59,833 bases of DNA, from assembly GCA_029243145.1 (NCBI GenBank), contig JAQWSQ010000025.1:1-59833 (forward strand), in the 5' to 3' direction. The position numbers were made by a program, and so were the translations under genes. Under the pieces are notes generated by a model. The model saw nothing but the letters and a program-made list of their open reading frames with translations, had not been told where the DNA came from and did no database searches. The stretch comes from Planctomycetaceae bacterium (GTDB lineage: Bacteria; Planctomycetota; Planctomycetia; Planctomycetales; Planctomycetaceae). Shown here piece by piece: positions 1-59,833 of the stretch. How positions within the stretch are numbered: position 1 is the stretch's first letter; each line of letters begins with the position of its first letter.

Positions 1-164
1 ACATTGCCGGGTTGACCGATCCGACGGGTCGTATTCTCGGATTGATGCCGCATCCCGAACGTTTTCTCTTTGCAACACAACATCCGCAATGGACCCGTAA
101 ACAACTTTCAGGTGATGGTGACGGACTCAAACTCTTCCAGAATGCGGTCCAATATTTCTGCTGA
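1..164 (+). CDS. purQ: Phosphoribosylformylglycinamidine synthase, glutaminase subunit, C-terminal end (partial)
   Basis: Only the last 53 codons are in the window; the gene starts upstream of base 1 and ends with TGA at 162-164. The visible peptide contains GRILGLMPHPERF, the conserved class I glutamine amidotransferase stretch holding the catalytic His and Glu of the Cys-His-Glu triad, then TQHPQWTR, which is typical of PurQ. PurQ supplies ammonia from glutamine to PurL for the fourth step of de novo purine synthesis (FGAR to FGAM) in the cytoplasm. The end of a fused PurL with a C-terminal glutaminase domain is possible, because the N-terminal part is not seen. Confidence 0.83.
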   Translation, partial: IAGLTDPTGRILGLMPHPERFLFATQHPQWTRKQLSGDGDGLKLFQNAVQYFC

Positions 165-237
165 AACTGACGATATCCCTGACAAGAACATTTCGATTCT
201 CTAACGTGCGAGAGTCGTGATCACGGAGTCTCTATTT

Positions 238-573
238 ATGGCTCGTCGTAATTGGGATTTGAATCGTAAATTAACCGGCTGGGCCTCCCTGATGTGTTTC
301 GTGGGATGGGCAATCTGCGAATCGATGGGATATGGTGAAGAGATTATCGCGGCGGGACTCGTCCGAAATGGACTCTTTTTGGGAGCGTTATGGCTCGCGT
401 TACCCAACAACAAGCGTTCTGCCGCCTGGGAAGATATCTCGTGGTCATCGGTAATGTTGGTCGCTTTATTCGCGATGGGCTTTCTTGCCGCAAGATACAA
501 GTGGATGGCCATTCCACTCGTGCTGGGTGTCGTCTTGGCGCTCTATTTTCTTCGACGCCCCAGCAAACTCTAG
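238..573 (+). CDS. Small hypothetical membrane protein, three predicted TM helices
   Basis: A 111-residue protein of unknown function. The ATG at 238 is preferred over the in-frame GTG at 217 because GGAG lies about nine bases upstream of it. After a basic N-terminus (MARRNWDLNRKL) come three hydrophobic stretches, roughly residues 13-30, 38-55 and 72-102, and a short basic C-terminus (LRRPSKL). There is no recognisable catalytic motif. It follows purQ on the same strand with a 73-base gap and converges on the minus-strand ASCH gene. The reading frame is well supported by the hydrophobic pattern and the RBS; the role is unknown. Confidence 0.6.
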   Translation: MARRNWDLNRKLTGWASLMCFVGWAICESMGYGEEIIAAGLVRNGLFLGALWLALPNNKRSAAWEDISWSSVMLVALFAMGFLAARYKWMAIPLVLGVVLALYFLRRPSKL

Positions 574-586
574 CGGCGCATGATTC

Positions 587-1036
587 TTAACTGTCGCGTT
601 TTTTTCTACTATCCTGTTTGCGTTTGAACGGATAGAACCACACGCCATAAGGCAAAAAACGAACGTCTAAAGACTTCTGAAATTGCTCAGGGAAAGCGAG
701 TTCCCAAGCATGATTCCCCGCGATCAACTCTTTGGGCACGCACGCGGCCGCGACATCTTCGGACGTAGACAGTCTAGAACCAACGATTTCCACCGATCCC
801 ACCAGCTTGCCGTAAACGAGTTCCTCTCGGTCGAGTTGATGCCGCTTGAGCATTTCTTCTGCTGCCGGATATTTGGAGAACTTTTTGGAAGCATAAATCA
901 AAATCCGTTCACGACGGAGCGTGTTTATGCGTCGAATCTCAAGCGTTTTAAGACCTCGGACAATCAACTCCGCCCAAGGTTGTTGAACTCCTAAAGCAAT
1001 CTGATCGGGATCGATACTGTCAGGGGGCGACATCAT
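587..1036 (-). CDS. ASCH-domain protein
   Basis: A 149-residue cytoplasmic protein. It starts with ATG-ATG at 1036, preceded by AAGGA seven bases upstream; the longer reading to 1129 has no such site. Near residues 11-26 it carries ALGVQQPWAELIVRG followed by KTLEIR, the hallmark N-terminal strand and helix of ASCH domains (beta-barrel, PUA-like fold) thought to bind RNA or nucleotides. The later segment YGKLVGSVEIVG matches the second conserved strand. ASCH proteins are linked to RNA-related roles and some are N4-acetylcytidine amidohydrolases (YqfB type); the substrate here is unknown. It is the last gene of the minus-strand run that starts at 5197 and lies 31 bases after the K+ channel. 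Confidence 0.75.
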   Translation of the reverse strand: MMSPPDSIDPDQIALGVQQPWAELIVRGLKTLEIRRINTLRRERILIYASKKFSKYPAAEEMLKRHQLDREELVYGKLVGSVEIVGSRLSTSEDVAAACVPKELIAGNHAWELAFPEQFQKSLDVRFLPYGVWFYPFKRKQDSRKKRDS

Positions 1037-1067
1037 GGCGTTGTCCTTAAAATCAATGAGAGTGCCT

Positions 1068-1772
1068 CTAAGAATCAGGATCAATTCTGGTGTGTGTTGC
1101 CAGGTTAATCCCGACAAGCCGAGCGACAAGCACCGTCATGAAAATTTGCCCGATTACGGCTTCGAGCCAGCATAAGGTTCTCGCCATGGGAGTGACCGGA
1201 CGAATATCGCCATAACCGAGAGTCGTCAAAGTAACAAAGCTGAAGTAAGTCAATGTTCCTGAATCATCATGGGCTATCACGGTTTCCTCGGGAAACACAA
1301 TCGCCTCGGGAGAATGTTTCAGAACCAAAGCAAACAGAAAACTCCAGACGGTCCCAATGATGAGATAGACACACAGTGCTCCACAAATCTGATCGATGTC
1401 GATACGAGGGGAGCGAAGAATATCGATCAAGAAGGTGACTCCCAATATGCTAAAAAAGAGAGTCAGGAATATCTGAGACGATGTGCGAACTTGTGTATCG
1501 AGTTCGACGTAGTCGAAGCTGATGCCAGAAAATGCCAGCACACCCAAACAGACTGCAATCCAGAAGAGTCGTTTATGTTGACGCGCTGCAACAATGGATG
1601 TCACTAACGCCACTTGTAATAGAATAATGCGTAATAGGGAGGCTAGAGAAGAGCCACTCGTCAATGGCGAGAGCACCGAGACGAGTAGCAGCGAAGCGAG
1701 AAGTAATCGGTATTTGAGGGGCTGAACACGATCAATGATCGCCAACGAAGAAGGCTTGTATGTGTCGATCAT
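1068..1772 (-). CDS. Two-pore-helix type potassium channel (ion channel family)
   Basis: A 234-residue inner-membrane protein. The start is taken as the ATG at 1772, which overlaps the TGA of the preceding PLDc_N gene as ATGA, a typical translational-coupling arrangement; an in-frame GTG at 1805 is less likely. Hydrophobic segments lie at about 22-38, 44-62, 69-85, 99-117 and 130-150. They are followed by the pore helix and the selectivity filter TTLGYGDI (GYGD at residues 186-189), then a last TM segment (about 199-220). This is the layout of a tetrameric K+ channel with extra N-terminal helices and no charged S4 sensor. The C-terminus is short, with no RCK/TrkA-N regulatory domain, so gating cannot be read from the sequence. 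Confidence 0.85.
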   Translation of the reverse strand: MIDTYKPSSLAIIDRVQPLKYRLLLASLLLVSVLSPLTSGSSLASLLRIILLQVALVTSIVAARQHKRLFWIAVCLGVLAFSGISFDYVELDTQVRTSSQIFLTLFFSILGVTFLIDILRSPRIDIDQICGALCVYLIIGTVWSFLFALVLKHSPEAIVFPEETVIAHDDSGTLTYFSFVTLTTLGYGDIRPVTPMARTLCWLEAVIGQIFMTVLVARLVGINLATHTRIDPDS

Positions 1773-2158
1773 TGAATGGGGGCCATTAAGCGTGATACCT
1801 GACACGCCAGTTGAAACAGAAATGGCTTGCGACTCAACTCTCCTGTCTCCATCTCGCGTGAATTTTCAAAATCTGCGTTCAGCATGCCTTCGAGATCCTT
1901 GGCAAACCGTTCGAGACCTAACGCCACCTGTTGTTGGATCTCCAAGTCACCCTGTTGGCGTGAGACAACGTATCCTGCAAATTTGTTGCGTCCAAAAATC
2001 CAATAGAATGGCAGAGAGACGATGGGAAATAGCACCAAGGCAAAACACCAAGCGACCGCACCGGGAGGTGTCCGAGTCCGCATCACATTGTGGAATGCCG
2101 TCAACACTCCCAAAATTTCAATGGCAGAATAAATCGCTGTGAGCAAGACAAAATCCAT
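1769..2158 (-). pseudogene. Cardiolipin synthase N-terminal (PLDc_N) fragment, truncated
   Basis: A 129-residue reading frame with two N-terminal membrane helices and the PLDc_N signature (EILGVLTAFHNVMRTRTPPG, then FPIVSLPFYWIFGRNKF). This is the start of a bacterial cardiolipin synthase, which makes cardiolipin from phosphatidylglycerol at the membrane. Full-length enzymes are about 480 residues and carry two HxKxxxxD motifs. Here the frame ends after the cytoplasmic linker (VSRLMAPIQ) and both catalytic domains are absent. The stop overlaps the K+ channel start (ATGA). The simplest reading is an internal deletion of about 1 kb that removed the catalytic part. A stand-alone PLDc_N membrane protein that works with the channel cannot be excluded. 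A G-rich stretch precedes the ATG. Confidence 0.65.
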
Positions 2159-2173
2159 CGAAAACAGCCCCCA

Positions 2174-2914
2174 TTATCCCAGATGCTCACCGCCGGTAAT
2201 GTTCAATATTTCTCCCGTCACAAAGGAAGACTGTAACAGGTAGAGAACGCCGATCACAATGTCTTCCGGTGATCCGGTACGATTTAAGGGGATCGACTCC
2301 TTCGCACGTCGATCATGATCCTCATGAGCGTTGGGGGGTGGCAAGATGGCTCCGGGGTGAATTCCATTCACCTGAATTCGCGGAGCCAGTTCCGAGGCCA
2401 ACATGTGGGTCAGGGCAACAAGCCCGGCTTTGCTCAAGGTGTAAGCATCATGGCCGGGGGGATGAGTCTCCCCGCGCCAATCACAAATATTGATAATGTG
2501 ACCATGACTGTTATCTGCCAAACCGCGAACAAACTCTTGCGAGAGAACAAAAGGAGCCTGCAAATTGACGGCAAACTGTCGATCCCAGGACTCCTCCGTT
2601 GTGTCTAACAACAGCCCCTCTTCAAACAAAGAGGCATTGTTGATGAGAACATCCAGGCCACCGAATTCAGCCCGAATCGATTGACACATTCCAGGAACAC
2701 TCCGCAATGGCTGCGAAAGATCGGCCTGAAATGAATGGGCCACACCTCCCTCGCTTTGAATCTCGGCAACCGTTCGTACGGCCTCTTCTTTCGAGCGGTT
2801 GTAATGAACGGCAATCTGATAACCCTTTCGACCGAGCGCCACCGCGATGGCGCGTCCGATTCGAACAGCCGACCCGGTCACTAATACCGTTTTGTGAGAA
2901 TGAGATTCTTGCAT
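2174..2914 (-). CDS. Short-chain dehydrogenase/reductase, pteridine-reductase-like
   Basis: A 246-residue SDR. The Rossmann motif is TGSAVRIGRAIA: an Arg stands where classical SDRs have Gly, as in the TGxxxRxG motif of NADPH-dependent pteridine reductases (PTR1/FolM type). NNAS follows near residue 88. The catalytic Tyr-x3-Lys is YTLSK near residue 160, and a C-terminal GEILNITGG closes the domain. The likely role is reduction of a pterin, dihydrofolate or a related substrate in the cytoplasm; a different SDR substrate is possible. The ATG at 2914 is used; an in-frame TTG at 2923 overlaps the stop of the upstream CBS protein. It is in the middle of a tightly packed minus-strand run, 15 bases before the PLDc_N fragment. 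Confidence 0.8.
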   Translation of the reverse strand: MQESHSHKTVLVTGSAVRIGRAIAVALGRKGYQIAVHYNRSKEEAVRTVAEIQSEGGVAHSFQADLSQPLRSVPGMCQSIRAEFGGLDVLINNASLFEEGLLLDTTEESWDRQFAVNLQAPFVLSQEFVRGLADNSHGHIINICDWRGETHPPGHDAYTLSKAGLVALTHMLASELAPRIQVNGIHPGAILPPPNAHEDHDRRAKESIPLNRTGSPEDIVIGVLYLLQSSFVTGEILNITGGEHLG

Positions 2915-2919
2915 ATGAT

Positions 2920-3897
2920 TCAAGCCCGGCTGAGGGCTTCAATCAGCCCCTGTTCGTAGATCACTCCGACGACCGCATGGTGTTTTTTCACCACACCGAT
3001 CTTGGCCCCCTGTTCTCGAAGAGTGAGTAAGGCTTCAAGCCGATTCTCTTTCTCATCAAAGCTAGGCATCTCCTGGATATAAGGGCTAATTGACCTGTTG
3101 GTCAGCAAAATATCAATAGTGCGAACGTAACCGTACCAATCTCCCGACTCACCCGGTTTGCGAATAATGACGTAAGCCAAACCATACAAGCGAGCGAGAT
3201 CGAGTAACTGCTCTCGGTCTGTGGAGTCTTCCAGACCAATAATACGAGCAGTGGGAGTCATCACAGTCGTCACCCTCTCTTGCACCAGTCGCATCAATCC
3301 CGACACCATCCGATTTTGAACATCCAGCAAGATCCCTTCCTGATGACCTTGCGAGAGTACCTGCGCCAATCGGTTTCGCCCCAACACTGCCGCACCGCTG
3401 CGGTCATTATCGCCCGATAATCGTTCGAAGATTCTGGCAATCATAATCAACGGAAAACTGATCGGACGAAACATCAAATCGAAAAAACGAAACAGTTTGG
3501 TGTCTTGTTTCAGCAACGACATCGGTGCTCGAAAGTAAAGATTCTTCGGCAACAGTTCTCCGCAGATAAAGACAATCGGCGAGACGGCAAGCGTAGCTAA
3601 GACCTCCGCATATCCGCCATTTTCAGAGACCTGATGACCGACGAACAAGCCGACTGCTAAAGTGGTCACATAATTGGCGACATTATTACCAACCAAGCAG
3701 GTGGCCACAAAGCGACTGGGATTCTGAATGAACCACAGCAGACGAGAGGCCACCTTATCCCCGGCTTGAGAGTCGATATTCAAACGCAAAACACTAATGC
3801 GATAAAATCCTGTTTCTACTCCACTAAAGAACGCCGAAAGACGTAACCCCACCAGAAACAGCAACATGGTCCCCAATACAAAGAAAGTATCATTCAT
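2920..3897 (-). CDS. CNNM/DUF21 transmembrane protein with CBS domains (CorC/HlyC-like), second copy
   Basis: A 325-residue inner-membrane protein. The start at 3897 is decided by the strong GGAGGGG site about six bases upstream; the frame overlaps the end of the preceding paralogue by eight bases. The N-terminal DUF21/CNNM domain (residues about 1-180) has the helix with SAFFSGVETGFYRIS, matching the conserved FFSxxETA segment. It is followed by a cytoplasmic Bateman (CBS pair) region containing VTTVMTPTARI and the terminal VGVIYEQGLIEAL. It is shorter than its neighbour and lacks the C-terminal CorC_HlyC domain. Relatives are linked to Mg2+/Co2+ efflux. The adjacent paralogue suggests a hetero-oligomer, but this is inference. 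Confidence 0.85.
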   Translation of the reverse strand: MNDTFFVLGTMLLFLVGLRLSAFFSGVETGFYRISVLRLNIDSQAGDKVASRLLWFIQNPSRFVATCLVGNNVANYVTTLAVGLFVGHQVSENGGYAEVLATLAVSPIVFICGELLPKNLYFRAPMSLLKQDTKLFRFFDLMFRPISFPLIMIARIFERLSGDNDRSGAAVLGRNRLAQVLSQGHQEGILLDVQNRMVSGLMRLVQERVTTVMTPTARIIGLEDSTDREQLLDLARLYGLAYVIIRKPGESGDWYGYVRTIDILLTNRSISPYIQEMPSFDEKENRLEALLTLREQGAKIGVVKKHHAVVGVIYEQGLIEALSRA

Positions 3898-5197
3898 CGG
3901 TGCCCCCCTCCGTACCATTCGGGAGCGAGTCATTTTCTACAGTCTTTGAAACCATCACCCGCAACTGTCTGCGCGAAGCATCGATCACTCGAAAACGAAA
4001 CCCCAACCACTCGCACTCATCGCCATTACGTGGAAGATGTTCCAGTTCTTCATGTAACATCCCCGCCACGGTTAATAGACCATCAGCTTCAGGGTCATAA
4101 TTGAGATCGAGACGACGAGAGAGATACCGCAAGGTTGTCATACCCTCGACATGGAATTTTCCCGGTGCGACTTCGAGAATCGGCTCACGTTTTAACACAC
4201 GCCGTGCGCGACTGGGTTCCGCTGAAAGCACGGTGTCCATGATGTCATCGTAAGTCACAATGCCAATATTTTCGCCGTATTCATTCACGACAGACGCCAC
4301 ATGAGTGAACTTTCCCGTCATCAGATGCAGCGTGTACGCCAGTGATGCCGTCCAAGGGACATGAATAACGGGCTCCGTCTTTTGCACGAGCAGATCATCC
4401 GGCAGATGGGCAAATTGTAACAACAGCATCGCTTCATTCAGTTCTTCCGTGCCTGGCTCCTGAAGGACCACACAATCTCCAGGCGGAGACTCGTGCCCCA
4501 CCGCAGCAAGCGTGAAAGGAGGATCAATCGCCACGTAAGATCCGCGAGGTCTCATCACTTCTTCCACACGAAGCTCCGACAAGTCCAAAATATTATGTAG
4601 CACTTGACGTTCGTGACGAGCGACGTGCTTCTCAAGATTGGTCAGATCGACCGCACGTTCGAGGTCATCGGCGTCGAGAATTGGTTCTTTCTTGAGATGT
4701 GGCCAAAACGTTCGTCGAGCCATCCGCGTGATACGATTGAGTGACGGACTGACCGGATCGAGCAGACGTATCGAAATCGCCAGCGGCCACGAAAACAAGA
4801 CGGAAAGTCGGCGAGAGAAAACCACAGCAACACTTTTGGGGAGCACTTCTCCGCCGACAATCATCAAAATCATTCCGAAGACACCGAACGCCCCTCCTGC
4901 AAATTGCTGCTCGCTTCGAATCAGCTTTTGAGAAACGACAAAAGAGATTGCGAAAAAGCTGAGATTGATGAGCAAGTTCCAGAACAGAACCGCCGTCAGA
5001 AGCCGATCGGGATTGTGACAAAGTTGCGCAACCACCCGTTGCGGGGCATTTCCAACTCGAAAACGACGAATGTCTTCCTGCGATAAAGAGAACAAAGCCG
5101 TTTCACTCGATGAAAAAAAACCGGAAGCCAGCACAAGCACGCACATGGCGATCAAGCCGGGTAACCAGAGTTCAACCGAGGATAGGAATTCAGTCAT
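3890..5197 (-). CDS. CNNM/DUF21-CBS-CorC_HlyC protein (divalent cation efflux family), first copy
   Basis: A 435-residue membrane protein, first gene of the minus-strand run. The ATG at 5197 is used; an in-frame TTG at 5221 is possible and neither has a clear RBS. The DUF21 domain (residues about 5-185) contains SGFFSSSETALFSLS. CBS repeats follow (EVMRPRGSYVAI; VNEYGENIGIVTYDDIMDTV). The C-terminal CorC_HlyC domain has FHVEGMTTLRYLSRRL and ADGLLTVAGMLHEELEHLP. All canonical modules are present, unlike the downstream copy. The family is implicated in Mg2+/Co2+ export and membrane integrity. It is translationally coupled with the second copy by an eight-base overlap. Confidence 0.88.
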   Translation of the reverse strand: MTEFLSSVELWLPGLIAMCVLVLASGFFSSSETALFSLSQEDIRRFRVGNAPQRVVAQLCHNPDRLLTAVLFWNLLINLSFFAISFVVSQKLIRSEQQFAGGAFGVFGMILMIVGGEVLPKSVAVVFSRRLSVLFSWPLAISIRLLDPVSPSLNRITRMARRTFWPHLKKEPILDADDLERAVDLTNLEKHVARHERQVLHNILDLSELRVEEVMRPRGSYVAIDPPFTLAAVGHESPPGDCVVLQEPGTEELNEAMLLLQFAHLPDDLLVQKTEPVIHVPWTASLAYTLHLMTGKFTHVASVVNEYGENIGIVTYDDIMDTVLSAEPSRARRVLKREPILEVAPGKFHVEGMTTLRYLSRRLDLNYDPEADGLLTVAGMLHEELEHLPRNGDECEWLGFRFRVIDASRRQLRVMVSKTVENDSLPNGTEGGTDE

Positions 5198-5305
5198 GGT
5201 GATTGTATTCGAAGAACTCAAGGATTGAGTGGATCTTCAACATATCTCAATTGCCTTTCGCGGGCCAATTGTCTTTTGGAAGCCAGCGTGGTTCCAGTCT
5301 CAACT

Positions 5306-5926
5306 TCATCCTGCGATTTGTGTGTACTTCACGCCAGCCTGAATGACGGCAGCAACCTGAATGGCTTCCAGTAATCGTTCGTCTGAAATGCCCAGGTTGC
5401 GAGCCTTCTTCACATGGCCTGCCGTACATGGCTTACAAGCATTAATGTCACTGATCGCTGTGTTGATGAGTTCCACCATCTTCTCGTCGAAAGAAGTTCC
5501 CGAGAAAACATGAGCCCGGAGACCGACCGACATACCGTCAAAAATTTCGCTACCGCTGAGATCACGAAATTTGAAAAAGGTGTTGTACATGGAATTGGTA
5601 CTGACCAAAGAGGCAATTTCGGCAAACTGCTCATCGGTGACCATCTCCCCCGCCTTGTCGCGCAGAAACTGAATCCAGGAGTCCGAACCAGCGTTGGCAG
5701 CCACGGCTATCGCAATCACCAACCGTTCTCGCTCGTTCAGCTTCCCTTCACCCATAACAAACTTTTTGAAGTTCATATAGAAATCCTGCAAGAACGCAGG
5801 AACCCGCCCCATCAACAAAAATGGTTCCGGGATTTCGTCAACTTCAAAGACTTCCTTGATACGAGCGTAAGTTTGTGCGGCTTTGTCGCTGGCCTCAGAT
5901 TCTGATAAGGGAGCAATACGAGACAT
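5306..5926 (-). CDS. Carboxymuconolactone decarboxylase/AhpD-family protein
   Basis: A 206-residue cytoplasmic protein of the AhpD/CMD alkylhydroperoxidase superfamily. The redox motif is CKPCTAGHVKKA, with Cys164, Cys167 and His171, which is the CxxC-x3-H active site of AhpD-like peroxidases and peroxiredoxin reductants. An upstream helix, ERERLVIAIAVAANAGSDSW, matches the first CMD repeat but has no second cysteine pair. It lies 109 bases downstream of the peroxiredoxin gene on the same strand. In AhpC-AhpD pairs the AhpD protein hands electrons to the peroxiredoxin, so the two probably form one peroxide-detoxifying unit. The electron donor (lipoyl protein, thioredoxin) is not visible here. 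Confidence 0.85.
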   Translation of the reverse strand: MSRIAPLSESEASDKAAQTYARIKEVFEVDEIPEPFLLMGRVPAFLQDFYMNFKKFVMGEGKLNERERLVIAIAVAANAGSDSWIQFLRDKAGEMVTDEQFAEIASLVSTNSMYNTFFKFRDLSGSEIFDGMSVGLRAHVFSGTSFDEKMVELINTAISDINACKPCTAGHVKKARNLGISDERLLEAIQVAAVIQAGVKYTQIAG

Positions 5927-6035
5927 GGAAAAGTCCTGCGGAGTGGGTTTCGGGAGCCAATCAAACTCGAACAGGCCGCCCGAAGGCAGCCTGTTTACGA
6001 GTGTCGTTATTGTCGATGATCGAAACTGAAATCAA

Positions 6036-6578
6036 TCAGTTCAGAGTTTCATCCCCTTTGCTCCAGTTACAGGGGCAAAGTTTGTCGGTCTGCAAAGCAT
6101 CCAGCACACGCAAGACTTCGTCCACGTTTCGCCCAACGGACAGGTCGTGAATTGCCAACCAGCGAGTCACACCTTCTGGATCGATCAGGAAGATGCCGCG
6201 ATATGCGATTCCTTTTTCATCATCCAAGACGCCGTAGTCGGTCGAGAGTTTGAGATTATTATCTGCCAGCATGAGGTATTTCAGTTTCGCGAGATCCTCG
6301 TGAGCGTCGCACCAGCCTTTGTGTGAGAAGACACTATCGGTGCTGGCCGTCAAAACTTCGCACTCACGATCTTGGAATTCGCCGAGGGCATTATTGAAGG
6401 CGACAAGCTCGGTCGGACAGACAAAAGTGAAATCGAGAGGATAAAAGAAGAGACATACCCATTTCCCTGAATAATCGCCCAGTTTCACATCAACGAACTG
6501 ATCATCAGATCCGTCTTTTGTGCGATCATAAGCCTGAACTGCGAAATCGGGAGCCGGTTTTCCAACTTGAACGGTCAT
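6036..6578 (-). CDS. 2-Cys peroxiredoxin, AhpC/TSA family
   Basis: A 180-residue thiol peroxidase. The peroxidatic cysteine is Cys54 in FTFVCPTELVAF, with the Pro-x3-Thr-x2-Cys environment. The C-terminal region LCPCNWSKGDE holds the resolving cysteine (Cys168 or Cys170); typical AhpC has only one Cys here (CPxxW), so the extra Cys is a small oddity. It reduces H2O2, organic peroxides and peroxynitrite in the cytoplasm. The downstream AhpD-like gene is the probable reductant partner. The ATG at 6578 opens the frame; a 360-base gene-free stretch upstream separates it from the divergent TPR operon and should hold both promoters. Confidence 0.92.
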   Translation of the reverse strand: MTVQVGKPAPDFAVQAYDRTKDGSDDQFVDVKLGDYSGKWVCLFFYPLDFTFVCPTELVAFNNALGEFQDRECEVLTASTDSVFSHKGWCDAHEDLAKLKYLMLADNNLKLSTDYGVLDDEKGIAYRGIFLIDPEGVTRWLAIHDLSVGRNVDEVLRVLDALQTDKLCPCNWSKGDETLN

Positions 6579-6938
6579 TTTCTATCGAACTTTCTTGGTC
6601 TGAATTTGGTAAATCTGGGTCAGAGTGAAACACTTCCCAATATCATAGGCGTAATGAACGGGAAAAAAAACCGAATCCGAGATTGCAGCCCTCTCATCAA
6701 GTTCTGTTCCCTCTTTGCAGATGCTTCTTGCGTCGGCAATTTCTCCCGACTATGCTGAAGCATCACGATGTTTGTTGTGAATCTTACTTCATTCGGAGAC
6801 AATTCGGACACTTCGTGAACAGGCCAACCCTTCAGAATGATTTCGTATTTTCCAGACACTACAAAGCTTCATTGCCCGGCTCACTTTTTTTCGCTGGCAT
6901 GAATCATTGGCCCCTTTGAACCGGGATAATCGGGTTCC
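6579..6938. other. Divergent intergenic region between peroxiredoxin and TPR operon
   Basis: These 360 bases separate two diverging transcription units, so both promoters should lie here. I see no reading frame with a plausible start and composition, no strong hairpin and no clear -35/-10 pair. Short open frames on both strands lack RBSs and family resemblance. Confidence 0.5.
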
Positions 6939-9900
6939 ATGAAACGACACCTATTTTGTTTGATCGCTGTTATTTTTGGCGTGTGTGTGCAGTCATTACA
7001 CGCCGAAGAACCATACCTCGAGCTAATTCAAGCGATGCGGAATCGGGGATTTTCAGATACCGCTCTCGACTACATCGAAGAACTGCGGACTCGAAACGAT
7101 CTTCCGGACGACGTGAAAGCGCGTTTGTCCTTTGAAGAGTTCAGGGTTCATCAACAATCGGCTCGACTGGCCAAAACGGTTGAGTTGAAACAGGCAGCCC
7201 TCGAAAAAGCTCTCGCTTCTTTAGAACGATTTGCCAAAGAGAGCCCCAATCATCCCCTCGCCGGTTCGGCGAATTCGGAACGAGCGGGCATCTTTCTCGA
7301 TAAAGCGAAGGCCTTAATCTGGGAAAGCCGTAGCGAAAAGAATGTCGCTAAAAAGAAAAAACAGCAAGAGGAAGCGCGCGGGCACATCACGAAAGCGCGC
7401 GATGTCTATCAAACCGCCAGAGATCAATTCGAGAAAGCTTATGCGGCTTTCAAGGGACAGTTCCTCGACGAGAAAAAAGACGAAGAAAAATATAAGACCC
7501 GTAAGGATGCCGAACAAAACTTCATTCAGGCTCAGTTCGATCTCGCACTGTGTTCTTATCAGGAAGCACGAACCTTTGACGACGGATCACAGCCCTACCT
7601 CGCAGGACTCTCGAAAGCGGCTGAGCAATTTGAAGCCATCCACTCCAAGTATCGCTCGCAAGGTGCCGGCTTGTACTCACGTATCATGCAGGGAAAATGT
7701 TTCGAAGAACAAGCCGAACTCGGGCGTGCCCTCGGCATCTACGATGAGCTTCTGGGCCACCCCGGTGAATCAGACACCATGAAGATGCTGAAATCCCAGA
7801 CGTTCTTCTTCAAGCTGATTGTGTTGAACAAGCCCGAAAAATCCGATCACAAGCTGGTTGTTTCGGAAGCGACGAAATGGCTGCAAGAAAACCGCCGCGA
7901 ATCGAAAACGTCTTACGGCCTGGGAATTCAATGGGAACGAGCCCTTGCCCTGGAAATCCTCGGGAGTCAAGGCGACCTTCCCAAAGAAGAACAACAAGGG
8001 TATCTCGAATCTGCGTTCAGCGAAGCGCGAGAGCTGGCACTTTATGCGGGGGAGTTTCGTGACCCGGCCACAGCCATGGTTCAACGACTTGAACCTCTTG
8101 TCAGTGGGGAAAGTGGTGACCCCAAGAATTTCGGTGGCGCACTTTCTGTGGCCAAAAATAAAGTTCGGCAACACGCAGATTTCTCCAAGAAAGTCAAAGC
8201 GGCACAAAATGACTCGCAAAAGCAGGCTGCTGAAGCCGCCTTCGATCTTCACCTCAAAGAGACAGAACGCATCATTCGACTCGGTTTGTCGCTGATTGAA
8301 GGTGGTGAAAAGCCGGGAGAGATTGCCTCCATGCAATACTTCCTCGCGTTCACTTTGTATTACGCGAAAAAACAATACGATGCGGCCGCCGTTGCAGATT
8401 TCATCGTGCGGACGGCCTCCGAAGAGCAGGCTATCCAAGCACAAGATGCCGCGTATTTGGCCTTGGGAGCACTCAGCCAGATTTATTATGCCAAGCCAGA
8501 CGCTCAACGAGACGCAGAACGCGAAATGATGTCCGACGCGGCCAGCTTGCTCGCCAGTCGTTGGCCCGAGAGTGGCAAGGCCGATGATGCTCGTCTGATT
8601 CTTGGCGATATTTACCGAGGCGCTGGTGAGCCACTAGAAGCGGTCAAATATTTCAACGCCGTCAACGATACGCATCCACGTCATCAAGAAGCCGTCCTCA
8701 AAGCGGGACAGGAATTGTGGGTCGCCTATCTTCGAGAACTTCAAAAACTAGAAGTAGAGCGACTGGAAAAAGCCAAGCTGGACGATCTGGCTGCACAAGC
8801 AGAAAAGCGAATCAAGGAAGGCATGGTCTTGGTCGAAAAGGGTCTTTCCAGCGAGGGAACACCGACTGACATCTATGTTCTGGCAAAGGTCACTTTAGTC
8901 GAGATCTTGAACGCCAAAGGCCAAGAAGTGGAGGCCCTCAAATTATTGACCGAAGGCGATCACAACATCATTAAGCATGTGAGTGTCGAGAACGAAGCCA
9001 ACCGCCCTCCACGTGGTCCCAAAAGTCGCCCCGTCGCGATCCAGGTTTATCAACTTTTACTCCGTACCTACATGGGTTCGGGGAACCTGGATGAAGCTAT
9101 CAAAACGATGGACGAACTCGAAGTCGTCGCCGGCAGCGATAACCTAGACGCACTCACGCAAATCTACATCCAACTCGGATTCAAGCTGAAAGAAGAGATT
9201 GACCGTTTGAGAGCCGAAGGAAATCAGGAAAGACTTGATACCGTGTTGACATCTTTTGATGGCTTCTTAGGCGCACTTACGTTACGTGAAGAAAGTCTCG
9301 ATTATAGTAAACTGCTTTGGATTGCCGAATCGTATGCCAACTTGGGTGATGGCGTCCAAGGAGATCCCTCTGCCTCCGCTGCATATTACGACAAAGCAGC
9401 CTCCGCTTACGACAAAATTATGGAGAAAGGGAAAGGCGACGCCGACTTCATCGATCCCGCCTATCTCCCCAGCATCAACACCCGGATTGCCGTCTTGCAG
9501 AAACGGCAAGGCGATTACGAAGCCGCCTTCAAAACGATCGTAGAAGTTCTTGCCGGTAACGCCAAACAACTCGACGCCCAAATGGAAGCCGCTCTGATCC
9601 TGAAAGAATGGGCCGAAATCAGCGGCGACAATCAAAAATATCTCGATGCCGTCATGGGAAACAAGCAGAAAGACCAAACCATCACCACGGGGACTTCGGT
9701 CTACGGATTTGGTCAACTCGGATTACTCATTCAACAAGTGATGAGTAATCCCAACTCGACGATCCCCAATATCCGCGAACGATATTACGACGTGCTTTAC
9801 GAAATGGGCGACTCGCTCTATCAATACGGCAAATCCTTGAGCGGCGAGGAGCAGAAAGATTTCTTCGTCCGTGCCAAAAGTACACTGTATCAATTCGCCT

Positions 9901-10598
9901 TGAACAGTACACCTGATGTCGATAATGAAACTTGGACCAAATTCGACACCCTCTATCTCGACGTTCAAAATTCACTGGGTGAAATCCCTACACCGCTAGA
10001 ACGCCCTACCGCAGTTGCTGGAACGGATGGACAGCCGGTTCAAACCCAAGAGTCGATTGATGAAGAGTTACGGAATGCAGATGCTGGCGATGGGGGTGAA
10101 GTCATCATCACCACTGTAGATGAGCCTACCGGGCCAAATTATATGCTGGCGGCAATTGCCGTGCTGGTTTGTGCGGGCATGGGAGTGGGGCTCTTTTTCT
10201 TGATCAAGCCGAAGAAAAAAGCTCGTCGCAGAATTCCCGGACGCGATGACGATACTCCGGTCACCATTGGAGCCCCGAGTGCTGTACCGGCGAACAAAGC
10301 GGCCGCTCAACCTCGTCCCCAAAAACAGGCAGCACCTCAAATCGAAACCAAACCGGCAACAGCTCCCCCCGCAAAATCGCAGCAGGCCGAAAAACCAAAA
10401 GCGAAACCTCAGCAACAACCGGCTCCTACGACAAAGCCCGCAGCCGAATCTGCTCCCGCGGATCAACCTGTCAAAAAGAGAAGAACTGTGGCCGATTTGA
10501 CACCCGAAGAAAAAGCCGCATTGAAGAAGAAGATTCTGGCTAAGAAAAAAGCCGAAGCAGCCAAAGCCGCAGAAACCAAAAAGTCTGAAGACTCCTGA
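6939..10598 (+). CDS. Large periplasmic TPR-repeat protein with C-terminal TM anchor and Lys/Ala/Pro-rich tail
   Basis: A 1219-residue protein. Residues 1-22 form a signal peptide (MKRHLFCLIAVIFGVCVQSL then HAEE). The long middle is helical with many degenerate tetratricopeptide-like repeats. A single TM helix lies near residues 1068-1087 (YMLAAIAVLVCAGMGVGLFF). It is followed by a basic stop-transfer (KPKKKARRR) and about 120 residues rich in Pro, Ala, Lys and Gln that end in repeated KKKILAKKKAEAAK-like segments. Topology is therefore a periplasmic TPR domain with a cytoplasmic charged tail. It heads an operon with a second TPR protein, ExbB and two ExbD, which suggests it is the client or scaffold of a proton-motive-force-driven envelope machine. 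TPR assignment is from repeat character, not a profile search. Confidence 0.8.
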   Translation: MKRHLFCLIAVIFGVCVQSLHAEEPYLELIQAMRNRGFSDTALDYIEELRTRNDLPDDVKARLSFEEFRVHQQSARLAKTVELKQAALEKALASLERFAKESPNHPLAGSANSERAGIFLDKAKALIWESRSEKNVAKKKKQQEEARGHITKARDVYQTARDQFEKAYAAFKGQFLDEKKDEEKYKTRKDAEQNFIQAQFDLALCSYQEARTFDDGSQPYLAGLSKAAEQFEAIHSKYRSQGAGLYSRIMQGKCFEEQAELGRALGIYDELLGHPGESDTMKMLKSQTFFFKLIVLNKPEKSDHKLVVSEATKWLQENRRESKTSYGLGIQWERALALEILGSQGDLPKEEQQGYLESAFSEARELALYAGEFRDPATAMVQRLEPLVSGESGDPKNFGGALSVAKNKVRQHADFSKKVKAAQNDSQKQAAEAAFDLHLKETERIIRLGLSLIEGGEKPGEIASMQYFLAFTLYYAKKQYDAAAVADFIVRTASEEQAIQAQDAAYLALGALSQIYYAKPDAQRDAEREMMSDAASLLASRWPESGKADDARLILGDIYRGAGEPLEAVKYFNAVNDTHPRHQEAVLKAGQELWVAYLRELQKLEVERLEKAKLDDLAAQAEKRIKEGMVLVEKGLSSEGTPTDIYVLAKVTLVEILNAKGQEVEALKLLTEGDHNIIKHVSVENEANRPPRGPKSRPVAIQVYQLLLRTYMGSGNLDEAIKTMDELEVVAGSDNLDALTQIYIQLGFKLKEEIDRLRAEGNQERLDTVLTSFDGFLGALTLREESLDYSKLLWIAESYANLGDGVQGDPSASAAYYDKAASAYDKIMEKGKGDADFIDPAYLPSINTRIAVLQKRQGDYEAAFKTIVEVLAGNAKQLDAQMEAALILKEWAEISGDNQKYLDAVMGNKQKDQTITTGTSVYGFGQLGLLIQQVMSNPNSTIPNIRERYYDVLYEMGDSLYQYGKSLSGEEQKDFFVRAKSTLYQFALNSTPDVDNETWTKFDTLYLDVQNSLGEIPTPLERPTAVAGTDGQPVQTQESIDEELRNADAGDGGEVIITTVDEPTGPNYMLAAIAVLVCAGMGVGLFFLIKPKKKARRRIPGRDDDTPVTIGAPSAVPANKAAAQPRPQKQAAPQIETKPATAPPAKSQQAEKPKAKPQQQPAPTTKPAAESAPADQPVKKRRTVADLTPEEKAALKKKILAKKKAEAAKAAETKKSEDS

Positions 10599-10664
10599 AC
10601 CGATACTTTGCCCAAAACTGAAGTCTCGTGTTGTATGAGACCACGAATACGTTGGAGATTTATT

Positions 10665-11708
10665 ATGAAACCGATTTCGCTGCGTTCACTGCTCAGTTGT
10701 ATTGCCGTAGTGTTCACTCTTTCGTCGGCTTACGCAGTCGATACGATCTATATCGAAGGTGCTGCTGCTGCTCGTGGAACGATCACAGGCTACACCAAAG
10801 ATGTCGTCAAAATTCAACAGGGAAGCAACGAACGGGAAATTCCCGTGAATACGATCACTTCTCTAAACTGGGATGGTGAACCGCTCGATTTCAAAAATGC
10901 ACGCAGCAGTGAAAAGAGTGGAAATGTCACCAAATCACTCGAGCTATATCAGAAAGTGAAAGACAATCTGGCCGGCCTCTCTAAAAATGCCCAGACTGAT
11001 CTTGATTATCTAATGGTACGGGCAAAAGCACGACTAGCCATTACGAATCCAGCGAACGCAGACGATGCCATCAAATCGCTCGAAGGATTCAAAACCGCCA
11101 ACGCAAATCACTTCCGCTATTACGAATTGCAACAGTACCTGGGTCGGTTGTATGCCGCCAAAGGAGATACCGCTAAAGCAACCGCCGCGTTCAACGAGAT
11201 GAAATCGGCACCGTACAAAGATTATCAAATGGCGGCTCAGATTTTAGCTGCCGATGCACTGCTTGCCAGTGGTGATGTGGACAAGGCCAAAGCCGATTAT
11301 CAGGCCGTTGCCAACATGGCCACAAATTCTCAACAGGAATTAAACCGTAAAAACGAAGCCCGACTTGGATTGGCACTCTGTCAGACCAAACAGGGACAAC
11401 CGGCAGAAGCCGTAAAAATCGCCAATGACGTCATCGGCGAAACGGATCCCACGCAATCGGCCGTTCAAGCGAGAGCCTTTCTTCGCAAAGGCGACGCGCT
11501 CGTAGCCTTAGAGAAACCTCAACAAGCCGTAATTGCCTATCTTGCCGTCGATTTACTGTTTGCTTCCGAGCCAAATTTGCACGCAGAAGCCTTGCATCAC
11601 CTCTCGACGCTGTGGACTCAGGTCGGAAAAGCGGATCGGGCGTCAGATGCTCAGGCCCGGTTGCGAAGCCAATATCCAGAAAGCTCATGGGCCACAGGCG
11701 GAAAATAA
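10665..11708 (+). CDS. Secreted TPR-repeat protein
   Basis: A 347-residue exported protein. The start at 10665 is set by GGAG eight bases upstream and the clean signal peptide that follows (MKPISLRSLLSCIAVVFTLS, then SAYAVD); a longer frame from 10608 has neither. After an N-terminal small beta-like region (TITGYTKDVVKIQQGSNERE) come about five helix-turn-helix TPR-like repeats: the segment around QQYLGRLYAAKGDTAKATAA is typical, with conserved Gly, Ala and Pro spacing. It lies 66 bases after the large TPR protein and 263 bases before ExbB. It probably acts in the periplasm in complex with the larger protein; no enzymatic motif is visible. Confidence 0.78.
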   Translation: MKPISLRSLLSCIAVVFTLSSAYAVDTIYIEGAAAARGTITGYTKDVVKIQQGSNEREIPVNTITSLNWDGEPLDFKNARSSEKSGNVTKSLELYQKVKDNLAGLSKNAQTDLDYLMVRAKARLAITNPANADDAIKSLEGFKTANANHFRYYELQQYLGRLYAAKGDTAKATAAFNEMKSAPYKDYQMAAQILAADALLASGDVDKAKADYQAVANMATNSQQELNRKNEARLGLALCQTKQGQPAEAVKIANDVIGETDPTQSAVQARAFLRKGDALVALEKPQQAVIAYLAVDLLFASEPNLHAEALHHLSTLWTQVGKADRASDAQARLRSQYPESSWATGGK

Positions 11709-11971
11709 ATCACTCAGCGGAATTTTCCGATTTGCGTTGTAACCTGACCTCCCAAGACACTTTACAAACAGATTCCTCCAGATCCTTGTATTGCACTCTG
11801 GAACGACGTTCAATGGCACATTAAACTAATAACCAACCTTAAAGACAGGATGTCTTCGATTTCTGAGCAAGGCTGCTCGCCCGCAGAACCCAAATTTCAT
11901 ACAGCAAGCTGTCTTCAGCAGGCTGTCCAAAACATCGACTTCACAGACACCCGAGAAAGAGGAATTTACCC

Positions 11972-12826
11972 ATGATGTCCACACTTAGCCGTCGGCACTT
12001 TCTTGCCCTGTTGACCGTGCTGATCGCCGTGATGACAGTGGCCTTCAACCCCATTGAGCAATCCACCTCTTATGGTCAAGATGCTCCTGCCGCGGAAGAA
12101 GCACCTGCAGCGACTGAGGCAGCAGAAAATGCCGCACCCAGCGGCACAAAACCTCCTAAAAGTTTCTTGGGTTGGTTGATTGAAGCCTCCGGTTTCTTCG
12201 GTCTCATCATTCTGATCCTCTCCTTCATCATGGTGGCAGTCGTCATGATGAACCTGCTTCAGGTTCGACGCGATGTGTTGATCCCGCCTGACTTTGTTGA
12301 AAATTTTGAAGAAAAAATTAATGCCAAGGATTATCAGGGAGCCTACGAAGTGGCTCGCTCTGACGACTCTTTCATTGCTCGTGTGCTCACGAACGGCCTC
12401 TCGAAATTGAATCGTGGTTACGAAGAAGCCATCGAAGGGATGCAAGAAGTCGGCGAAGAAGAAAACATGACTCTCGAACACCGCGTCAGCTACCTCGCTT
12501 TGATTGGTGCGATTGCTCCGATGTTCGGTCTGATGGGTACTGTTTACGGGATGATCATGTCGTTTGAGAAAATTGCTCAATCGGCAACGTCTCCGAAACC
12601 TTCTGAACTGGCTGAAGGAATTTCAACAGCTCTGTTCACTACACTCGAAGGACTGTTTGTCGCGATTCCCGCGATGGTCGCATACACTCTTTTCAAAAAC
12701 CAAGTCTCCAAATTGGTACTGGAAGTTGGCATCATCAGCGAAGGGTTGATGTCTAAATTGCCGATGGCGGGTGGTGGAAAAGGTGCCGCAGCTCCTGCAC
12801 CGGCTCCTGCAGCTCCTGAAAAATAA
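11972..12826 (+). CDS. MotA/TolQ/ExbB proton channel family protein with N-terminal signal-like extension
   Basis: A 284-residue inner-membrane protein. AGAGGA precedes ATG-ATG at 11972. The core has the first TM at about 68-90, the cytoplasmic domain, then the diagnostic LIGAIAPMFGLMGTVYGMIM and FTTLEGLFVAIPAM, forming TM2 and TM3 with the conserved Thr/Pro of the proton path. Before the core lie about 60 extra residues: an N-terminal hydrophobic helix preceded by SRRHFLALL (twin-arginine-like) and an Ala/Glu/Pro-rich linker. E. coli ExbB and TolQ lack this. With the two ExbD proteins downstream it should convert proton flow into force on the TPR partners or an outer-membrane transporter. 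Confidence 0.92.
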   Translation: MMSTLSRRHFLALLTVLIAVMTVAFNPIEQSTSYGQDAPAAEEAPAATEAAENAAPSGTKPPKSFLGWLIEASGFFGLIILILSFIMVAVVMMNLLQVRRDVLIPPDFVENFEEKINAKDYQGAYEVARSDDSFIARVLTNGLSKLNRGYEEAIEGMQEVGEEENMTLEHRVSYLALIGAIAPMFGLMGTVYGMIMSFEKIAQSATSPKPSELAEGISTALFTTLEGLFVAIPAMVAYTLFKNQVSKLVLEVGIISEGLMSKLPMAGGGKGAAAPAPAPAAPEK

Positions 12827-12867
12827 TAGTCCCCGTTCATCCGGTGACCCTGGTGTGGAGAGACATT

Positions 12868-13347
12868 ATGAAATTCAAAAAAGCCAATGTGGCGACCGCC
12901 GAAATTGATATGACTCCGATGATCGACATCGTGTTTCAGTTGATCGCGTTTTTTATGGTGATCACCAATTTCGAGCAAACTCAGGCAGACGAGCGGGTCA
13001 TTCTTGCGAAAGATGCACTCGCCATGCCTCCTAAAGTGAAACGTGAAGACGAACTGACCGTCAACATCGGTTTTGAACGCAATTTAGAGGGCGAGAAAAT
13101 TGATCCCCAAGCCTATATCTTCTGGCCGGGTGAGAAAATGCTCATCGAGGGATTGGAAGCCAAACTCCGTCTTGAAGCGCAGATCTATCGCGATGAAGGC
13201 AAAGACATCAAAGAGATTACTGTGGTGATCCGAGCCGATGCCGAGGTTCCCACCGGGATCGTTCAAGGCGTGATTAAAATTGCTCAGAAGGATGGTATCA
13301 AGTTTGAAAAGTTTGCCATCAAAGCTCAACAATCAGTCGATCCTTAG
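12868..13347 (+). CDS. ExbD/TolR-family biopolymer transport protein, first copy
   Basis: A 159-residue protein with one N-terminal TM and a periplasmic domain. The ATG at 12868 is preferred because GGAGAG is immediately upstream; a reading from 12844 is not supported. The signature AEIDMTPMIDIVFQLIAFFM holds the essential Asp of the proton pathway in the TM helix. The C-terminal part has the ExbD/TolR fold pattern (ITVVIRADAEVPTGIVQGVI). It lies 41 bases after ExbB. The two ExbD-like genes in tandem suggest a heterodimer, known in some ExbBDD systems. Confidence 0.92.
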   Translation: MKFKKANVATAEIDMTPMIDIVFQLIAFFMVITNFEQTQADERVILAKDALAMPPKVKREDELTVNIGFERNLEGEKIDPQAYIFWPGEKMLIEGLEAKLRLEAQIYRDEGKDIKEITVVIRADAEVPTGIVQGVIKIAQKDGIKFEKFAIKAQQSVDP

Positions 13348-13417
13348 AGTATCAGACAAACAGCGGTAGTTAGCACAGCAGGTCTTCACAGACTCCTCGA
13401 TAAAAAGAAGCATCGTT

Positions 13418-13960
13418 ATGAAAATTCGTGGCACAAAGTCGACGGAAAAAATTGAACCGCAAATGGCACCCATGATTGACGTGGTGTTCCAGTTGCTGAT
13501 TTTCTTCATGCTCACTTTGAAAATCATCGAGCCCGAAGGCGATTTCACCGTCAATATGCCAATCGGTCAATCCGCTGCCGAATCCGATAGCCCCAAACCA
13601 CCTGTTATCAAGGTCCGTATGAAAGCCGACCCGGTGACGGGTGAAATGTATTCGATGACCATCGCCAATAAAGAACTCTTCGCCAGTGCTCCAGGTGCCT
13701 CTCAAGAAGAGAAGTCATCAAACGCATTCAAGCGATTAAACAGCGAAATCTTGAATGCCATCGGCTCGCCGGGAAATCCGCTTGCCGATGATCAAGAAGT
13801 CGAACTTGATCCCGATTTTGCGTTGAATTCGAAGTATCTGATCAACGCCATTGGTGCTTGTCGCGGTCGCGTGCAACGAGTGAACGGGCAAGCGCGCATG
13901 ATCGATTACATCAAGAACATCAAGTTTGCTTCCCCTCGTGAAGAGGGAGCGGGCGGCTAA
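13418..13960 (+). CDS. ExbD/TolR-family biopolymer transport protein, second copy
   Basis: A 180-residue protein similar to its upstream neighbour: APMIDVVFQLLIFFMLTLK near residues 17-35 carries the conserved channel Asp. It is longer, with inserted residues (ASQEEKSSNAF) in the periplasmic domain, and ends without the usual C-terminal strand motif being obvious. It is 70 bases downstream of the first copy and is the last gene of the TPR-ExbB-ExbD-ExbD run; the next gene, an amidohydrolase, has its own RBS and may be separate. It works with ExbB in the inner membrane. Confidence 0.9.
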   Translation: MKIRGTKSTEKIEPQMAPMIDVVFQLLIFFMLTLKIIEPEGDFTVNMPIGQSAAESDSPKPPVIKVRMKADPVTGEMYSMTIANKELFASAPGASQEEKSSNAFKRLNSEILNAIGSPGNPLADDQEVELDPDFALNSKYLINAIGACRGRVQRVNGQARMIDYIKNIKFASPREEGAGG

Positions 13961-14080
13961 AAAGTCGCTTCGCTACCAGTATTTGATTCGCTGCCAAAAA
14001 CTCAGCGCATTACTGTCCAGTTTCTCATACAATCAATCTGAGCTTGCCACATATTGATTGTGTTATGGGAGATCTTTTGG

Positions 14081-15049
14081 ATGACAATGCCTGCCGCTTC
14101 TCGACGAGAGTTCTTGATTCATTCCGCGACGACAGCCGGGTTAGTGGGATTGGGTTCCAAATTCGGAACACAGTCCTCTTCGGCGGAAGACTGCACAATG
14201 ACCGATGAATACCCTTGGATCGATGCGCATTCGCATATCTGGACGCGCGATATCAAAAAGTATCCTCTCGCCAACGGAAAAACACTTGACGATCTCGCTC
14301 CCGCCAGCTTCACGACTGACGAGTTGCTCGATGTCGCCCACAAAAACGGTGTCGGGAAAGTGGTTCTCATCGCCCACAATGTCTTCTATCGGTGGGATAA
14401 CTCCTACATGATCGATGCGGTACGCCAGCATCCGGATGTTTTTCGAATTGTCGGCATGGTCGACAACATGGCCCCTCACCCCGACGTTGCCATGAAAAAA
14501 CTGTTAGCCGACAAGGTCACCGGGTTCCGCATTACTCCTGGTGTTTATGGTCGAGAGAAATGGCTCGACAACCCCGGCATGCACGCCATGTGGAAGATGG
14601 CCGCAGAGACACGTCAGAACATGTGCTGCCTGATCAACCCCGAAGACCTGCCGACCATCGATTCCTGGTGTGATCAATACCCGGAAACGCCAGTCGTCAT
14701 CGACCACTTTGCCCGTATTGGGATTGAAGGCAACCTCCCCAAACAGGATCTCGACAATCTCTGCAAATTAGCACGACACAAAAATGTCACCGTGAAAATT
14801 TCGGCCTATTACGCACTTGGCAACAAAAAGCCCCCTCATACCGAACTGATCCCGATGATCGAACGTCTGATTGGCGCTTTCGGTGTCGAACGACTCATGT
14901 GGGCCAGCGATTCTCCGTATCAGTTAGTTGGCGAGAATACCTACTCCGATTCCATCAAACTTATCACAGAACGTATGGACTCTCTTTCGGCCACTGACCG
15001 TGAGTGGTTATTACGCAAGACGGCTGAAAAGGTCTTCTTCTTTGTGTAG
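14081..15049 (+). CDS. Amidohydrolase-2 family TIM-barrel hydrolase with twin-arginine signal
   Basis: A 322-residue protein. GGGAG nine bases before the ATG at 14081 supports this start over the one at 14054. The N-terminus has a Tat-type signal, SRREFLIHSATTAGLVGLG, so export in folded form is likely. The mature part begins with WIDAHSHIW, giving the HxH metal ligands of the amidohydrolase-2 (PF04909) barrel. Further conserved parts are VVIDHFARIG and the C-terminal MWASDSPY with the catalytic Asp. The family includes decarboxylases (ACMSD-like) and lactonases acting on sugar or aromatic lactones; the substrate cannot be told. It has no obvious operon partner. Confidence 0.82.
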   Translation: MTMPAASRREFLIHSATTAGLVGLGSKFGTQSSSAEDCTMTDEYPWIDAHSHIWTRDIKKYPLANGKTLDDLAPASFTTDELLDVAHKNGVGKVVLIAHNVFYRWDNSYMIDAVRQHPDVFRIVGMVDNMAPHPDVAMKKLLADKVTGFRITPGVYGREKWLDNPGMHAMWKMAAETRQNMCCLINPEDLPTIDSWCDQYPETPVVIDHFARIGIEGNLPKQDLDNLCKLARHKNVTVKISAYYALGNKKPPHTELIPMIERLIGAFGVERLMWASDSPYQLVGENTYSDSIKLITERMDSLSATDREWLLRKTAEKVFFFV

Positions 15050-15085
15050 TTTTTGTTTCCATGATTGCTCTTCGAAAGTTGATTG

Positions 15086-15949
15086 ATGCCAATTCGTGAA
15101 TCAGATCTCAACCGTCTGGTCAAAACCACAATCATGCTGGTCCGCGTTTGACTCATTGCTTTAATCGTCGGCTTGTACAGCCTCATACCGGTCTTTAAAG
15201 AGTATTCCACTTACGAAAAGTTTGCCGATATTCCGTCGGATGTTTTCACAGTTCTTGGGTTGGTGTTGTCTCTCGTTTTGGTTTTCAGAACCAATCGTGC
15301 TTATGACCGCTGGTGGGAAGCGCGAACACTCTGGGGAAAACTGGTCAACATCAGTCGCAATTTGGTGACCAAATGCCGTAGCTTCGCAGAACTCGACCCC
15401 ACCGAACAGCAGCAACTTCATCGCGAAATTTCTGGATTTGCGTATGCACTCAAAGATCACCTTCGCGAAGGAGTCCAACTTAAGGAACTCCCCGCCTGGT
15501 CTGACACAAATCACTCACCCGATCATGTCCCCGCTTGGTTAAGCGGGCAAATTTATGCGTCCGTGAAAAAATGGGAACGGGCAGATCGAATTTCACCGCA
15601 AGAACTACTCAGCATTGATACCGAGCTCCACGAATTTCTCAATGTCTGCGGGGGATGCGAACGAATCCGCAACACTTTGATCGCGGGTTCCTACCGGTCC
15701 TATGCCATTAAATGTCTGACTCTCTACCTATTGGCTCTCCCGTGGGGTCTGGTTGAAGACCTGAAATGGTTGACCATACCAATCAGCATGATCGTGACTT
15801 ACATCATGTTCGGCCTGGAATCAATCGCCGATGCGGTGGAAGAACCGTTCGGGTTCGATCTGGACGACCTTAATTTAGACTCTCTCTGTCTCACGATTGA
15901 TCAAACAACCGCAGAGATTCTCGATGTGCAACAAGTCTCACAAGGCTAA
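15086..15949 (+). pseudogene. Bestrophin-like (UPF0187) chloride channel with in-frame TGA in TM1
   Basis: Reading from the ATG at 15086 gives MPIRESDLNRLVKTTIMLVR-V, then TGA at 15149-15151, then LIALIVGLYSLIPVFKEYST continuing in the same frame to 15949. The downstream part is a clear bestrophin-family protein: FRTNRAYDRWWEARTLWGKL, with the conserved RxNxAYDRWWEAR segment, and PWGLVEDLKWLTIP near the end. The stop interrupts the first TM helix. Without it the protein would be 287 residues, the normal family size. Either this is a pseudogene (one nonsense mutation), or a shortened protein starts at a TTG (15173), lacking half of TM1. No recoding signal is seen. Sequencing error is a third option. 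Confidence 0.75.
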
Positions 15950-15978
15950 TGCTGACAGTAGTTTGCTGCCGACTGTCA

Positions 15979-16039
15979 CTTCCCAAATCGAGTATTTCTC
16001 GAAAAACGATTGCGAATTCGCGCGAAAGATTTTGGGAAG
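15979..16039. other. Imperfect inverted repeat downstream of the bestrophin gene
   Basis: CTTCCCAAATC (15979-15989) can pair with GATTTTGGGAAG (16028-16039) with one bulge. The enclosed bases contain the palindrome GCGAATTCGC. It lies 30 bases after the bestrophin stop and has no T-run, so it may be a structured 3' end or an attenuating element; function is not established. Confidence 0.4.
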
Positions 16040-16275
16040 TTAACGCATCAACACATGTTGAATACTGCTTATGAGACTCATGCGAGCGGCTCCCGTAAGT
16101 CACTATTACTGCACATGTTAGAAGATGCGAATTTCATGGAACCCTGGTCTAACGCGCGCCTTCTTCAACTCAAATAACGTGCCAGAAATTTCCTCGAAAA
16201 ACCGGCCTCCACCAGTCTTGAATCCATTTTCAATCCTCGTCAGGATCGCTCCCTACATGGATGCATGACGCAGCC

Positions 16276-16311
16276 GTAAGAGTCCTCCGCAAGACGCGGG
16301 GGCGCTTTTAC
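16276..16311. other. GC-rich hairpin upstream of the SCP-domain gene
   Basis: Bases 16276-16290 pair with 16296-16311 (GTAAGAG on one side, CGCTTTTAC on the other) through a run of GC and G-U pairs with few mismatches. It sits 79 bases before the SCP-domain gene start. It may be an upstream terminator or 5'-leader structure; the transcript direction is unknown. The rest of the 15950-16389 gap shows no gene. Confidence 0.4.
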
Positions 16312-16389
16312 CCCGACTTTGGCCTTCCACCGATGGCCTGAACATTCTCACGATTCGGGGTTACTGCAGTTTGAAACAAAGGAGTGATT

Positions 16390-16827
16390 ATGCGTCGATT
16401 TTCGTTACCGTTAATCCTGACACTGATTTTGTCATTTTCGTCATGCCTGGCCGATGATCGTCCCGGTGAATATGTTTCGCCCGAAGAGCACGCTTGGGTC
16501 ACAGAACATCCCGTGATTCAAAAATTGCTGGATCTCACCAACAGGCATCGTGCAAAATACAATCGTGCTCCTGTGGAACTCGATCCCTACTTGACACTCA
16601 AAGCTCAACAGCACGCCGAATGGATGGCTAAAACGGGCTACTATCAACACAGCCGATTCGGATATCCCGAGATCATTTTTTACAGCCCCGGCTCTGCCGA
16701 GAATGCGATTAACGGTTGGATCCGTTCTCCCGCACATCACGGCATCATGCTCAAGCAAGCAAACCATGTCGGCTTTGGATACATGTTGATCAACGGTCGA
16801 GATTATTGGGTTGGTATCTTCTATTGA
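16390..16827 (+). CDS. Secreted CAP/SCP-domain protein
   Basis: A 145-residue exported protein. AGGAG six bases before ATG 16390 fixes the start. Residues 1-22 form a signal peptide (MRRFSLPLILTLILSFSSCL, cleaved near ADD). The rest is a compact CAP (SCP-PR1) domain: LLDLTNRHRAKYNRAPVELD, then LKAQQHAEWMAKTGYYQHS with the cavity His, SAENAINGWIRSPAHHGIML (a CAP1-like stretch) and VGFGYMLINGRDYWVGIFY at the end. Bacterial members are secreted or wall-associated with mostly unknown function. It is a single gene followed at once by a strong rho-independent terminator. Confidence 0.88.
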   Translation: MRRFSLPLILTLILSFSSCLADDRPGEYVSPEEHAWVTEHPVIQKLLDLTNRHRAKYNRAPVELDPYLTLKAQQHAEWMAKTGYYQHSRFGYPEIIFYSPGSAENAINGWIRSPAHHGIMLKQANHVGFGYMLINGRDYWVGIFY

Positions 16828-16875
16828 GGAATCGACTCGAATTGAATCATGACAGCTTGGCTGCTGTCTTTTAAG

Positions 16876-16907
16876 ACGCTCTGCACAGGAGGTGCGGGGC
16901 GTTTTTT
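16876..16907 (+). terminator. Rho-independent terminator after the SCP-domain gene
   Basis: ACGCTCTGCAC (16876-16886) pairs with GTGCGGGGCGT (16892-16902), with two G-U pairs and a five-base loop, followed by a T-run to 16906. It lies 49 bases after the stop of the SCP-domain gene. Confidence 0.85.
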
Positions 16908-17049
16908 CGTTTCAGGCTTGGTCTACTTCGCAGAGCGTGTTCATTCGCAGGTTGTACTGCCAACGTCTGCGACGAGACGCCCCTCATTCCCGAACACTCA
17001 ACACCCGTTTCAAGAGTTCAAGATGTCAAGATTCGGGGACACACCTGCT

Positions 17050-17116
17050 CATACTCTTGAAGATTCTTGACTGATACTCTTCCATACCCTTGACCCGGCA
17101 TCTTCCATACTCTTGA
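17050..17116. repeat. Short direct repeats CATAC(T/C)CTTGA
   Basis: CATACTCTTGA or CATACCCTTGA occurs at 17050, 17083 and 17106, with related GATACTCTTCC at 17073 and AGATTCTTGA at 17061. The sequence just before contains ATTCGGGGACACACC. There is no reading frame of interest. It may be a decayed repeat or a binding-site cluster. Confidence 0.4.
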
Positions 17117-17408
17117 GCAAGTTGTTGACTCCCTTCGATTTGTGTCGATTGCTTCGTTTTGTTGAGTTGACGTTTTTTGTGGAGACGTACCTTCCACGCC
17201 ACGCGAGATCGCTTCCTTTCTCACGTTGCAGCGGTCGTCATTCTTCAACACGCTAGCGGGTTGTGATGACGTTCTAATTGCCAAAGATCGAGTCGCCGTC
17301 AGGCGAACTCAGAACGCTAACTCCGGTAGAGTGAATTTGGCAAGGCGAATTTGAACGATAAACTTTTGAGGCAAAAACGCCGAGGGTTAAAAGAAACACA
17401 AAGAGCTT

Positions 17409-17905
17409 CATTCTGTTCTTGGTGGCACTGGTCGGCTTGTCCGCTAATGTAATAATCACTCACGCAGCGGCGCGGTGGCGCAGAGAATAACACTCCCTCG
17501 TGAGTTGGGATAGCGAATGCGTACTCCAGCTTTGATGAATCAGATGACTATTTATTAGCAGCCACAAAAAACACGAAGAGACACAAAACGATTCACTTTG
17601 CGATTTTTGTGGCCATGAACAAACAAGAACCGCGGATCACGCTGATGTCACGGATAAATTGAGAAAGTGAACGCGTTGTTGTCGGCATGAGCGATTTTGA
17701 TGTGTGGCGGGGCTCTCAAATGTTTGCCAAGAAATTTGAACTCTGATTCCACATGTAGCCTTTGTATTTCGGAACGCAAGCATGGCCCCAGATGAAAATA
17801 AATGGGCACTGGGCGACTCGTCCGCCAGTGAAAGTATAAACTCACGCAGCGGCGCTGAGGCGCAGAGAAATCAAATTGGGTAGCCCCGTTTGCTCGTCAA
17901 GCGGA
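17409..17905. repeat. Repeat island A: mosaic of intergenic repeat modules
   Basis: Part of a 1.17-kb gene-free stretch (16828-17995). It contains two copies of an ACTCACGCAGCGGCG...CGCAGAGAA box (17458-17487 and 17840-17870), two copies of a hairpin-forming GGCACTGG...CCGCCAGTG segment (partial at about 17421-17447, fuller at about 17805-17831), a module with TTTGATGAATC, CACAAAAAACACGAAG and GAACCGCGGATCACG (17488-17640), and a module beginning GTGTGGCGGGGCTCTCAAA (17701). All of these recur in island B at 43.37-43.89 kb, some in opposite orientation. Such boxes resemble dispersed non-coding repeats common in planctomycete genomes. No convincing protein is encoded. Confidence 0.8.
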
Positions 17906-17995
17906 GTGATTACATCACCTCGCCATTTCACAAATGACCGGGCGACACTGCTCTCTTTGGGACAGTTATTTTTGCTGGCATGCTTCTTTCTCCGA

Positions 17996-18463
17996 CTAAT
18001 CGAGGGGAGCTTTGTGGATGGCACGCTCTTCCGCGTCTGATTGTCGCTCGGAACTGAAGACCAGTTTGTTATAAACAACAAACTTCATCACGACGCTTTG
18101 TACCTGCATAATGGTCGAAGAGATCAATGGGTGGACTCCAAATATCTCGTGCAGGATCGCAAAGACGATGAGTTCCCAGATGCGAAAACCGACAATCGAT
18201 TGCAGATATTTCCAAAACTGCTGCCCTCGATGGCCGTCCGCCGTTCGGTAGACAAAACACATTAACCAGAAGAAATTGACTAACGAGACCAGCACGAGAG
18301 CGATGCCCGCTGCAATGCTTTCGTCGAGACCGACTTTTTTGTAAAGCAGGTAGATTGTCCCCTGCGTCGTGCAATAACTGATGACCATGTAGATCGCAAA
18401 ACGAATGCGCGTGCCGGGATCCTTCCTAGATTGGTCAGTTTGAGGATCGGATTCCAGTTTCAC
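17996..18463 (-). CDS. GtrA-like membrane protein
   Basis: A 155-residue inner-membrane protein with four TM helices in the GtrA/DPMS pattern. The first helix region is IRFAIYMVISYCTTQGTIYL, the third is FWKYLQSIVGFRIWELIVFA, and the last reads VMKFVVYNKLVFSS, close to the conserved KFxxNRxxVF end of GtrA proteins. These act as flippases or accessory proteins for polyprenyl-linked sugars in cell-envelope glycosylation. The start is a GTG at 18463; no strong RBS is visible. It borders the repeat island on its 3' side and stands alone on the minus strand. Confidence 0.82.
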   Translation of the reverse strand: MKLESDPQTDQSRKDPGTRIRFAIYMVISYCTTQGTIYLLYKKVGLDESIAAGIALVLVSLVNFFWLMCFVYRTADGHRGQQFWKYLQSIVGFRIWELIVFAILHEIFGVHPLISSTIMQVQSVVMKFVVYNKLVFSSERQSDAEERAIHKAPLD

Positions 18464-18681
18464 GATGATTTTGCTTTCGGGAACATGGTTGCGACAACCA
18501 TAGCATTCTGACCGACAAGAATAACAGCCCTAGAGCCTGTCTTCAATTTCCTTTTTGGCTACGAATGGCGAATTAGAGCACAGCCTTTGAGAACGGGAAT
18601 TGTTTCTCTCAGCCAGAGTTCGTAAATTGGTGTCAGCGCTGATAGTTTGGTTTTTCAATGATTCCATAAGGAGAGAGTTGT

Positions 18682-18888
18682 ATGTCGGAAGTCAAAGTCG
18701 ATCTGAAACCCAACGGTCCAATCCTCGTCAGCGGACCGATCACCCTCAACGATACCCAAGGCAATTCCTACGATTTGGGCGGTAAAGCGGCCATTGCGCT
18801 GTGTCGCTGCGGCGCAACGGCCAATAAGCCATTTTGTGACGGCTCGCACAACGGTTGCGGCTTTGAATCACAGGAAGTCGTTGGATAA
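18682..18888 (+). CDS. CDGSH iron-sulfur domain protein
   Basis: A 68-residue protein with a single CDGSH [2Fe-2S] motif: CRCGATANKPFCDGSH, with ligands Cys41, Cys43, Cys52 and His56. AAGGAGAG a few bases upstream of ATG 18682 supports the start. Stand-alone bacterial CDGSH proteins of this length are soluble redox or Fe-S-handling proteins related to mitoNEET; the partner is unknown. A terminator follows directly, so it is probably monocistronic. Confidence 0.92.
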   Translation: MSEVKVDLKPNGPILVSGPITLNDTQGNSYDLGGKAAIALCRCGATANKPFCDGSHNGCGFESQEVVG

Positions 18889-18906
18889 CCCTAGTCCTGA
18901 ACTAAT

Positions 18907-18943
18907 ACGGGAGTCTCTCCATTTCAGAGAGTCTCCCGTTTTC
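18907..18943 (+). terminator. Rho-independent terminator after the CDGSH gene
   Basis: ACGGGAGTCTCT pairs with AGAGAGTCTCCCGT (one internal mismatch), followed by TTTTC. It lies 19 bases after the CDGSH stop and 43 bases before the next gene. Confidence 0.82.
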
Positions 18944-18985
18944 TTCTCTCACTCATCTTCTTCTCTCTTGCATCGAGCGCTCATT

Positions 18986-20974
18986 ATGAATCGTTTTGTC
19001 TTGGCCCTTATTGTCGGTTCTCAGTTCCTGGTCTCGACTTCTCTTTTTGCTCAAGATCATGCCGAATTACGAGCCAGCCTGAAGTCTTTGCAAGCAAAGA
19101 TTGAAAAGCTGACCGCAACGGAACTGGAGCTTGAAGCAGACGGCTTGACGCGTTCACGTCAGCCTCGCGTTGCCGATATTGAAGTGTACGCCAAAGCGGT
19201 GGATTGGATGTTGCGTCATGAGGAGATCTACAAACCAAATTACATCGATCAGGCAGAAGTCGCCCTCGCCACGGGACACAAGAGAGCCGACCTGTTCGCC
19301 GACAAAAAAGAGTCTTGGGGAACCAAGTCGGGAAAAGTGATTCTCGGCTACTACTCCGAGGTTGACGACTCTGCTCAGCCTTACGCACTCACGCTGCCTA
19401 ATAATTTTTCGTTTGAGACTCCGGGCCGTTGGCCGCTTCATGTTGTATTGCATGGTCGCGCGGGGCAAATGAATGAAGTCAATTTCATCTCACGTCACGA
19501 CAACAAAGCAGCCGCAGAAGATGCCGGTTGGATTCAACTCGATGTCTTTGGTCGCACGAACAATGCATACCGTTGGAGTGGCGAGACGGATGTCTTTGAA
19601 GCGATGCGCGATGTTCAACGGCGATTTCGGATCGACGACAAACGAATCACGCTGCATGGCTTCTCCATGGGAGGCGCAGGAGCTTGGCATCTGGGACTGC
19701 ATTATCCTGCCAAATGGTCTTCTGTCGGTCCGGGAGCCGGATTTGTTGATACTTACGTCTACCAGAAGATCGAAGAAAAGCTTCCCAAGTATCAACATCG
19801 AACACTGGGCATCTACGACGCTATCGATTACGCCTTGAATGCCGATAACGTCCCCGTTTGCACTTACGGCGGTGAAAACGATGCTCAACTTGTCGCCAGT
19901 ACGAGCACGGTCGATGCCGCCAAAAAGTTGGGCGTCGATATTAAACTACTGGTCGGCCCCGGTATGGGTCACAAATTTCATCCTCAAAGCCATAAAGAGT
20001 TCATGGCGTTTCATCTCGAAAAGTCAAAGCAGGGAAGGCCCGGCTTTCCCGGACGACAGAATATTCGCTTTACCACGCGGACTCTCAAATACAACGAATG
20101 CGACTGGTTGACGATTGCCGGCATGATCGAGCAATACGCCCGCACCACAGTCGAAGGCGAAATTGATTACAAACACGAAACCGTCAATATCACGACCAAG
20201 AATGTCTCCTCGCTGTGGGTGGCAAGAGGCATTGGAGCAGAAGCGATTACCATTGATGGTTCGATTCTTCCACTCGCAGATGCCGCCCGCAATCTGTTAC
20301 CCGATGTGTTGTATATGAAAACTGCGAATGGATGGGATGTCGTCAGCTATGACGACACTCGCGTGTTTCAAGAAAACAAAGACCCCGTCAAACGTCACGA
20401 CTTGCAAGGACCGATTGACGATGCCTTCATGAGTTCCTTCGTCTGTGTTCGTGGAACCGGAAAACCGTGGTCGCAAAATCAACACGACTACTCGATGTTT
20501 GTTTTGGATCGCTTCGAAACAGAGTTTGACAAATGGCTCCGCGGGAAAATCCGCATTGTTGACGATAAAGATGTCACCGAAGAAATGATGCAAGAACACC
20601 ATCTCATTCTGTTTGGCGATCCCGGATCGAACTCGGTCCTCGCCGATATTGTGGACAAGCTCCCCATCGCCTGGTCTCAAAAATCGATTGTCGCTGATGG
20701 CAAAACCTTCGATCCCGACAAACAAGGGTTGGCGATGATCTACCCCAATCCTTTGCAGGCCAACAAATACATCGTGATCAATTCGGGACACACCTTCCAC
20801 ACAGCCCAATTTAAAGCCTCCAACGCTCAGCTTTACCCGCGTTTGGGTGACTTTGCGATTCTGGATATCTCCAAACAGGATGGAAAGTATTCCGAGAAGA
20901 TCGATCAAGCTGTGATCTTCAACGGGGGTTGGCGGTTCCCCAACTCAGGCCAAAAAACGGCCGACTTGCGATGA
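18986..20974 (+). CDS. Secreted alpha/beta-hydrolase (prolyl-oligopeptidase/esterase-like)
   Basis: A 662-residue exported protein; ATG 18986 begins a signal peptide (MNRFVLALIVGSQFLVSTSL, cleaved after FAQ). An N-terminal helical part (DHAELRASLKSLQAKIEKL) precedes the alpha/beta-hydrolase core. HVVLHGRAG forms the oxyanion region, GFSMGGAGAW holds the nucleophile Ser227, and YGGENDAQ and GMGHKFHP likely bring the acid and the His. The remaining 300 residues form a second domain of unrecognised type. Related planctomycete proteins are annotated as peptidase S9 or PHB-depolymerase-like esterases; the substrate may be a polysaccharide ester or peptide. Gene order gives no further clue. Confidence 0.8.
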   Translation: MNRFVLALIVGSQFLVSTSLFAQDHAELRASLKSLQAKIEKLTATELELEADGLTRSRQPRVADIEVYAKAVDWMLRHEEIYKPNYIDQAEVALATGHKRADLFADKKESWGTKSGKVILGYYSEVDDSAQPYALTLPNNFSFETPGRWPLHVVLHGRAGQMNEVNFISRHDNKAAAEDAGWIQLDVFGRTNNAYRWSGETDVFEAMRDVQRRFRIDDKRITLHGFSMGGAGAWHLGLHYPAKWSSVGPGAGFVDTYVYQKIEEKLPKYQHRTLGIYDAIDYALNADNVPVCTYGGENDAQLVASTSTVDAAKKLGVDIKLLVGPGMGHKFHPQSHKEFMAFHLEKSKQGRPGFPGRQNIRFTTRTLKYNECDWLTIAGMIEQYARTTVEGEIDYKHETVNITTKNVSSLWVARGIGAEAITIDGSILPLADAARNLLPDVLYMKTANGWDVVSYDDTRVFQENKDPVKRHDLQGPIDDAFMSSFVCVRGTGKPWSQNQHDYSMFVLDRFETEFDKWLRGKIRIVDDKDVTEEMMQEHHLILFGDPGSNSVLADIVDKLPIAWSQKSIVADGKTFDPDKQGLAMIYPNPLQANKYIVINSGHTFHTAQFKASNAQLYPRLGDFAILDISKQDGKYSEKIDQAVIFNGGWRFPNSGQKTADLR

Positions 20975-21334
20975 GTTTTGATTTTCCATTCGCAATCTAT
21001 TGCGTCCTTCTGTTTGACCCAGCTTGCATCAGTTTAGAATTGTTACTTAAGTTAAAAGCTATCGTGGCTGTGATGGATGTGCGCCAACTGCGATTACTCC
21101 CCATTTCGGCGTAAATTTTGAAAGCTCAAGAAATATCGTAAAACACTTCCAAATAAACACTTACGATAGAATATCTTTGATATTTCCTTTTTTGGACTCA
21201 GGGAAACCCTGAATTTCGGGTATAAAATCAGTCGATCAAGTAAATATTGATGCGTTCGAGTTACCTCGCCGTATCATCCCAGATACGCGAATCATTCATC
21301 GATGAGACGAGCTCACCTCATACCGGAGCCCACC
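20975..21334. other. Intergenic region with a TCAGGG/CCCTGA hairpin
   Basis: No gene is evident in this 360-base AT-richer stretch. TCAGGG-AAA-CCCTGA at about 21200-21214 is a perfect six-base hairpin followed by ATTTCGGG and an AT-rich stretch (GTATAAAAT). The region should hold the terminator of the upstream hydrolase and the promoter of the DUF1501 gene. Confidence 0.4.
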
Positions 21335-22639
21335 ATGTTGGAATTCCAAGCGGAAGATCAAGGACGCTTTTGCGACGGACACTCTCGCCGTCAGTTTCTT
21401 AAAGTGGGTGGACTTGCCATCGGCGGGCTCACGCTACCTCAGCTTTTAAAAGCGGAAGCCGCTTCCGGTCAGTTCAATAGCACCAAGTCGATCATCAATA
21501 TCTATCTGGGTGGTGGACCAACCCACATGGATACGTTCGATTTGAAACCGAATGCTCCGAAAGAGTTTCGTGGAGAGTTCCAACCGATTGCGACCAACGC
21601 ACCCGGCGTCGAGATCTGCGAACTGATGCCCGATTTGGCCACGGTTGCCGACAAGTTTTCAATCATCCGTTCGCTCGACGGGATGAACAACGAACACAAT
21701 GCGAAACAGTCGGAATCGGGATGGTCGGAACGATCTCTCAGACCGATGGGTGGCCGTCCGGGAATCGGTTCGGTCATGTCCAAATTTATGGGCGCATCGC
21801 AAGAGACCCCCTATGGCGTGGCTCCTACTGCTGTTGATATCAACGGTTGGACAAGACCCGGTTTCCTCGGACAAACACACTCGGCGTATCGTCCCGATGG
21901 TACAGGACGCGACAATTTGCAACTCAATCGTTCGGTGTCTGTTGATCGTCTGGATGACCGCCGTGAACTTCTCAGTGGCCTTGATCGCCTCAATCGTGAC
22001 GTTGACAGTTCGGGAATGATGAACGCTCTCGATAGTTTCAACGAAAGAGCCGTCGGCATCATCACCTCGGGAAAACTTTACAATGCACTCGACACAAAAC
22101 AGGAAGACCCACGCCTTCTGGACAAATACGGCATCAGTATGAGGCGTGATATAGATCGTTTTCTCGTGGCTCGCCGACTGATTACCTCGGGTGTCCGAAA
22201 CGTCTCGTTTTCGTGGGGAGGTTGGGACACACACGGCAAGAACTTCGATATCATGCGAACTCAGTTACCAGCGTTGTCACGCGGATTGACGGCTCTCATT
22301 CAAGATCTCGACGCTCACGGTCGTCTCGAAGACACCTTAATCATGATGTCGGGAGAATTTGGACGTACTCCACGCATCAATGGTGGTGCCGGACGAGATC
22401 ACTGGCCGCGTGCTGCCTTCTTTTTCCTGGCAGGTGGTGGCATGAATCACGGCCAGGTCATCGGTGCAACAAACCGTCTGGGTGAAACGCCCGTTGATCG
22501 TCCCGTCCATCTGCAACACATTTTCCACACGGTCTATCACTGGCTCGGAATTGATGCCAACACCATGACTTTGGAAGATCCGAACGGTCGCCCACAATAT
22601 CTGGTCGAAAACCGTGAACTCATCTCTGAACTCATTTGA
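21335..22639 (+). CDS. DUF1501 family protein with Tat signal
   Basis: A 434-residue exported protein. The ATG at 21335 has GGAG six bases upstream (GGAGCCCACC) and is favoured over one at 21302. Near residue 18 is SRRQFLKVGGLAIGG, a twin-arginine signal. The body is the DUF1501 fold, related to the alkaline phosphatase/sulfatase superfamily: INIYLGGGPTHMDTFD at the first strand, MNNEHNAKQSESG, SWGGWDTHGKNFD, MMSGEFGRTPRIN and GRDHWPRAAFFFL. These carry the putative metal ligands. In planctomycetes DUF1501 genes usually follow a DUF1549/DUF1553 (Planctomycete cytochrome C-type) gene, which is absent here. The biochemical role is unproven. Confidence 0.93.
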   Translation: MLEFQAEDQGRFCDGHSRRQFLKVGGLAIGGLTLPQLLKAEAASGQFNSTKSIINIYLGGGPTHMDTFDLKPNAPKEFRGEFQPIATNAPGVEICELMPDLATVADKFSIIRSLDGMNNEHNAKQSESGWSERSLRPMGGRPGIGSVMSKFMGASQETPYGVAPTAVDINGWTRPGFLGQTHSAYRPDGTGRDNLQLNRSVSVDRLDDRRELLSGLDRLNRDVDSSGMMNALDSFNERAVGIITSGKLYNALDTKQEDPRLLDKYGISMRRDIDRFLVARRLITSGVRNVSFSWGGWDTHGKNFDIMRTQLPALSRGLTALIQDLDAHGRLEDTLIMMSGEFGRTPRINGGAGRDHWPRAAFFFLAGGGMNHGQVIGATNRLGETPVDRPVHLQHIFHTVYHWLGIDANTMTLEDPNGRPQYLVENRELISELI

Positions 22640-22670
22640 GCGGGCCAACCTCTCGATGAGCAAACTTCGG

Positions 22671-22708
22671 TCCCCGGTGAAAGTCTTCTCTCACCGGGGA
22701 TTCTTTTT
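22671..22708. terminator. Bidirectional terminator between DUF1501 and the SGNH-sialidase gene
   Basis: TCCCCGGTGA (22671-22680) pairs perfectly with TCACCGGGGA (22691-22700), followed by TTCTTTTT on the plus strand. It lies between two convergent genes and can serve both. Confidence 0.85.
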
Positions 22709-22719
22709 GGCGGGATGCT

Positions 22720-24486
22720 TCATTTAGCATTCGCCAACTTGTCCAGTTCCTCAAACGTCAGCCGTACACTCAAAATGTACGGGGCTTTTTCTGGAGCCCA
22801 ATGACCGTAAGTGGTCGTGACAATTTCTCCACTGGGAAGTATCTCAACGCCGGGATAGGCACAGTCGGCTCCTTTATGATTGTCTTTGAGTCGCACTCTG
22901 TATTGCCCTTCGCGGGCATGGACAATGTCTTCATACCGACCGACCCAAGCCACCCAATCTCCTTTGGTGGATGATTCGTGCGTCAAGTCCCGAAACGAGA
23001 TGAATAATCGACCGTCGACCGATGAGACCGCCGTGTGTCGGTCTCCCGTCAAAGATGCCGTCGTTTCTCGTGGAGTCGTCCACGTTGTCCCTTCATCGTC
23101 CGAAAAAATGACGTGCGAGTTTTTGACGCGCCGATTCTCACGCAGCAAAACCGCCAATTGACGACCATCGGGAGAACGCACAACCCCCGGCTCGCAGAGA
23201 TGCACGTCTGCCGATTCATAAATCACTTCCGGTTCGCCCCACGTTAATCCGCCATCAGTTGAGATCGTTTTGAATAACTTGAAGGCGGGCGACCTTTGAC
23301 CATCCTTCTTGAAGAAACGGCCATCGTCATGGAATAACGTCATGTAATGTCCGGGACCAGTTTTGATCGGGAACAGGCATCCCATCGCGACAATCCCGCC
23401 ATAATCGCCAATCGGCTCAATGGGTGTCCAAGTCACGCCGTCATCTTCAGAACTCGCCATGCGAATAGGATACAAACCAGAAAACATGATGAGTCGCTTG
23501 TTTCCTGCCGCGTCATAAACCCGATAGATCGTGGGGACTTCTTTCGAAGTTGACCAGTTTTCAGGAACCGACAATCGTTCGCTCCAGGTTTTGCCACCGT
23601 CGCCACTCCGTTTCATCACGATAGGGCCGCGACCGTGTCCCTTTGGATAAACCGTAATCATTGTCTTGCCTTCTTCCAACAACACCGTGGTTGGATGTCC
23701 CAAGTACTGCCCTTCTTCCCGGTCAATGACGACCTGTCGATCAGTGTCATCGTTCAGATCGATCAGAGGAACCGAATATCCTTTAGAGACTTCTTTCGGT
23801 TCGGCAGCAATGTTTGCAGGAACGTGAGCCGTCAAAAGTGGCTTCAGTATCTCGACAATTTTTCGTGCCACCAAAGCCTGACCGGCATCACCTGGATGTG
23901 CTCCGTCCAATAGGAGTGCGTCTCTCTCTTTGGTCGGAAGATCGGCATACGCTTGCCAGATATCGGCCATAGGGACTCGCCAGTCGTGTGCCACGTCGCG
24001 GACCGTTTCGACATACTGACGAAATCTTTCCTTTCGCCATGCGGAAACTTCGGAATGCAATTGATTGGGCGTCATCAGGATGACTCGTGAGCCGTCATGA
24101 CGCAGCGTATGAATAATTTCCACCAGATTTTTTCGGAAGTCATCGACAGAAATCCGTGAGGGTCCATCTGGTTTTCCACTATCGACCCAACAATCATTAA
24201 TCCCAAACTGTACGACCACCCAATCCGCCTGATGTTTGCGTATCGTGCCGATGCGTGCCAGAGCATGCCTCCCTTGATCGCCGGTATTGGAACCTCCCAC
24301 GCCGGCATTGATCACGGCTGCTTCAATATCGATTCCCTTCAGTAATGACGGTAAACGATCAGAGTAAACCTGCTTAATCGTGCCTCGAAACGCGGTGGTC
24401 GAATCGCCAAATGCCACAATTTTCAGATCCTCGGCATGTGCCGAATTGAGAGAAAAGCAAAGCAGACACAGAGTCAGAAAACGCAT
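22720..24486 (-). CDS. SGNH/GDSL hydrolase fused to a BNR-repeat sialidase domain
   Basis: A 588-residue secreted protein. The start at 24486 has GGAG six bases upstream (GGAGCCCACC), and a signal peptide follows (MRFLTLCLLCFSLNSAHA). Residues about 20-235 are an SGNH hydrolase: FGDST with nucleophile Ser29, the Asn-containing block FGINDCW, and DGAHPGDAG with the Asp/His pair. From about 265 to the end is a six-bladed sialidase-like propeller. It has four Asp boxes (SGDGGKTW, SEDDGVTW, STDGGLTW, SDDEGTTW) and YPIRMAS, resembling the RIP motif region. This layout suggests one enzyme that first de-O-acetylates and then hydrolyses a sialic-acid-like or other acidic glycan, or two activities on one polymer. 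Confidence 0.85.
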   Translation of the reverse strand: MRFLTLCLLCFSLNSAHAEDLKIVAFGDSTTAFRGTIKQVYSDRLPSLLKGIDIEAAVINAGVGGSNTGDQGRHALARIGTIRKHQADWVVVQFGINDCWVDSGKPDGPSRISVDDFRKNLVEIIHTLRHDGSRVILMTPNQLHSEVSAWRKERFRQYVETVRDVAHDWRVPMADIWQAYADLPTKERDALLLDGAHPGDAGQALVARKIVEILKPLLTAHVPANIAAEPKEVSKGYSVPLIDLNDDTDRQVVIDREEGQYLGHPTTVLLEEGKTMITVYPKGHGRGPIVMKRSGDGGKTWSERLSVPENWSTSKEVPTIYRVYDAAGNKRLIMFSGLYPIRMASSEDDGVTWTPIEPIGDYGGIVAMGCLFPIKTGPGHYMTLFHDDGRFFKKDGQRSPAFKLFKTISTDGGLTWGEPEVIYESADVHLCEPGVVRSPDGRQLAVLLRENRRVKNSHVIFSDDEGTTWTTPRETTASLTGDRHTAVSSVDGRLFISFRDLTHESSTKGDWVAWVGRYEDIVHAREGQYRVRLKDNHKGADCAYPGVEILPSGEIVTTTYGHWAPEKAPYILSVRLTFEELDKLANAK

Positions 24487-24671
24487 GGTGGGCTCCATCA
24501 ATTGAGACGGGAGGAATATTTTATGGGGAGTTATCAGACTGTGAACCACTGTAACCACAGAATGTCTCAAATTCAGGTCTCGACTTTTGGATTCACTGCT
24601 TGATTCCCAAGAGGACTTATCCGAACCTATAGGGGTACATCTTTCATAGCCTGATTTTTCCGAGGGTCTCC

Positions 24672-25532
24672 ATGTTCCGATCTGCGATCTCCATCCTGTT
24701 TATTGCCACTTGTCTCGTCTCAGCCAACAGCGACTCAAACGCCGCACCGGTGGGCGAAAAGCACATTTACAAAAATGTCGGTGACCGTGAGCTGGTTTTA
24801 TATGTGACGAGCCCCGAAGAAAAGTCGGATTCGCCGCGCCCGGCGATTGTTTTTTTTCACGGCGGCGGTTGGACGGGCGGAGCGCCGGGTCAGTTCACCG
24901 AACATAGCAAGTATTTTGCCACACGCGGAATTGTGTGTGTCCAGGTGCAATATCGATTATTGAATAAAAAGAAAGACAAAGACCCGACCAACTGTGTGCA
25001 GGATGCCAAGTCAGCCATGCGATGGGTTCGCAGTCATGCTTCAGAATTGGGGATCGATCCAAAACGTATCGCGGCAGGTGGCGGTTCTGCCGGTGGACAT
25101 CTCGCGGCGTTTGTTGGAATGGTCGAAGGTCTTGATGCGGCCGACGACGATCACTCTGTGTCTCCGAAAGCCAATGCATTGCTGCTGTTCAATCCGGTGT
25201 TCGACAATGGACCGGATGGCTGGGGACATCAATGGGTCAAAGCTCGCTACAAAGAATTCTCCCCCTTTCACAACATCTCCGCCGACGATCCTCCTGCCAT
25301 TGTGTTTCTGGGAGATATGGACAAGTTGATCCCTGTGGAAACGTTGCACGCTTTTGAAAAGAAGATGCAGGCCGACGGTGTGAAATGTGAAACAATCATC
25401 TTTGCTGGGATGGGCCACGGCTTCTTCAATCACGGCAAGCATGACAACAAACCCTACACCGAAACAGTCATCGCCTGTGACAAGTTTTTGAACGAGCTGG
25501 GATGGATCAGCGGTCCTCCCACTTTGAAGTAA
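24672..25532 (+). CDS. Secreted alpha/beta hydrolase of the BD-FAE/acetyl-esterase type
   Basis: A 286-residue exported hydrolase; a signal peptide occupies about residues 1-25 (MFRSAISILFIATCLVSANS). The active-site features are HGGGWTGG (oxyanion hole), GGGSAGGHLA with Ser139, FLGDMDKLIP with the likely Asp, and GMGHGFFNH with the His. This is the pattern of carbohydrate acetyl or feruloyl esterases (BD-FAE) and hormone-sensitive-lipase relatives. It lies between the sialidase fusion and a 2-oxo acid aldolase, which fits polysaccharide catabolism. The substrate is not known. Confidence 0.85.
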   Translation: MFRSAISILFIATCLVSANSDSNAAPVGEKHIYKNVGDRELVLYVTSPEEKSDSPRPAIVFFHGGGWTGGAPGQFTEHSKYFATRGIVCVQVQYRLLNKKKDKDPTNCVQDAKSAMRWVRSHASELGIDPKRIAAGGGSAGGHLAAFVGMVEGLDAADDDHSVSPKANALLLFNPVFDNGPDGWGHQWVKARYKEFSPFHNISADDPPAIVFLGDMDKLIPVETLHAFEKKMQADGVKCETIIFAGMGHGFFNHGKHDNKPYTETVIACDKFLNELGWISGPPTLK

Positions 25533-25615
25533 TCTCGTCACGACTTGCGATCACTGTCCGATCTCTTGATAATGAGCCCCCGCGCCGATATCCCACCTGA
25601 GAAAAAGAACTGACC

Positions 25616-26413
25616 ATGAAAAAGAATCCTGTTAAAGCCGCTCTCAAAGCCGGAGAACCACAAGTCGGGACGTGGCTTTCATTTGGAGACATCTTTGCCA
25701 CTCGACTGATGGCACGTGTTGGTTTCCCTTGGCTGACGGTCGATTTGGAACATTCTCCCATCGACTGGTCTCAAGCAGCCACTTTGTTCGCCGTGATCTC
25801 GGATGCGGGTTGTGTCCCGTTAGCTCGGGTTCCTCGAGGTGATCACGATCTGATCAAACGAGTACTCGACGCCGGCGCACACGGCATCATCGTTCCGATG
25901 GTGAATACCGTCGAAGAAGCGAAGGTGGCCATTGCCGCCGCGAAGTTCCCACCAGAAGGAAATCGTTCAATTGGTGGTGCGATGCACGCTCTTAATTTTG
26001 ATGCAAACGCCGGTGATTACTATCAGCATGCCAACGATGAAATTCTGGTCATCCTGCAAACAGAATCTCCTGAAGGAGTTCGGAACGCCGAAGAAATCTA
26101 TTCGTTGCCGGGAGTCGATGCGATTTTCGTTGGCCCCAACGACCTCAACTGGCAGATGAAAGAAGCCGACGGCACACCACCGACGCCGGAAGAATTTGAA
26201 GCCGAGTTGCAGAAAATTCTTGCCGCCGGAAAGAAAACAGGGACTCCCGTCGGCATCCATCTGCAAACAATTGAGCAAGTGAATCAACGGATTGAGGAAG
26301 GTTGGCAATTTCTGGCATTGCAAAGCGAACTCAAAATGATGCTGACGTCGGCGCAGAAGTTTGTCAGCGATCTCAACATGCAACCAGCACAAGGCGACTT
26401 GGCACGCTACTAG
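25616..26413 (+). CDS. HpcH/HpaI-family 2-oxo acid aldolase
   Basis: A 265-residue cytoplasmic class II (metal-dependent) aldolase. Conserved parts are [45 protein letters not shown] (metal-binding Glu) and [10 protein letters not shown] (metal-binding Asp). Relatives cleave 4-hydroxy-2-oxoheptanedioate or 2-keto-3-deoxy-sugar acids (rhamnonate or KDO-type) to pyruvate and an aldehyde. Its place among glycan-degradation genes favours a sugar-acid substrate, but this is inference. It is 83 bases downstream of the esterase on the same strand. Confidence 0.88.
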
Positions 26414-26493
26414 ACATCGCAATGGCGTGTTCGGATTAACTCGCGGCATCAAAAGTAAATCGACTCAATTGACATACTGGAAATCGAAGAAAC

Positions 26494-26838
26494 ATGGCTG
26501 ACTTTCAGACCGTTGCCAAAGTTGGCGACATCCCGACTGGTGAAGGACGTGCATTTCCGGTCAACGGAAAGCTGGTGGGTGTTTTTTTGATTGATGAGGA
26601 ATACCTGGCGATCAACGATCTCTGCCCACACATGGGGGCGTCCCTCTCTGCGGGGTGGGTCGAAGAAGGAAAGGTGATGTGCCCTTGGCATGCCTGGCGA
26701 TTCGACCTTCAGGATGGCACCTGGTGCGACAATCCTAAAATTAAAACCGATAGCTACGAAACCCGCGTTGAAGGAGACGACATCCAGGTACTCGTTCCCG
26801 ATGCTCCAGAACCTTCGCCCCCGACGAAAACCGAATAA
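26494..26838 (+). CDS. Rieske [2Fe-2S] ferredoxin
   Basis: A 114-residue Rieske protein of the NirD/ring-hydroxylating-dioxygenase ferredoxin type. Ligands are Cys44 and His46 in CPHMGAS, and Cys63 and His66 in CPWHAWRF. There is no TM helix or signal peptide, so it is soluble and cytoplasmic. It ends with a Pro-rich tail (PDAPEPSPPTKTE). It lies between the aldolase and the DUF1080 gene and may donate electrons to an oxygenase elsewhere, since none is next to it. Confidence 0.92.
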   Translation: MADFQTVAKVGDIPTGEGRAFPVNGKLVGVFLIDEEYLAINDLCPHMGASLSAGWVEEGKVMCPWHAWRFDLQDGTWCDNPKIKTDSYETRVEGDDIQVLVPDAPEPSPPTKTE

Positions 26839-26893
26839 TGTCATCCCATACAAATTCGACACACACACAACAAATCCTTCAGGAGACACTCAC

Positions 26894-27643
26894 ATGCCTC
26901 GATTCATGTGCTCATTCGTGATTCCCGTTTTACTGATGAATATGTTGTCTTTCGCATCAGCGGGGGAATTTGAAATTCTCTTTGATGGCAGTAGCCTTGA
27001 AGGCTGGGAGCACAAAGGGAACTGGAAGATTGAGGACGGCACATTGGCGCGAGAAGGAAAAGGGGGCAGCCTCGTCTATAAAGCGAAAAAGATTCCCAAC
27101 GATTTTGAACTCGCGTTTGAGTGGAAAGTGGCTGAGGGCTCTAACAGTGGCATTTACTATCGACCGACTCAATACGAATACCAAATTCTCGATAACGGCA
27201 AACATGCCGATGGTAAAAATCCACGGACATCTGCGGCCTCTTTATATTTCTGCATGCCCCCCTCACATGATGCCACCAAAAAACCGGGAGAATGGAATCA
27301 AGGACGCGTCGTTTGCAAAGGGACCGTAATTCAACACTGGCTCAATGGCAAAAAAGTCGTCGGGTTCGATTACACCGATTCCAAATATGCTGCCGAAGTT
27401 GAGATGCTCAAGCAAAGAGGGGGAAATCTCGAAGCGCGCGGGGCAAACCTGAGTCTGCAAGATCACGGCGATCCGGTCTGGTATCGTAATATCAAACTGC
27501 GTGAACTCGGTTCTGAGGATAAACTCGACCGCTCTCCCGTCACGCCCCAAGAATTGACGACCGCACAGAAAACCGCAGAGACTGCCAAGCTGAAACGAAT
27601 TCTGGAGAATCGTCTTCGGGCTCAACAAAAGCAAAAGCAGTAA
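26894..27643 (+). CDS. DUF1080 (3-keto-disaccharide hydrolase) family protein
   Basis: A 249-residue secreted protein. AGGAG eight bases before ATG 26894 decides the start; a signal peptide follows (MPRFMCSFVIPVLLMNMLSF, cleaved near SAG). The DUF1080/PF06439 beta-sandwich has the usual opening, EILFDGSSLEGWEHKGNWKI, then GSNSGIYYRP, YQILDN and DPVWYRNIKLREL. The concanavalin-like fold is linked to glycan hydrolysis; some members hydrolyse 3-keto-glycosides. A charged helical tail of about 40 residues follows (TAQKTAETAKLKRILENR). It is adjacent to other carbohydrate-related genes. Confidence 0.93.
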   Translation: MPRFMCSFVIPVLLMNMLSFASAGEFEILFDGSSLEGWEHKGNWKIEDGTLAREGKGGSLVYKAKKIPNDFELAFEWKVAEGSNSGIYYRPTQYEYQILDNGKHADGKNPRTSAASLYFCMPPSHDATKKPGEWNQGRVVCKGTVIQHWLNGKKVVGFDYTDSKYAAEVEMLKQRGGNLEARGANLSLQDHGDPVWYRNIKLRELGSEDKLDRSPVTPQELTTAQKTAETAKLKRILENRLRAQQKQKQ

Positions 27644-27731
27644 ATAAAATATGATCCGTTGAGGATCGGTAAACGTAACAATTCGGAGTAGTTCTTCACT
27701 CCATCAATCAATCCGGTTCAGGGAGTTAAAC

Positions 27732-29057
27732 GTGAGCAATCAGACGAACGGCGATGATGTATTTCTAGATGCCATCAAAAGGCTCGATACTGCATTTGTG
27801 CATGCCAATATCGATGAGGAAGCTCTTGAGAAGCTCAAACACCCTCGGCAGACGCTCCAAGTCTCGATTCCCGTCCGTATGGATGATGGCTCGTTAGAGA
27901 TCTTCGCTGGATACCGTGTGCGCCACGATGATACCCGCGGCCCCACAAAGGGAGGGCTTCGATATCACCCCGATGTTGATCTCTCGGAAGTGAAAGCGCT
28001 GGCCTTCTGGATGACCTTCAAGTGTGCGGTCGTCGGCTTGCCATACGGCGGTGCAAAGGGAGGCGTGACGGTCAATCCCAAAGAACTTTCGCGGATGGAA
28101 CTCGAACGACTCAGTCGCGGTTTTATCGCTCAAATTGCCGATTTCATTGGCCCCGAAAAAGATGTCCCCGCTCCCGATGTCTATACCAACTCCATGATCA
28201 TGGGTTGGATGATGGACGAATATTCGAAGATCACCCGGCAACGAACTCCGGCCGTCATCACCGGGAAACCCGTTCAACTGGGTGGCTCGCTCGGGCGTGA
28301 TGATGCGACCGGTCGCGGAGCCTATTACTGCATCAAGGAACTGGAACAAAAACGGGGATGGAAACCGGACGAAATCACAGTCGCCGTTCAGGGATTCGGA
28401 AATGCGGGACAACATGTCGCCCGCTTGCTGCACGCCGATGGCTATAAGATCGTGGCGGTCAGTGATTCGAAAGGCGGAATCTATAAAGAAGAAGGATTTG
28501 ATGTCCCCAGCCTGATACACACCAAGAATGAATCTCGTGTCCTCAAAGCCGTCTATTGTGAAGGCTCCGTCTGCGAAGCCATCGATGCGGACAATATTTC
28601 CAATGAAGAGTTGCTGGAACTTGATGTGGATCTGCTGCTTCCCTCAGCGCTGGAAAATCAGATCACAGAGAAAAATGCCAAGGACATCAAAGCCAAAGTG
28701 ATCATCGAAGTCGCCAACGGTCCGATCACGTCCGAAGCCGATGAGATCCTCAAAAAACAGGACGGCATCTTGATTGTCCCCGATATTCTCGCCAATGCAG
28801 GCGGAGTGACGGTCAGTTATTTTGAATGGGTACAAAACAAGTGCGGCTATTACTGGGATTTGCCGACCGTCCATCAGCGATTACACGAAATTATGTCGCG
28901 TGAGTTCAATAACGTGTACGACATTATGGTCAATAAAAAGATTGATATGCGGACCGCCGCCTATGTCCTCGGCCTTAATCGCATCGGCGAAGCGGTTGAA
29001 TCGTTGGGTACTATGAAATATTTTGCGGCCGACGATTTACGAGCAACCAAGGATTGA
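27732..29057 (+). CDS. Glu/Leu/Phe/Val dehydrogenase (glutamate dehydrogenase)
   Basis: A 441-residue cytoplasmic oxidoreductase of normal family length, starting with GTG at 27732 (GGGAG seven bases upstream). The catalytic domain has GLRYHPDV and LPYGGAKGGVTVNP with the catalytic and substrate Lys. PAPDVYTNSMIMGWMMDEY is the active-site Asp loop, and TGRGAYYCIKELEQ precedes the NAD(P) Rossmann motif VAVQGFGNAGQHVARLL. It interconverts glutamate and 2-oxoglutarate plus ammonia, linking carbon and nitrogen metabolism. It could act on branched-chain amino acids instead, but the overall pattern fits hexameric glutamate dehydrogenase. Confidence 0.92.
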   Translation: MSNQTNGDDVFLDAIKRLDTAFVHANIDEEALEKLKHPRQTLQVSIPVRMDDGSLEIFAGYRVRHDDTRGPTKGGLRYHPDVDLSEVKALAFWMTFKCAVVGLPYGGAKGGVTVNPKELSRMELERLSRGFIAQIADFIGPEKDVPAPDVYTNSMIMGWMMDEYSKITRQRTPAVITGKPVQLGGSLGRDDATGRGAYYCIKELEQKRGWKPDEITVAVQGFGNAGQHVARLLHADGYKIVAVSDSKGGIYKEEGFDVPSLIHTKNESRVLKAVYCEGSVCEAIDADNISNEELLELDVDLLLPSALENQITEKNAKDIKAKVIIEVANGPITSEADEILKKQDGILIVPDILANAGGVTVSYFEWVQNKCGYYWDLPTVHQRLHEIMSREFNNVYDIMVNKKIDMRTAAYVLGLNRIGEAVESLGTMKYFAADDLRATKD

Positions 29058-29086
29058 TCGACTGAACTGATCACCATCAGAAAAAA

Positions 29087-30274
29087 TTGACTTTGTCGCG
29101 TTCGATTGAAAATCCTGTCCATTTGCTGTTACCACGCTCGGCGTATATTCATGTCCCGTTTTGCGTGCATCGATGTGGGTATTGTGATTTTACGTTGGTG
29201 GCAGGCAAGGACCATTTAATTGATGATTACCTGACAACACTCGAACTCGAATTGAATGACCGCAGGGCGTGGGGAGAATTCGCAGATCAGAAACAGCGCA
29301 TTCCACTCGATACTCTCTACTTTGGCGGAGGGACACCCACACATCTCTCTCCCGACGAACTGCAACGACTTTTCAAGATTGTCTTCAAATACTTCGATCT
29401 CGCCGACGATGCAGAATTCACCGTCGAAGCCAATCCCGTCGATCTGACCGATGACAAAATTGCCGTACTTACTGAAGTCGGTGTGAACCGTATCAGCCTG
29501 GGCGTGCAAGCCTTCGAAAAATCGGCGTTAGATATTCTGGAACGCGATCACACACACGAAACAATTATAGACGGCATGAATCGGCTTCAGAGACGTATCG
29601 ACAACGTCTCTTTGGATCTCATTTTTGCGATCCCCGGCCAATCGCTCGATCAATGGCGATCCACCTTATCAGAAGCGGTGGCACTCGCTCCAACTCACCT
29701 CTCGACCTATTGCCTGACATTTGAAAAGGGGACATCGTTCCACACTCGCTTGCAGCAGGGAAACCTGAGAGAAGCCGACGATGACTTGCAGCGAGATATG
29801 TACGCAGAAGTCATGGATTTTCTGCCTGCACACGGTTACTCGCAATATGAAATATCGAGTTTTGCGAAACCGGGCTGCCGATCTCAGCACAATCAGGTTT
29901 ATTGGTCGGGACGTGGCTACTTCGGTTTCGGTCCGGGAGCGGCGCGTTATCTGAATGGTGTCCGAGAGACCAATCACCGCGGCGTGAGTTCCTGGCTAAA
30001 AAATGTCTCAGCGGGCGAAAGTGGCACTGCGGATCGCGAACAGCTCTCCGACAAAGACCGAGCGCACGAGCGGTTGATTCTCGGTTTGAGACAAATCGAC
30101 GGCATCAATATCGAGCAGTTTTCGCAAGAAACGGGCTATACGCTGAGTGAACTCACTGGAACAGCCACTAATAAATTGATCGCCGCAGGCCATCTTGAAC
30201 GGCAAGACACGACATTACGTCTCACCAAAGAAGGCCGCTTCTTTGCCGACAGTGTGACACTCGAATTGATGTAG
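29087..30274 (+). CDS. hemW: HemW-like radical SAM protein (coproporphyrinogen dehydrogenase-like)
   Basis: A 395-residue radical SAM protein. CVHRCGYCDF carries the three Cys of the SAM [4Fe-4S] cluster (CxxxCxxC) just after IHVPF. FGGGTPTHLSP and the repeated GVNRISLGVQAF segment are typical of the HemN/HemW family. The length and the C-terminal HemW domain (GFGPGAARYLNGVRETN) fit HemW, a heme chaperone, better than true oxygen-independent HemN (about 450 residues). Transcription is co-directional with glutamate dehydrogenase, 29 bases downstream. The start is a TTG at 29087; no ATG precedes the SAM motif. Confidence 0.88.
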   Translation: MTLSRSIENPVHLLLPRSAYIHVPFCVHRCGYCDFTLVAGKDHLIDDYLTTLELELNDRRAWGEFADQKQRIPLDTLYFGGGTPTHLSPDELQRLFKIVFKYFDLADDAEFTVEANPVDLTDDKIAVLTEVGVNRISLGVQAFEKSALDILERDHTHETIIDGMNRLQRRIDNVSLDLIFAIPGQSLDQWRSTLSEAVALAPTHLSTYCLTFEKGTSFHTRLQQGNLREADDDLQRDMYAEVMDFLPAHGYSQYEISSFAKPGCRSQHNQVYWSGRGYFGFGPGAARYLNGVRETNHRGVSSWLKNVSAGESGTADREQLSDKDRAHERLILGLRQIDGINIEQFSQETGYTLSELTGTATNKLIAAGHLERQDTTLRLTKEGRFFADSVTLELM

Positions 30275-30546
30275 CGCGAGGCGTATCTCTTATGAGAGAA
30301 AAAAGACCCTCGATGGAGTTTCAGAAAGCCACCGTTGTCGCAAAAGCGTCTTAACGATGGGATGGCCCGCGCAGGGCAAGAAATCAGCACTATAGATGCA
30401 GACAGATGTTTCTGCACATGGAATACCTCATCAGGGTGGAAACTGGCTTCGGAAGGCGACACTATATTAAGTACCGGTATGCGGTGATCCAACTCCTGGA
30501 ATGTTCGCAACCGCGGATAGAACCGATCCATTACGAAAGAACCCTC

Positions 30547-31542
30547 ATGGCCGAGCGTGCCAAAGTTATTATTACCGATTTCATCACCGATCCTCTCGAC
30601 GAAGAACAGAATATTCTGGGAGATCTTGCTGATGTTGCGGCACTGCAAGTCGAGCATGAAGACGAACTTGTCGGAAAAATCGAAGATGCTGATGCCATCA
30701 TGCTGTATCACTTCATCTCTCTGTCCGAGAAGACGATTGAACGACTCACCAACTGCAAATTGATCGTCCGCTGCGGAGCGGGATACGATAACGTCGATCA
30801 TCAGTTCGCGCGGTCAAAAGGAATCCCCGTGGCCAATGTCCCCGACTACGGGACCGAAGAAGTCGCCGACTCGGCGATAGGTCTGGCATTGTCACTCGCT
30901 CGCGGGTCTCATTTTTTGAATAGCCGATTACAACGCGGCAAAGAGCCGTGGTCGTATTCTCAGGCGGGTAGCATCAAACGACTTCGCGGACTCACCTTCG
31001 GGATCATCGGATTCGGACGGATTGGAAAAGCAGCCGGTCTACGAGCAAAGGCTCTCGGGATGAGAGTCGTCTATTACGATCCGTATGTGCCGGACGGGAC
31101 TGACAAATCTCTGGGAGTCGAGCGGCAGGAATCTCTGAAAGAACTGCTGTCACAATCTCACATCGTCAGTTGTCACTGTTTCCTGAATGAAGAAACTCAC
31201 CATATTATCGATGCCGCGGCTATTGCCCGGATGCCCGAGGGATCTTTTCTAGTCAATACAGCTCGTGGAGGAGTCGTTCATGCTGAGGCCGTCGTTGATG
31301 CCATCGAAACTGGCCATCTTGCGGGAGCCGGAATTGATGTCCTCGAAACGGAACCTCCTGCGGGTGATGACCCCGTTTTGACCGCTTGGAGAAACCCTGA
31401 ACATCCCGCGCATGATCGACTGATCATCAATCCTCATTCAGCGTTTTACTCGGATGAGGGGCTATTAGACATGCGGATCAAAGGCAGCCAAAACTGCCGA
31501 CGAGTCCTCATCGGAGAGGCTCCGAGAAATGTGGTGAACTGA
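30547..31542 (+). CDS. D-isomer specific 2-hydroxyacid dehydrogenase (CtBP/phosphoglycerate dehydrogenase-like)
   Basis: A 331-residue cytoplasmic NAD-dependent dehydrogenase. ATG 30547 (MAERAKVIITDF) starts the natural domain; the longer upstream reading has no family features. VRCGAGYDNVD, the Rossmann GIIGFGRIGKAAG, NTARGGVVHAEA with the catalytic Arg, a Glu in ETEPP and INPHSAFYSDEG with the catalytic His are all present. The C-terminal-binding-protein (CtBP)-like subgroup matches best. The substrate is a 2-oxo or 2-hydroxy acid, not known. It is a separate gene after a 272-base gap. Confidence 0.9.
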   Translation: MAERAKVIITDFITDPLDEEQNILGDLADVAALQVEHEDELVGKIEDADAIMLYHFISLSEKTIERLTNCKLIVRCGAGYDNVDHQFARSKGIPVANVPDYGTEEVADSAIGLALSLARGSHFLNSRLQRGKEPWSYSQAGSIKRLRGLTFGIIGFGRIGKAAGLRAKALGMRVVYYDPYVPDGTDKSLGVERQESLKELLSQSHIVSCHCFLNEETHHIIDAAAIARMPEGSFLVNTARGGVVHAEAVVDAIETGHLAGAGIDVLETEPPAGDDPVLTAWRNPEHPAHDRLIINPHSAFYSDEGLLDMRIKGSQNCRRVLIGEAPRNVVN

Positions 31543-31574
31543 GAGATAAAAAGTACATCCGGGCAAATAAGCCA

Positions 31575-32150
31575 TCAATTTAGACTTTGAGTCATTCTGA
31601 CTAACGACTCGACCACCGATTCCATGCGTTTTGCCGTCCCTTCATCATTGAGATTTCCCCGTTCATCAAATGAGTTGTGAACTTTGGAAACCGACACTTC
31701 AGCAGGGACGAGTGTGACTCCGATATTTCCCAGAATATCACGCAGATGCACCAATCCTCTCATACCGCCCCATGCTCCCGGAGAAGCACTCATCAATGCT
31801 GCTGTCTTTCCCGAAAATGCGGCCAGCATCGCATGATTTTCATCGGGACGAGAGACCCAATCAATCGTGTTCTTCAATAACGGCGTGATCGAACTGTTGT
31901 ACTCGGGCGCGGCAATCAGCAAGGCATCGTGAGCCACAAAGAGCTCTTTCAGCTTCCTGGCGTTCTCGGGTACTCCTGCCGATTCCACATCTTCATTGAA
32001 GAGTGGCAATTCAAAATCAGCAAGATCAATCAATGTGACCGAAGCTCCCGCGTCTTCCGCAAACCGAGCCGCTTGTTGAATCACTTTTTTGTTCCAAGAC
32101 TCTTTGCGTGCGGAGCCAGCAAAGGCAAGAACTTTGGGTTGAGTCGTCAT
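31575..32150 (-). CDS. NAD(P)H-dependent FMN reductase family protein
   Basis: A 191-residue flavodoxin-like oxidoreductase (PF03358). The N-terminus VLAFAGSARKESWNKK is the FMN phosphate-binding loop (GSxRxxSxN type). LIAAPEYNSSITPLLKNTID is the family signature, with the YNxSxPxxLKNxID pattern. MSASPGAWGGMRGLVHLR is the second flavin contact. It reduces FMN, quinones or azo compounds with NAD(P)H in the cytoplasm. It converges with the dehydrogenase upstream, with 32 bases between stops. Confidence 0.9.
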   Translation of the reverse strand: MTTQPKVLAFAGSARKESWNKKVIQQAARFAEDAGASVTLIDLADFELPLFNEDVESAGVPENARKLKELFVAHDALLIAAPEYNSSITPLLKNTIDWVSRPDENHAMLAAFSGKTAALMSASPGAWGGMRGLVHLRDILGNIGVTLVPAEVSVSKVHNSFDERGNLNDEGTAKRMESVVESLVRMTQSLN

Positions 32151-32430
32151 TACCGTTGGTCTCTTTCACTTTCAGAGTTTTCGCTTCGAGCGTGTCTCGG
32201 CTTGATCGACATCATTATCAAGATGTGTCATCAAAATCTATCAACAGTCGTTTCACAAGAGTATATTACACTTTATGAATCACCGTAGCTCAGAGGAATT
32301 ACGGATAATCGGAATTCCAACTCGTTCATCAGAGGAATTCGGAGGATTCTCCTCAGAAATCCCATGTGATTGCCTGATTTAGCAATTAAAATTTCTCTGT
32401 CTGCTTCCCCTCGACTAAAGACAATCCAAT

Positions 32431-33522
32431 ATGTGTTTTCTGAATGACAAACTTCGGATTCTTCCGGCACTGATTGTTCTTTACTGGTCTGTTTCACACT
32501 GCTCTGCGGAATTTGTCATTTTCGACAACGGACAGGGTGCAGTTTCCAGCTCATCAACCACACTACGTGGCACAAGCGGCCTCACACATCTGGGGGGCAA
32601 CCAATACGCCACAATCGACGACATCGATGGTACGACTGGGCTACCGCGATTTCATCAATTACAAATTGATGTCAACAGTTCCAATGGCCAAATTACCGCA
32701 ACATCGATTCTTTCGAGCACGAACATTGCCACCGGGAATCAGTACGAAGGAATCGCATGGGATGGAGCTTCTGGGAAATATTATGTGTCATCCGAGGCCG
32801 ACCACTCGGTTCGCATTCTCGATTCATCAGGAGCACAAGTCGGATCGATTGCCGTACCAACGATCTATCAGAATGCTCAACCCAACAAATCTCTGGAGTC
32901 ACTTGCTTATAATGGAAACACTCAACAGCTTTACACGGCCAACGAAGAACGTCTGACAGTCGACAACAATGTAAACGCAGTTCGACTCCAGGAATTCACA
33001 GCGGGAGCTGGCAGTGGTCAATATGCCTACGAATTGGAAAACACTCGCAACACTTCCAACGGGTTTAATGGTCTCAGCGACATTGCCGTCCTCCCGAATG
33101 GTAACTTGATTGCCATGGAACGCGATCTCGATCTGGACTCGTTCAATATTGCCATCCGTCTGTATGAAATTGATCTAAATTCGGCAAGCGATATCAGTGC
33201 GGAAGGAACGCTAAACGGCGCTATGTACACAGCCGTGACAAAACGCAGCTTGCTCGATCCCCTGATGTATCCAGACGGCTATTTCACAACCATCAGTAAT
33301 TATGAAGGTCTGGCAGTCGGGCCTCAATTAAATGATGGCTCGTGGACGTTACTGCTGGGGCCTTCCGATGATGCCGACAATGGATTCTTGATCCCGGAAA
33401 CCTATCTGAGCTTCCAATTGCAAGATGTGTCGGCTGTTCCCGAACCGGGGAGTTGCGGCCTATTGTTTTTGGTGGCAACTTCGTACGGATATCACTACCG
33501 ACGAAAACGTAGAGTTGTTTGA
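32431..33522 (+). CDS. PEP-CTERM-anchored phytase-esterase-like beta-propeller protein
   Basis: A 363-residue exported protein. A signal peptide lies at about 1-26. The body is a propeller of the 'esterase-like activity of phytase' type: TSGLTHLGGNQYATIDD, EGIAWDGASGKYYVSSEAD, LESLAYNGNTQQLYTANE, SDIAVLPNGNLIAMERDLD and SNYEGLAVGP give the repeated blades. The end is a clean PEP-CTERM sorting signal: AVPEPGSCGLLFLVATSYG, then RRKRR. So it is probably processed by an exosortase and sent to the outer surface or exopolysaccharide. No exosortase gene is in the window. Its stop abuts that of the convergent sulfatase with no gap. Confidence 0.83.
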   Translation: MCFLNDKLRILPALIVLYWSVSHCSAEFVIFDNGQGAVSSSSTTLRGTSGLTHLGGNQYATIDDIDGTTGLPRFHQLQIDVNSSNGQITATSILSSTNIATGNQYEGIAWDGASGKYYVSSEADHSVRILDSSGAQVGSIAVPTIYQNAQPNKSLESLAYNGNTQQLYTANEERLTVDNNVNAVRLQEFTAGAGSGQYAYELENTRNTSNGFNGLSDIAVLPNGNLIAMERDLDLDSFNIAIRLYEIDLNSASDISAEGTLNGAMYTAVTKRSLLDPLMYPDGYFTTISNYEGLAVGPQLNDGSWTLLLGPSDDADNGFLIPETYLSFQLQDVSAVPEPGSCGLLFLVATSYGYHYRRKRRVV

Positions 33523-34935
33523 CTATTCGTGTGGCACACCGAAGAGGTGCTCACCCGATTTGGCGGCTTGATGTGATTTCACGAGATCCACTTTGGCCCC
33601 TGGATCGTCTTGTGAGTCCATCCAACGGTCGAGTTCTTGACTGAGTTGGACTCGCATTTTTTCGTGTTCGGGGTCTCCCGCCAGATCGACCATTTCGTAG
33701 GAGTCGTTACTGGTTTGATAAAGTTGCTCCGCGGGGCGACTCATATATCGTTTCAAGAGGTGATAGACATCTCGTCGTTGTGGACCTGCTCCTAACCAGG
33801 TCGCAAAATAGGGATTGTTGTGCTTGCCGTCCCCCATCAAATGCTTTTCGATATAGAGTTCATTCGGAGTGAGATTGCGAATGTATCGATACTGACCGTT
33901 GGAAATGCTGCGAATCGGATAGCGGGGGCCTTCGGGGATGTTGTTGTGCATTTGATAGACATACTTACGATGCACGTTCGCGCCATCGAGCAAGACGGGC
34001 TTGAAGCTCTCACCGTCAATCTGCGATTGTTCAAACGGATCGCCTCCCGCAAGTTCAATCAGCGTGGGAGCGAAGTCTGCGTATTGCACCAAGGCATCAG
34101 TGCGAGTTGCCGTCGGCACATGACCGGGCCAACTTGCAATCAACGCGGTATGCACGCCAGTGTTCCAGTTCGTCCATTTGCAACCGGGGAATTGCGATCC
34201 CTGCTCTGATGTAAATAACACAAGAGTTTCTTTCCGTTTTCCGGTTTGATCGAGAGTCTTCAGAATGTCTCCCACCTGCCCGTCCATGTATGTGATTTCT
34301 GCCAAATAGCGACTGAAATATTCGCGTGTCACGAGTGTGTCGGCAATGTTGGGAGGAAGTTTGAGTTTCGCGGGAGGATATTGGGACGAGTCACCCATCA
34401 CCCACGGAAGATGCGGTTCGACAAGTGCCACCACCAAGCAGAATGGTTCTTCAGAATCTCGCGATATAAATTTTGAAATCCCATCGAGAGAATGAGCCTG
34501 CGTGGGGTTACGGACACAATTCGCATCGAACCCACCGATATTCTCAAACGGGAAGGCCTGCTTCGGCAAGACATGTACCTTACCGCTGATGCCCACCCGA
34601 TAGCCGAGCAGTTTCAGATAGTGGGGCAAACTGAGAGTCGTCGGTCTCGATGAGGAATGATTATAGGCACAGCCGTTGTGGAGAGGGTATTGGCCAGAAA
34701 ACAGTTCAGCCCGACAAGGCTGACACATGGCAGACGATAGATACGCTTGATTGAAGGTCAGTCCTTGAGTGGCGAGTCGGTCGATGTTGGGTGTTTTCGC
34801 ATTCTGTCCGCCATACAATGGCAGATCGTTAAATGTGCAATCATCGGCCATAATGATGAGTACGTTCGGTTTCTCTTGCGAAAATAGAGATGTGCCTACG
34901 AGCAACAGACTGAAAGCGATGAATACAAGCCGCAT
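33523..34935 (-). CDS. Secreted type I sulfatase
   Basis: A 470-residue secreted sulfatase with signal peptide (MRLVFIAFSLLLVGTSLFSQ). Metal ligands are in IIMADDCTFND. The formylglycine site is Cys71 in MCQPCRAELFSG (CxPxR), with a second Cys in place of the usual Ser. GISGKVHV carries the catalytic Lys/His. The second metal loop reads FTSEQGSQFPGCKW, where most sulfatases have SDHG/SDQG; the Asp-to-Glu and His-to-Gln changes are noted. It hydrolyses sulfate esters, probably from algal or animal polysaccharides, and needs a sulfatase-maturing enzyme encoded elsewhere. It is a single minus-strand gene. Confidence 0.92.
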   Translation of the reverse strand: MRLVFIAFSLLLVGTSLFSQEKPNVLIIMADDCTFNDLPLYGGQNAKTPNIDRLATQGLTFNQAYLSSAMCQPCRAELFSGQYPLHNGCAYNHSSSRPTTLSLPHYLKLLGYRVGISGKVHVLPKQAFPFENIGGFDANCVRNPTQAHSLDGISKFISRDSEEPFCLVVALVEPHLPWVMGDSSQYPPAKLKLPPNIADTLVTREYFSRYLAEITYMDGQVGDILKTLDQTGKRKETLVLFTSEQGSQFPGCKWTNWNTGVHTALIASWPGHVPTATRTDALVQYADFAPTLIELAGGDPFEQSQIDGESFKPVLLDGANVHRKYVYQMHNNIPEGPRYPIRSISNGQYRYIRNLTPNELYIEKHLMGDGKHNNPYFATWLGAGPQRRDVYHLLKRYMSRPAEQLYQTSNDSYEMVDLAGDPEHEKMRVQLSQELDRWMDSQDDPGAKVDLVKSHQAAKSGEHLFGVPHE

Positions 34936-35076
34936 GGATATCTCCGAATGAGTTCACGCTGTAATAGAGACACTGAAATAATTGTCATTGAGTATCGTAA
35001 CCGAAAATGAGACGTGTGAAACTCAAAATCGATTCAATGACGACAGATCACAATCCTTCCACAAAAGTTCTCAACA

Positions 35077-36069
35077 ATGCCTCGGCTTTTCTGGCCCAAT
35101 TTTGATTTCGAGCACGAACTTGGAGCCAACTACAACTGGCAGCCAACCGAAAAACTGCGTCAATTGAATGCGCGGTTCGCGGCGGTCTTTGGTGCTCTCT
35201 GCGATGACGGAGAGTTGATTGTTCTACCAGACACTTCGCAACAACAAACCGAGACAAAGATCGATTCGCACACCATTCGCTTTGTTCAAGAACGAATAGT
35301 CCGTGAGTCAGTCGCGTTTCGCGGCCCCGATTGGAAACTGGTGCCTTGGGGTGTGACATTGTCGTTACAAGAACTGGCAGAAGCTCGCGGCTGGAGCTGG
35401 GAGCAACCACCAGTTGATGTTGTTAAAAAACTCAATGACAGAGCGACTTCATTTGAGTGGGAACAAGAAAGGCGCACATTACCTGATGGTGCAACACTCA
35501 TTGAATCGGAAGTGGCATTGTTCGAGGCACTGAAAAATATTCCGACATCCCGGTGGGTCATTAAAGCTCGCTTTGGGATGTCGGCTAGGGAACGAATCGT
35601 AGGAACAGGCACAACTCTGACTGATTCACAACGAGGTTGGGTCAATAAACGCTTAGTCGAACAGGGGCAACTGTTTCTTGAACCGTGGCTGGAGATTGAA
35701 TCGGAAGTGGGATTGCAGTTCGACATTCCCCAAGTCGGCCCGGTGAAATTTCTCGCCGCACTCCCGTTATTGAATTCAGAGACGGGCGAGTATCGCGGCA
35801 GTCGATTGCATCTCACAGAGAGAGAACAAGTCATCTGGCAACCGGCCATTCAATGGGGACAACAAATCGCCCAACACGCACAACAGCTTGGTTACTTCGG
35901 TCCGTTGGGGATCGATGCCGCTCAATACCGGCAAGGGAATGAACTCGTCCTTCGCCCGGTGATGGATATCAACGCCCGCTGGACAATGGGACGAATGGCG
36001 TATGAATGGGGACAGCGAGTCGGGCAACCAAAAGACACAGAATGGCGCATCGCCGATGTGGCGGGATAA
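35077..36069 (+). CDS. Hypothetical protein with ATP-grasp-like C-terminal half
   Basis: A 330-residue cytoplasmic protein with no signal peptide. The C-terminal 180 residues resemble the ATP-grasp fold: SRWVIKARFGMSARERI (a Lys and phosphate-loop-like stretch), LFLEPWLEIESEVGLQF, GYFGPLGIDAAQYR and a closing VMDINARWTMGRMAY. The last resembles the xNARxxMG end seen in ATP-grasp ligases with metal-binding Asn/Glu. The N-terminal 130 residues are not recognised. ATP-grasp enzymes join an acid to an amine or thiol with ATP; the substrate here is unknown and the assignment is by eye only. It converges on the FAH gene with a gap of six bases. Confidence 0.5.
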   Translation: MPRLFWPNFDFEHELGANYNWQPTEKLRQLNARFAAVFGALCDDGELIVLPDTSQQQTETKIDSHTIRFVQERIVRESVAFRGPDWKLVPWGVTLSLQELAEARGWSWEQPPVDVVKKLNDRATSFEWEQERRTLPDGATLIESEVALFEALKNIPTSRWVIKARFGMSARERIVGTGTTLTDSQRGWVNKRLVEQGQLFLEPWLEIESEVGLQFDIPQVGPVKFLAALPLLNSETGEYRGSRLHLTEREQVIWQPAIQWGQQIAQHAQQLGYFGPLGIDAAQYRQGNELVLRPVMDINARWTMGRMAYEWGQRVGQPKDTEWRIADVAG

Positions 36070-36075
36070 AACCGA

Positions 36076-36945
36076 TTATTCTGCCGTTTTTACCACCGGG
36101 TTGACCAGTGTGCCGATGCCCGTGATTTCGATGTGAACTTCGTCGCCGTCTTCCAACGAGAAGTCATCATCGGGCACGATGCCGGTTCCCGTCATTAACA
36201 TCACGCCGTCCGGGTAATCGTTCTCCCGACCGAGCCAACCAATCAACTCGTCGAATTCACGAACAATCTGATCGGTTCCCGTTTCGTCGGTGAAGACGGC
36301 TTCTCCATCCCGCATGATGGTGAGAATGATTTTCGTACCGTCTTTATCGAACGGTTCTTCGGGGATGAGGATACAAGGTCCGAGTCCGGCGGCTTGATTG
36401 TAGAATTTCGCCTGCGGCAGATAGAGCGGGTTTTCTCCTTCAATATCGCGAGCCGACATATCGTTACCGATGGTGAAACCGACCAGTTTTTTCTCGGGTG
36501 AGATCACCAATGTCAATTCCGGTTCGGGGACCGACCAATTGCTGTCGTATCGAACTCGAACCGGATCGCCGGGACCACTGACTCTCGAAGCGGTTGATTT
36601 GAAAAACAGCTCGGGTCGGGGAGCCGTGTAGACCATATCGTAATGTGAGGCACCCGCTTCGGATTCTTCCATCCGGGCGACTTGTGATCGCTTATAAGTC
36701 ACTCCTGCCGCCCAGACTTCTTGATTGTCGATGGGGGCCAGCAATTTGATATCGGCGCCGGTGAGTGGATCGCTGTCGGGTTGTTGGAGGAAGTTGACGA
36801 GCCCTTTGGGATCGGGCGAATGTAGAATATCCGAGAGTGTGCTCACACTGTCGACTTCTGTCATATCGAGTAGCAGAAATTGATCCTGATCAACTTTGGC
36901 AATGTGGATAGTGCCATCGGAGAGGCGGACTTTGGCGAGTTTCAT
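36076..36945 (-). CDS. Fumarylacetoacetate hydrolase family protein
   Basis: A 289-residue enzyme. Features are VTYKRSQVARMEE, PELFFKSTASRVSGPG, PEPELTLVISP with the ExE metal pair, NDMSARDIEGENPLY and GVMLMTGTGIVPDDDF near the end. These are the FAH-domain motifs of 2-keto-3-deoxy-sugar-acid (fumarylpyruvate/arabinonate) dehydratase or hydrolase relatives. The substrate is unknown; sugar-acid dehydration is plausible. The ATG at 36945 overlaps the TGA of the RluA gene (ATGA), so the two are probably co-translated. Confidence 0.9.
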   Translation of the reverse strand: MKLAKVRLSDGTIHIAKVDQDQFLLLDMTEVDSVSTLSDILHSPDPKGLVNFLQQPDSDPLTGADIKLLAPIDNQEVWAAGVTYKRSQVARMEESEAGASHYDMVYTAPRPELFFKSTASRVSGPGDPVRVRYDSNWSVPEPELTLVISPEKKLVGFTIGNDMSARDIEGENPLYLPQAKFYNQAAGLGPCILIPEEPFDKDGTKIILTIMRDGEAVFTDETGTDQIVREFDELIGWLGRENDYPDGVMLMTGTGIVPDDDFSLEDGDEVHIEITGIGTLVNPVVKTAE

Positions 36946-37982
36946 GAGGTCGTCTTTCGATAATCACGCAATGCGGCGAGGGTCTGTTGCATATCGTCTG
37001 GTAATGGTGCGGTAAACGACATCCGTTTTCCAGTCTCGGGGTGATCAAACTCCAAAATGTGGGCGTGTAACGCTTGTCGGTCAATCAAGACATCTGAGGG
37101 ATCAATATGTTCGAGTGTGCGTCTTTTTCGGGCTGTTTGAAAACCGAAGAGATTCTCACCAGTCAGTTCTGATTTGAGCAGACCGATATGCCCGCCGTAT
37201 TGCCGGTCGGCGACGATGGAATGTCCCAGATGGAGCATGTGCAGCCGTAATTGATGCGTGCGTCCGGTTTTGGGATACAATTCGACATATGTGAATCCGT
37301 CGAAACGTTCGAGAACTTTGTAAAACGTGTCGGCGTGACGGGCTTTCCCGCCCTCTTCACAGACGATCATTTTCTCACGATGTTTGGGATTCGTTTTGAC
37401 AAATGTCGAAATCTCACCGGCATCGAACTCCAGATTTCCCCAGCCGATGGCGTGATACACTTTTTTTACATCGCGGTCGGCAAATTGACTACTAAGACGA
37501 TTGTGAACCTGATTATTTTTGGCCACCACCAGAACTCCCGTGGTGTCTCGGTCGAGACGATGGACAATTCCCGGTCGCAACTTGCCAGCAGTATCACTGA
37601 GCTCATCAAAATGAAACTGGAGCGCTCCGGCCATCGTGCCGCGATAGTTTCCTTTGCCGGGATGAACAATCATGTTGGCGGCTTTATTGATGACGACGAG
37701 ATGATCATCTTCGTAGACAACTTCCAGCGGAATGTCTTCCGCGGGAATTGTTTCGTCGGGCAACTCGGGGAGCTTGACCGAAAGCCGATCATTCACTTTA
37801 AGTCGCCGAGCCGGCTTGACCGGCAAACCGTTCACGAGAACTCCCCCCTGCTCGATCGATCTTTGAAACATCGCCCGAGAGTAATTGGCGTACAACCGAG
37901 AGAGATAATGATCAACACGCCAACCGTGAGCGCGAGATTCGACCGTCAATTCGATTGGTTCGTGAGAGAGTTCTTCAGACAT
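36942..37982 (-). CDS. RluA-family 23S rRNA pseudouridine synthase
   Basis: A 346-residue protein. Residues about 20-75 form an S4 RNA-binding domain (WRVDHYLSRLYANYSRAMFQ). The catalytic domain follows, with RPGIVHRLDRDTTGVLVVAK holding the catalytic Asp144 of HRLD, KVYHAIGWG and GRTHQLRLHM. This fits RluD-type enzymes that isomerise uridines in helix 69 of 23S rRNA; other RluA specificities are possible. It is translationally coupled to the downstream FAH gene. No RBS stronger than GTTTCG is seen at ATG 37982. Confidence 0.92.
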   Translation of the reverse strand: MSEELSHEPIELTVESRAHGWRVDHYLSRLYANYSRAMFQRSIEQGGVLVNGLPVKPARRLKVNDRLSVKLPELPDETIPAEDIPLEVVYEDDHLVVINKAANMIVHPGKGNYRGTMAGALQFHFDELSDTAGKLRPGIVHRLDRDTTGVLVVAKNNQVHNRLSSQFADRDVKKVYHAIGWGNLEFDAGEISTFVKTNPKHREKMIVCEEGGKARHADTFYKVLERFDGFTYVELYPKTGRTHQLRLHMLHLGHSIVADRQYGGHIGLLKSELTGENLFGFQTARKRRTLEHIDPSDVLIDRQALHAHILEFDHPETGKRMSFTAPLPDDMQQTLAALRDYRKTTS

Positions 37983-38121
37983 AACGAAACCACCGCAGGA
38001 ATAGGATCCCTCAGTTCCTGCGAATCAATGCAGTTGGCGATCACTTCCAGATGATGATCGCTCGGGCATCTTCAGCATAACCCCTCGCCCCTCCTCGAAA
38101 CAGGCAGAGACCAATTGAGGG

Positions 38122-38994
38122 TCATTCCTCGTCAGATTTTTTGGGAGCCGGTGTTCCGGGAGCCGGATCGTCGGGGAGTGAAGGAGCCGTTCCCTCAACC
38201 TTTCCTGCTTTCTCGGGGACAGGTGGAGGTTCGGGAATTCCACCCGCGTCTTCTGAGTCTTCCGGGAACGTGGCAGCAGCACTGTTTGGCAACTTCAACC
38301 CGGAGGGTGTTTGAGGCAATCGAATCTGACTTCCCGGATCGACACCGGGAGGCATACCATCAACCGGTGTTCTCGGAGGTAATGGTTTGGGATCCTGTTC
38401 CTGAAACCAGGCATAGAACTCTTGATTCTCGGGAGCTTTGAGTGCCGCAATTTGTTGGTTCGAAATTTCCGCATAGACGGTGTCGGGAAAACGCTTCAGC
38501 AATTCCTCATAGGCGTTCACCGCAGCACTTGTATCTTTGCCACTCAGCGATTCTCGACAGCGTGCCAAGCCGAACAAAGCTCGCTCTTCGAGGGCTGCCG
38601 ACAGACCTGATTGATTGAGGAGTTCGTTATAACTTTCTTCAGCAGCCTTCAGATCATCAAGAGCGGCTTCGCGGTCTGTGAACATGCTACGAACCCCTTG
38701 GTTCAGCAAGATATCAGACTCGTTGAGCAGAGCCCATTGTCCGGAAGCCTCTCCTTTATGCTGCGAAGCAACCGTGCCGTATTCATCGGAATCATCCGCT
38801 GAGATGAATTTGCTCCAACCGGCTGAATTTGTATTACTGGAAGTTTGCGTCAAATAATACCAGGCAGAGAATGCCAGCATGATCGCACAAGCACCGTAAA
38901 TCAGCTTGTCTTTATGTTGATCTAGGAAAGGAGCTGCCTGGGTGACCAGTTTTTCAAGCTCGTTGGTTTTCAGGTCGCGCTGGTGTTGATTCAT
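38122..38994 (-). CDS. YfgM-like membrane-anchored TPR protein with Pro-rich tail
   Basis: A 290-residue protein. Residues about 34-52 are a TM helix (IYGACAIMLAFSAWYYL), after a short cytoplasmic N-terminus (LVTQAAPFLDQHKDK). The periplasmic part has helical repeats (ALFGLARCRESLSGKDTSAA; AYEELLKRFPDTVYAE), like the YfgM/ancillary SecYEG translocon type. The last 90 residues are Pro-rich and disordered (PEPPPVPEKAGK...). It may assist folding or secretion. The ATG at 38994 is preferred over the TTG before it. Its direction is opposite to that of the downstream cold-shock gene. Confidence 0.68.
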   Translation of the reverse strand: MNQHQRDLKTNELEKLVTQAAPFLDQHKDKLIYGACAIMLAFSAWYYLTQTSSNTNSAGWSKFISADDSDEYGTVASQHKGEASGQWALLNESDILLNQGVRSMFTDREAALDDLKAAEESYNELLNQSGLSAALEERALFGLARCRESLSGKDTSAAVNAYEELLKRFPDTVYAEISNQQIAALKAPENQEFYAWFQEQDPKPLPPRTPVDGMPPGVDPGSQIRLPQTPSGLKLPNSAAATFPEDSEDAGGIPEPPPVPEKAGKVEGTAPSLPDDPAPGTPAPKKSDEE

Positions 38995-39297
38995 CAATCG
39001 GGTTCCGAAGGTCTAAAAACCGAAGAGAGTCTCTTCGGTCCATTCCTTGAACCGTCGGCACTCCTTCAACGTAAGGCAAGACGCGAGTATAGGTTGGGTG
39101 GAAAATGCCGTCAAGCGGCAGACCAAGTACAAACAGGCCCGAAAACACGTATTTCACTGACTTTTCCAGTCGCAATTGACTGGATGGTTTCAAGTATGTA
39201 CAGTAATCTCTCCCAGCCAGTGATTTTTTAAGGCTTTGAAGTTGTGTTTCGGGCGGCATTGGTGAGGGAATAAGTTTTGAGTGAAGTGGAAGTAGAA
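38995..39297. other. Divergent intergenic region upstream of the cold shock gene
   Basis: A 303-base stretch between the minus-strand YfgM-like gene and the plus-strand cold shock gene. It should contain both promoters and the long cold-shock 5' leader. I see no gene; short open frames have no supporting RBS. No hairpin stands out. Confidence 0.4.
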
Positions 39298-39495
39298 ATG
39301 ACTGAAGGTACGATTAAGAAGCTGACTGACAAAGGTTTTGGATTCATCGACGATGGAACAGGAAAAGACATGTTTTTCCACATGTCCAATCTCGAAGGTG
39401 TCCATTTTGATGATCTTCAAGAAGGTCAGCGCGTGGAGTACACTGAAGGACAGGGTCCTAAAGGTCCACGAGCAGAGAACGTTCGCGTTGTCTGA
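39298..39495 (+). CDS. Cold shock domain protein
   Basis: A 65-residue single cold shock domain. MTEGTIKKLTDKGFGFIDD contains RNP1 (KGFGFI), and DMFFHMSNL contains RNP2. ATG 39298 has GGAAG close upstream; a TTG at 39277 would add seven acidic residues and cannot be excluded. It binds single-stranded RNA or DNA and acts as an RNA chaperone. It is followed by a terminator at 39570-39597 and is probably monocistronic. Confidence 0.93.
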   Translation: MTEGTIKKLTDKGFGFIDDGTGKDMFFHMSNLEGVHFDDLQEGQRVEYTEGQGPKGPRAENVRVV

Positions 39496-39569
39496 ACTTG
39501 CCAAACCCAATGTTGAAGTCTGATGGGGTTGGTCAATAAGACACAAAGCCTTATACAGAGTGAAACACC

Positions 39570-39597
39570 AAGCCGGTGAGCAATCGCCGGCTTTTTT
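39570..39597 (+). terminator. Rho-independent terminator after the cold shock gene
   Basis: AAGCCGG (39570-39576) pairs with CCGGCTT (39587-39593), followed by a T-run to 39597. It lies inside a longer reading frame of the next gene, which supports that gene starting downstream at 39722. Confidence 0.85.
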
Positions 39598-39721
39598 CAT
39601 GCGCGGTACTCTCCCCGCTCGTTCCTTATTCAAGAGACTTCTGGGCTTTCATGCGGATCTCCGATATCCTGTGAGACAATCCAGCTCAGCCAACCTCCGT
39701 GAATTCTTTCATCGAATCGCC

Positions 39722-40633
39722 ATGAACTCCCATCGTTGCCAAGCCTGCGATTTTATTTTTCTCGGCGAAGAGGCTCCAGAAGAGCACTGCCCAGAATGCG
39801 GAGCAAACTGGGGAGTCGATACAAACTCGGAACTCTCCGAGAATCTTAAGACAGCCGACGAACCTACCCTCCATCCACTCCTCGAAGAACGACCACTCGT
39901 AGAAAAGAAACCGCTCGAATCGATCACGGCAGAGCCCCCTTCCCGCAAAGCGGGGGGACGCATCGCTCTTTTTGTGTGTCTTCTCATCATGATTTTCGGT
40001 TGGGTTTGGCAACTGCGCACCACCAGCCTGATGAGTCACTCCGATCGAACCTCGCAACATCGAATTACAAAATTAGAGGATGAACTGGAGACAGCTCGGA
40101 GTCGGTTGAACGATGCCAGCCTCAAAATTGTGGACGGACGTGAAACGACCCAACAGATGACTCGGCAACTCGAAGAAGTTCAGCAAGAGTTTGAGGAGGA
40201 GCGTCACAAGTTTGAAGCGGATCGCGTTCGTCTGGGAGAACTCGAACGCTCACTTTCTACTCTTTGGGAACAACACGGGCATTCACATCTTCGGTCGTGG
40301 CAAATTATGGAGCCATTTCCGTTCGTCGTGGCGTCAGCGGAAACTTCAGACGCCACCGAGTTGGCACAATTGATGGCTGTCGAAACGGGTATCCTGGAAT
40401 CAGGGTACATAGAGCAAGCAAAGTATGTTGGACTGCGTCCCAACCTCAGTTGGCAACCCTATTTGAGTGACAATGATCGGATCGATCTTCGCAAAGCGTG
40501 CGATTATCAGGAGAATGCGGCCGCGTTCGCTGTCAACTGGGTCTTCAGTCGCACGGAAAAAAAAGCCCTGTTAAGTGTCGGCAGTGATGATGGGATGATC
40601 GTGAGCGTATTTCAGACCACGCGCGACATGTAA
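39722..40633 (+). pseudogene. Zinc-ribbon/TM/coiled-coil protein, probably truncated at the 3' end
   Basis: A 303-residue reading frame. Residues 5-26 are a zinc ribbon (CQACDFIFL...HCPECGAN; CxxC-x14-CxxC). About 82-99 is a TM helix (IALFVCLLIMIFGWVW), 110-180 a coiled coil (LEDELETARSRLNDAS; EEVQQEFEEERHKFE). The C-terminal part WVFSRTEKKALLSVGSDDGM resembles the first strands of planctomycete domains that continue as SDDGxxVWLNG. Here that motif is cut: after SDDGM the frame runs IVSVFQTTRDM and stops. The same bases are the truncated 3' end of the kinase on the other strand, so both genes look broken at one junction (about 40586-40605). Function unknown; the short form might still be expressed. 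Confidence 0.6.
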
Positions 40634-41041
40634 CACGAACTCCACAGCCATATTCACAGCCAACGGTCCATGCTGTTTCACCGTTCGGGAAAGATCGTCA
40701 CCCTCGACAAACTCCATCACGAAATAATGGATGCCTTTTGATTCCCCAGCGTCGTAGGCAGTCACGATGTTAGGATGAGAGAGCTTGGCGGTGGCGCGTA
40801 CCTCCTGCTGAAAGCGTTTCAGTTGCACTTCATCTTCGACAATCATCGCGGAAAGCGTTTTCAACGCCACACGTCGCCCCATACGACGATGCTCGGCAAG
40901 AAAAACCAGCCCCATCCCTCCTTTGCCAATCGAATCCAGAATCACATAGTCACCCAAGGTCAGATAGTCGGTTTGACCTTTATAGATCCTGGGGGCCTGA
41001 TATCTCGTCAGGAGTTTTCGACGGACCATCAACTTGGCCAA
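40571..41041 (-). pseudogene. Ser/Thr protein kinase N-terminal fragment, truncated in the catalytic loop
   Basis: A 156-residue frame carrying a kinase N-lobe in planctomycete style: LTRYQAPRIYKGQ, the Gly-rich loop IGKGGMGLVFLAEHRRMGRR, VALKTL with the ATP-binding Lys, LSHPNIVTAYDAGE and GLKYAHDHPII. Normal kinases continue with the HRD catalytic loop (IVHRDIKP) and about 180 more kinase residues. Here it reads ITADT and stops at 40571. The first codon in frame is TTG; open frame extends to 41100 (LKTVSEFLDSITELPEEG). Another frame just upstream reads VGISSKQFL, a usual kinase N-terminal motif, so a frameshift is likely too. It is a dead remnant. Confidence 0.75.
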
Positions 41042-41334
41042 CTCCTCCCCTTCTTCGGGGAGTTCTGTTATCGAATCGAGGAATTCAGAAACTGTTTTGA
41101 GCTAATACCCACGAGCGCCTCTGGTTCGTCAAGGAATGATCGCGCCCCTTTGTGTGAAAGGGCTGACCAAATGATGAATGCACAATTACGGTCTCTTCAG
41201 CATTTATAACCAGATGGCCGGTCAAACCCAAGAATTTCCTGCCCTGAATCAAAAGAGGCGTGCAATTGGAGTCCGTGGTCGGTCTCTCTATAATCAATCA
41301 GACAAATAACTTCTCAACACTCATCGGACACATC

Positions 41335-43176
41335 ATGGGGTATCGCAATTTGCAGCAGTGTGTTGACGATCTCGAACGGCACGGCCACTTGATCCGTATC
41401 TCCGACGAAGTTGATCCATATCTCGAAGCTGCCGAGATCCAACGTCGCGTCTATCAGGCACAAGGGCCAGCGATCCTCTTCGAGAACGTTAAAGGGACAC
41501 AGTTCCCGATGGTCACGAACTTGTTTGGAACGTTCGAACGGACAGAATTTCTGTTTCGCGATGCGCTATCGGCAGTGCAGAAACTGGTCGCACTCAAAAT
41601 CGATCCGATGCAATACGCGAAGACGCCGTGGAAATACTTCTCAGCGGTCCGTCCGGCACTCTCGATGTTGCCTCGCTCGGTCCGTTCGGGAGCAGCAACC
41701 GAGTTCACGACGACACTCTCAGCATTACCGCAACACGTCAGTTGGCCCGATGATGGTGGCCCCTTCATCACGTTGCCCGAAGTTTACACCGAAGATCCTG
41801 CCAAGCCGGGTTTGATGTCGTCGAACCTCGGCATGTACCGCGTGCAGATTGCCGGTAATGGCTATGAGACTGATAAAGAGGTCGGACTGCATTATCAGAT
41901 CCATCGCAGCATCGGCGTGCATCACAAAGCCGCCATTGATCGCGGTGAACCACTGAAGGTCAACATCTTCATCGGGGGAGCACCATCGATGACTCTTTCT
42001 GCAGTGATGCCTTTGCCGGAAGGAATGAGCGAACTCACTTTTGCCGGCGCGTTGCAAAAACGCGCCATTCGCATGATCAAGCAAAACAATGCCCCGGCCA
42101 TTTATGCCGAGGCCGACTTCTGCATCACCGGTACGATTGATCCCACCGGACTCAAGCCCGAAGGACCGTTCGGAGACCATCTCGGTTATTACAGCCTACA
42201 ACATCCTTTCCCTGTGGTGAAAGTGGATCAGGTCTATCATCGCAAAGATGCCATCTGGCCCATGACGGCTGTCGGCAGGCCACCGCAAGAAGACACATCG
42301 TTTGGTCACATCATTCACGAGATCACTGGACCGGCTATTCCCACTGTCATCAACGGCGTCAAAGCGGTCAACGCGGTTGATGCGGCGGGAGTTCATCCCC
42401 TACTCCTGGCGATGGGCAGTGAGCGCTATGTCCCCTACGACAAACCGGCCCGGCCTCAAGAATTGTTGACACAAGCCAACGCCATTCTCGGACAGGGACA
42501 ATTGTCCCTCGCAAAATACCTGTTGATCCTCAACGAATCCGATCATCCCGGCCTCGATATCGAACAGATCGACCAGTTCTTCATGCGTTTATTGGAACGC
42601 ATTGATTGGCAGCATGATCTCCATTTTCAAACTCGCACCACCATGGACACGCTCGATTACAGTGGACACGGCTTCAATGCCGGCTCCAAACTTGTCTTGG
42701 CGGCCGTCGGCTCGAAACAACGGGACTTGCCGACGGAAATCCCTAGCGGCTTTTCTTTACCGGAGGGCTTCGATGATGTCCGCATCTGCCTGCCGGGCGT
42801 GTTGGCCATCCGCGGACCGAAATTCACCGAATACGGCGACGGTCAAGAAGCGGGGCTGACTCGTTTTTGCGAATCACTAGCCGTCGACCATCCCATCAAT
42901 CAATTCCCTTTGATCATTCTCGTCGATGATGCCGAGTTCACGTCGGCGTCGCTCAACAACTTTTTGTGGGTGACGTTCACGCGCTCGAACCCGGCTGCCG
43001 ACATTTCGGGAATCGGCGCGTTCAACCATCAGAAACATTTCGGCTGTCGTGGATCATTGGTGATCGATGCCCGGTTGAAACCGCATCACGCCCCACCATT
43101 GATTGAAGATTCCGAAGTGACCCGCCGTGTGGATGAGTTGGCGGCACCCAGCAAACCATTGCATGGGATTATTTAG
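41335..43176 (+). CDS. UbiD-family decarboxylase (menaquinone-type)
   Basis: A 613-residue prenylated-FMN-dependent decarboxylase. The ATG at 41335 (MGYRNLQQCVDDLERHG) is the family start. EADFCITGTIDPTG, KPEGPFGDHLGYYS and LVDDAEFTSASLNN belong to the UbiD signature, with the Glu/Arg/Glu triad region. The length (about 600) fits the menaquinone-type subfamily (MqnL) more than E. coli UbiD (about 490). With the UbiA-like gene at 44104 it may act in the late steps of the futalosine pathway to menaquinone, where the aromatic carboxyl is removed; a UbiX partner is not in the window. Other aromatic or alpha,beta-unsaturated acid substrates are possible. Confidence 0.88.
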   Translation: MGYRNLQQCVDDLERHGHLIRISDEVDPYLEAAEIQRRVYQAQGPAILFENVKGTQFPMVTNLFGTFERTEFLFRDALSAVQKLVALKIDPMQYAKTPWKYFSAVRPALSMLPRSVRSGAATEFTTTLSALPQHVSWPDDGGPFITLPEVYTEDPAKPGLMSSNLGMYRVQIAGNGYETDKEVGLHYQIHRSIGVHHKAAIDRGEPLKVNIFIGGAPSMTLSAVMPLPEGMSELTFAGALQKRAIRMIKQNNAPAIYAEADFCITGTIDPTGLKPEGPFGDHLGYYSLQHPFPVVKVDQVYHRKDAIWPMTAVGRPPQEDTSFGHIIHEITGPAIPTVINGVKAVNAVDAAGVHPLLLAMGSERYVPYDKPARPQELLTQANAILGQGQLSLAKYLLILNESDHPGLDIEQIDQFFMRLLERIDWQHDLHFQTRTTMDTLDYSGHGFNAGSKLVLAAVGSKQRDLPTEIPSGFSLPEGFDDVRICLPGVLAIRGPKFTEYGDGQEAGLTRFCESLAVDHPINQFPLIILVDDAEFTSASLNNFLWVTFTRSNPAADISGIGAFNHQKHFGCRGSLVIDARLKPHHAPPLIEDSEVTRRVDELAAPSKPLHGII

Positions 43177-43368
43177 TAGTGATTGCCCGAGCAGTCAAAT
43201 GCTCAAAACCAAGTCATTCAAACAGAGCAATTCGACTTGGATAAGATTTTTGGAGAATCTCAATGAGCACTGGCTTGCCCAGCAGTGTGAGTTCAGAGAT
43301 CACCTTGACGAAGAATGAAAGAACCGGACGTTGTCGCATTTTGACTGCTGGCGTTGAACTTCAAGTTG

Positions 43369-43888
43369 ACTCACGCAGCGGCGCAGAGAAAGACAAATTG
43401 AGTCGCACCGATTGCTCGTCTCTCGGTGTGCCGAAGACACAAGAGGCTATTTTGGAAACGATTTGAGAGAATTGAACCGCAGAGTTCGCTGAGGACGCAG
43501 AGAAAAATGAGGAAGAGGTAAATGCGTGATCCGCGGTTTTTTTTCTTGATGGCCACAAAAATCACAAAGTGCATCGTTTCGCGGCTTCTCGTGTTTTTTG
43601 TAGCTGCTATAAAATAGTCATCCGATTCATCAAAGCCGGAATACTCATTCTCTATCCCAACTAACAATGGAGGATATTTCTCTGCGCCGCTGCGCCTCTG
43701 CGTGAGTCAATTTCTCTCACTGGCGGACAGGCCGACCAGTGCCACCTTTATTTTCATCTTGGGCCATGCTTGCGTTCCGATTGACGTAAACGACATGTGA
43801 AATGAGAGTTCAATATTCATTTTAACTTTTGAGAGCCCCAGCCACACAACTCCTCAATTCTCCGCGTCCTCAGCGAACTCTGCGGTAT
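43369..43888. repeat. Repeat island B: mosaic of intergenic repeat modules
   Basis: Part of a 927-base gene-free stretch (43177-44103). It holds two ACTCACGCAG...GCGCAGAGAAA boxes, one forward (43369-43391) and one reversed (43677-43707). The reversed copy has a module like the one at 17488-17640 on one side (43534-43676) and, on the other (43708-43850), the hairpin segment and the GGGGCTCTCAAA-containing module seen at 17701. Near the forward box CAAATTG...TTGCTCGTC matches 17870-17900 in the same orientation. CCGCAGAGTTCGCTGAGGAC occurs forward near 43477 and reversed near 43860. The order and orientation differ from island A. No protein was found in it. Confidence 0.8.
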
Positions 43889-43981
43889 CAAACAACTACC
43901 GTTGTCCCCTGCATGCTGGCTCACGCTGATAATAGTTTTGTAGGGTAGGATGTGATGCTCTCGCTTGCGTGAGCATGTGAA

Positions 43982-44013
43982 TTCACTTCGCCGAACTCTC
44001 CACACGAAGTGAA
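43982..44013. other. Inverted repeat TTCACTTCG/CGAAGTGAA
   Basis: Nine-base perfect arms at 43982-43990 and 44005-44013 enclose 14 bases. It lies at the end of island B, about 90 bases downstream of the UbiA-like stop on the minus strand. There is no T-run, so its use as a terminator is uncertain. Confidence 0.4.
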
Positions 44014-44103
44014 CAATCACAAGAACACTAATGACCGCTGATCTTCACTAATTGTAAGTCAACTCTTTTTATGAGTGCTTATTCGCGAAGCAGAAGGCGA
44101 GAC

Positions 44104-44967
44104 TCACCCCACCAATACATCAAGAAAGCCGACACCGAGCAAGCCGACAGAAATCACGGCGTTGATGCGGAAGAACGCGAGATTCACGCGGCTCAGATCA
44201 TCGGCACGAACGACTGAATGCTCATAAATCAGCAAGAGAGAAACGAGGCTGATGCCACCCAGAAAGACCCAGCCTAACTCGCCGAAATGCCATAAGGCAA
44301 ATAGACAACCGATCGTGATCAGGTGGCTAAAGAACGCGATGCGCAACGCAGTTAGATTTCCAAATCGAGCGGGGATTGACTTTAATCCCACTTGTCGGTC
44401 GTAATCACTATCCTGACAGGCATAGATGATGTCGAAGCCACCCACCCAGAAGAAGATGACTGCGGCTAACAGGAAAGGCGTCAGCGAGAGTGAATCGGTG
44501 ATTGCCAGCCACGCGGCGATAGGTGACATCATTAACGCGGCGGATAACCAATAGTGACACAGCGACGTGAATCGTTTGGCATAAGAATACCCCAACAAAA
44601 ATAGCAGCACCGGAACCGACAAGGTGATGGGCCATGTTTTCGGAAGAAAAATCAACGTCGACGCGATGAAGCCAATGCACGAGAGCAAGGTGAACAGAGT
44701 CACCGTTTTGACTGACATTAAACCCGCAGGGAGATGACGGCCGGCCGTTCTTGGGTTGTCTGCATCGACTTTGCGATCCGCGAGTCGGTTAAACGCCATT
44801 GCTGCCGAGCGAGCGAAGATCATGCAAAGCAGGATTCCGACCAAATCTTGCCAACGAAAATCAGTGCTTCGCCAAGCAAGGACAGCAGAGAGCAACGCGA
44901 ACGGCAAAGCAAACAGCGTATGGCTGAAGCGAATGAGAGAGAGAAATTGTTGAAATTGTTGCCACAT
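44104..44967 (-). CDS. UbiA-family prenyltransferase
   Basis: A 287-residue integral membrane protein with eight to nine TM helices. The first Asp-rich site is NRLADRKVDADNPRT (Asn60, Asp64, Asp68), and the second is ACQDSDYDRQVGLKSIP; both bind Mg2+-prenyl diphosphate. It transfers a polyprenyl chain to an aromatic acceptor. The conserved GFDIIYACQD matches 4-hydroxybenzoate octaprenyltransferase-like proteins that serve as MqnP in the futalosine pathway. The UbiD-family gene on the other side of island B supports a menaquinone role. The ATG at 44967 is used. Confidence 0.88.
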   Translation of the reverse strand: MWQQFQQFLSLIRFSHTLFALPFALLSAVLAWRSTDFRWQDLVGILLCMIFARSAAMAFNRLADRKVDADNPRTAGRHLPAGLMSVKTVTLFTLLSCIGFIASTLIFLPKTWPITLSVPVLLFLLGYSYAKRFTSLCHYWLSAALMMSPIAAWLAITDSLSLTPFLLAAVIFFWVGGFDIIYACQDSDYDRQVGLKSIPARFGNLTALRIAFFSHLITIGCLFALWHFGELGWVFLGGISLVSLLLIYEHSVVRADDLSRVNLAFFRINAVISVGLLGVGFLDVLVG

Positions 44968-45066
44968 GATTTTTCGAGATCAATGAATTTTGATGCCACC
45001 GGTTTAAGTTGGTGAGGGGCATTGATTATAATTCGTCCTCCTCATCCGCGTCGATCGAGCCAACCT

Positions 45067-45103
45067 ACCCTCCTCGGGAGGAAAGAGTCGGGGTGAGGAG
45101 GGT
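45067..45103. repeat. REP-like palindrome (ACCCTCCTC...GAGGAGGGT)
   Basis: ACCCTCCTC (45067-45075) pairs with GAGGAGGGT (45095-45103), and an inner CCTCC/GGAGG hairpin uses the same left arm. It resembles dispersed palindromes found between genes in many bacterial genomes (CCCTC...GGGTGAGGG type). It lies in the 331-base gap between UbiA-like and CsrA genes; the rest of the gap has only the csrA terminator. Confidence 0.5.
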
Positions 45104-45223
45104 GCTCTGTGATAGCATAGCTAGATGCTGGTGAGATGCCCACGCTGATCGTAACATTGAATTGTTTTAGGGGGCGTGTTGCTGATGCCTCGTGAATCCA
45201 GAATCGATTCAAATCTCAGCGCA

Positions 45224-45270
45224 TAAAAAAACGCCCGCTTGGAAGACTGGCCGGCAGCCTTCAGCGAACG
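45224..45270 (-). terminator. Rho-independent terminator of csrA
   Basis: On the minus strand CGTTCGCTGAAGGCTG pairs with CAGTCTTCCAAGCGGGCG (some G-U pairs), followed by a run of seven T. It begins 29 bases after the CsrA stop. Confidence 0.82.
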
Positions 45271-45298
45271 TTCGTGATTTGGGCGATGTTGTGGACGT

Positions 45299-45514
45299 TT
45301 AACCGACCGACGAATCTTTCAATTCGTTACTCGGGGCATTTTCCATTTCCATCTCTTTTTGAATCGCTTCATAGACTTCCTGTCGGTGAACGGTCACATC
45401 CTTGGGCGCTTGGATTCCAAGACGAACTTTGTCTCCTCGGATGTCAATCACCATTAGTGTAATTTGATCACCAATGACGATCTTCTCGTCCTTCTTGCGG
45501 CTGAGTACAAGCAT
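45299..45514 (-). CDS. csrA: Carbon storage regulator CsrA
   Basis: A 71-residue RNA-binding regulator. MLVLSRKKDEKIVIGDQITL is the canonical CsrA N-terminus, with the RNA-contact Leu4 and Arg6. RGDKVRLGIQAPKDVTVHRQEVY follows, with the GxxAP...HR motif and the RNA-binding Arg. It dimerises and represses or activates translation by binding GGA motifs in mRNA leaders. The ATG at 45514 is used rather than the TTG two codons earlier. It has its own terminator. Targets in this window are not established. Confidence 0.95.
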   Translation of the reverse strand: MLVLSRKKDEKIVIGDQITLMVIDIRGDKVRLGIQAPKDVTVHRQEVYEAIQKEMEMENAPSNELKDSSVG

Positions 45515-45831
45515 GGCCAATCCCTGCTATGCAAAAGTCATGTTACGGGTTTCTTAAGACAGTCAACTCTAATCGATGAATGACTATGAGAGCGGAATCA
45601 ACCGGCAAATGTTGCCGATATCATGGTGACGCCCGGCAATCTTGACGGATGTAACGACTGGGACGACTCTGGAAATGTGAAACCAGTGAAACTCTGCCGA
45701 ATACTCTGATTATTCTTCCATTTAACTCTGACGGATTTGAACAGAGATCGTCGTGTCGTTCTGGTAGACTGGAACATCGAGTGCTTAGTTAAACTGGCTA
45801 CGAACCCCGTCTTCATATTGCGAAGAAAACG
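45515..45831. other. Intergenic region between csrA and a sulfatase
   Basis: 317 bases between divergent genes, where both promoters should lie. A 72-codon minus-strand frame at 45598-45816 has no RBS or protein-like composition. I see no repeat or strong hairpin. Confidence 0.4.
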
Positions 45832-47280
45832 ATGATCTCAATCTATTATTCGAGTTGCTGGAAACTGGCGATCCTCTCTCTCCTTCTTCTCTTGGACTCG
45901 GGAGATCATCTGCTGGCAGACGATCATCCCGCAAAGAATCGCCCTAATGTGTTGTTTCTGCTCAGTGATGATCAGCAGCCTGACACCATTCACGCACTCG
46001 GCAACTCTGTCATCAATACTCCTCATCTCGATGGTCTCGTTCGATCAGGGACAAGTTTCTCGAAAGCGATCTGTGCGAATCCCATTTGCACGCCGAGTCG
46101 TGCGGAGATTCTTTCTGGCTGTGACGGTTTCACAAATGGTGTGATCGACTTTGGCCGTCGTATCGATCCCGGCCTCACATTGTGGCCTGAAGCGATGCAG
46201 AATGCCGGCTATGAGACCGGGTATGTGGGCAAGTGGCACAATGATGGACGGCCCATTGACCGAAGATTTGAGAAAACTCCCGGCCTTTTTTCAGGCGGCG
46301 GTGGGAAATGGTACGAGCCACAAACTGATTGGAAAGGGATGCCCGTCACCGGATATCGTGGTTGGATTTTTCAAAGTGGCGACGGCAAAGAGAAGTATCC
46401 CGACAAAGGTGTCGGGTTGACTCCGAATATCTCCGAGAAATTTGCCGATGCGGCTATTGGTTTTCTCAAAGAAGAACGCGACAAGCCATTCTTTCTGCAG
46501 GTCAATTTTACGGCTCCGCATGACCCACTCTTTTTACCGCCTGAGTTTGAAGAGATGTATGACCCGGAAAATATCCCGTTGCCGGTGAATTACTATCCCC
46601 AGCATCCGTTTGATCACGGCAACTTTGCCGGGCGAGATGAAGTGTTGCTGCCGTTCCCTCGCTCTTCCGAAATTGTCAAACAGACGATTGCCGTGTATTA
46701 CGCGGTGATCTCTCACATGGATCGGGAGATTGGTAGAATACTCCAGGCTTTGCGCGATTCGGGCGAATACGACAACACGATCATCGTTTTCAGTAGCGAT
46801 CACGGCTTGGGTGTCGGACGGCATGGCCTGCGCGGCAAGCAGAGCATGTACGAGCATACGATCAATGTGCCATTAATTGTTGCCGGTCCCGGACTTCCTC
46901 AAAACGAACGGACTTCCGCACAGGTCTATTTGCGAGATCTGTATCCAACAATCTGTGAACTCTCTGGCATCAATATTCCTGATTCGGTCACGGCGATATC
47001 TTTCGCACCTATATTACGCGGCGAACGGGACGCCATTCATCCTTATGTTGTCGGCTACTTCCGTGACAAACAACGAATGATTCGCTCTGATCGCTGGAAG
47101 CTCATTGAGTATCCCCATCTCCGAACGTCTCAATTGTTTGATCTTGAACACGATCCTTATGAACTGCGAAACCTTGCGGGAGAGCGTCCACGCGTGGAAA
47201 ATATGTTGCGCGCCGAACTGAAGCAATGGGGACAATCAAAGGGCGATCCCGTCTATTCAGAATCTCAACCAAGTCGGTAA
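45832..47280 (+). CDS. Secreted type I sulfatase (iduronate-2-sulfatase/choline-sulfatase-like)
   Basis: A 482-residue secreted enzyme with signal peptide (KLAILSLLLLLDSGDHLLAD). Metal ligands are in FLLSDDQQPD. The formylglycine site is Cys86 in ICTPSRAEILSG (CxPSR). YVGKWHND has the catalytic Lys/His, APHDP another ligand, and FSSDHGLGVGRHGLRGK the second metal loop with intact Asp-His. It removes sulfate from a polysaccharide or other ester. It is the more canonical of the two sulfatases in the window. Sulfatase maturation is required but the gene is not here. Confidence 0.93.
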   Translation: MISIYYSSCWKLAILSLLLLLDSGDHLLADDHPAKNRPNVLFLLSDDQQPDTIHALGNSVINTPHLDGLVRSGTSFSKAICANPICTPSRAEILSGCDGFTNGVIDFGRRIDPGLTLWPEAMQNAGYETGYVGKWHNDGRPIDRRFEKTPGLFSGGGGKWYEPQTDWKGMPVTGYRGWIFQSGDGKEKYPDKGVGLTPNISEKFADAAIGFLKEERDKPFFLQVNFTAPHDPLFLPPEFEEMYDPENIPLPVNYYPQHPFDHGNFAGRDEVLLPFPRSSEIVKQTIAVYYAVISHMDREIGRILQALRDSGEYDNTIIVFSSDHGLGVGRHGLRGKQSMYEHTINVPLIVAGPGLPQNERTSAQVYLRDLYPTICELSGINIPDSVTAISFAPILRGERDAIHPYVVGYFRDKQRMIRSDRWKLIEYPHLRTSQLFDLEHDPYELRNLAGERPRVENMLRAELKQWGQSKGDPVYSESQPSR

Positions 47281-47495
47281 TCGAGGAAAACACCGAAAGA
47301 TCCGTGGATCTCTGAGGAATCCACGAAATCTGGATCACAAATCGACTTGCATCCTTACCCAGTCTCCTTTTACTATTTTAACAGACACATTTTTCACAGT
47401 TAGAATTGATGAAAAGTGTATATTGATGAGCGACGGCCTGTGGGCCGCCGATTCTGATTCCGAAGACCCTCCGCGCGAAAGTGCATCCTGCCTTC

Positions 47496-47951
47496 ATGTC
47501 GCCTGAACTTACCTTTGCCATGGGCCAATACGAGGCCCGAATCCCCACAGATCGACTCTATTCCGAGAACCATCTGTGGTTAAAACCAGAGGGAGACGGC
47601 TATCGTGTCGGTTTCACTGCGTATTCAGTGCGACTGCTGCAAGATGTCTATTTTCTCAGTTGGGAGATTGAATCCGGCACAACCGTCCGTAAAAAACAGG
47701 ATATTGGAGAGATTGAATCCTCAAAAGCCTTGTCGGATTTATTTGCTCCCTATGATGGAGACATTACAAGATTTAATTCGTTATTGATGGACGACCCGTC
47801 GTTGATCAACTCTGATGGATATGAAAAAGGGTGGCTGTACGAATTTCAGACCGAGGCAGAGCTACTCACTGCCGAACAATATGTAGAATTGCTGGATGGC
47901 GTTTGGGAAAAAACACAACGAGTGATCAAAGGACAGATCAACGAATCCTGA
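47496..47951 (+). CDS. GcvH-like lipoyl-carrier protein
   Basis: A 151-residue protein with a biotinyl/lipoyl fold. [20 protein letters not shown] is the H-protein N-terminal hairpin, and [18 protein letters not shown] carries the probable lipoyl-Lys (Lys77). E. coli GcvH has ESVKAASDIYAP at the same place. No gcvT, gcvP or glycine riboswitch is near. Instead a two-cluster ferredoxin follows after 40 bases and isoprenoid genes beyond. Stand-alone H-like proteins act in lipoate relay or as LbpA-type carriers in sulfur metabolism. The start is uncertain: ATG 47496 or 47520, or GTG 47481. A role with the ferredoxin is inference. Confidence 0.85.
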
Positions 47952-47991
47952 CTTCGAAAGCTGATACCAAAGAGTTTTCACGGAAATTATC

Positions 47992-49068
47992 ATGGCTGGC
48001 AAAAAACTGACCGTCGTTATCTCCCAGTCGCAGAGCAAAAACCCTGCGCACCGAGACCTCGAAGAGACGATTGCTGCCGATCTGATGATGTCGGGCGAGG
48101 TCGAAGTTTCTCTCGTCCCGCATCTCTACGATATGTCTCGCGATCATAGCGGCATGTTGTTTCTCAAGGGCATCCCCGGCGATATCGTATTTGCATCGTG
48201 GTTGTATCCCCGAGCCGCATTTTGGACTCTCGACCGAGACGGCATCCGAGGCCAAGAGGGCATCACCACTCTGCATGACGAAGAGGACGAAGAAGAACTG
48301 AGTGAAGAGAATCAGCAGCAGGCGAACGGGATTGGATCTGTCGAAGTTCCTCCCCGTAAAATTTACTGTCTCGACTTACGATCGTTTGGCGATGCCGAAC
48401 CGTATCTCGATGAAGTAAAACGCATTGTTTCAGAAGCCACGACTCAAACCGTCGACTTGATGTCGTTTATCCAAGGCAACCCAAAACAGGAACAACTCGA
48501 ACGCTATCTGAATCCGCTTCCCATTTTGAATGGGAACGGAAATGGAACACCCCCAGCAAACGGCGCGAACAACGGATCAATTCAAAACGGCGACGGGGCT
48601 ACAGCATCCAACGGCGAACCCGAAAAAGTTTCTCGCCGCTGGTATCCTGTGATCGACTACTCTCGCTGCACGAACTGCATGGAGTGCATCGATTTTTGCC
48701 TGTTTGGAGTGTACGGCGTCGATGGACTCGACAGAATTTTGGTCGATGAACAAGACAACTGCAAAAAGGGATGCCCGGCATGCAGTCGTGTTTGTCCTGA
48801 GAATGCCATCATTTTCCCGCAGCACAAATCGGCAGCGATTGCCGGCGCTCCTGGGGAGATTGGGAATCTCAAAATTGATCTTTCTCAATTGTTCGGTGCG
48901 CCGACGGCTCTCGAACAAGCGGCTTTGGAACGCGATACAGAATTGGTCGCCGATGGACGGGACGCGGTCGGAATGACGGTCGGTATTCCCAAACGTCAAA
49001 CGGAAGAGAACGCGGAACGAGACGATCTCGACGATATGTTAGACGATCTGGACAATCTTGGCCTCTAA
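47992..49068 (+). CDS. Two-[4Fe-4S] ferredoxin-domain protein with unusual N-terminal domain
   Basis: A 358-residue cytoplasmic protein. Residues 1-165 form an unrecognised alpha/beta domain ([29 protein letters not shown]). A low-complexity Asn/Gly linker follows at about 178-215. The ferredoxin domain has [11 protein letters not shown] (CxxCxxCxxxC) near 226-236 and [13 protein letters not shown] near 257-268, so two clusters. An acidic tail ([15 protein letters not shown]) closes the protein. It follows the GcvH-like gene closely and precedes the triterpene cyclase. It likely carries electrons for a step in this cluster. The N-terminal domain may bind a partner; it was not assigned. Confidence 0.82.
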
Positions 49069-49116
49069 CCTTTCCTCGCCTCTAAAAAAACTCGCAATTG
49101 TGGACTCTTGCCACTT

Positions 49117-51006
49117 ATGGAATTTCCTGGAATTGATCGCGACCGACTGCAATCCACCTGCGATCAGGCCACGCAGATTTTGCTCGATCAATATGATCAC
49201 AAAAGCGGCCACTGGTTCGGACGACTTTCTTCGTCGCCACTCTCCACGGCAACAGCCGTTGTGGCGATGCAAACCGTTCTGAAGAAATCGCAAGAAGCCA
49301 CTCCCACGCAGCCCTACGATACCTTGATGCTGAGAGAACTCATCGACGGCGGGCTGGCCTATCTCGAAAAACATCAGAATGTCGATGGCGGTTGGGGCGA
49401 TACGGATAAAAGTCTCAGCAACATTTCCACCACCATGTTGTGTCATGCGGCTTATTATGCTGCCAATCAAACCGATCAGTTTTCCGAATGTGTGACCTCT
49501 GCGAAAACGTACATCGACAAATCAGGCGGCGTTCCCGCACTCCTCAAACGATATGGGAAAGACAAAACCTTCTCGATTCCCATTCTCACTCATTGCGCAC
49601 TCTCGGGACAAGCAGATTGGTCAGACATCTCTTCTCTCCCATTCGAACTCGCCTGCCTCCCGGCGAACTTTTATAAAACGGTCAAGCTGCCTGTTGTCAG
49701 TTATGCGCTGCCGGCTTTAATCGCCATCGGGCAAGTGAAACATCATCACAAGCCAACTTGGTTCTTGCCTTGGCGATGGGTCCGCAATTTGTCCGTCAAA
49801 CCGACATTGCGAGTTCTGGAACGAATCCAACCGGAATCGGGCGGCTTTCTCGAAGCAACACCACTCACCAGTTTCGTCTCGATGAGTTTGGCGGGAATGG
49901 GATTGCTCGATCACCCAGTGTTACAAAAAGGGATCAATTTCCTCATCGATTCTGTCCGTGATGACGGAAGCTGGCCGATTGATACCAATCTTGCGACGTG
50001 GGTCACCACTCTTTCGGTGAACGCTCTTGAAGATTCACTCCCCCAAGAGCAGGTCGAACCGATTGCAGATTGGCTTCTCAACCAGCAATACAAGACCGTC
50101 CATCCTTATACCAATGCCGATCCCGGTGGTTGGGCATGGACCGACCTTTCAGGAGGTGTTCCCGATGCCGATGACACACCGGGAGCCATGTTGGCTCTCA
50201 CGAATTTGCGAGAGCGTTGTTCTGAAGAAACTCAATTTCGGATCGACACGGCGTTGACCAACGGTGTGAAGTGGTTGCTCGATCTCCAGAATAATGATGG
50301 TGGTTGGCCAACATTCTGCAAAGGTTGGGGGACGTTGCCCTTTGATCGAAGTTCCAATGACATCACGGCTCATGTCATCCGTGCTCTCGAATATTGGATC
50401 AATAACTCTCCCGACGCGGACGGGATTGAACATGAACTGAAATTCCGAGCCAGACTTTGTGAATCGGCGATTGAAAAGGGATTCCGACATCTGAAAAAAT
50501 CACAACGATCAAATGGATCGTGGTTGCCCTTATGGTTCGGGAACCAACGTGTCCCCGATGATGAGAACCCAACATACGGCACTGCGAAAGTCCTCGCCGC
50601 TTATCGGGATTGCGGAAGGCTCACCGATCAAGAAGCTCAACGAGGTCTCGATTGGCTGGAAGCCAATCAAAACGCGGACGGAGGTTGGGGTGGTGGATCG
50701 GAAACGGACTCTTCCGTCGAAGAAACCGCTTTGGCTTTGGAGATCCTGCTCAGTTGCGGTCGATGTGGCAGTCATCTGGGCTTGGGAATTAATTGGCTCA
50801 TGAATGCCGTTGAGTCGGGAGATCTCCGAAAACCGCAGCCAATCGGGTTCTATTTCGCCAAGTTATGGTATTACGATGACTTATATCCTGTGATTTTTAC
50901 GGTTTCGACCCTGCATTCAGCGTGTCTAAGTGACTACAATAGTTCGGTTCCACCTGCGGATGCGGAAATCGCTTCCGTCAAATACGTGGTTCAACGAAGA
51001 GAGTAA
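49117..51006 (+). CDS. Squalene-hopene cyclase-family triterpene cyclase
   Basis: A 629-residue protein with the alpha-alpha barrel repeats of the family. QW-type motifs are NVDGGWGDT, RDDGSWPIDT, NNDGGWPTF, RSNGSWLPLW and NADGGWGGG. The catalytic acid motif is DADD (Asp350, Asp352, Asp353) in VPDADDTPGAML, equivalent to DxDD of squalene-hopene cyclase, so protonation-initiated cyclisation is expected. WAWTDLSGG precedes it. It is slightly short relative to family members (630-720). Substrate could be squalene or another long prenyl chain. No squalene synthase gene is in the window. The ATG at 49117 is preferred over a TTG at 49108; no strong RBS. It is part of the 47.5-54.8 kb run. Confidence 0.87.
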   Translation: MEFPGIDRDRLQSTCDQATQILLDQYDHKSGHWFGRLSSSPLSTATAVVAMQTVLKKSQEATPTQPYDTLMLRELIDGGLAYLEKHQNVDGGWGDTDKSLSNISTTMLCHAAYYAANQTDQFSECVTSAKTYIDKSGGVPALLKRYGKDKTFSIPILTHCALSGQADWSDISSLPFELACLPANFYKTVKLPVVSYALPALIAIGQVKHHHKPTWFLPWRWVRNLSVKPTLRVLERIQPESGGFLEATPLTSFVSMSLAGMGLLDHPVLQKGINFLIDSVRDDGSWPIDTNLATWVTTLSVNALEDSLPQEQVEPIADWLLNQQYKTVHPYTNADPGGWAWTDLSGGVPDADDTPGAMLALTNLRERCSEETQFRIDTALTNGVKWLLDLQNNDGGWPTFCKGWGTLPFDRSSNDITAHVIRALEYWINNSPDADGIEHELKFRARLCESAIEKGFRHLKKSQRSNGSWLPLWFGNQRVPDDENPTYGTAKVLAAYRDCGRLTDQEAQRGLDWLEANQNADGGWGGGSETDSSVEETALALEILLSCGRCGSHLGLGINWLMNAVESGDLRKPQPIGFYFAKLWYYDDLYPVIFTVSTLHSACLSDYNSSVPPADAEIASVKYVVQRRE

Positions 51007-51072
51007 TTAACTTGTTATTGCCATAGTCAGCATCAATGCCGACTTGGCGTCCATCCATAAAGAGAGGTCGAC

Positions 51073-52938
51073 GTGTCGATCGCCCCCCTGAATTCCTCCG
51101 AGACAGATTCGCAGCACTCCACCGATGTTGAGAGTGGTGATATCGAACGTCCCGTGAAACGGAAGAAAAAACGCCGTAGTACCAGTCATCTCAAAGCGGT
51201 GCCGGAAACTCTTGCGCAACGTGAGCAGATTCGAGATGCCTCCGAAAAATACGCGGAGCCGCTGGACAAAACCCGCCCTTTCAATAAGGGGGAACTCGAA
51301 CAGCACAGCCGAGAACTGCTCAAGCAGATGGATTTGCCTGAGAAATTTCTCGGCTTTGTGATGGTGTTGATCGGTAACTTCTTCTGGAAGCGGCAGTTTC
51401 TGGCAATCCCGTTTGAAAAACGAATGCTGCTGTTGCCGCATTGTCTGAAACACGCGGAAGGTTGCCCTGCTGAATATGACCAGTTTGGTCTCGATTGCGA
51501 ATCTTGTGGTGCCTGTTCGATTGCCGATTACAAAGTTCGCGCGGAACAACTCGGTTACAAAGTTCTCGTCGCCGAAGGATCGCCCGTCGTTCTGAAAATC
51601 ATTGTTTCAGGATATGTGGAAGGAATTTTGGGGGTCGCTTGCTTGAATGTGTTGGAAAAAGCGATTGATAAAGTTCTGATCGCCGGCGTCCCATCTTATG
51701 CCGTTCCTCTGCATTCTGGTGACTGCAAAAACACCTCGCTCGACGAATCGTGGATCTGGGATGTCATCGAGAAATACGAACCGCTCCCCGAGCAACAAAC
51801 CTCCAGCTATCTGCCCATCATGCGTGCCGCAAATGAAATGTTCGAGGAGCGTCTTGAAGAACTAATGCCAGCCGTTCGTAGTGGAAAAGATCAGGCTCCC
51901 GCAACTCCCATCGCGTTTACCGAAGAAGTCGCGTATGACTGGTTGGCCAAAGGTGGAAAACGCTTCCGGCCTTTTATCACATTAGCCGCTTACGACGCTC
52001 TAACCGGAGCGACTGCCGCCAATCACGCACGCAACGAAACCGGTGATCGCACGGCCGCTTATCAGTTTGACGCGGATGTTTGCCGGATTGCCATGGCGAT
52101 AGAAGCATTCCACAAAGCCTCGTTGGTTCATGATGATATTCAGGATAGTGATTTGTATCGCTATGGTCGCGAAACATTACATCGCAAACACGGGACTGGG
52201 CAAGCCATTAACATCGGCGATTATCTGATTGGAATTGGTTACAAACTGATCGCTTCAGCCGTCGGAAGTTTGGGTGCCGAAGTCACTGCCGATGTCCTGC
52301 AACAGATGTCAGCCGCGCATATCAAATTGTGTGAAGGGCAGGGAGCGGAGATGTCGTGGAGTGAGTCCCGCGACTGGAATCTCAAACCGATCGATGCGCT
52401 GCAAATTTATGCTTTAAAAACATCTCCCGCTTTTGAAGCAGCGTTGTACTCCGGCATTCGCATGGCGGGTGATGTGAAACCGTACAAAGAGATGATTTCT
52501 TCATTTTGTCGTCATATCGGAGTCGGTTTTCAGATTCTCAACGATTTGAAAGACTGGCAGGGAGACGAGAACAACAAACTGGTCGCCGGTCAGGATGCTT
52601 TGTCATTCCGTCCAACCGTGCTACTTGCCATTGCTATGCAGGAAGCCAACGACGCGCAAAAAGCTCAGTTGAAAGAGTTGTTTGAATCAGAACGACCTGC
52701 CATTGATCGTTTGCAGGAACTCAAAAAACTGTACACCGAACTCGGCGCCTTCGAAACGGCGGAATCTCTTGTCGATAAATCGCAGGCACGTGCTGAAGCA
52801 CTGGCAGATGAAGTTGACAACGAAGACCTGCGGCAACTGCTGTACTTCTTGGTCGATTCCGTTCTCGCTCACGAAGAACAGACTCCCGCCGATCCTCCGA
52901 CCGTGGAACTCCAATTGACGGCACCGCCTCGTCCGTAA
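51073..52938 (+). CDS. Fusion of DUF116 and trans-isoprenyl (polyprenyl) diphosphate synthase
   Basis: A 621-residue protein starting with GTG (AGAGG upstream). Residues 1-60 are a charged, disordered segment with KRKKKRRS. Residues about 70-240 are DUF116: [20 protein letters not shown], then [13 protein letters not shown], with cysteines that could bind an Fe-S cluster. Residues about 270-600 are a trans-prenyl diphosphate synthase: [12 protein letters not shown], the first Asp-rich motif LVHDDIQD (Asp354, Asp355, Asp358) and the second NDLKD (Asp491, Asp494). The prenyl synthase condenses IPP with allylic diphosphates. It lies 66 bases after the triterpene cyclase. A fusion with a Cys-rich DUF116 is unusual; the N-terminal part might sense or deliver electrons. 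Confidence 0.88.
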
Positions 52939-52969
52939 TTGATTGAGAGCCTGATAGTTGTGAGCGAAT

Positions 52970-53308
52970 TTGAACCAATTCAGTGGAACTGACTTTGAAA
53001 AAATTGAGCTGCGTGTGGGGACGATCATTGCCGTTGATGACTTTCCCGAAGCTCACAAACCGGCCTGGATATTGACGATTGATTTCGGCACCGACATTGG
53101 CGAGCGAAAATCGTCTGCTCAAATTACCGATCACTACGACAAGGTCTCTCTCATTGGTCGGCAGATCATCGCTGTCGTCAATTTTCCTCCCAAGCAAATC
53201 GGGCCGCTACAGTCCGAATGTTTGGTGACGGGTTTTTATCGGGAAGACGGCAGTGTGATTCTCGCAGTCCCCGATCAGAATGTCCCGAATGGTGCCAAGC
53301 TCGGTTGA
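52970..53308 (+). CDS. CsaA-like tRNA-binding OB-fold protein
   Basis: A 112-residue EMAPII/CsaA-type OB-fold protein: FEKIELRVGTIIAVDDFPEA, then KPAWILTIDFGTDIGERKSS, and QIITVVNFPPKQIG-like VVNFPPKQIGPLQSECLVTGF. Cytoplasmic CsaA binds tRNA or acts as a chaperone for secretion. The frame starts with TTG at 52970, since a stop lies two codons before it and no ATG exists; this gives the usual CsaA length. It is 31 bases after the fusion gene. Confidence 0.88.
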   Translation: MNQFSGTDFEKIELRVGTIIAVDDFPEAHKPAWILTIDFGTDIGERKSSAQITDHYDKVSLIGRQIIAVVNFPPKQIGPLQSECLVTGFYREDGSVILAVPDQNVPNGAKLG

Positions 53309-53417
53309 ATGACTCCTCGACTGGTTGTGATCATCTCTCTCGATTACGATAAAAGAAACTCACCACAAGTCTCTCAGACAACAGGAAAGATGGCCTGATC
53401 ATTCAGGCTGGTTCAAC

Positions 53418-54827
53418 ATGATGAACATTCCCGACGAATTGAAAACCACACTCGAAGCTCACAACCAAACTCATTTGATCCAGTGGTGGTACGAACTCCA
53501 TGATTCGCAGCGAGTTTCGCTGCTTGATCAGTTGGAATCGATTGATTGGAATGAAATCAATCACCTGCTCCATGACGTCGAAGCCGATGATGCGTCTCAA
53601 CAAATTGAGCGTGCCAAAACAGCGACCCCTCCCGAAACACTCGTCGGCCTGAATGATCAAATTTGGTCGGAGGAAAATCGAGCCGACCTTCGAAAGCGTG
53701 GCGAAACGCTGCTCAGAAACGGAAAAGTGGGTGCGATTGTCGTCGCGGGTGGACAGGGAAGTCGGCTGGGATTCGAACACGCCAAAGGACTTTTTCCCAT
53801 CGGGCCGATTTCTAATGCCACTTTGTTCGATTTTCTGTGCGGGCAAATTGCCGCATTGACGAAACGCTATCAGGTCGATATTCCCTATTACATCATGACC
53901 AGCGATGCGACCCACGATGAGGTCACTGAGGCCTTTCGAGGGCATGATTGGTTTGGCTTGAGTCCGAATCAGGTGATGTTCTTTAAACAGGGACACATGC
54001 CGGCCGTTGATGCGGAGAGTGGAAAGTTGCTGCTAGCAGCGAAAGACTCACTCGCACTCAGCCCGGACGGTCATGGCGGTATGGTGGCTGCGCTGGACAA
54101 ACAAGGCGTGCTTCGTGATATAGAAGCCCGTGGCCTGGAAGTGGTCTATTACCATCAAGTTGACAACCCGTGTGTCAAAATGTGCGATCCCGAATTTCTC
54201 GGCTTACATCGTCAGATGGATTCTGAAATGTCCACAAAAGTTGTGCGCAAGGTGACGCCCGAAGAAAAAATGGGACTACTCGTCGATATCGACGGTAAGA
54301 CTCAAATCATTGAATATTCTGACTTCCCGGAAGATCTGGCGGCAGAAACGACAGCGGATGGCCGTCTGAAGTTCTGGGCCGGTAACACCGCATGCCATGC
54401 GTTCTCCTTTCAGTTCTTAAAGTCATTAGCCGCTTCGGCCACCGCGCTCTCTTTCCATAAAGCCTCGAAGAAAGTGTCATACATCGACGAAACGGGAATG
54501 TCACAATCTCCCGAGTCTCCCAATGCCTTCAAGTTTGAGAAATTTATTTTCGACGCACTACCGTCGGCAAAAGTTGCGCTGGTTGTAGAAACCTCCCGAG
54601 AGCGAGAATTCAATCCCGTCAAAAATGCGGAGGGAAGTGATTCTCCGGCTACCTCTCAAGCAGCACTCGAGAGAATCTGGCGGTCATGGTTGATCGCAGC
54701 GGGGATCGAAGTGGGTGAAGACGTGAGGGTTGAAATACAACCCAGTTTTGCTCTGGATGAAGCAGACCTCATCGCTCGCAAAGCAGAAATTGGTCCCCCT
54801 CATGCTGGGAAACTGCTGTTAAAATAA
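53418..54827 (+). CDS. UDP-sugar (UDP-N-acetylhexosamine) pyrophosphorylase family protein
   Basis: A 469-residue cytoplasmic nucleotidyltransferase of the UDPGP family. AIVVAGGQGSRLGFEHAKGL carries the nucleotide-binding LxxGxGTRLG-like loop and the catalytic Lys. HGGMVAALDKQGVLRD is the uridine contact region, and YHQVDNPCVKMCDPEFLG and NTACHAFSFQFLK are later signatures of UAP1-type enzymes. It converts UTP plus GlcNAc-1-P (or another hexose-1-P) to UDP-sugar. Bacteria normally use GlmU; UAP-like proteins in planctomycetes may act in envelope glycan supply. Last gene of the isoprenoid run, 109 bases after CsaA. Confidence 0.85.
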   Translation: MMNIPDELKTTLEAHNQTHLIQWWYELHDSQRVSLLDQLESIDWNEINHLLHDVEADDASQQIERAKTATPPETLVGLNDQIWSEENRADLRKRGETLLRNGKVGAIVVAGGQGSRLGFEHAKGLFPIGPISNATLFDFLCGQIAALTKRYQVDIPYYIMTSDATHDEVTEAFRGHDWFGLSPNQVMFFKQGHMPAVDAESGKLLLAAKDSLALSPDGHGGMVAALDKQGVLRDIEARGLEVVYYHQVDNPCVKMCDPEFLGLHRQMDSEMSTKVVRKVTPEEKMGLLVDIDGKTQIIEYSDFPEDLAAETTADGRLKFWAGNTACHAFSFQFLKSLAASATALSFHKASKKVSYIDETGMSQSPESPNAFKFEKFIFDALPSAKVALVVETSREREFNPVKNAEGSDSPATSQAALERIWRSWLIAAGIEVGEDVRVEIQPSFALDEADLIARKAEIGPPHAGKLLLK

Positions 54828-54864
54828 CATGCAGAAGATGTTTGCAAATTGCGAGAACTTAAAA

Positions 54865-54943
54865 CGAGACGGCTTCAGCCTGGCAAATGCCGCGCAGCCT
54901 CTCCATCTCCCAGAGCGGTACGCGAGGGCATGAAGCCGTCTCG
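54865..54943. other. Long stem-loop with a 13-bp perfect stem
   Basis: CGAGACGGCTTCA (54865-54877) is the exact reverse complement of TGAAGCCGTCTCG (54931-54943). The 53-base loop contains further short pairings (CTCT/AGAG). It lies 37 bases after the pyrophosphorylase stop, between convergent transcription units. It could be a terminator, a repeat or a structured RNA. There is no T-run. Confidence 0.55.
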
Positions 54944-55056
54944 GGGTAATTTGTACATCATGAGGGTGACAACCATGTGTCATACCTATGGGGATTAGGC
55001 TCAATAATATTCAAACATTTTGAGTGAGTCCCCTGCACGATCTTATGAGCAACGGC

Positions 55057-56472
55057 TTATCCGTAGACTCCCAAGGCCACAATCAGAACAGCCAGAACGC
55101 AGAGGCGCCAAGAGATCCGCCTTGATGGTGAACCGTGACCGACACTCACATCACACAGCGTTTGCAGCATCAAGAGTGCAAGGTAGAAGAGTACGATTTG
55201 GCTACTAACAATAATCACTCCCATCAGCGAATACCCGGCAGCCGACTCCACCCCCGCTCCGGCAATTTCAAACGCACCCGCGATCAGTCCCAGACGCGCT
55301 TCGAATCCCATCAGTCCGGGAACTCCCACCCAACCGAACATCGAGACCAAAATTACTAATGCAGGGAGTGGGTGAGTCCACAGGAATCCCGACAAGTCTT
55401 CTTTTTGCAGGCACGGTTTTCCTAATCGAAGTAGCTCATGAAGTACTCCCATCAGCACAATGTAGGAGAACATGCTGCTAACGAATTCGATCTGAAAAAG
55501 CTCAAGTCCCGATGGAAGCCATAAGCCTAACTCCACAGAGTGAGAGATCAGAAACAGCTCCTGGCCAATCGCCAACCACATCAACGCGGCCGACGCGAGA
55601 AACCAACCACGCAAGCGGAAACTCATGTTATCGACCCAACCTGACTTGAGAGATTCGCGAATCAATGTCGGAACCGCAAATGTTGCTAACAGCATTTGCC
55701 CGCTGGACTCCATTCCGGGAATGCTGGGGAGCGCAATGGCTGGTAGCAATACGCAAGCAGAAACCAGTCCCGTTAATCGCGGAATCCCGTTCAATGACTT
55801 TTCGTCCGAGAACGGCCATTGAAACGGAAAGAAGCCCATTCTCCATGCGGAACCGAATATGAGACACAAGACCCCTGCGCTCAAAGCCATTCCCGAATTT
55901 GAAGGCGATTCGTCATAAACAGCCGCTTCACTTTGATCCGTGTCCAACTCAGATAACGGTCTCCAAGTGTCGAATTGACCCGTTTGCATTTCAGAGGAGA
56001 TCAACAACACCCCCGCGGCAATCATTCCGAAGGTAACAATCGAGCGTAAAATTGCCGAACGACGCTGGTCTGCCGGAAGAGTCAACCAGGTCGTGACGGA
56101 AATTGCTTCTCCAAACAGAAAAAGGAATCTCAAATCTGTCGAGAAACACAGACCGCAAAGAAAAGTGGACGAAAGCAACAAGCCCGTCGGATGAAGAGTC
56201 AAAGTACCATCGTCTTGTTTGACGATGAGAATTGTCAGCAGGAGGTGAAACGCCAAAATCCAGGGAACTAAAGGAAGCGCGAAGGAGCCAGTGGTCTCAG
56301 AGAGAAGTTGATCGGCGTGTAACCACCATGTCCCCAGCGCAAACGTCAAAGCGGTTTGTGTGAGGGATCGAGCGATTTCCGACAGTCGTGATTTTCGAAC
56401 GAATCCCCAGCAGGCAATCCCGGCGAAGAGTGGAACCAGCATGATTAACAAAACAGGGAGAGAGAAAATCAT
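55057..56472 (-). CDS. Divergent NuoN-like membrane protein (complex I antiporter-like)
   Basis: A 471-residue protein with about 13 TM helices. The start at 56472 overlaps the TGA of the preceding gene (ATGA); a much longer upstream frame is unlikely. By eye it matches the proton-conducting subunit fold: LFLFGEAISVTTWLTL corresponds to the TM5 region of NuoN and keeps a Glu. AWRMGFFPFQWPF corresponds to the TM7-loop FKLGxxPFHxW segment, but with Arg in place of the key Lys and Gln in place of His. Third in an L-M-N order. Function is not proven; it may be a modified complex I or ion-translocating module. Confidence 0.62.
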   Translation of the reverse strand: MIFSLPVLLIMLVPLFAGIACWGFVRKSRLSEIARSLTQTALTFALGTWWLHADQLLSETTGSFALPLVPWILAFHLLLTILIVKQDDGTLTLHPTGLLLSSTFLCGLCFSTDLRFLFLFGEAISVTTWLTLPADQRRSAILRSIVTFGMIAAGVLLISSEMQTGQFDTWRPLSELDTDQSEAAVYDESPSNSGMALSAGVLCLIFGSAWRMGFFPFQWPFSDEKSLNGIPRLTGLVSACVLLPAIALPSIPGMESSGQMLLATFAVPTLIRESLKSGWVDNMSFRLRGWFLASAALMWLAIGQELFLISHSVELGLWLPSGLELFQIEFVSSMFSYIVLMGVLHELLRLGKPCLQKEDLSGFLWTHPLPALVILVSMFGWVGVPGLMGFEARLGLIAGAFEIAGAGVESAAGYSLMGVIIVSSQIVLFYLALLMLQTLCDVSVGHGSPSRRISWRLCVLAVLIVALGVYG

Positions 56473-58103
56473 GGTTGCTTCTCCCCTAATGAAAACCCAC
56501 CTGCGGAAACCGGGTATTCGAGCTTTTGCAGATCCCAACGAATGTGAGTCCAGATCACTTGTGGCAGCAACAAGATTAACACCGCAGCAATCAGAACCAC
56601 GCTTGTCTTCAGAAAGCCATTTTGAGGTTCGAGTGTCGTTGAGTGTTCGCCGATTTCCCAAACCGGCAGTTCACCACTCCTTACGGGTACACGAGGTGAA
56701 TTTTGTGCCAGCAGTCGATGAGAGGAAGTAGAGTTTCTGTCGTGATCATCATGGGCATTGTGACCATTGCGCTTCAAAATGATCGCGATGCCCACAATCA
56801 ACGCCGCTCCCACCTCGCGCGAACCCGGCCCCGTGGATTGCCATGTCCCCACAAGTCCCAAGGTCATACCCGAAATCAGCAAGACAGAAGTCGTCCACTG
56901 GCAAAGCCAAAGGGGCGAGAAGCGAGAACTCCTCATATTTTGTGGAACAGAGGCTTTCAAGCCAATCGCCATCAACAAAAGCATTGCGGCTGCCAACGAG
57001 GTTCTGTTGGAACCGCCGAGGGTCAGAACCAACATCGTCGAAAGAAAGAGAAAGCCCTGAGAGTCATCCGGTTTTTCTGATCGAATTCGCGATGTGATTG
57101 CCAACCAGAGGAGACCGACACACCAGGCATAAGTGAGGATTGAAAACATCCGATAGGCAACAAACGGAAACAACTGGCACTCTCTTAAAATCACTGCCGT
57201 CCCGAGTACCGGTCCGTAACACCAAAAGATCAAGCGAGTTACGGGGGCCGTTTCGCTCCACATTTCCCGACTGTCTCTCGTGAATGGAAACGTTCCAAAA
57301 CGCATCACACAGCCGACAATCATGACGTTCAACGCCGGTGAAACAGAACGCATCAAGCGGTCGTATCCCGTCAAATCTTCAAAACGTGCGAGGTCGATAG
57401 CTGCCAGAATTCGAGGAATGTCAAAGAGTTCCGCAGGGTCATTCCCGAGAATCGTGTATCGCATCAATGGTGTCAATGTGCTGAGGATCCCAGCCACAAT
57501 CAAAAAATCACTTAGCAAGAGTTGTCTCATTCGTCGGCTGAGATGTCGACGATGTACGGGGGAGACAAAAGTTGCCAACAGAAAATGAACGGAAAGAGGT
57601 ATCAAAAACAGCGTTACCATTTGCACACGGCGATCGATCGTGAGCAAGAAACAATACATCAACAATTGAAACAGCAACAATCCCATCGCACGACTGAGTG
57701 AGATTGGAGGCGAGACAGGTCGAGTCGCTAGTGTTTGCTGGTCACTCAATAAATATTTTTCCAACCCGATGAGAAATGGGAATGCCGCCGTACAGACTAT
57801 AAGAAGTAGCGAGCAACCATCGACACCAAATCGGTAACCTGAAGTTTCGCTCTGCTGAATGACGAACACATTGATCGATTGAAAACTCTCCGCAGCATCT
57901 AATCGTGTCCGCTGTGGGCCATGTGCAAAATTTGCGATCATCAACAACGCACACAACATCGACAACCCACCGTTGAGCAGTAACGTACGTTGAATAAACC
58001 GCTCACCCCACCATCGTGACATTCCCAGACTGAACAAACCACAAAGAGGGACACAGATTAAGAGCATCGGCATCTGATTGAGAATTGACGTCAGTCCGCT
58101 CAT
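56469..58103 (-). CDS. Divergent NuoM-like membrane protein (complex I antiporter-like)
   Basis: A 544-residue polytopic protein. YRFGVDGCSLLLIVCTAAFP matches the FGVDGLS segment conserved in NuoM, which marks the family. RFGTFPFTRDSREMW sits where NuoM has KxPxxPxHxWLPDAH, but the Lys and His are missing. VTLFLIPLSVHFLL sits where NuoM has FWELMLIP, with the Glu replaced. The C-terminus has a long extra-helical loop with His/Asp (NGHNAHDDHDRN). It is coupled to the NuoN-like gene by a four-base overlap and starts seven bases after the NuoL-like gene. Transport competence is doubtful. Confidence 0.62.
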   Translation of the reverse strand: MSGLTSILNQMPMLLICVPLCGLFSLGMSRWWGERFIQRTLLLNGGLSMLCALLMIANFAHGPQRTRLDAAESFQSINVFVIQQSETSGYRFGVDGCSLLLIVCTAAFPFLIGLEKYLLSDQQTLATRPVSPPISLSRAMGLLLFQLLMYCFLLTIDRRVQMVTLFLIPLSVHFLLATFVSPVHRRHLSRRMRQLLLSDFLIVAGILSTLTPLMRYTILGNDPAELFDIPRILAAIDLARFEDLTGYDRLMRSVSPALNVMIVGCVMRFGTFPFTRDSREMWSETAPVTRLIFWCYGPVLGTAVILRECQLFPFVAYRMFSILTYAWCVGLLWLAITSRIRSEKPDDSQGFLFLSTMLVLTLGGSNRTSLAAAMLLLMAIGLKASVPQNMRSSRFSPLWLCQWTTSVLLISGMTLGLVGTWQSTGPGSREVGAALIVGIAIILKRNGHNAHDDHDRNSTSSHRLLAQNSPRVPVRSGELPVWEIGEHSTTLEPQNGFLKTSVVLIAAVLILLLPQVIWTHIRWDLQKLEYPVSAGGFSLGEKQP

Positions 58104-58110
58104 TACTGGA

Positions 58111-59769
58111 TTACCCTTTCATCCAGAGAAATAGACTGGCGAGTAGCAGGAAACTAATTCCGCCTAAGGTAATTTCCCAGACAAATGGCGCGGGGGACTG
58201 CACAGTTTTTTCTGTGTGAATGAATCGTCGCTCGACGCGACTTCTCCACAGATCGATGAGGCTAGCACACGCAGTCACAACTCCTCTCGGCAGACTTGCT
58301 ATGCCTTTCCAAATGGTAAGGCCGTGGAAATGCGATTCTGCCAAAAGTTGAAAACTTCCCAAACGCTGACGCGAGACGTCTTTCGAACTCGAACGACGTG
58401 CGAGAATACCGGCAATGCCGACTCCCACAACGATACCAACAATTGTTTCCCAGCCCGGCACGATCAGCCACGGTTCACCTTGTTTCACAAGCCAATAGCG
58501 GGTTGTCGCAATCACGAAAACAATCGGGATGATCAATAATCCAGACGCTTTCATCTGTCCCGTGGGATGAATGTCTGCGGGTAACTTCTTCCAGTCAGCC
58601 AATATTTGAAGGAAGAATGGAACCATCAAACCGGCAGAGATGGCTCCAGGGAAAAGCCTTGTCATATTTTCGTTGTTTCCCAAGAGCCCCGAAGACTGGA
58701 CGGCAATGGCCCAGCCAGACATTCCTACCATGATCCACAACCCTGAGAATAAGAGGGCCGCGCGCTGAAAATGAGTACGCTCGTCATCACTATTCCACAG
58801 TCGCCACATGATGACCACCAGCAGATATTGTTCGAGCCCGAGATGATTAAACACCCGATCTTCGGACAAAAACATGCCAAATAATCCCAGCATTAAAAAA
58901 GCCGTCAACAATGCCCGGCGAATTGTTTTTTTCTTAACAAGTCCCCAACTGCAAACCATCGAGACAACAACGGTCAACAGAATCAAAGTTAAGTGAATCG
59001 AGGTGACGTTTGTGATCACAAACAACGGAATCAGTTTGACGAAAACGGCAGCAGCAAAAATCAGGCTCAATGGTTCGAGATCATTTTCGGGTTCACAGTC
59101 GATACGCAAGACCGAGATGGGGTACACCGCAGTCAGCAAGATCAGCGAAAGTGATCCCAGCATTGCCGCAAGAAGCAGATCGGCCTGCTGCGTGGATGTG
59201 AAGTTTTCCCAGTTTTGAAGCGTCTCGGGGATTTCGTGAAACGAGCCAATGCCAAAATCGAAAGAGAATATTCCGACAACGACGAGCAAAAACAAGATTG
59301 CCGTCCAATGACAACCGCGTAAAAGTGCTAACCCTTCCTGAAATCGACTTTTTGACACGAGCAAAGATTGTTGAAGACAGGAACAACCAATGAGTGTGAT
59401 CACCCACAGCCAGACGTCATCACACAATAGAAAGATTATAAGCACTGCGAGAAACCAAAATCTCTCTAAGGTTCGTTGATCTCGCTGACTCTCCAACATC
59501 CACCACCAAATCATCCAAAGCAGTGGTAGTTGGAGAAGAGAGACTCTGAAATGACAACGCACTTGATGAAAGGAATCGAGTGTAAATATTGTCGGACCGT
59601 TCCAGGTCACAGCTTCTCTGAATACCGCCACAGAGAGTAACGTCAGGGTGGCGGTGATTGCGAGAAAACTGAACCTGAAGAATCTCTCATTGTCGGTCAA
59701 AATCGCGACCGACTGTGCAACACAGCTTAATATTAGAAGAAGAATGAGCCAGCCGGTAATTGCATCCAT
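58111..59769 (-). CDS. Divergent NuoL-like membrane protein (complex I antiporter-like)
   Basis: A 552-residue polytopic protein, first visible gene of the trio. The stretch ITLIGCSCLQQSLLVSKS aligns with the FVGWELVGLCSYLLIGFW of NuoL. The TM7 region LGSLSLILLTAVYP and later LSLIFAAAVFVKLIPLFVI align with the KSAxxPLHxWL and HAATMV segments, with most key residues lost. The C-terminal ESHFHGLTIWKGIASLPRG, near DLWRSRVERRFI, resembles the lateral-helix and final-TM region of NuoL. It is shorter than NuoL (about 620). The gene starts 64 bases from the window end, so its upstream neighbour is not visible. Confidence 0.55.
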   Translation of the reverse strand: MDAITGWLILLLILSCVAQSVAILTDNERFFRFSFLAITATLTLLSVAVFREAVTWNGPTIFTLDSFHQVRCHFRVSLLQLPLLWMIWWWMLESQRDQRTLERFWFLAVLIIFLLCDDVWLWVITLIGCSCLQQSLLVSKSRFQEGLALLRGCHWTAILFLLVVVGIFSFDFGIGSFHEIPETLQNWENFTSTQQADLLLAAMLGSLSLILLTAVYPISVLRIDCEPENDLEPLSLIFAAAVFVKLIPLFVITNVTSIHLTLILLTVVVSMVCSWGLVKKKTIRRALLTAFLMLGLFGMFLSEDRVFNHLGLEQYLLVVIMWRLWNSDDERTHFQRAALLFSGLWIMVGMSGWAIAVQSSGLLGNNENMTRLFPGAISAGLMVPFFLQILADWKKLPADIHPTGQMKASGLLIIPIVFVIATTRYWLVKQGEPWLIVPGWETIVGIVVGVGIAGILARRSSSKDVSRQRLGSFQLLAESHFHGLTIWKGIASLPRGVVTACASLIDLWRSRVERRFIHTEKTVQSPAPFVWEITLGGISFLLLASLFLWMKG

Positions 59770-59833
59770 GAAGTTCGGGCCGCGCTGTGGAAGAGGTTCG
59801 ATCCAGTCGAGAGTTTATTGAGATTACGACAAC

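Follow-up and report, generated by a model that had tools for sequence, protein, structure and literature searches.

Planctomycetota are known for unusual membranes. In the hopanoid pathway (HpnC/D, SHC, HpnH) the radical SAM enzyme HpnH acts near a cyclic isoprenoid, and we know of no isoprenoid pathway that uses a lipoyl H-like protein. Clusters of polyprenyl synthetase and terpene cyclase genes in planctomycetes generally have been tied to carotenoids or hopanoids, according to the available part of PMC8303584. A fusion of DUF116 to a polyprenyl synthetase was noted in Pirellula staleyi (Psta_0175) in excerpts of a paper that also proposed a flavodoxin-like fold and a role in electron transfer for DUF116 (PMC5898192). 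In [FeFe]-hydrogenase maturation, a radical SAM enzyme, a GTPase and an aminomethyl-lipoyl H-protein act together, as described in the available part of PMC11736057. The gene set reported here was described nowhere in the openly licensed literature searched, as far as the portions of text retrieved extend, and only the fusion is in print (PMC5898192).

Organization of the locus

The window analyzed is a stretch of 59,833 nucleotides from a Planctomycetaceae bacterium (contig JAQWSQ010000025.1). The first-pass annotation had described six co-directional genes with gaps of 31-109 bases, and this was confirmed by the coordinates of the open reading frames and by family matches. All six lie on the + strand between 47496 and 54827, with intergenic gaps of 40, 39, 66, 31 and 109 bases. 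The features are:

47496..47951, + strand, GcvH-like lipoyl carrier, 151 aa (PF01597, GCV_H, 2.8e-25)
47724-47726, + strand, codon of lipoyl Lys77 of the GcvH-like protein
47992..49068, + strand, ferredoxin-like protein (Fer4 domains, best 3e-7)
49108..51006, + strand, divergent class II (SHC-like) terpene cyclase (PF13243, SQHop_cyclase_C, 2e-34; PF13249, 9.3e-20)
50164-50175, + strand, DADD motif of the SHC-like cyclase, residues 353-356 (aligns to SHC D374-D377)
51073..52938, + strand, DUF116-polyprenyl diphosphate synthase fusion (PF01976, 1.4e-37; PF00348, polyprenyl_synt, 3.3e-44)
51283..51777, + strand, DUF116 domain of the fusion with seven conserved Cys (C124, C131, C142, C145, C148, C190, C218)
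51925..52725, + strand, polyprenyl synthase domain of the fusion (PF00348)
52132-52152, + strand, first Asp-rich motif of the prenyl synthase, residues 354-360
52970..53308, + strand, CsaA-like tRNA-binding protein (TIGR02222, 5.3e-45)
53418..54827, + strand, UDPGP-family uridylyltransferase (PF01704, 2e-43)

The SHC-like frame starts with TTG and the fusion with GTG; for the GcvH-like frame a GTG at 47481 is an alternative start. Scans of the window for Rfam families and for tRNA genes were empty. A promoter scan found one -10/-35-like site at 47378-47406, which was left unused because such sites were rarer than in shuffled sequence (2 vs 5.8). No gcvT or gcvP was noticed nearby when the window ORFs were read, one list of which held ORFs of at least 150 aa. 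The CsaA-like and UDPGP genes were considered as further members of the conserved unit. Of the 144 loci scanned, just 2 have them after the cluster (L053, 1 of 64, and L117, 1 of 80), so their membership was rejected and, judging from these neighborhoods, both are probably followers.

Co-occurrence, adjacency and loss in Planctomycetota

The distribution of the cluster was assessed in 294 Planctomycetota genomes using four markers. The fusion was found in 65 genomes, the ferredoxin in 69, the SHC-like gene in 64 and a radical SAM partner in 59. All four were present in 55 of the 71 genomes with any marker and none in 223 of the 294, a co-occurrence for which the Fisher tests ignore shared ancestry. 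The other 16 marker-bearing genomes lacked at least one marker and many, not all, of these are fragmented drafts. The fusion and the SHC-like gene, at the least, are present in the named isolates Thalassoglobus neptunius, Rhodopirellula baltica and Blastopirellula marina.

A scan of genome contigs covered the 80 best among 582 relatives, every one of which bears a planctomycete title. In 71 of the 80 named loci the SHC-like gene was found on the strand of the fusion and no more than 1 kb upstream of it, more often than chance would give. The cluster genes are contiguous in many planctomycete families, where they also adjoin genes for a CobW-type GTPase and a prenyltransferase-beta-like toroid protein and, in some cases, for a cysteine desulfurase. 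They are scattered in many genomes of the window's own family, so a single transcript is not general. The module is widespread in Planctomycetota and the window holds four of its members, with others elsewhere in the same genome: the radical SAM gene on contig C49, the toroid gene on C98 and CobW split in two, with one piece at an end of C135 and the other at an end of C167. By these sequence comparisons the set appears to comprise seven or eight genes that are largely kept or lost together in many Planctomycetota.

Shared loss was also seen. In genome G304, assembled as one contig, DUF116, CobW and the toroid protein were all without a match and none of the five SHC-family matches was SHC-like, while two genes of the squalene-synthase family and a strong match to SHC were retained. 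In G087 the ferredoxin (1e-10), the radical SAM gene (1e-40) and the SHC-like gene (1e-60) all went undetected. In G306 a distant version with all eight genes stands alongside its own decayed copy. As a counter-example, the draft G303 kept the toroid gene without DUF116 or CobW. Adjacency among planctomycete homologues, whose absence the first-pass annotation had named as refuting its proposed joint function, was conserved. Together with co-occurrence across the phylum sample and shared loss, this strongly supports the idea of joint function.

Proposed pathway

We consider it reasonably probable that the four core genes are part of one conserved Planctomycetota pathway that would make a cyclised polyprenyl compound. 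We infer the product and the steps, and the catalytic motifs are read directly from the sequence. The prenyl synthase would make a polyprenyl diphosphate of C20 or longer, which the SHC-like enzyme would cyclise by protonation. The radical SAM enzyme would then modify the ring system with the two-cluster ferredoxin as electron source, and the GcvH-like lipoyl arm, coupled to the ferredoxin, may act as a thiol/redox or C1 carrier. The CobW-type GTPase and the cysteine desulfurase may supply metal and sulfur for Fe-S centers, one of them on DUF116, and the toroid protein may bind the prenyl chain. A more tentative proposal, possible but short of probable, is that the set represents an isoprenoid pathway of a new class. 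Here a lipoyl carrier and a ferredoxin would supply a radical SAM enzyme whose substrate is a cyclised polyprenyl, a Cys-cluster domain sits on the prenyl synthase and the product would be a Planctomycetota lipid or a prenyl-tailed redox cofactor. In the sample the multi-gene set is kept across many planctomycete families. Its testable parts include a cyclase whose catalytic motif is intact, a radical SAM step for which one or the other of two families serves, and a Cys domain that has decayed in the two genomes lacking those native partners that were tested.

The SHC-like cyclase and the question of squalene

The SHC-like cyclase has the DxDD catalytic motif, whose three Asp were conserved in 52 of 52 sequences. 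It scored 100 bits against TIGR01507 (squalene-hopene cyclase), below the cut-off of 431.1, as compared to 700.4 bits for a canonical SHC in the same genome from which it is remote (phmmer 3e-13). HpnC/HpnD-type genes are also present in this genome, separate from the cluster. The two squalene-synthase-family matches of the genome both lie on contig C73, in agreement with the earlier remark that no squalene synthase is nearby.

These data bear on an alternative that we think unlikely: an accessory squalene/hopanoid-type triterpenoid pathway in which squalene produced elsewhere in the genome is the substrate of the SHC-like enzyme and the remaining genes modify the product, as HpnH does in hopanoid synthesis. 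The retained DxDD motif and the canonical SHC and HpnC/HpnD-type genes of the window genome are consistent with it, as is a weak match of the radical SAM partner to HpnH (TIGR03470, 3.1e-13, 49.4 bits, below the cut-off of 225.05). Squalene-synthase-family genes were also commoner in genomes with an SHC-like gene (50/64 vs 127/230, odds ratio 2.9, p 0.0009), which leaves room for a link to squalene where both genes exist. However, no squalene-synthase-family gene was detected (E 1e-8) in 14 of the 64 SHC-like genomes, two of which (G057 and G200) are rated 99% complete, the adjacent partner is a prenyl synthase rather than a squalene synthase, and the SHC-like protein is remote from its genome's own SHC. 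As 14 of the 65 fusion genomes likewise had no squalene-synthase-family gene at this threshold and the window genome has its separate canonical SHC and HpnC/HpnD-type genes, the term triterpenoid used in the first-pass annotation is not supported in the squalene sense, and we lowered the squalene-derived triterpenoid as the main reading. The cluster resembles the hopanoid pathway in having a class II cyclase with DxDD and a radical SAM enzyme; unlike that pathway, it has a fused prenyl synthase in the place of squalene synthase and adds a lipoyl carrier, a ferredoxin, a GTPase and DUF116.

The lipoyl carrier, the ferredoxin and partners outside the window

The GcvH-like protein aligned to PDB H-proteins through the lipoyl site and over the full H-protein length, with the lipoyl lysine in an H-protein context. 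Lys77 and, three positions earlier, a Glu were conserved in 51 of 51 GcvH-like sequences. It resembles the GcvH of glycine cleavage in these respects, but it fell under both GcvH cut-offs (90.5 vs 115.85 bits for TIGR00527 and 99 vs 117 bits for NF002270) and is paired with a ferredoxin, whereas a second GcvH on contig C130 of the same genome scored above both (136.3 and 147 bits). Among the loci L037-L100 that bear the GcvH-like gene, the ferredoxin was on the same locus in 39 of 39 and within 3 kb in 38.

The ferredoxin contains a CxxCxxCxxxC motif (C226-C236) and a CxxxCxxCxxxC motif (C257-C268), whose eight Cys were invariant across 14 sequences and which we read as two [4Fe-4S] sites. Its N-terminus is a Rossmann-like region of about residues 1-150, predicted with pLDDT 72-91 over residues 1-90 and 87-90 over residues 121-150. 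The model was poor overall (pLDDT 58.6), and a structure search with it found nothing in the PDB below E 0.001.

The first-pass annotation had advised a check for radical SAM lipoyl synthase genes near homologues. A conserved radical SAM partner was found, of a different type from the one suggested. It keeps CX3CX2C and three more invariant Cys. Twelve marker-bearing genomes were without the standard radical SAM gene and eight of these have a different radical SAM family, which adjoins the ferredoxin, the SHC-like gene or the fusion, suggesting that the radical SAM step is required. The toroid partner matched PF00432 (1.3e-12) and, over the whole sequence with no single stretch significant, RabGGTase beta (2.2e-5). 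Columns conserved in at least 90% of 39 toroid sequences included an Asp and no Cys or His on comparison by hand with the positions of the Zn ligands (Asp, Cys, His). Unlike the protein prenyltransferase beta subunits, the toroid protein seems to be without the full Zn ligand set.

The clustering of a GTPase, a radical SAM enzyme, a lipoyl H-like protein, a ferredoxin, a seven-Cys domain and sometimes a cysteine desulfurase could also mean that the set assembles a metallo/redox cofactor with an isoprenoid tail, by analogy with the [FeFe]-hydrogenase H-cluster, with the cyclase and the prenyl synthase making the tail. H-protein takes part in H-cluster assembly according to the available part of PMC11736057, and the constant pairing of the GcvH-like and ferredoxin genes fits this idea. 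It is nevertheless improbable, as HydE, HydG and HydF were absent from the 25 best models listed for the radical SAM protein and from the families listed for the GTPase, and no scaffold or client metalloenzyme was recognized by eye among the ORF families found in at least 6 loci, which were annotated in part. The HydE/F/G system shares a radical SAM enzyme, a GTPase and a lipoyl H-protein with the planctomycete set, but the latter adds a cyclase and a prenyl synthase, its GTPase is of the CobW type and no hydrogenase was noticed in linkage with it. Apart from the core genes and the second radical SAM, the families recognized by eye among those in at least 6 loci, several of which are antisense frames, were kinases, sulfatases and, in 19 loci, an ABC-transporter ATPase.

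The DUF116-prenyl synthase fusion

The fusion scored 129 bits for DUF116 (PF01976), against a gathering score of 25, and has PF00348 with the two Asp-rich motifs of an all-trans polyprenyl diphosphate synthase. Psta_0175 has the same domain fusion; the available part of its description makes no mention of cyclase, radical SAM, GcvH-like, CobW or toroid partners (PMC5898192). The AF2 model of DUF116 (mean pLDDT 78) has alternating helices and strands and is read as Rossmann/flavodoxin-like. A structure search with it gave only weak best matches, with no PDB match below E 0.001.

The seven DUF116 Cys were invariant in 29 aligned sequences and all seven were kept in 74 of 76 fusions. Four were lost in the other two, G087 and G306, one a genome without the partners tested and the other with the distant replacement set. 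Eight prenyl synthase motif columns were likewise intact in 74 of the 76 fusions, with one copy truncated and one carrying an Asp-to-Glu change, and both copies with a decayed DUF116 kept them intact. As the synthase survives DUF116 decay in these genomes, its product may also serve something else.

This survival, along with the electron-transfer role and flavodoxin-like fold proposed for DUF116 in the excerpts of PMC5898192, would fit a scheme in which DUF116, the ferredoxin and the GcvH-like protein exert redox control over polyprenyl synthesis in general and do not carry out steps toward a special compound. We regard this as very unlikely. The dedicated cyclase, the toroid protein and the interchangeable radical SAM enzymes look catalytic or substrate-binding, and two further prenyl synthases in the window genome could cover general needs. 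The dedicated pathway to a cyclised polyprenyl remains our preferred reading.

Stand-alone DUF116 genes were dropped as a functional guide since their neighbors gave no lipid link. One (L107) lies between the gene for methionyl-tRNA formyltransferase (fmt), which a peptide deformylase gene adjoins, and RsmB, and two others (L110 and L111) lie after fmt.

Organization of the window cluster

Reading of the open reading frames in the window confirmed the six co-directional genes that the first-pass annotation had placed at 47496-54827, all on the + strand with intergenic gaps of 40, 39, 66, 31 and 109 bases. Pfam and NCBIfam identified these, in order, as a GcvH-like protein, a ferredoxin of the two-cluster type with a long N-terminal region, a squalene-hopene cyclase (SHC) family protein, a DUF116-polyprenyl synthase fusion, a CsaA-like protein and a UDPGP family protein. 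A sulfatase and an MqnP/UbiA-like gene lay 5' of the cluster with a UbiD decarboxylase farther upstream. The flanking features were:

41260-43176, + strand, menaquinone-type UbiD decarboxylase (TIGR03701, 358 bits, under the cut-off of 496)
44104-44967, - strand, MqnP/UbiA-like prenyltransferase, upstream of the cluster
55057-59769, - strand, three long membrane-protein ORFs, NuoN/M/L-like, named by eye and without an NCBIfam match at 1e-20

UbiA also adjoined the cluster in L053, a locus from the same genus as the window genome.

Co-occurrence and gene order across the Planctomycetota

Among 294 genomes sampled from the phylum, DUF116 was present in 99, the ferredoxin in 69 (E 1e-10) and the SHC-like protein in 64 (E 1e-60). 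The radical SAM partner was detected in 80 genomes at E 1e-40, of which 59 were kept at E 8.2e-87 or better and 21 weaker matches (best 3.5e-56) were left out. All four markers (fusion, ferredoxin, SHC-like and radical SAM) occurred together in 55 genomes, any of them in 71 and none in 223, and every marker pair was associated with Fisher p < 1e-44, a value that ignores shared ancestry. Judged by this co-occurrence the cluster genes form a functional unit. Prenyl synthase and DUF116 shared a single frame in all 64 fetched DUF116 loci (65 with the window), which were picked by long or end-cut frames and some of which were cut by contig ends.

In the 63 loci scored, many cut by contig ends, the fusion was accompanied by SHC-like (50), ferredoxin (48), the prenyltransferase-beta-like toroid (41), GcvH-like (38), radical SAM (32), CobW (27) and a NifS/IscS-type cysteine desulfurase (15). 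Many families had an extended cluster in which a radical SAM protein, a toroid of ~300 aa and a GTPase of the CobW type also occurred. GcvH-like loci among L037-L100 carried the ferredoxin in 39/39 cases, within 3 kb in 38, and in 50/50 over all loci, some of which were fetched around the ferredoxin itself. A scan of named genomes gave 582 relatives, of which the best 80 were all planctomycete by title, two being labelled Candidatus Kuenenia, and included Gimesia, Fuerstiella, Thalassoglobus, Alienimonas, Rhodopirellula and Blastopirellula. SHC-like lay no more than 1 kb upstream of the fusion on the same strand in 71 of these best 80, and 20 of those 71 also had GcvH-like and ferredoxin genes.

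The radical SAM slot

The standard radical SAM protein was missing at the kept threshold from 12 marker-bearing genomes. In eight of these another family adjoined the ferredoxin, SHC-like gene or fusion:

L080, L084, L085, L091, L094, L095, L226, L227, second radical SAM family replacing the usual one

All eight proteins matched PF04055, five above the gathering score, and a radical SAM enzyme therefore appears to be required at this position. This enzyme is possibly of the cobalamin type, as one member had a weak B12-binding match and the single member run against NCBIfam scored 44 bits with TIGR04013 (B12-binding/radical SAM; cut-off 251). As for the other four genomes, the G036 locus was cut short, the G075 and G279 loci were outside the fetched set and G087 had lost its partners.

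Residue conservation and proposed mechanism

At the sequence level the catalytic or cofactor motifs of the cluster proteins were intact. The lipoyl Lys of GcvH-like was conserved in 51/51, the DxDD Asp of SHC-like in 52/52, the CX3CX2C motif and three further Cys of radical SAM each in 59/59, CobW CxCC in 32/32 and eight ferredoxin Cys in all 14 sequences. One SHC-like His, also 52/52, was set by hand opposite SHC H451. Small residues precede the first Asp motif of the prenyl synthase, which by the general rule would give a chain of C20 or more. The proposed pathway would consist of prenyl chain synthesis, protonative cyclisation and radical modification, with electrons supplied by the ferredoxin, the lipoyl arm acting as a carrier (redox, sulfur or C1) and CobW and NifS as putative suppliers of cofactor.

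The DUF116-prenyl synthase fusion is already published, with a guessed electron-transfer role (PMC5898192), and for the H-cluster an aminomethyl-lipoyl H-protein is known to be used alongside a GTPase and radical SAM enzymes (PMC11736057). No publication on the whole gene set was found in the openly licensed literature.

All seven DUF116 Cys were present in 74/76 fusions. The exceptions, G087 and G306, had lost the identical four (C124, C142, C190 and C218), which may together bind one cluster:

L099:9409-11469 and L301:5491-7761, fusions with four-Cys-deficient DUF116 and synthase motifs intact

The two fusions were sisters in a FastTree tree (51% identical; support values not considered), so the loss may be a single event. 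G087 had no ferredoxin, radical SAM or SHC-like match at 1e-10, 1e-40 and 1e-60, respectively.

Relation to hopanoid and squalene genes

The window is contig C89 of a 5.2 Mb draft genome, which encodes two further prenyl synthases, one above the FPP synthase subfamily cut-off (C147) and one under the cut-off for 16/16 models matched (C167), and a second GcvH above both GcvH cut-offs (C130). Contig C73 carries two squalene-synthase-family genes, one stretch being above the HpnC cut-off and the other nearest HpnD, yet under its cut-off (241 vs 279 bits). A 732-aa ORF on C186 scored 700 bits with the SHC equivalog model, above the cut-off of 431, and matched the window SHC-like protein only at 3e-13. 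Together these matches indicate that the window cluster is distinct from the ordinary hopanoid-type gene set. Its extended-set partners lie elsewhere in the genome, with radical SAM on C49, the toroid on C98 and CobW split between an end of C135 and an end of C167.

At E 1e-8, 14/65 fusion genomes and 14/64 SHC-like genomes had no match to the squalene/phytoene synthase family; G057 and G200, among those 14, are rated 99% complete. These counts indicate that squalene is not generally required. The family was present in 50/64 genomes with SHC-like vs 127/230 without, a positive association, and a link to squalene may exist where squalene is available.

Distant versions and losses within the family of the window genome

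Among 21 genomes of the family, 17 had CobW, and the toroid and DUF116 were each found in 19. In G294, a single-contig genome of the family, the GcvH-like, ferredoxin, SHC-like, fusion and toroid genes form one group, which CobW and radical SAM adjoin. Two draft genomes of the family carry distant versions:

L300:2254-12416, eight genes on a 14 kb contig of G306 (GcvH-like, CobW, ferredoxin, radical SAM, fusion, toroid, SHC-like, desulfurase; complete)
L302:6333-13853, seven genes on 13.9 kb of G295 (similar, without desulfurase; the last gene, SHC-like, cut)

Their fusions cluster in the tree with versions from other families, and searches of G306 found no family-type CobW, toroid or SHC-like gene. 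Either transfer of the whole set or binning error in the drafts is possible. The single-contig G304 had no match to DUF116, CobW or toroid; among the five SHC-family matches that it has in total there is a strong SHC but none with the strength and length of SHC-like, and it retains two squalene-synthase-family genes. The draft G303 has the toroid without DUF116 or CobW.

Stand-alone DUF116 genes in other Planctomycetota have a translation-linked context, lying between fmt and rsmB with a deformylase adjoining fmt in L107:8303-11723 and immediately 3' of fmt in L110 and L111.
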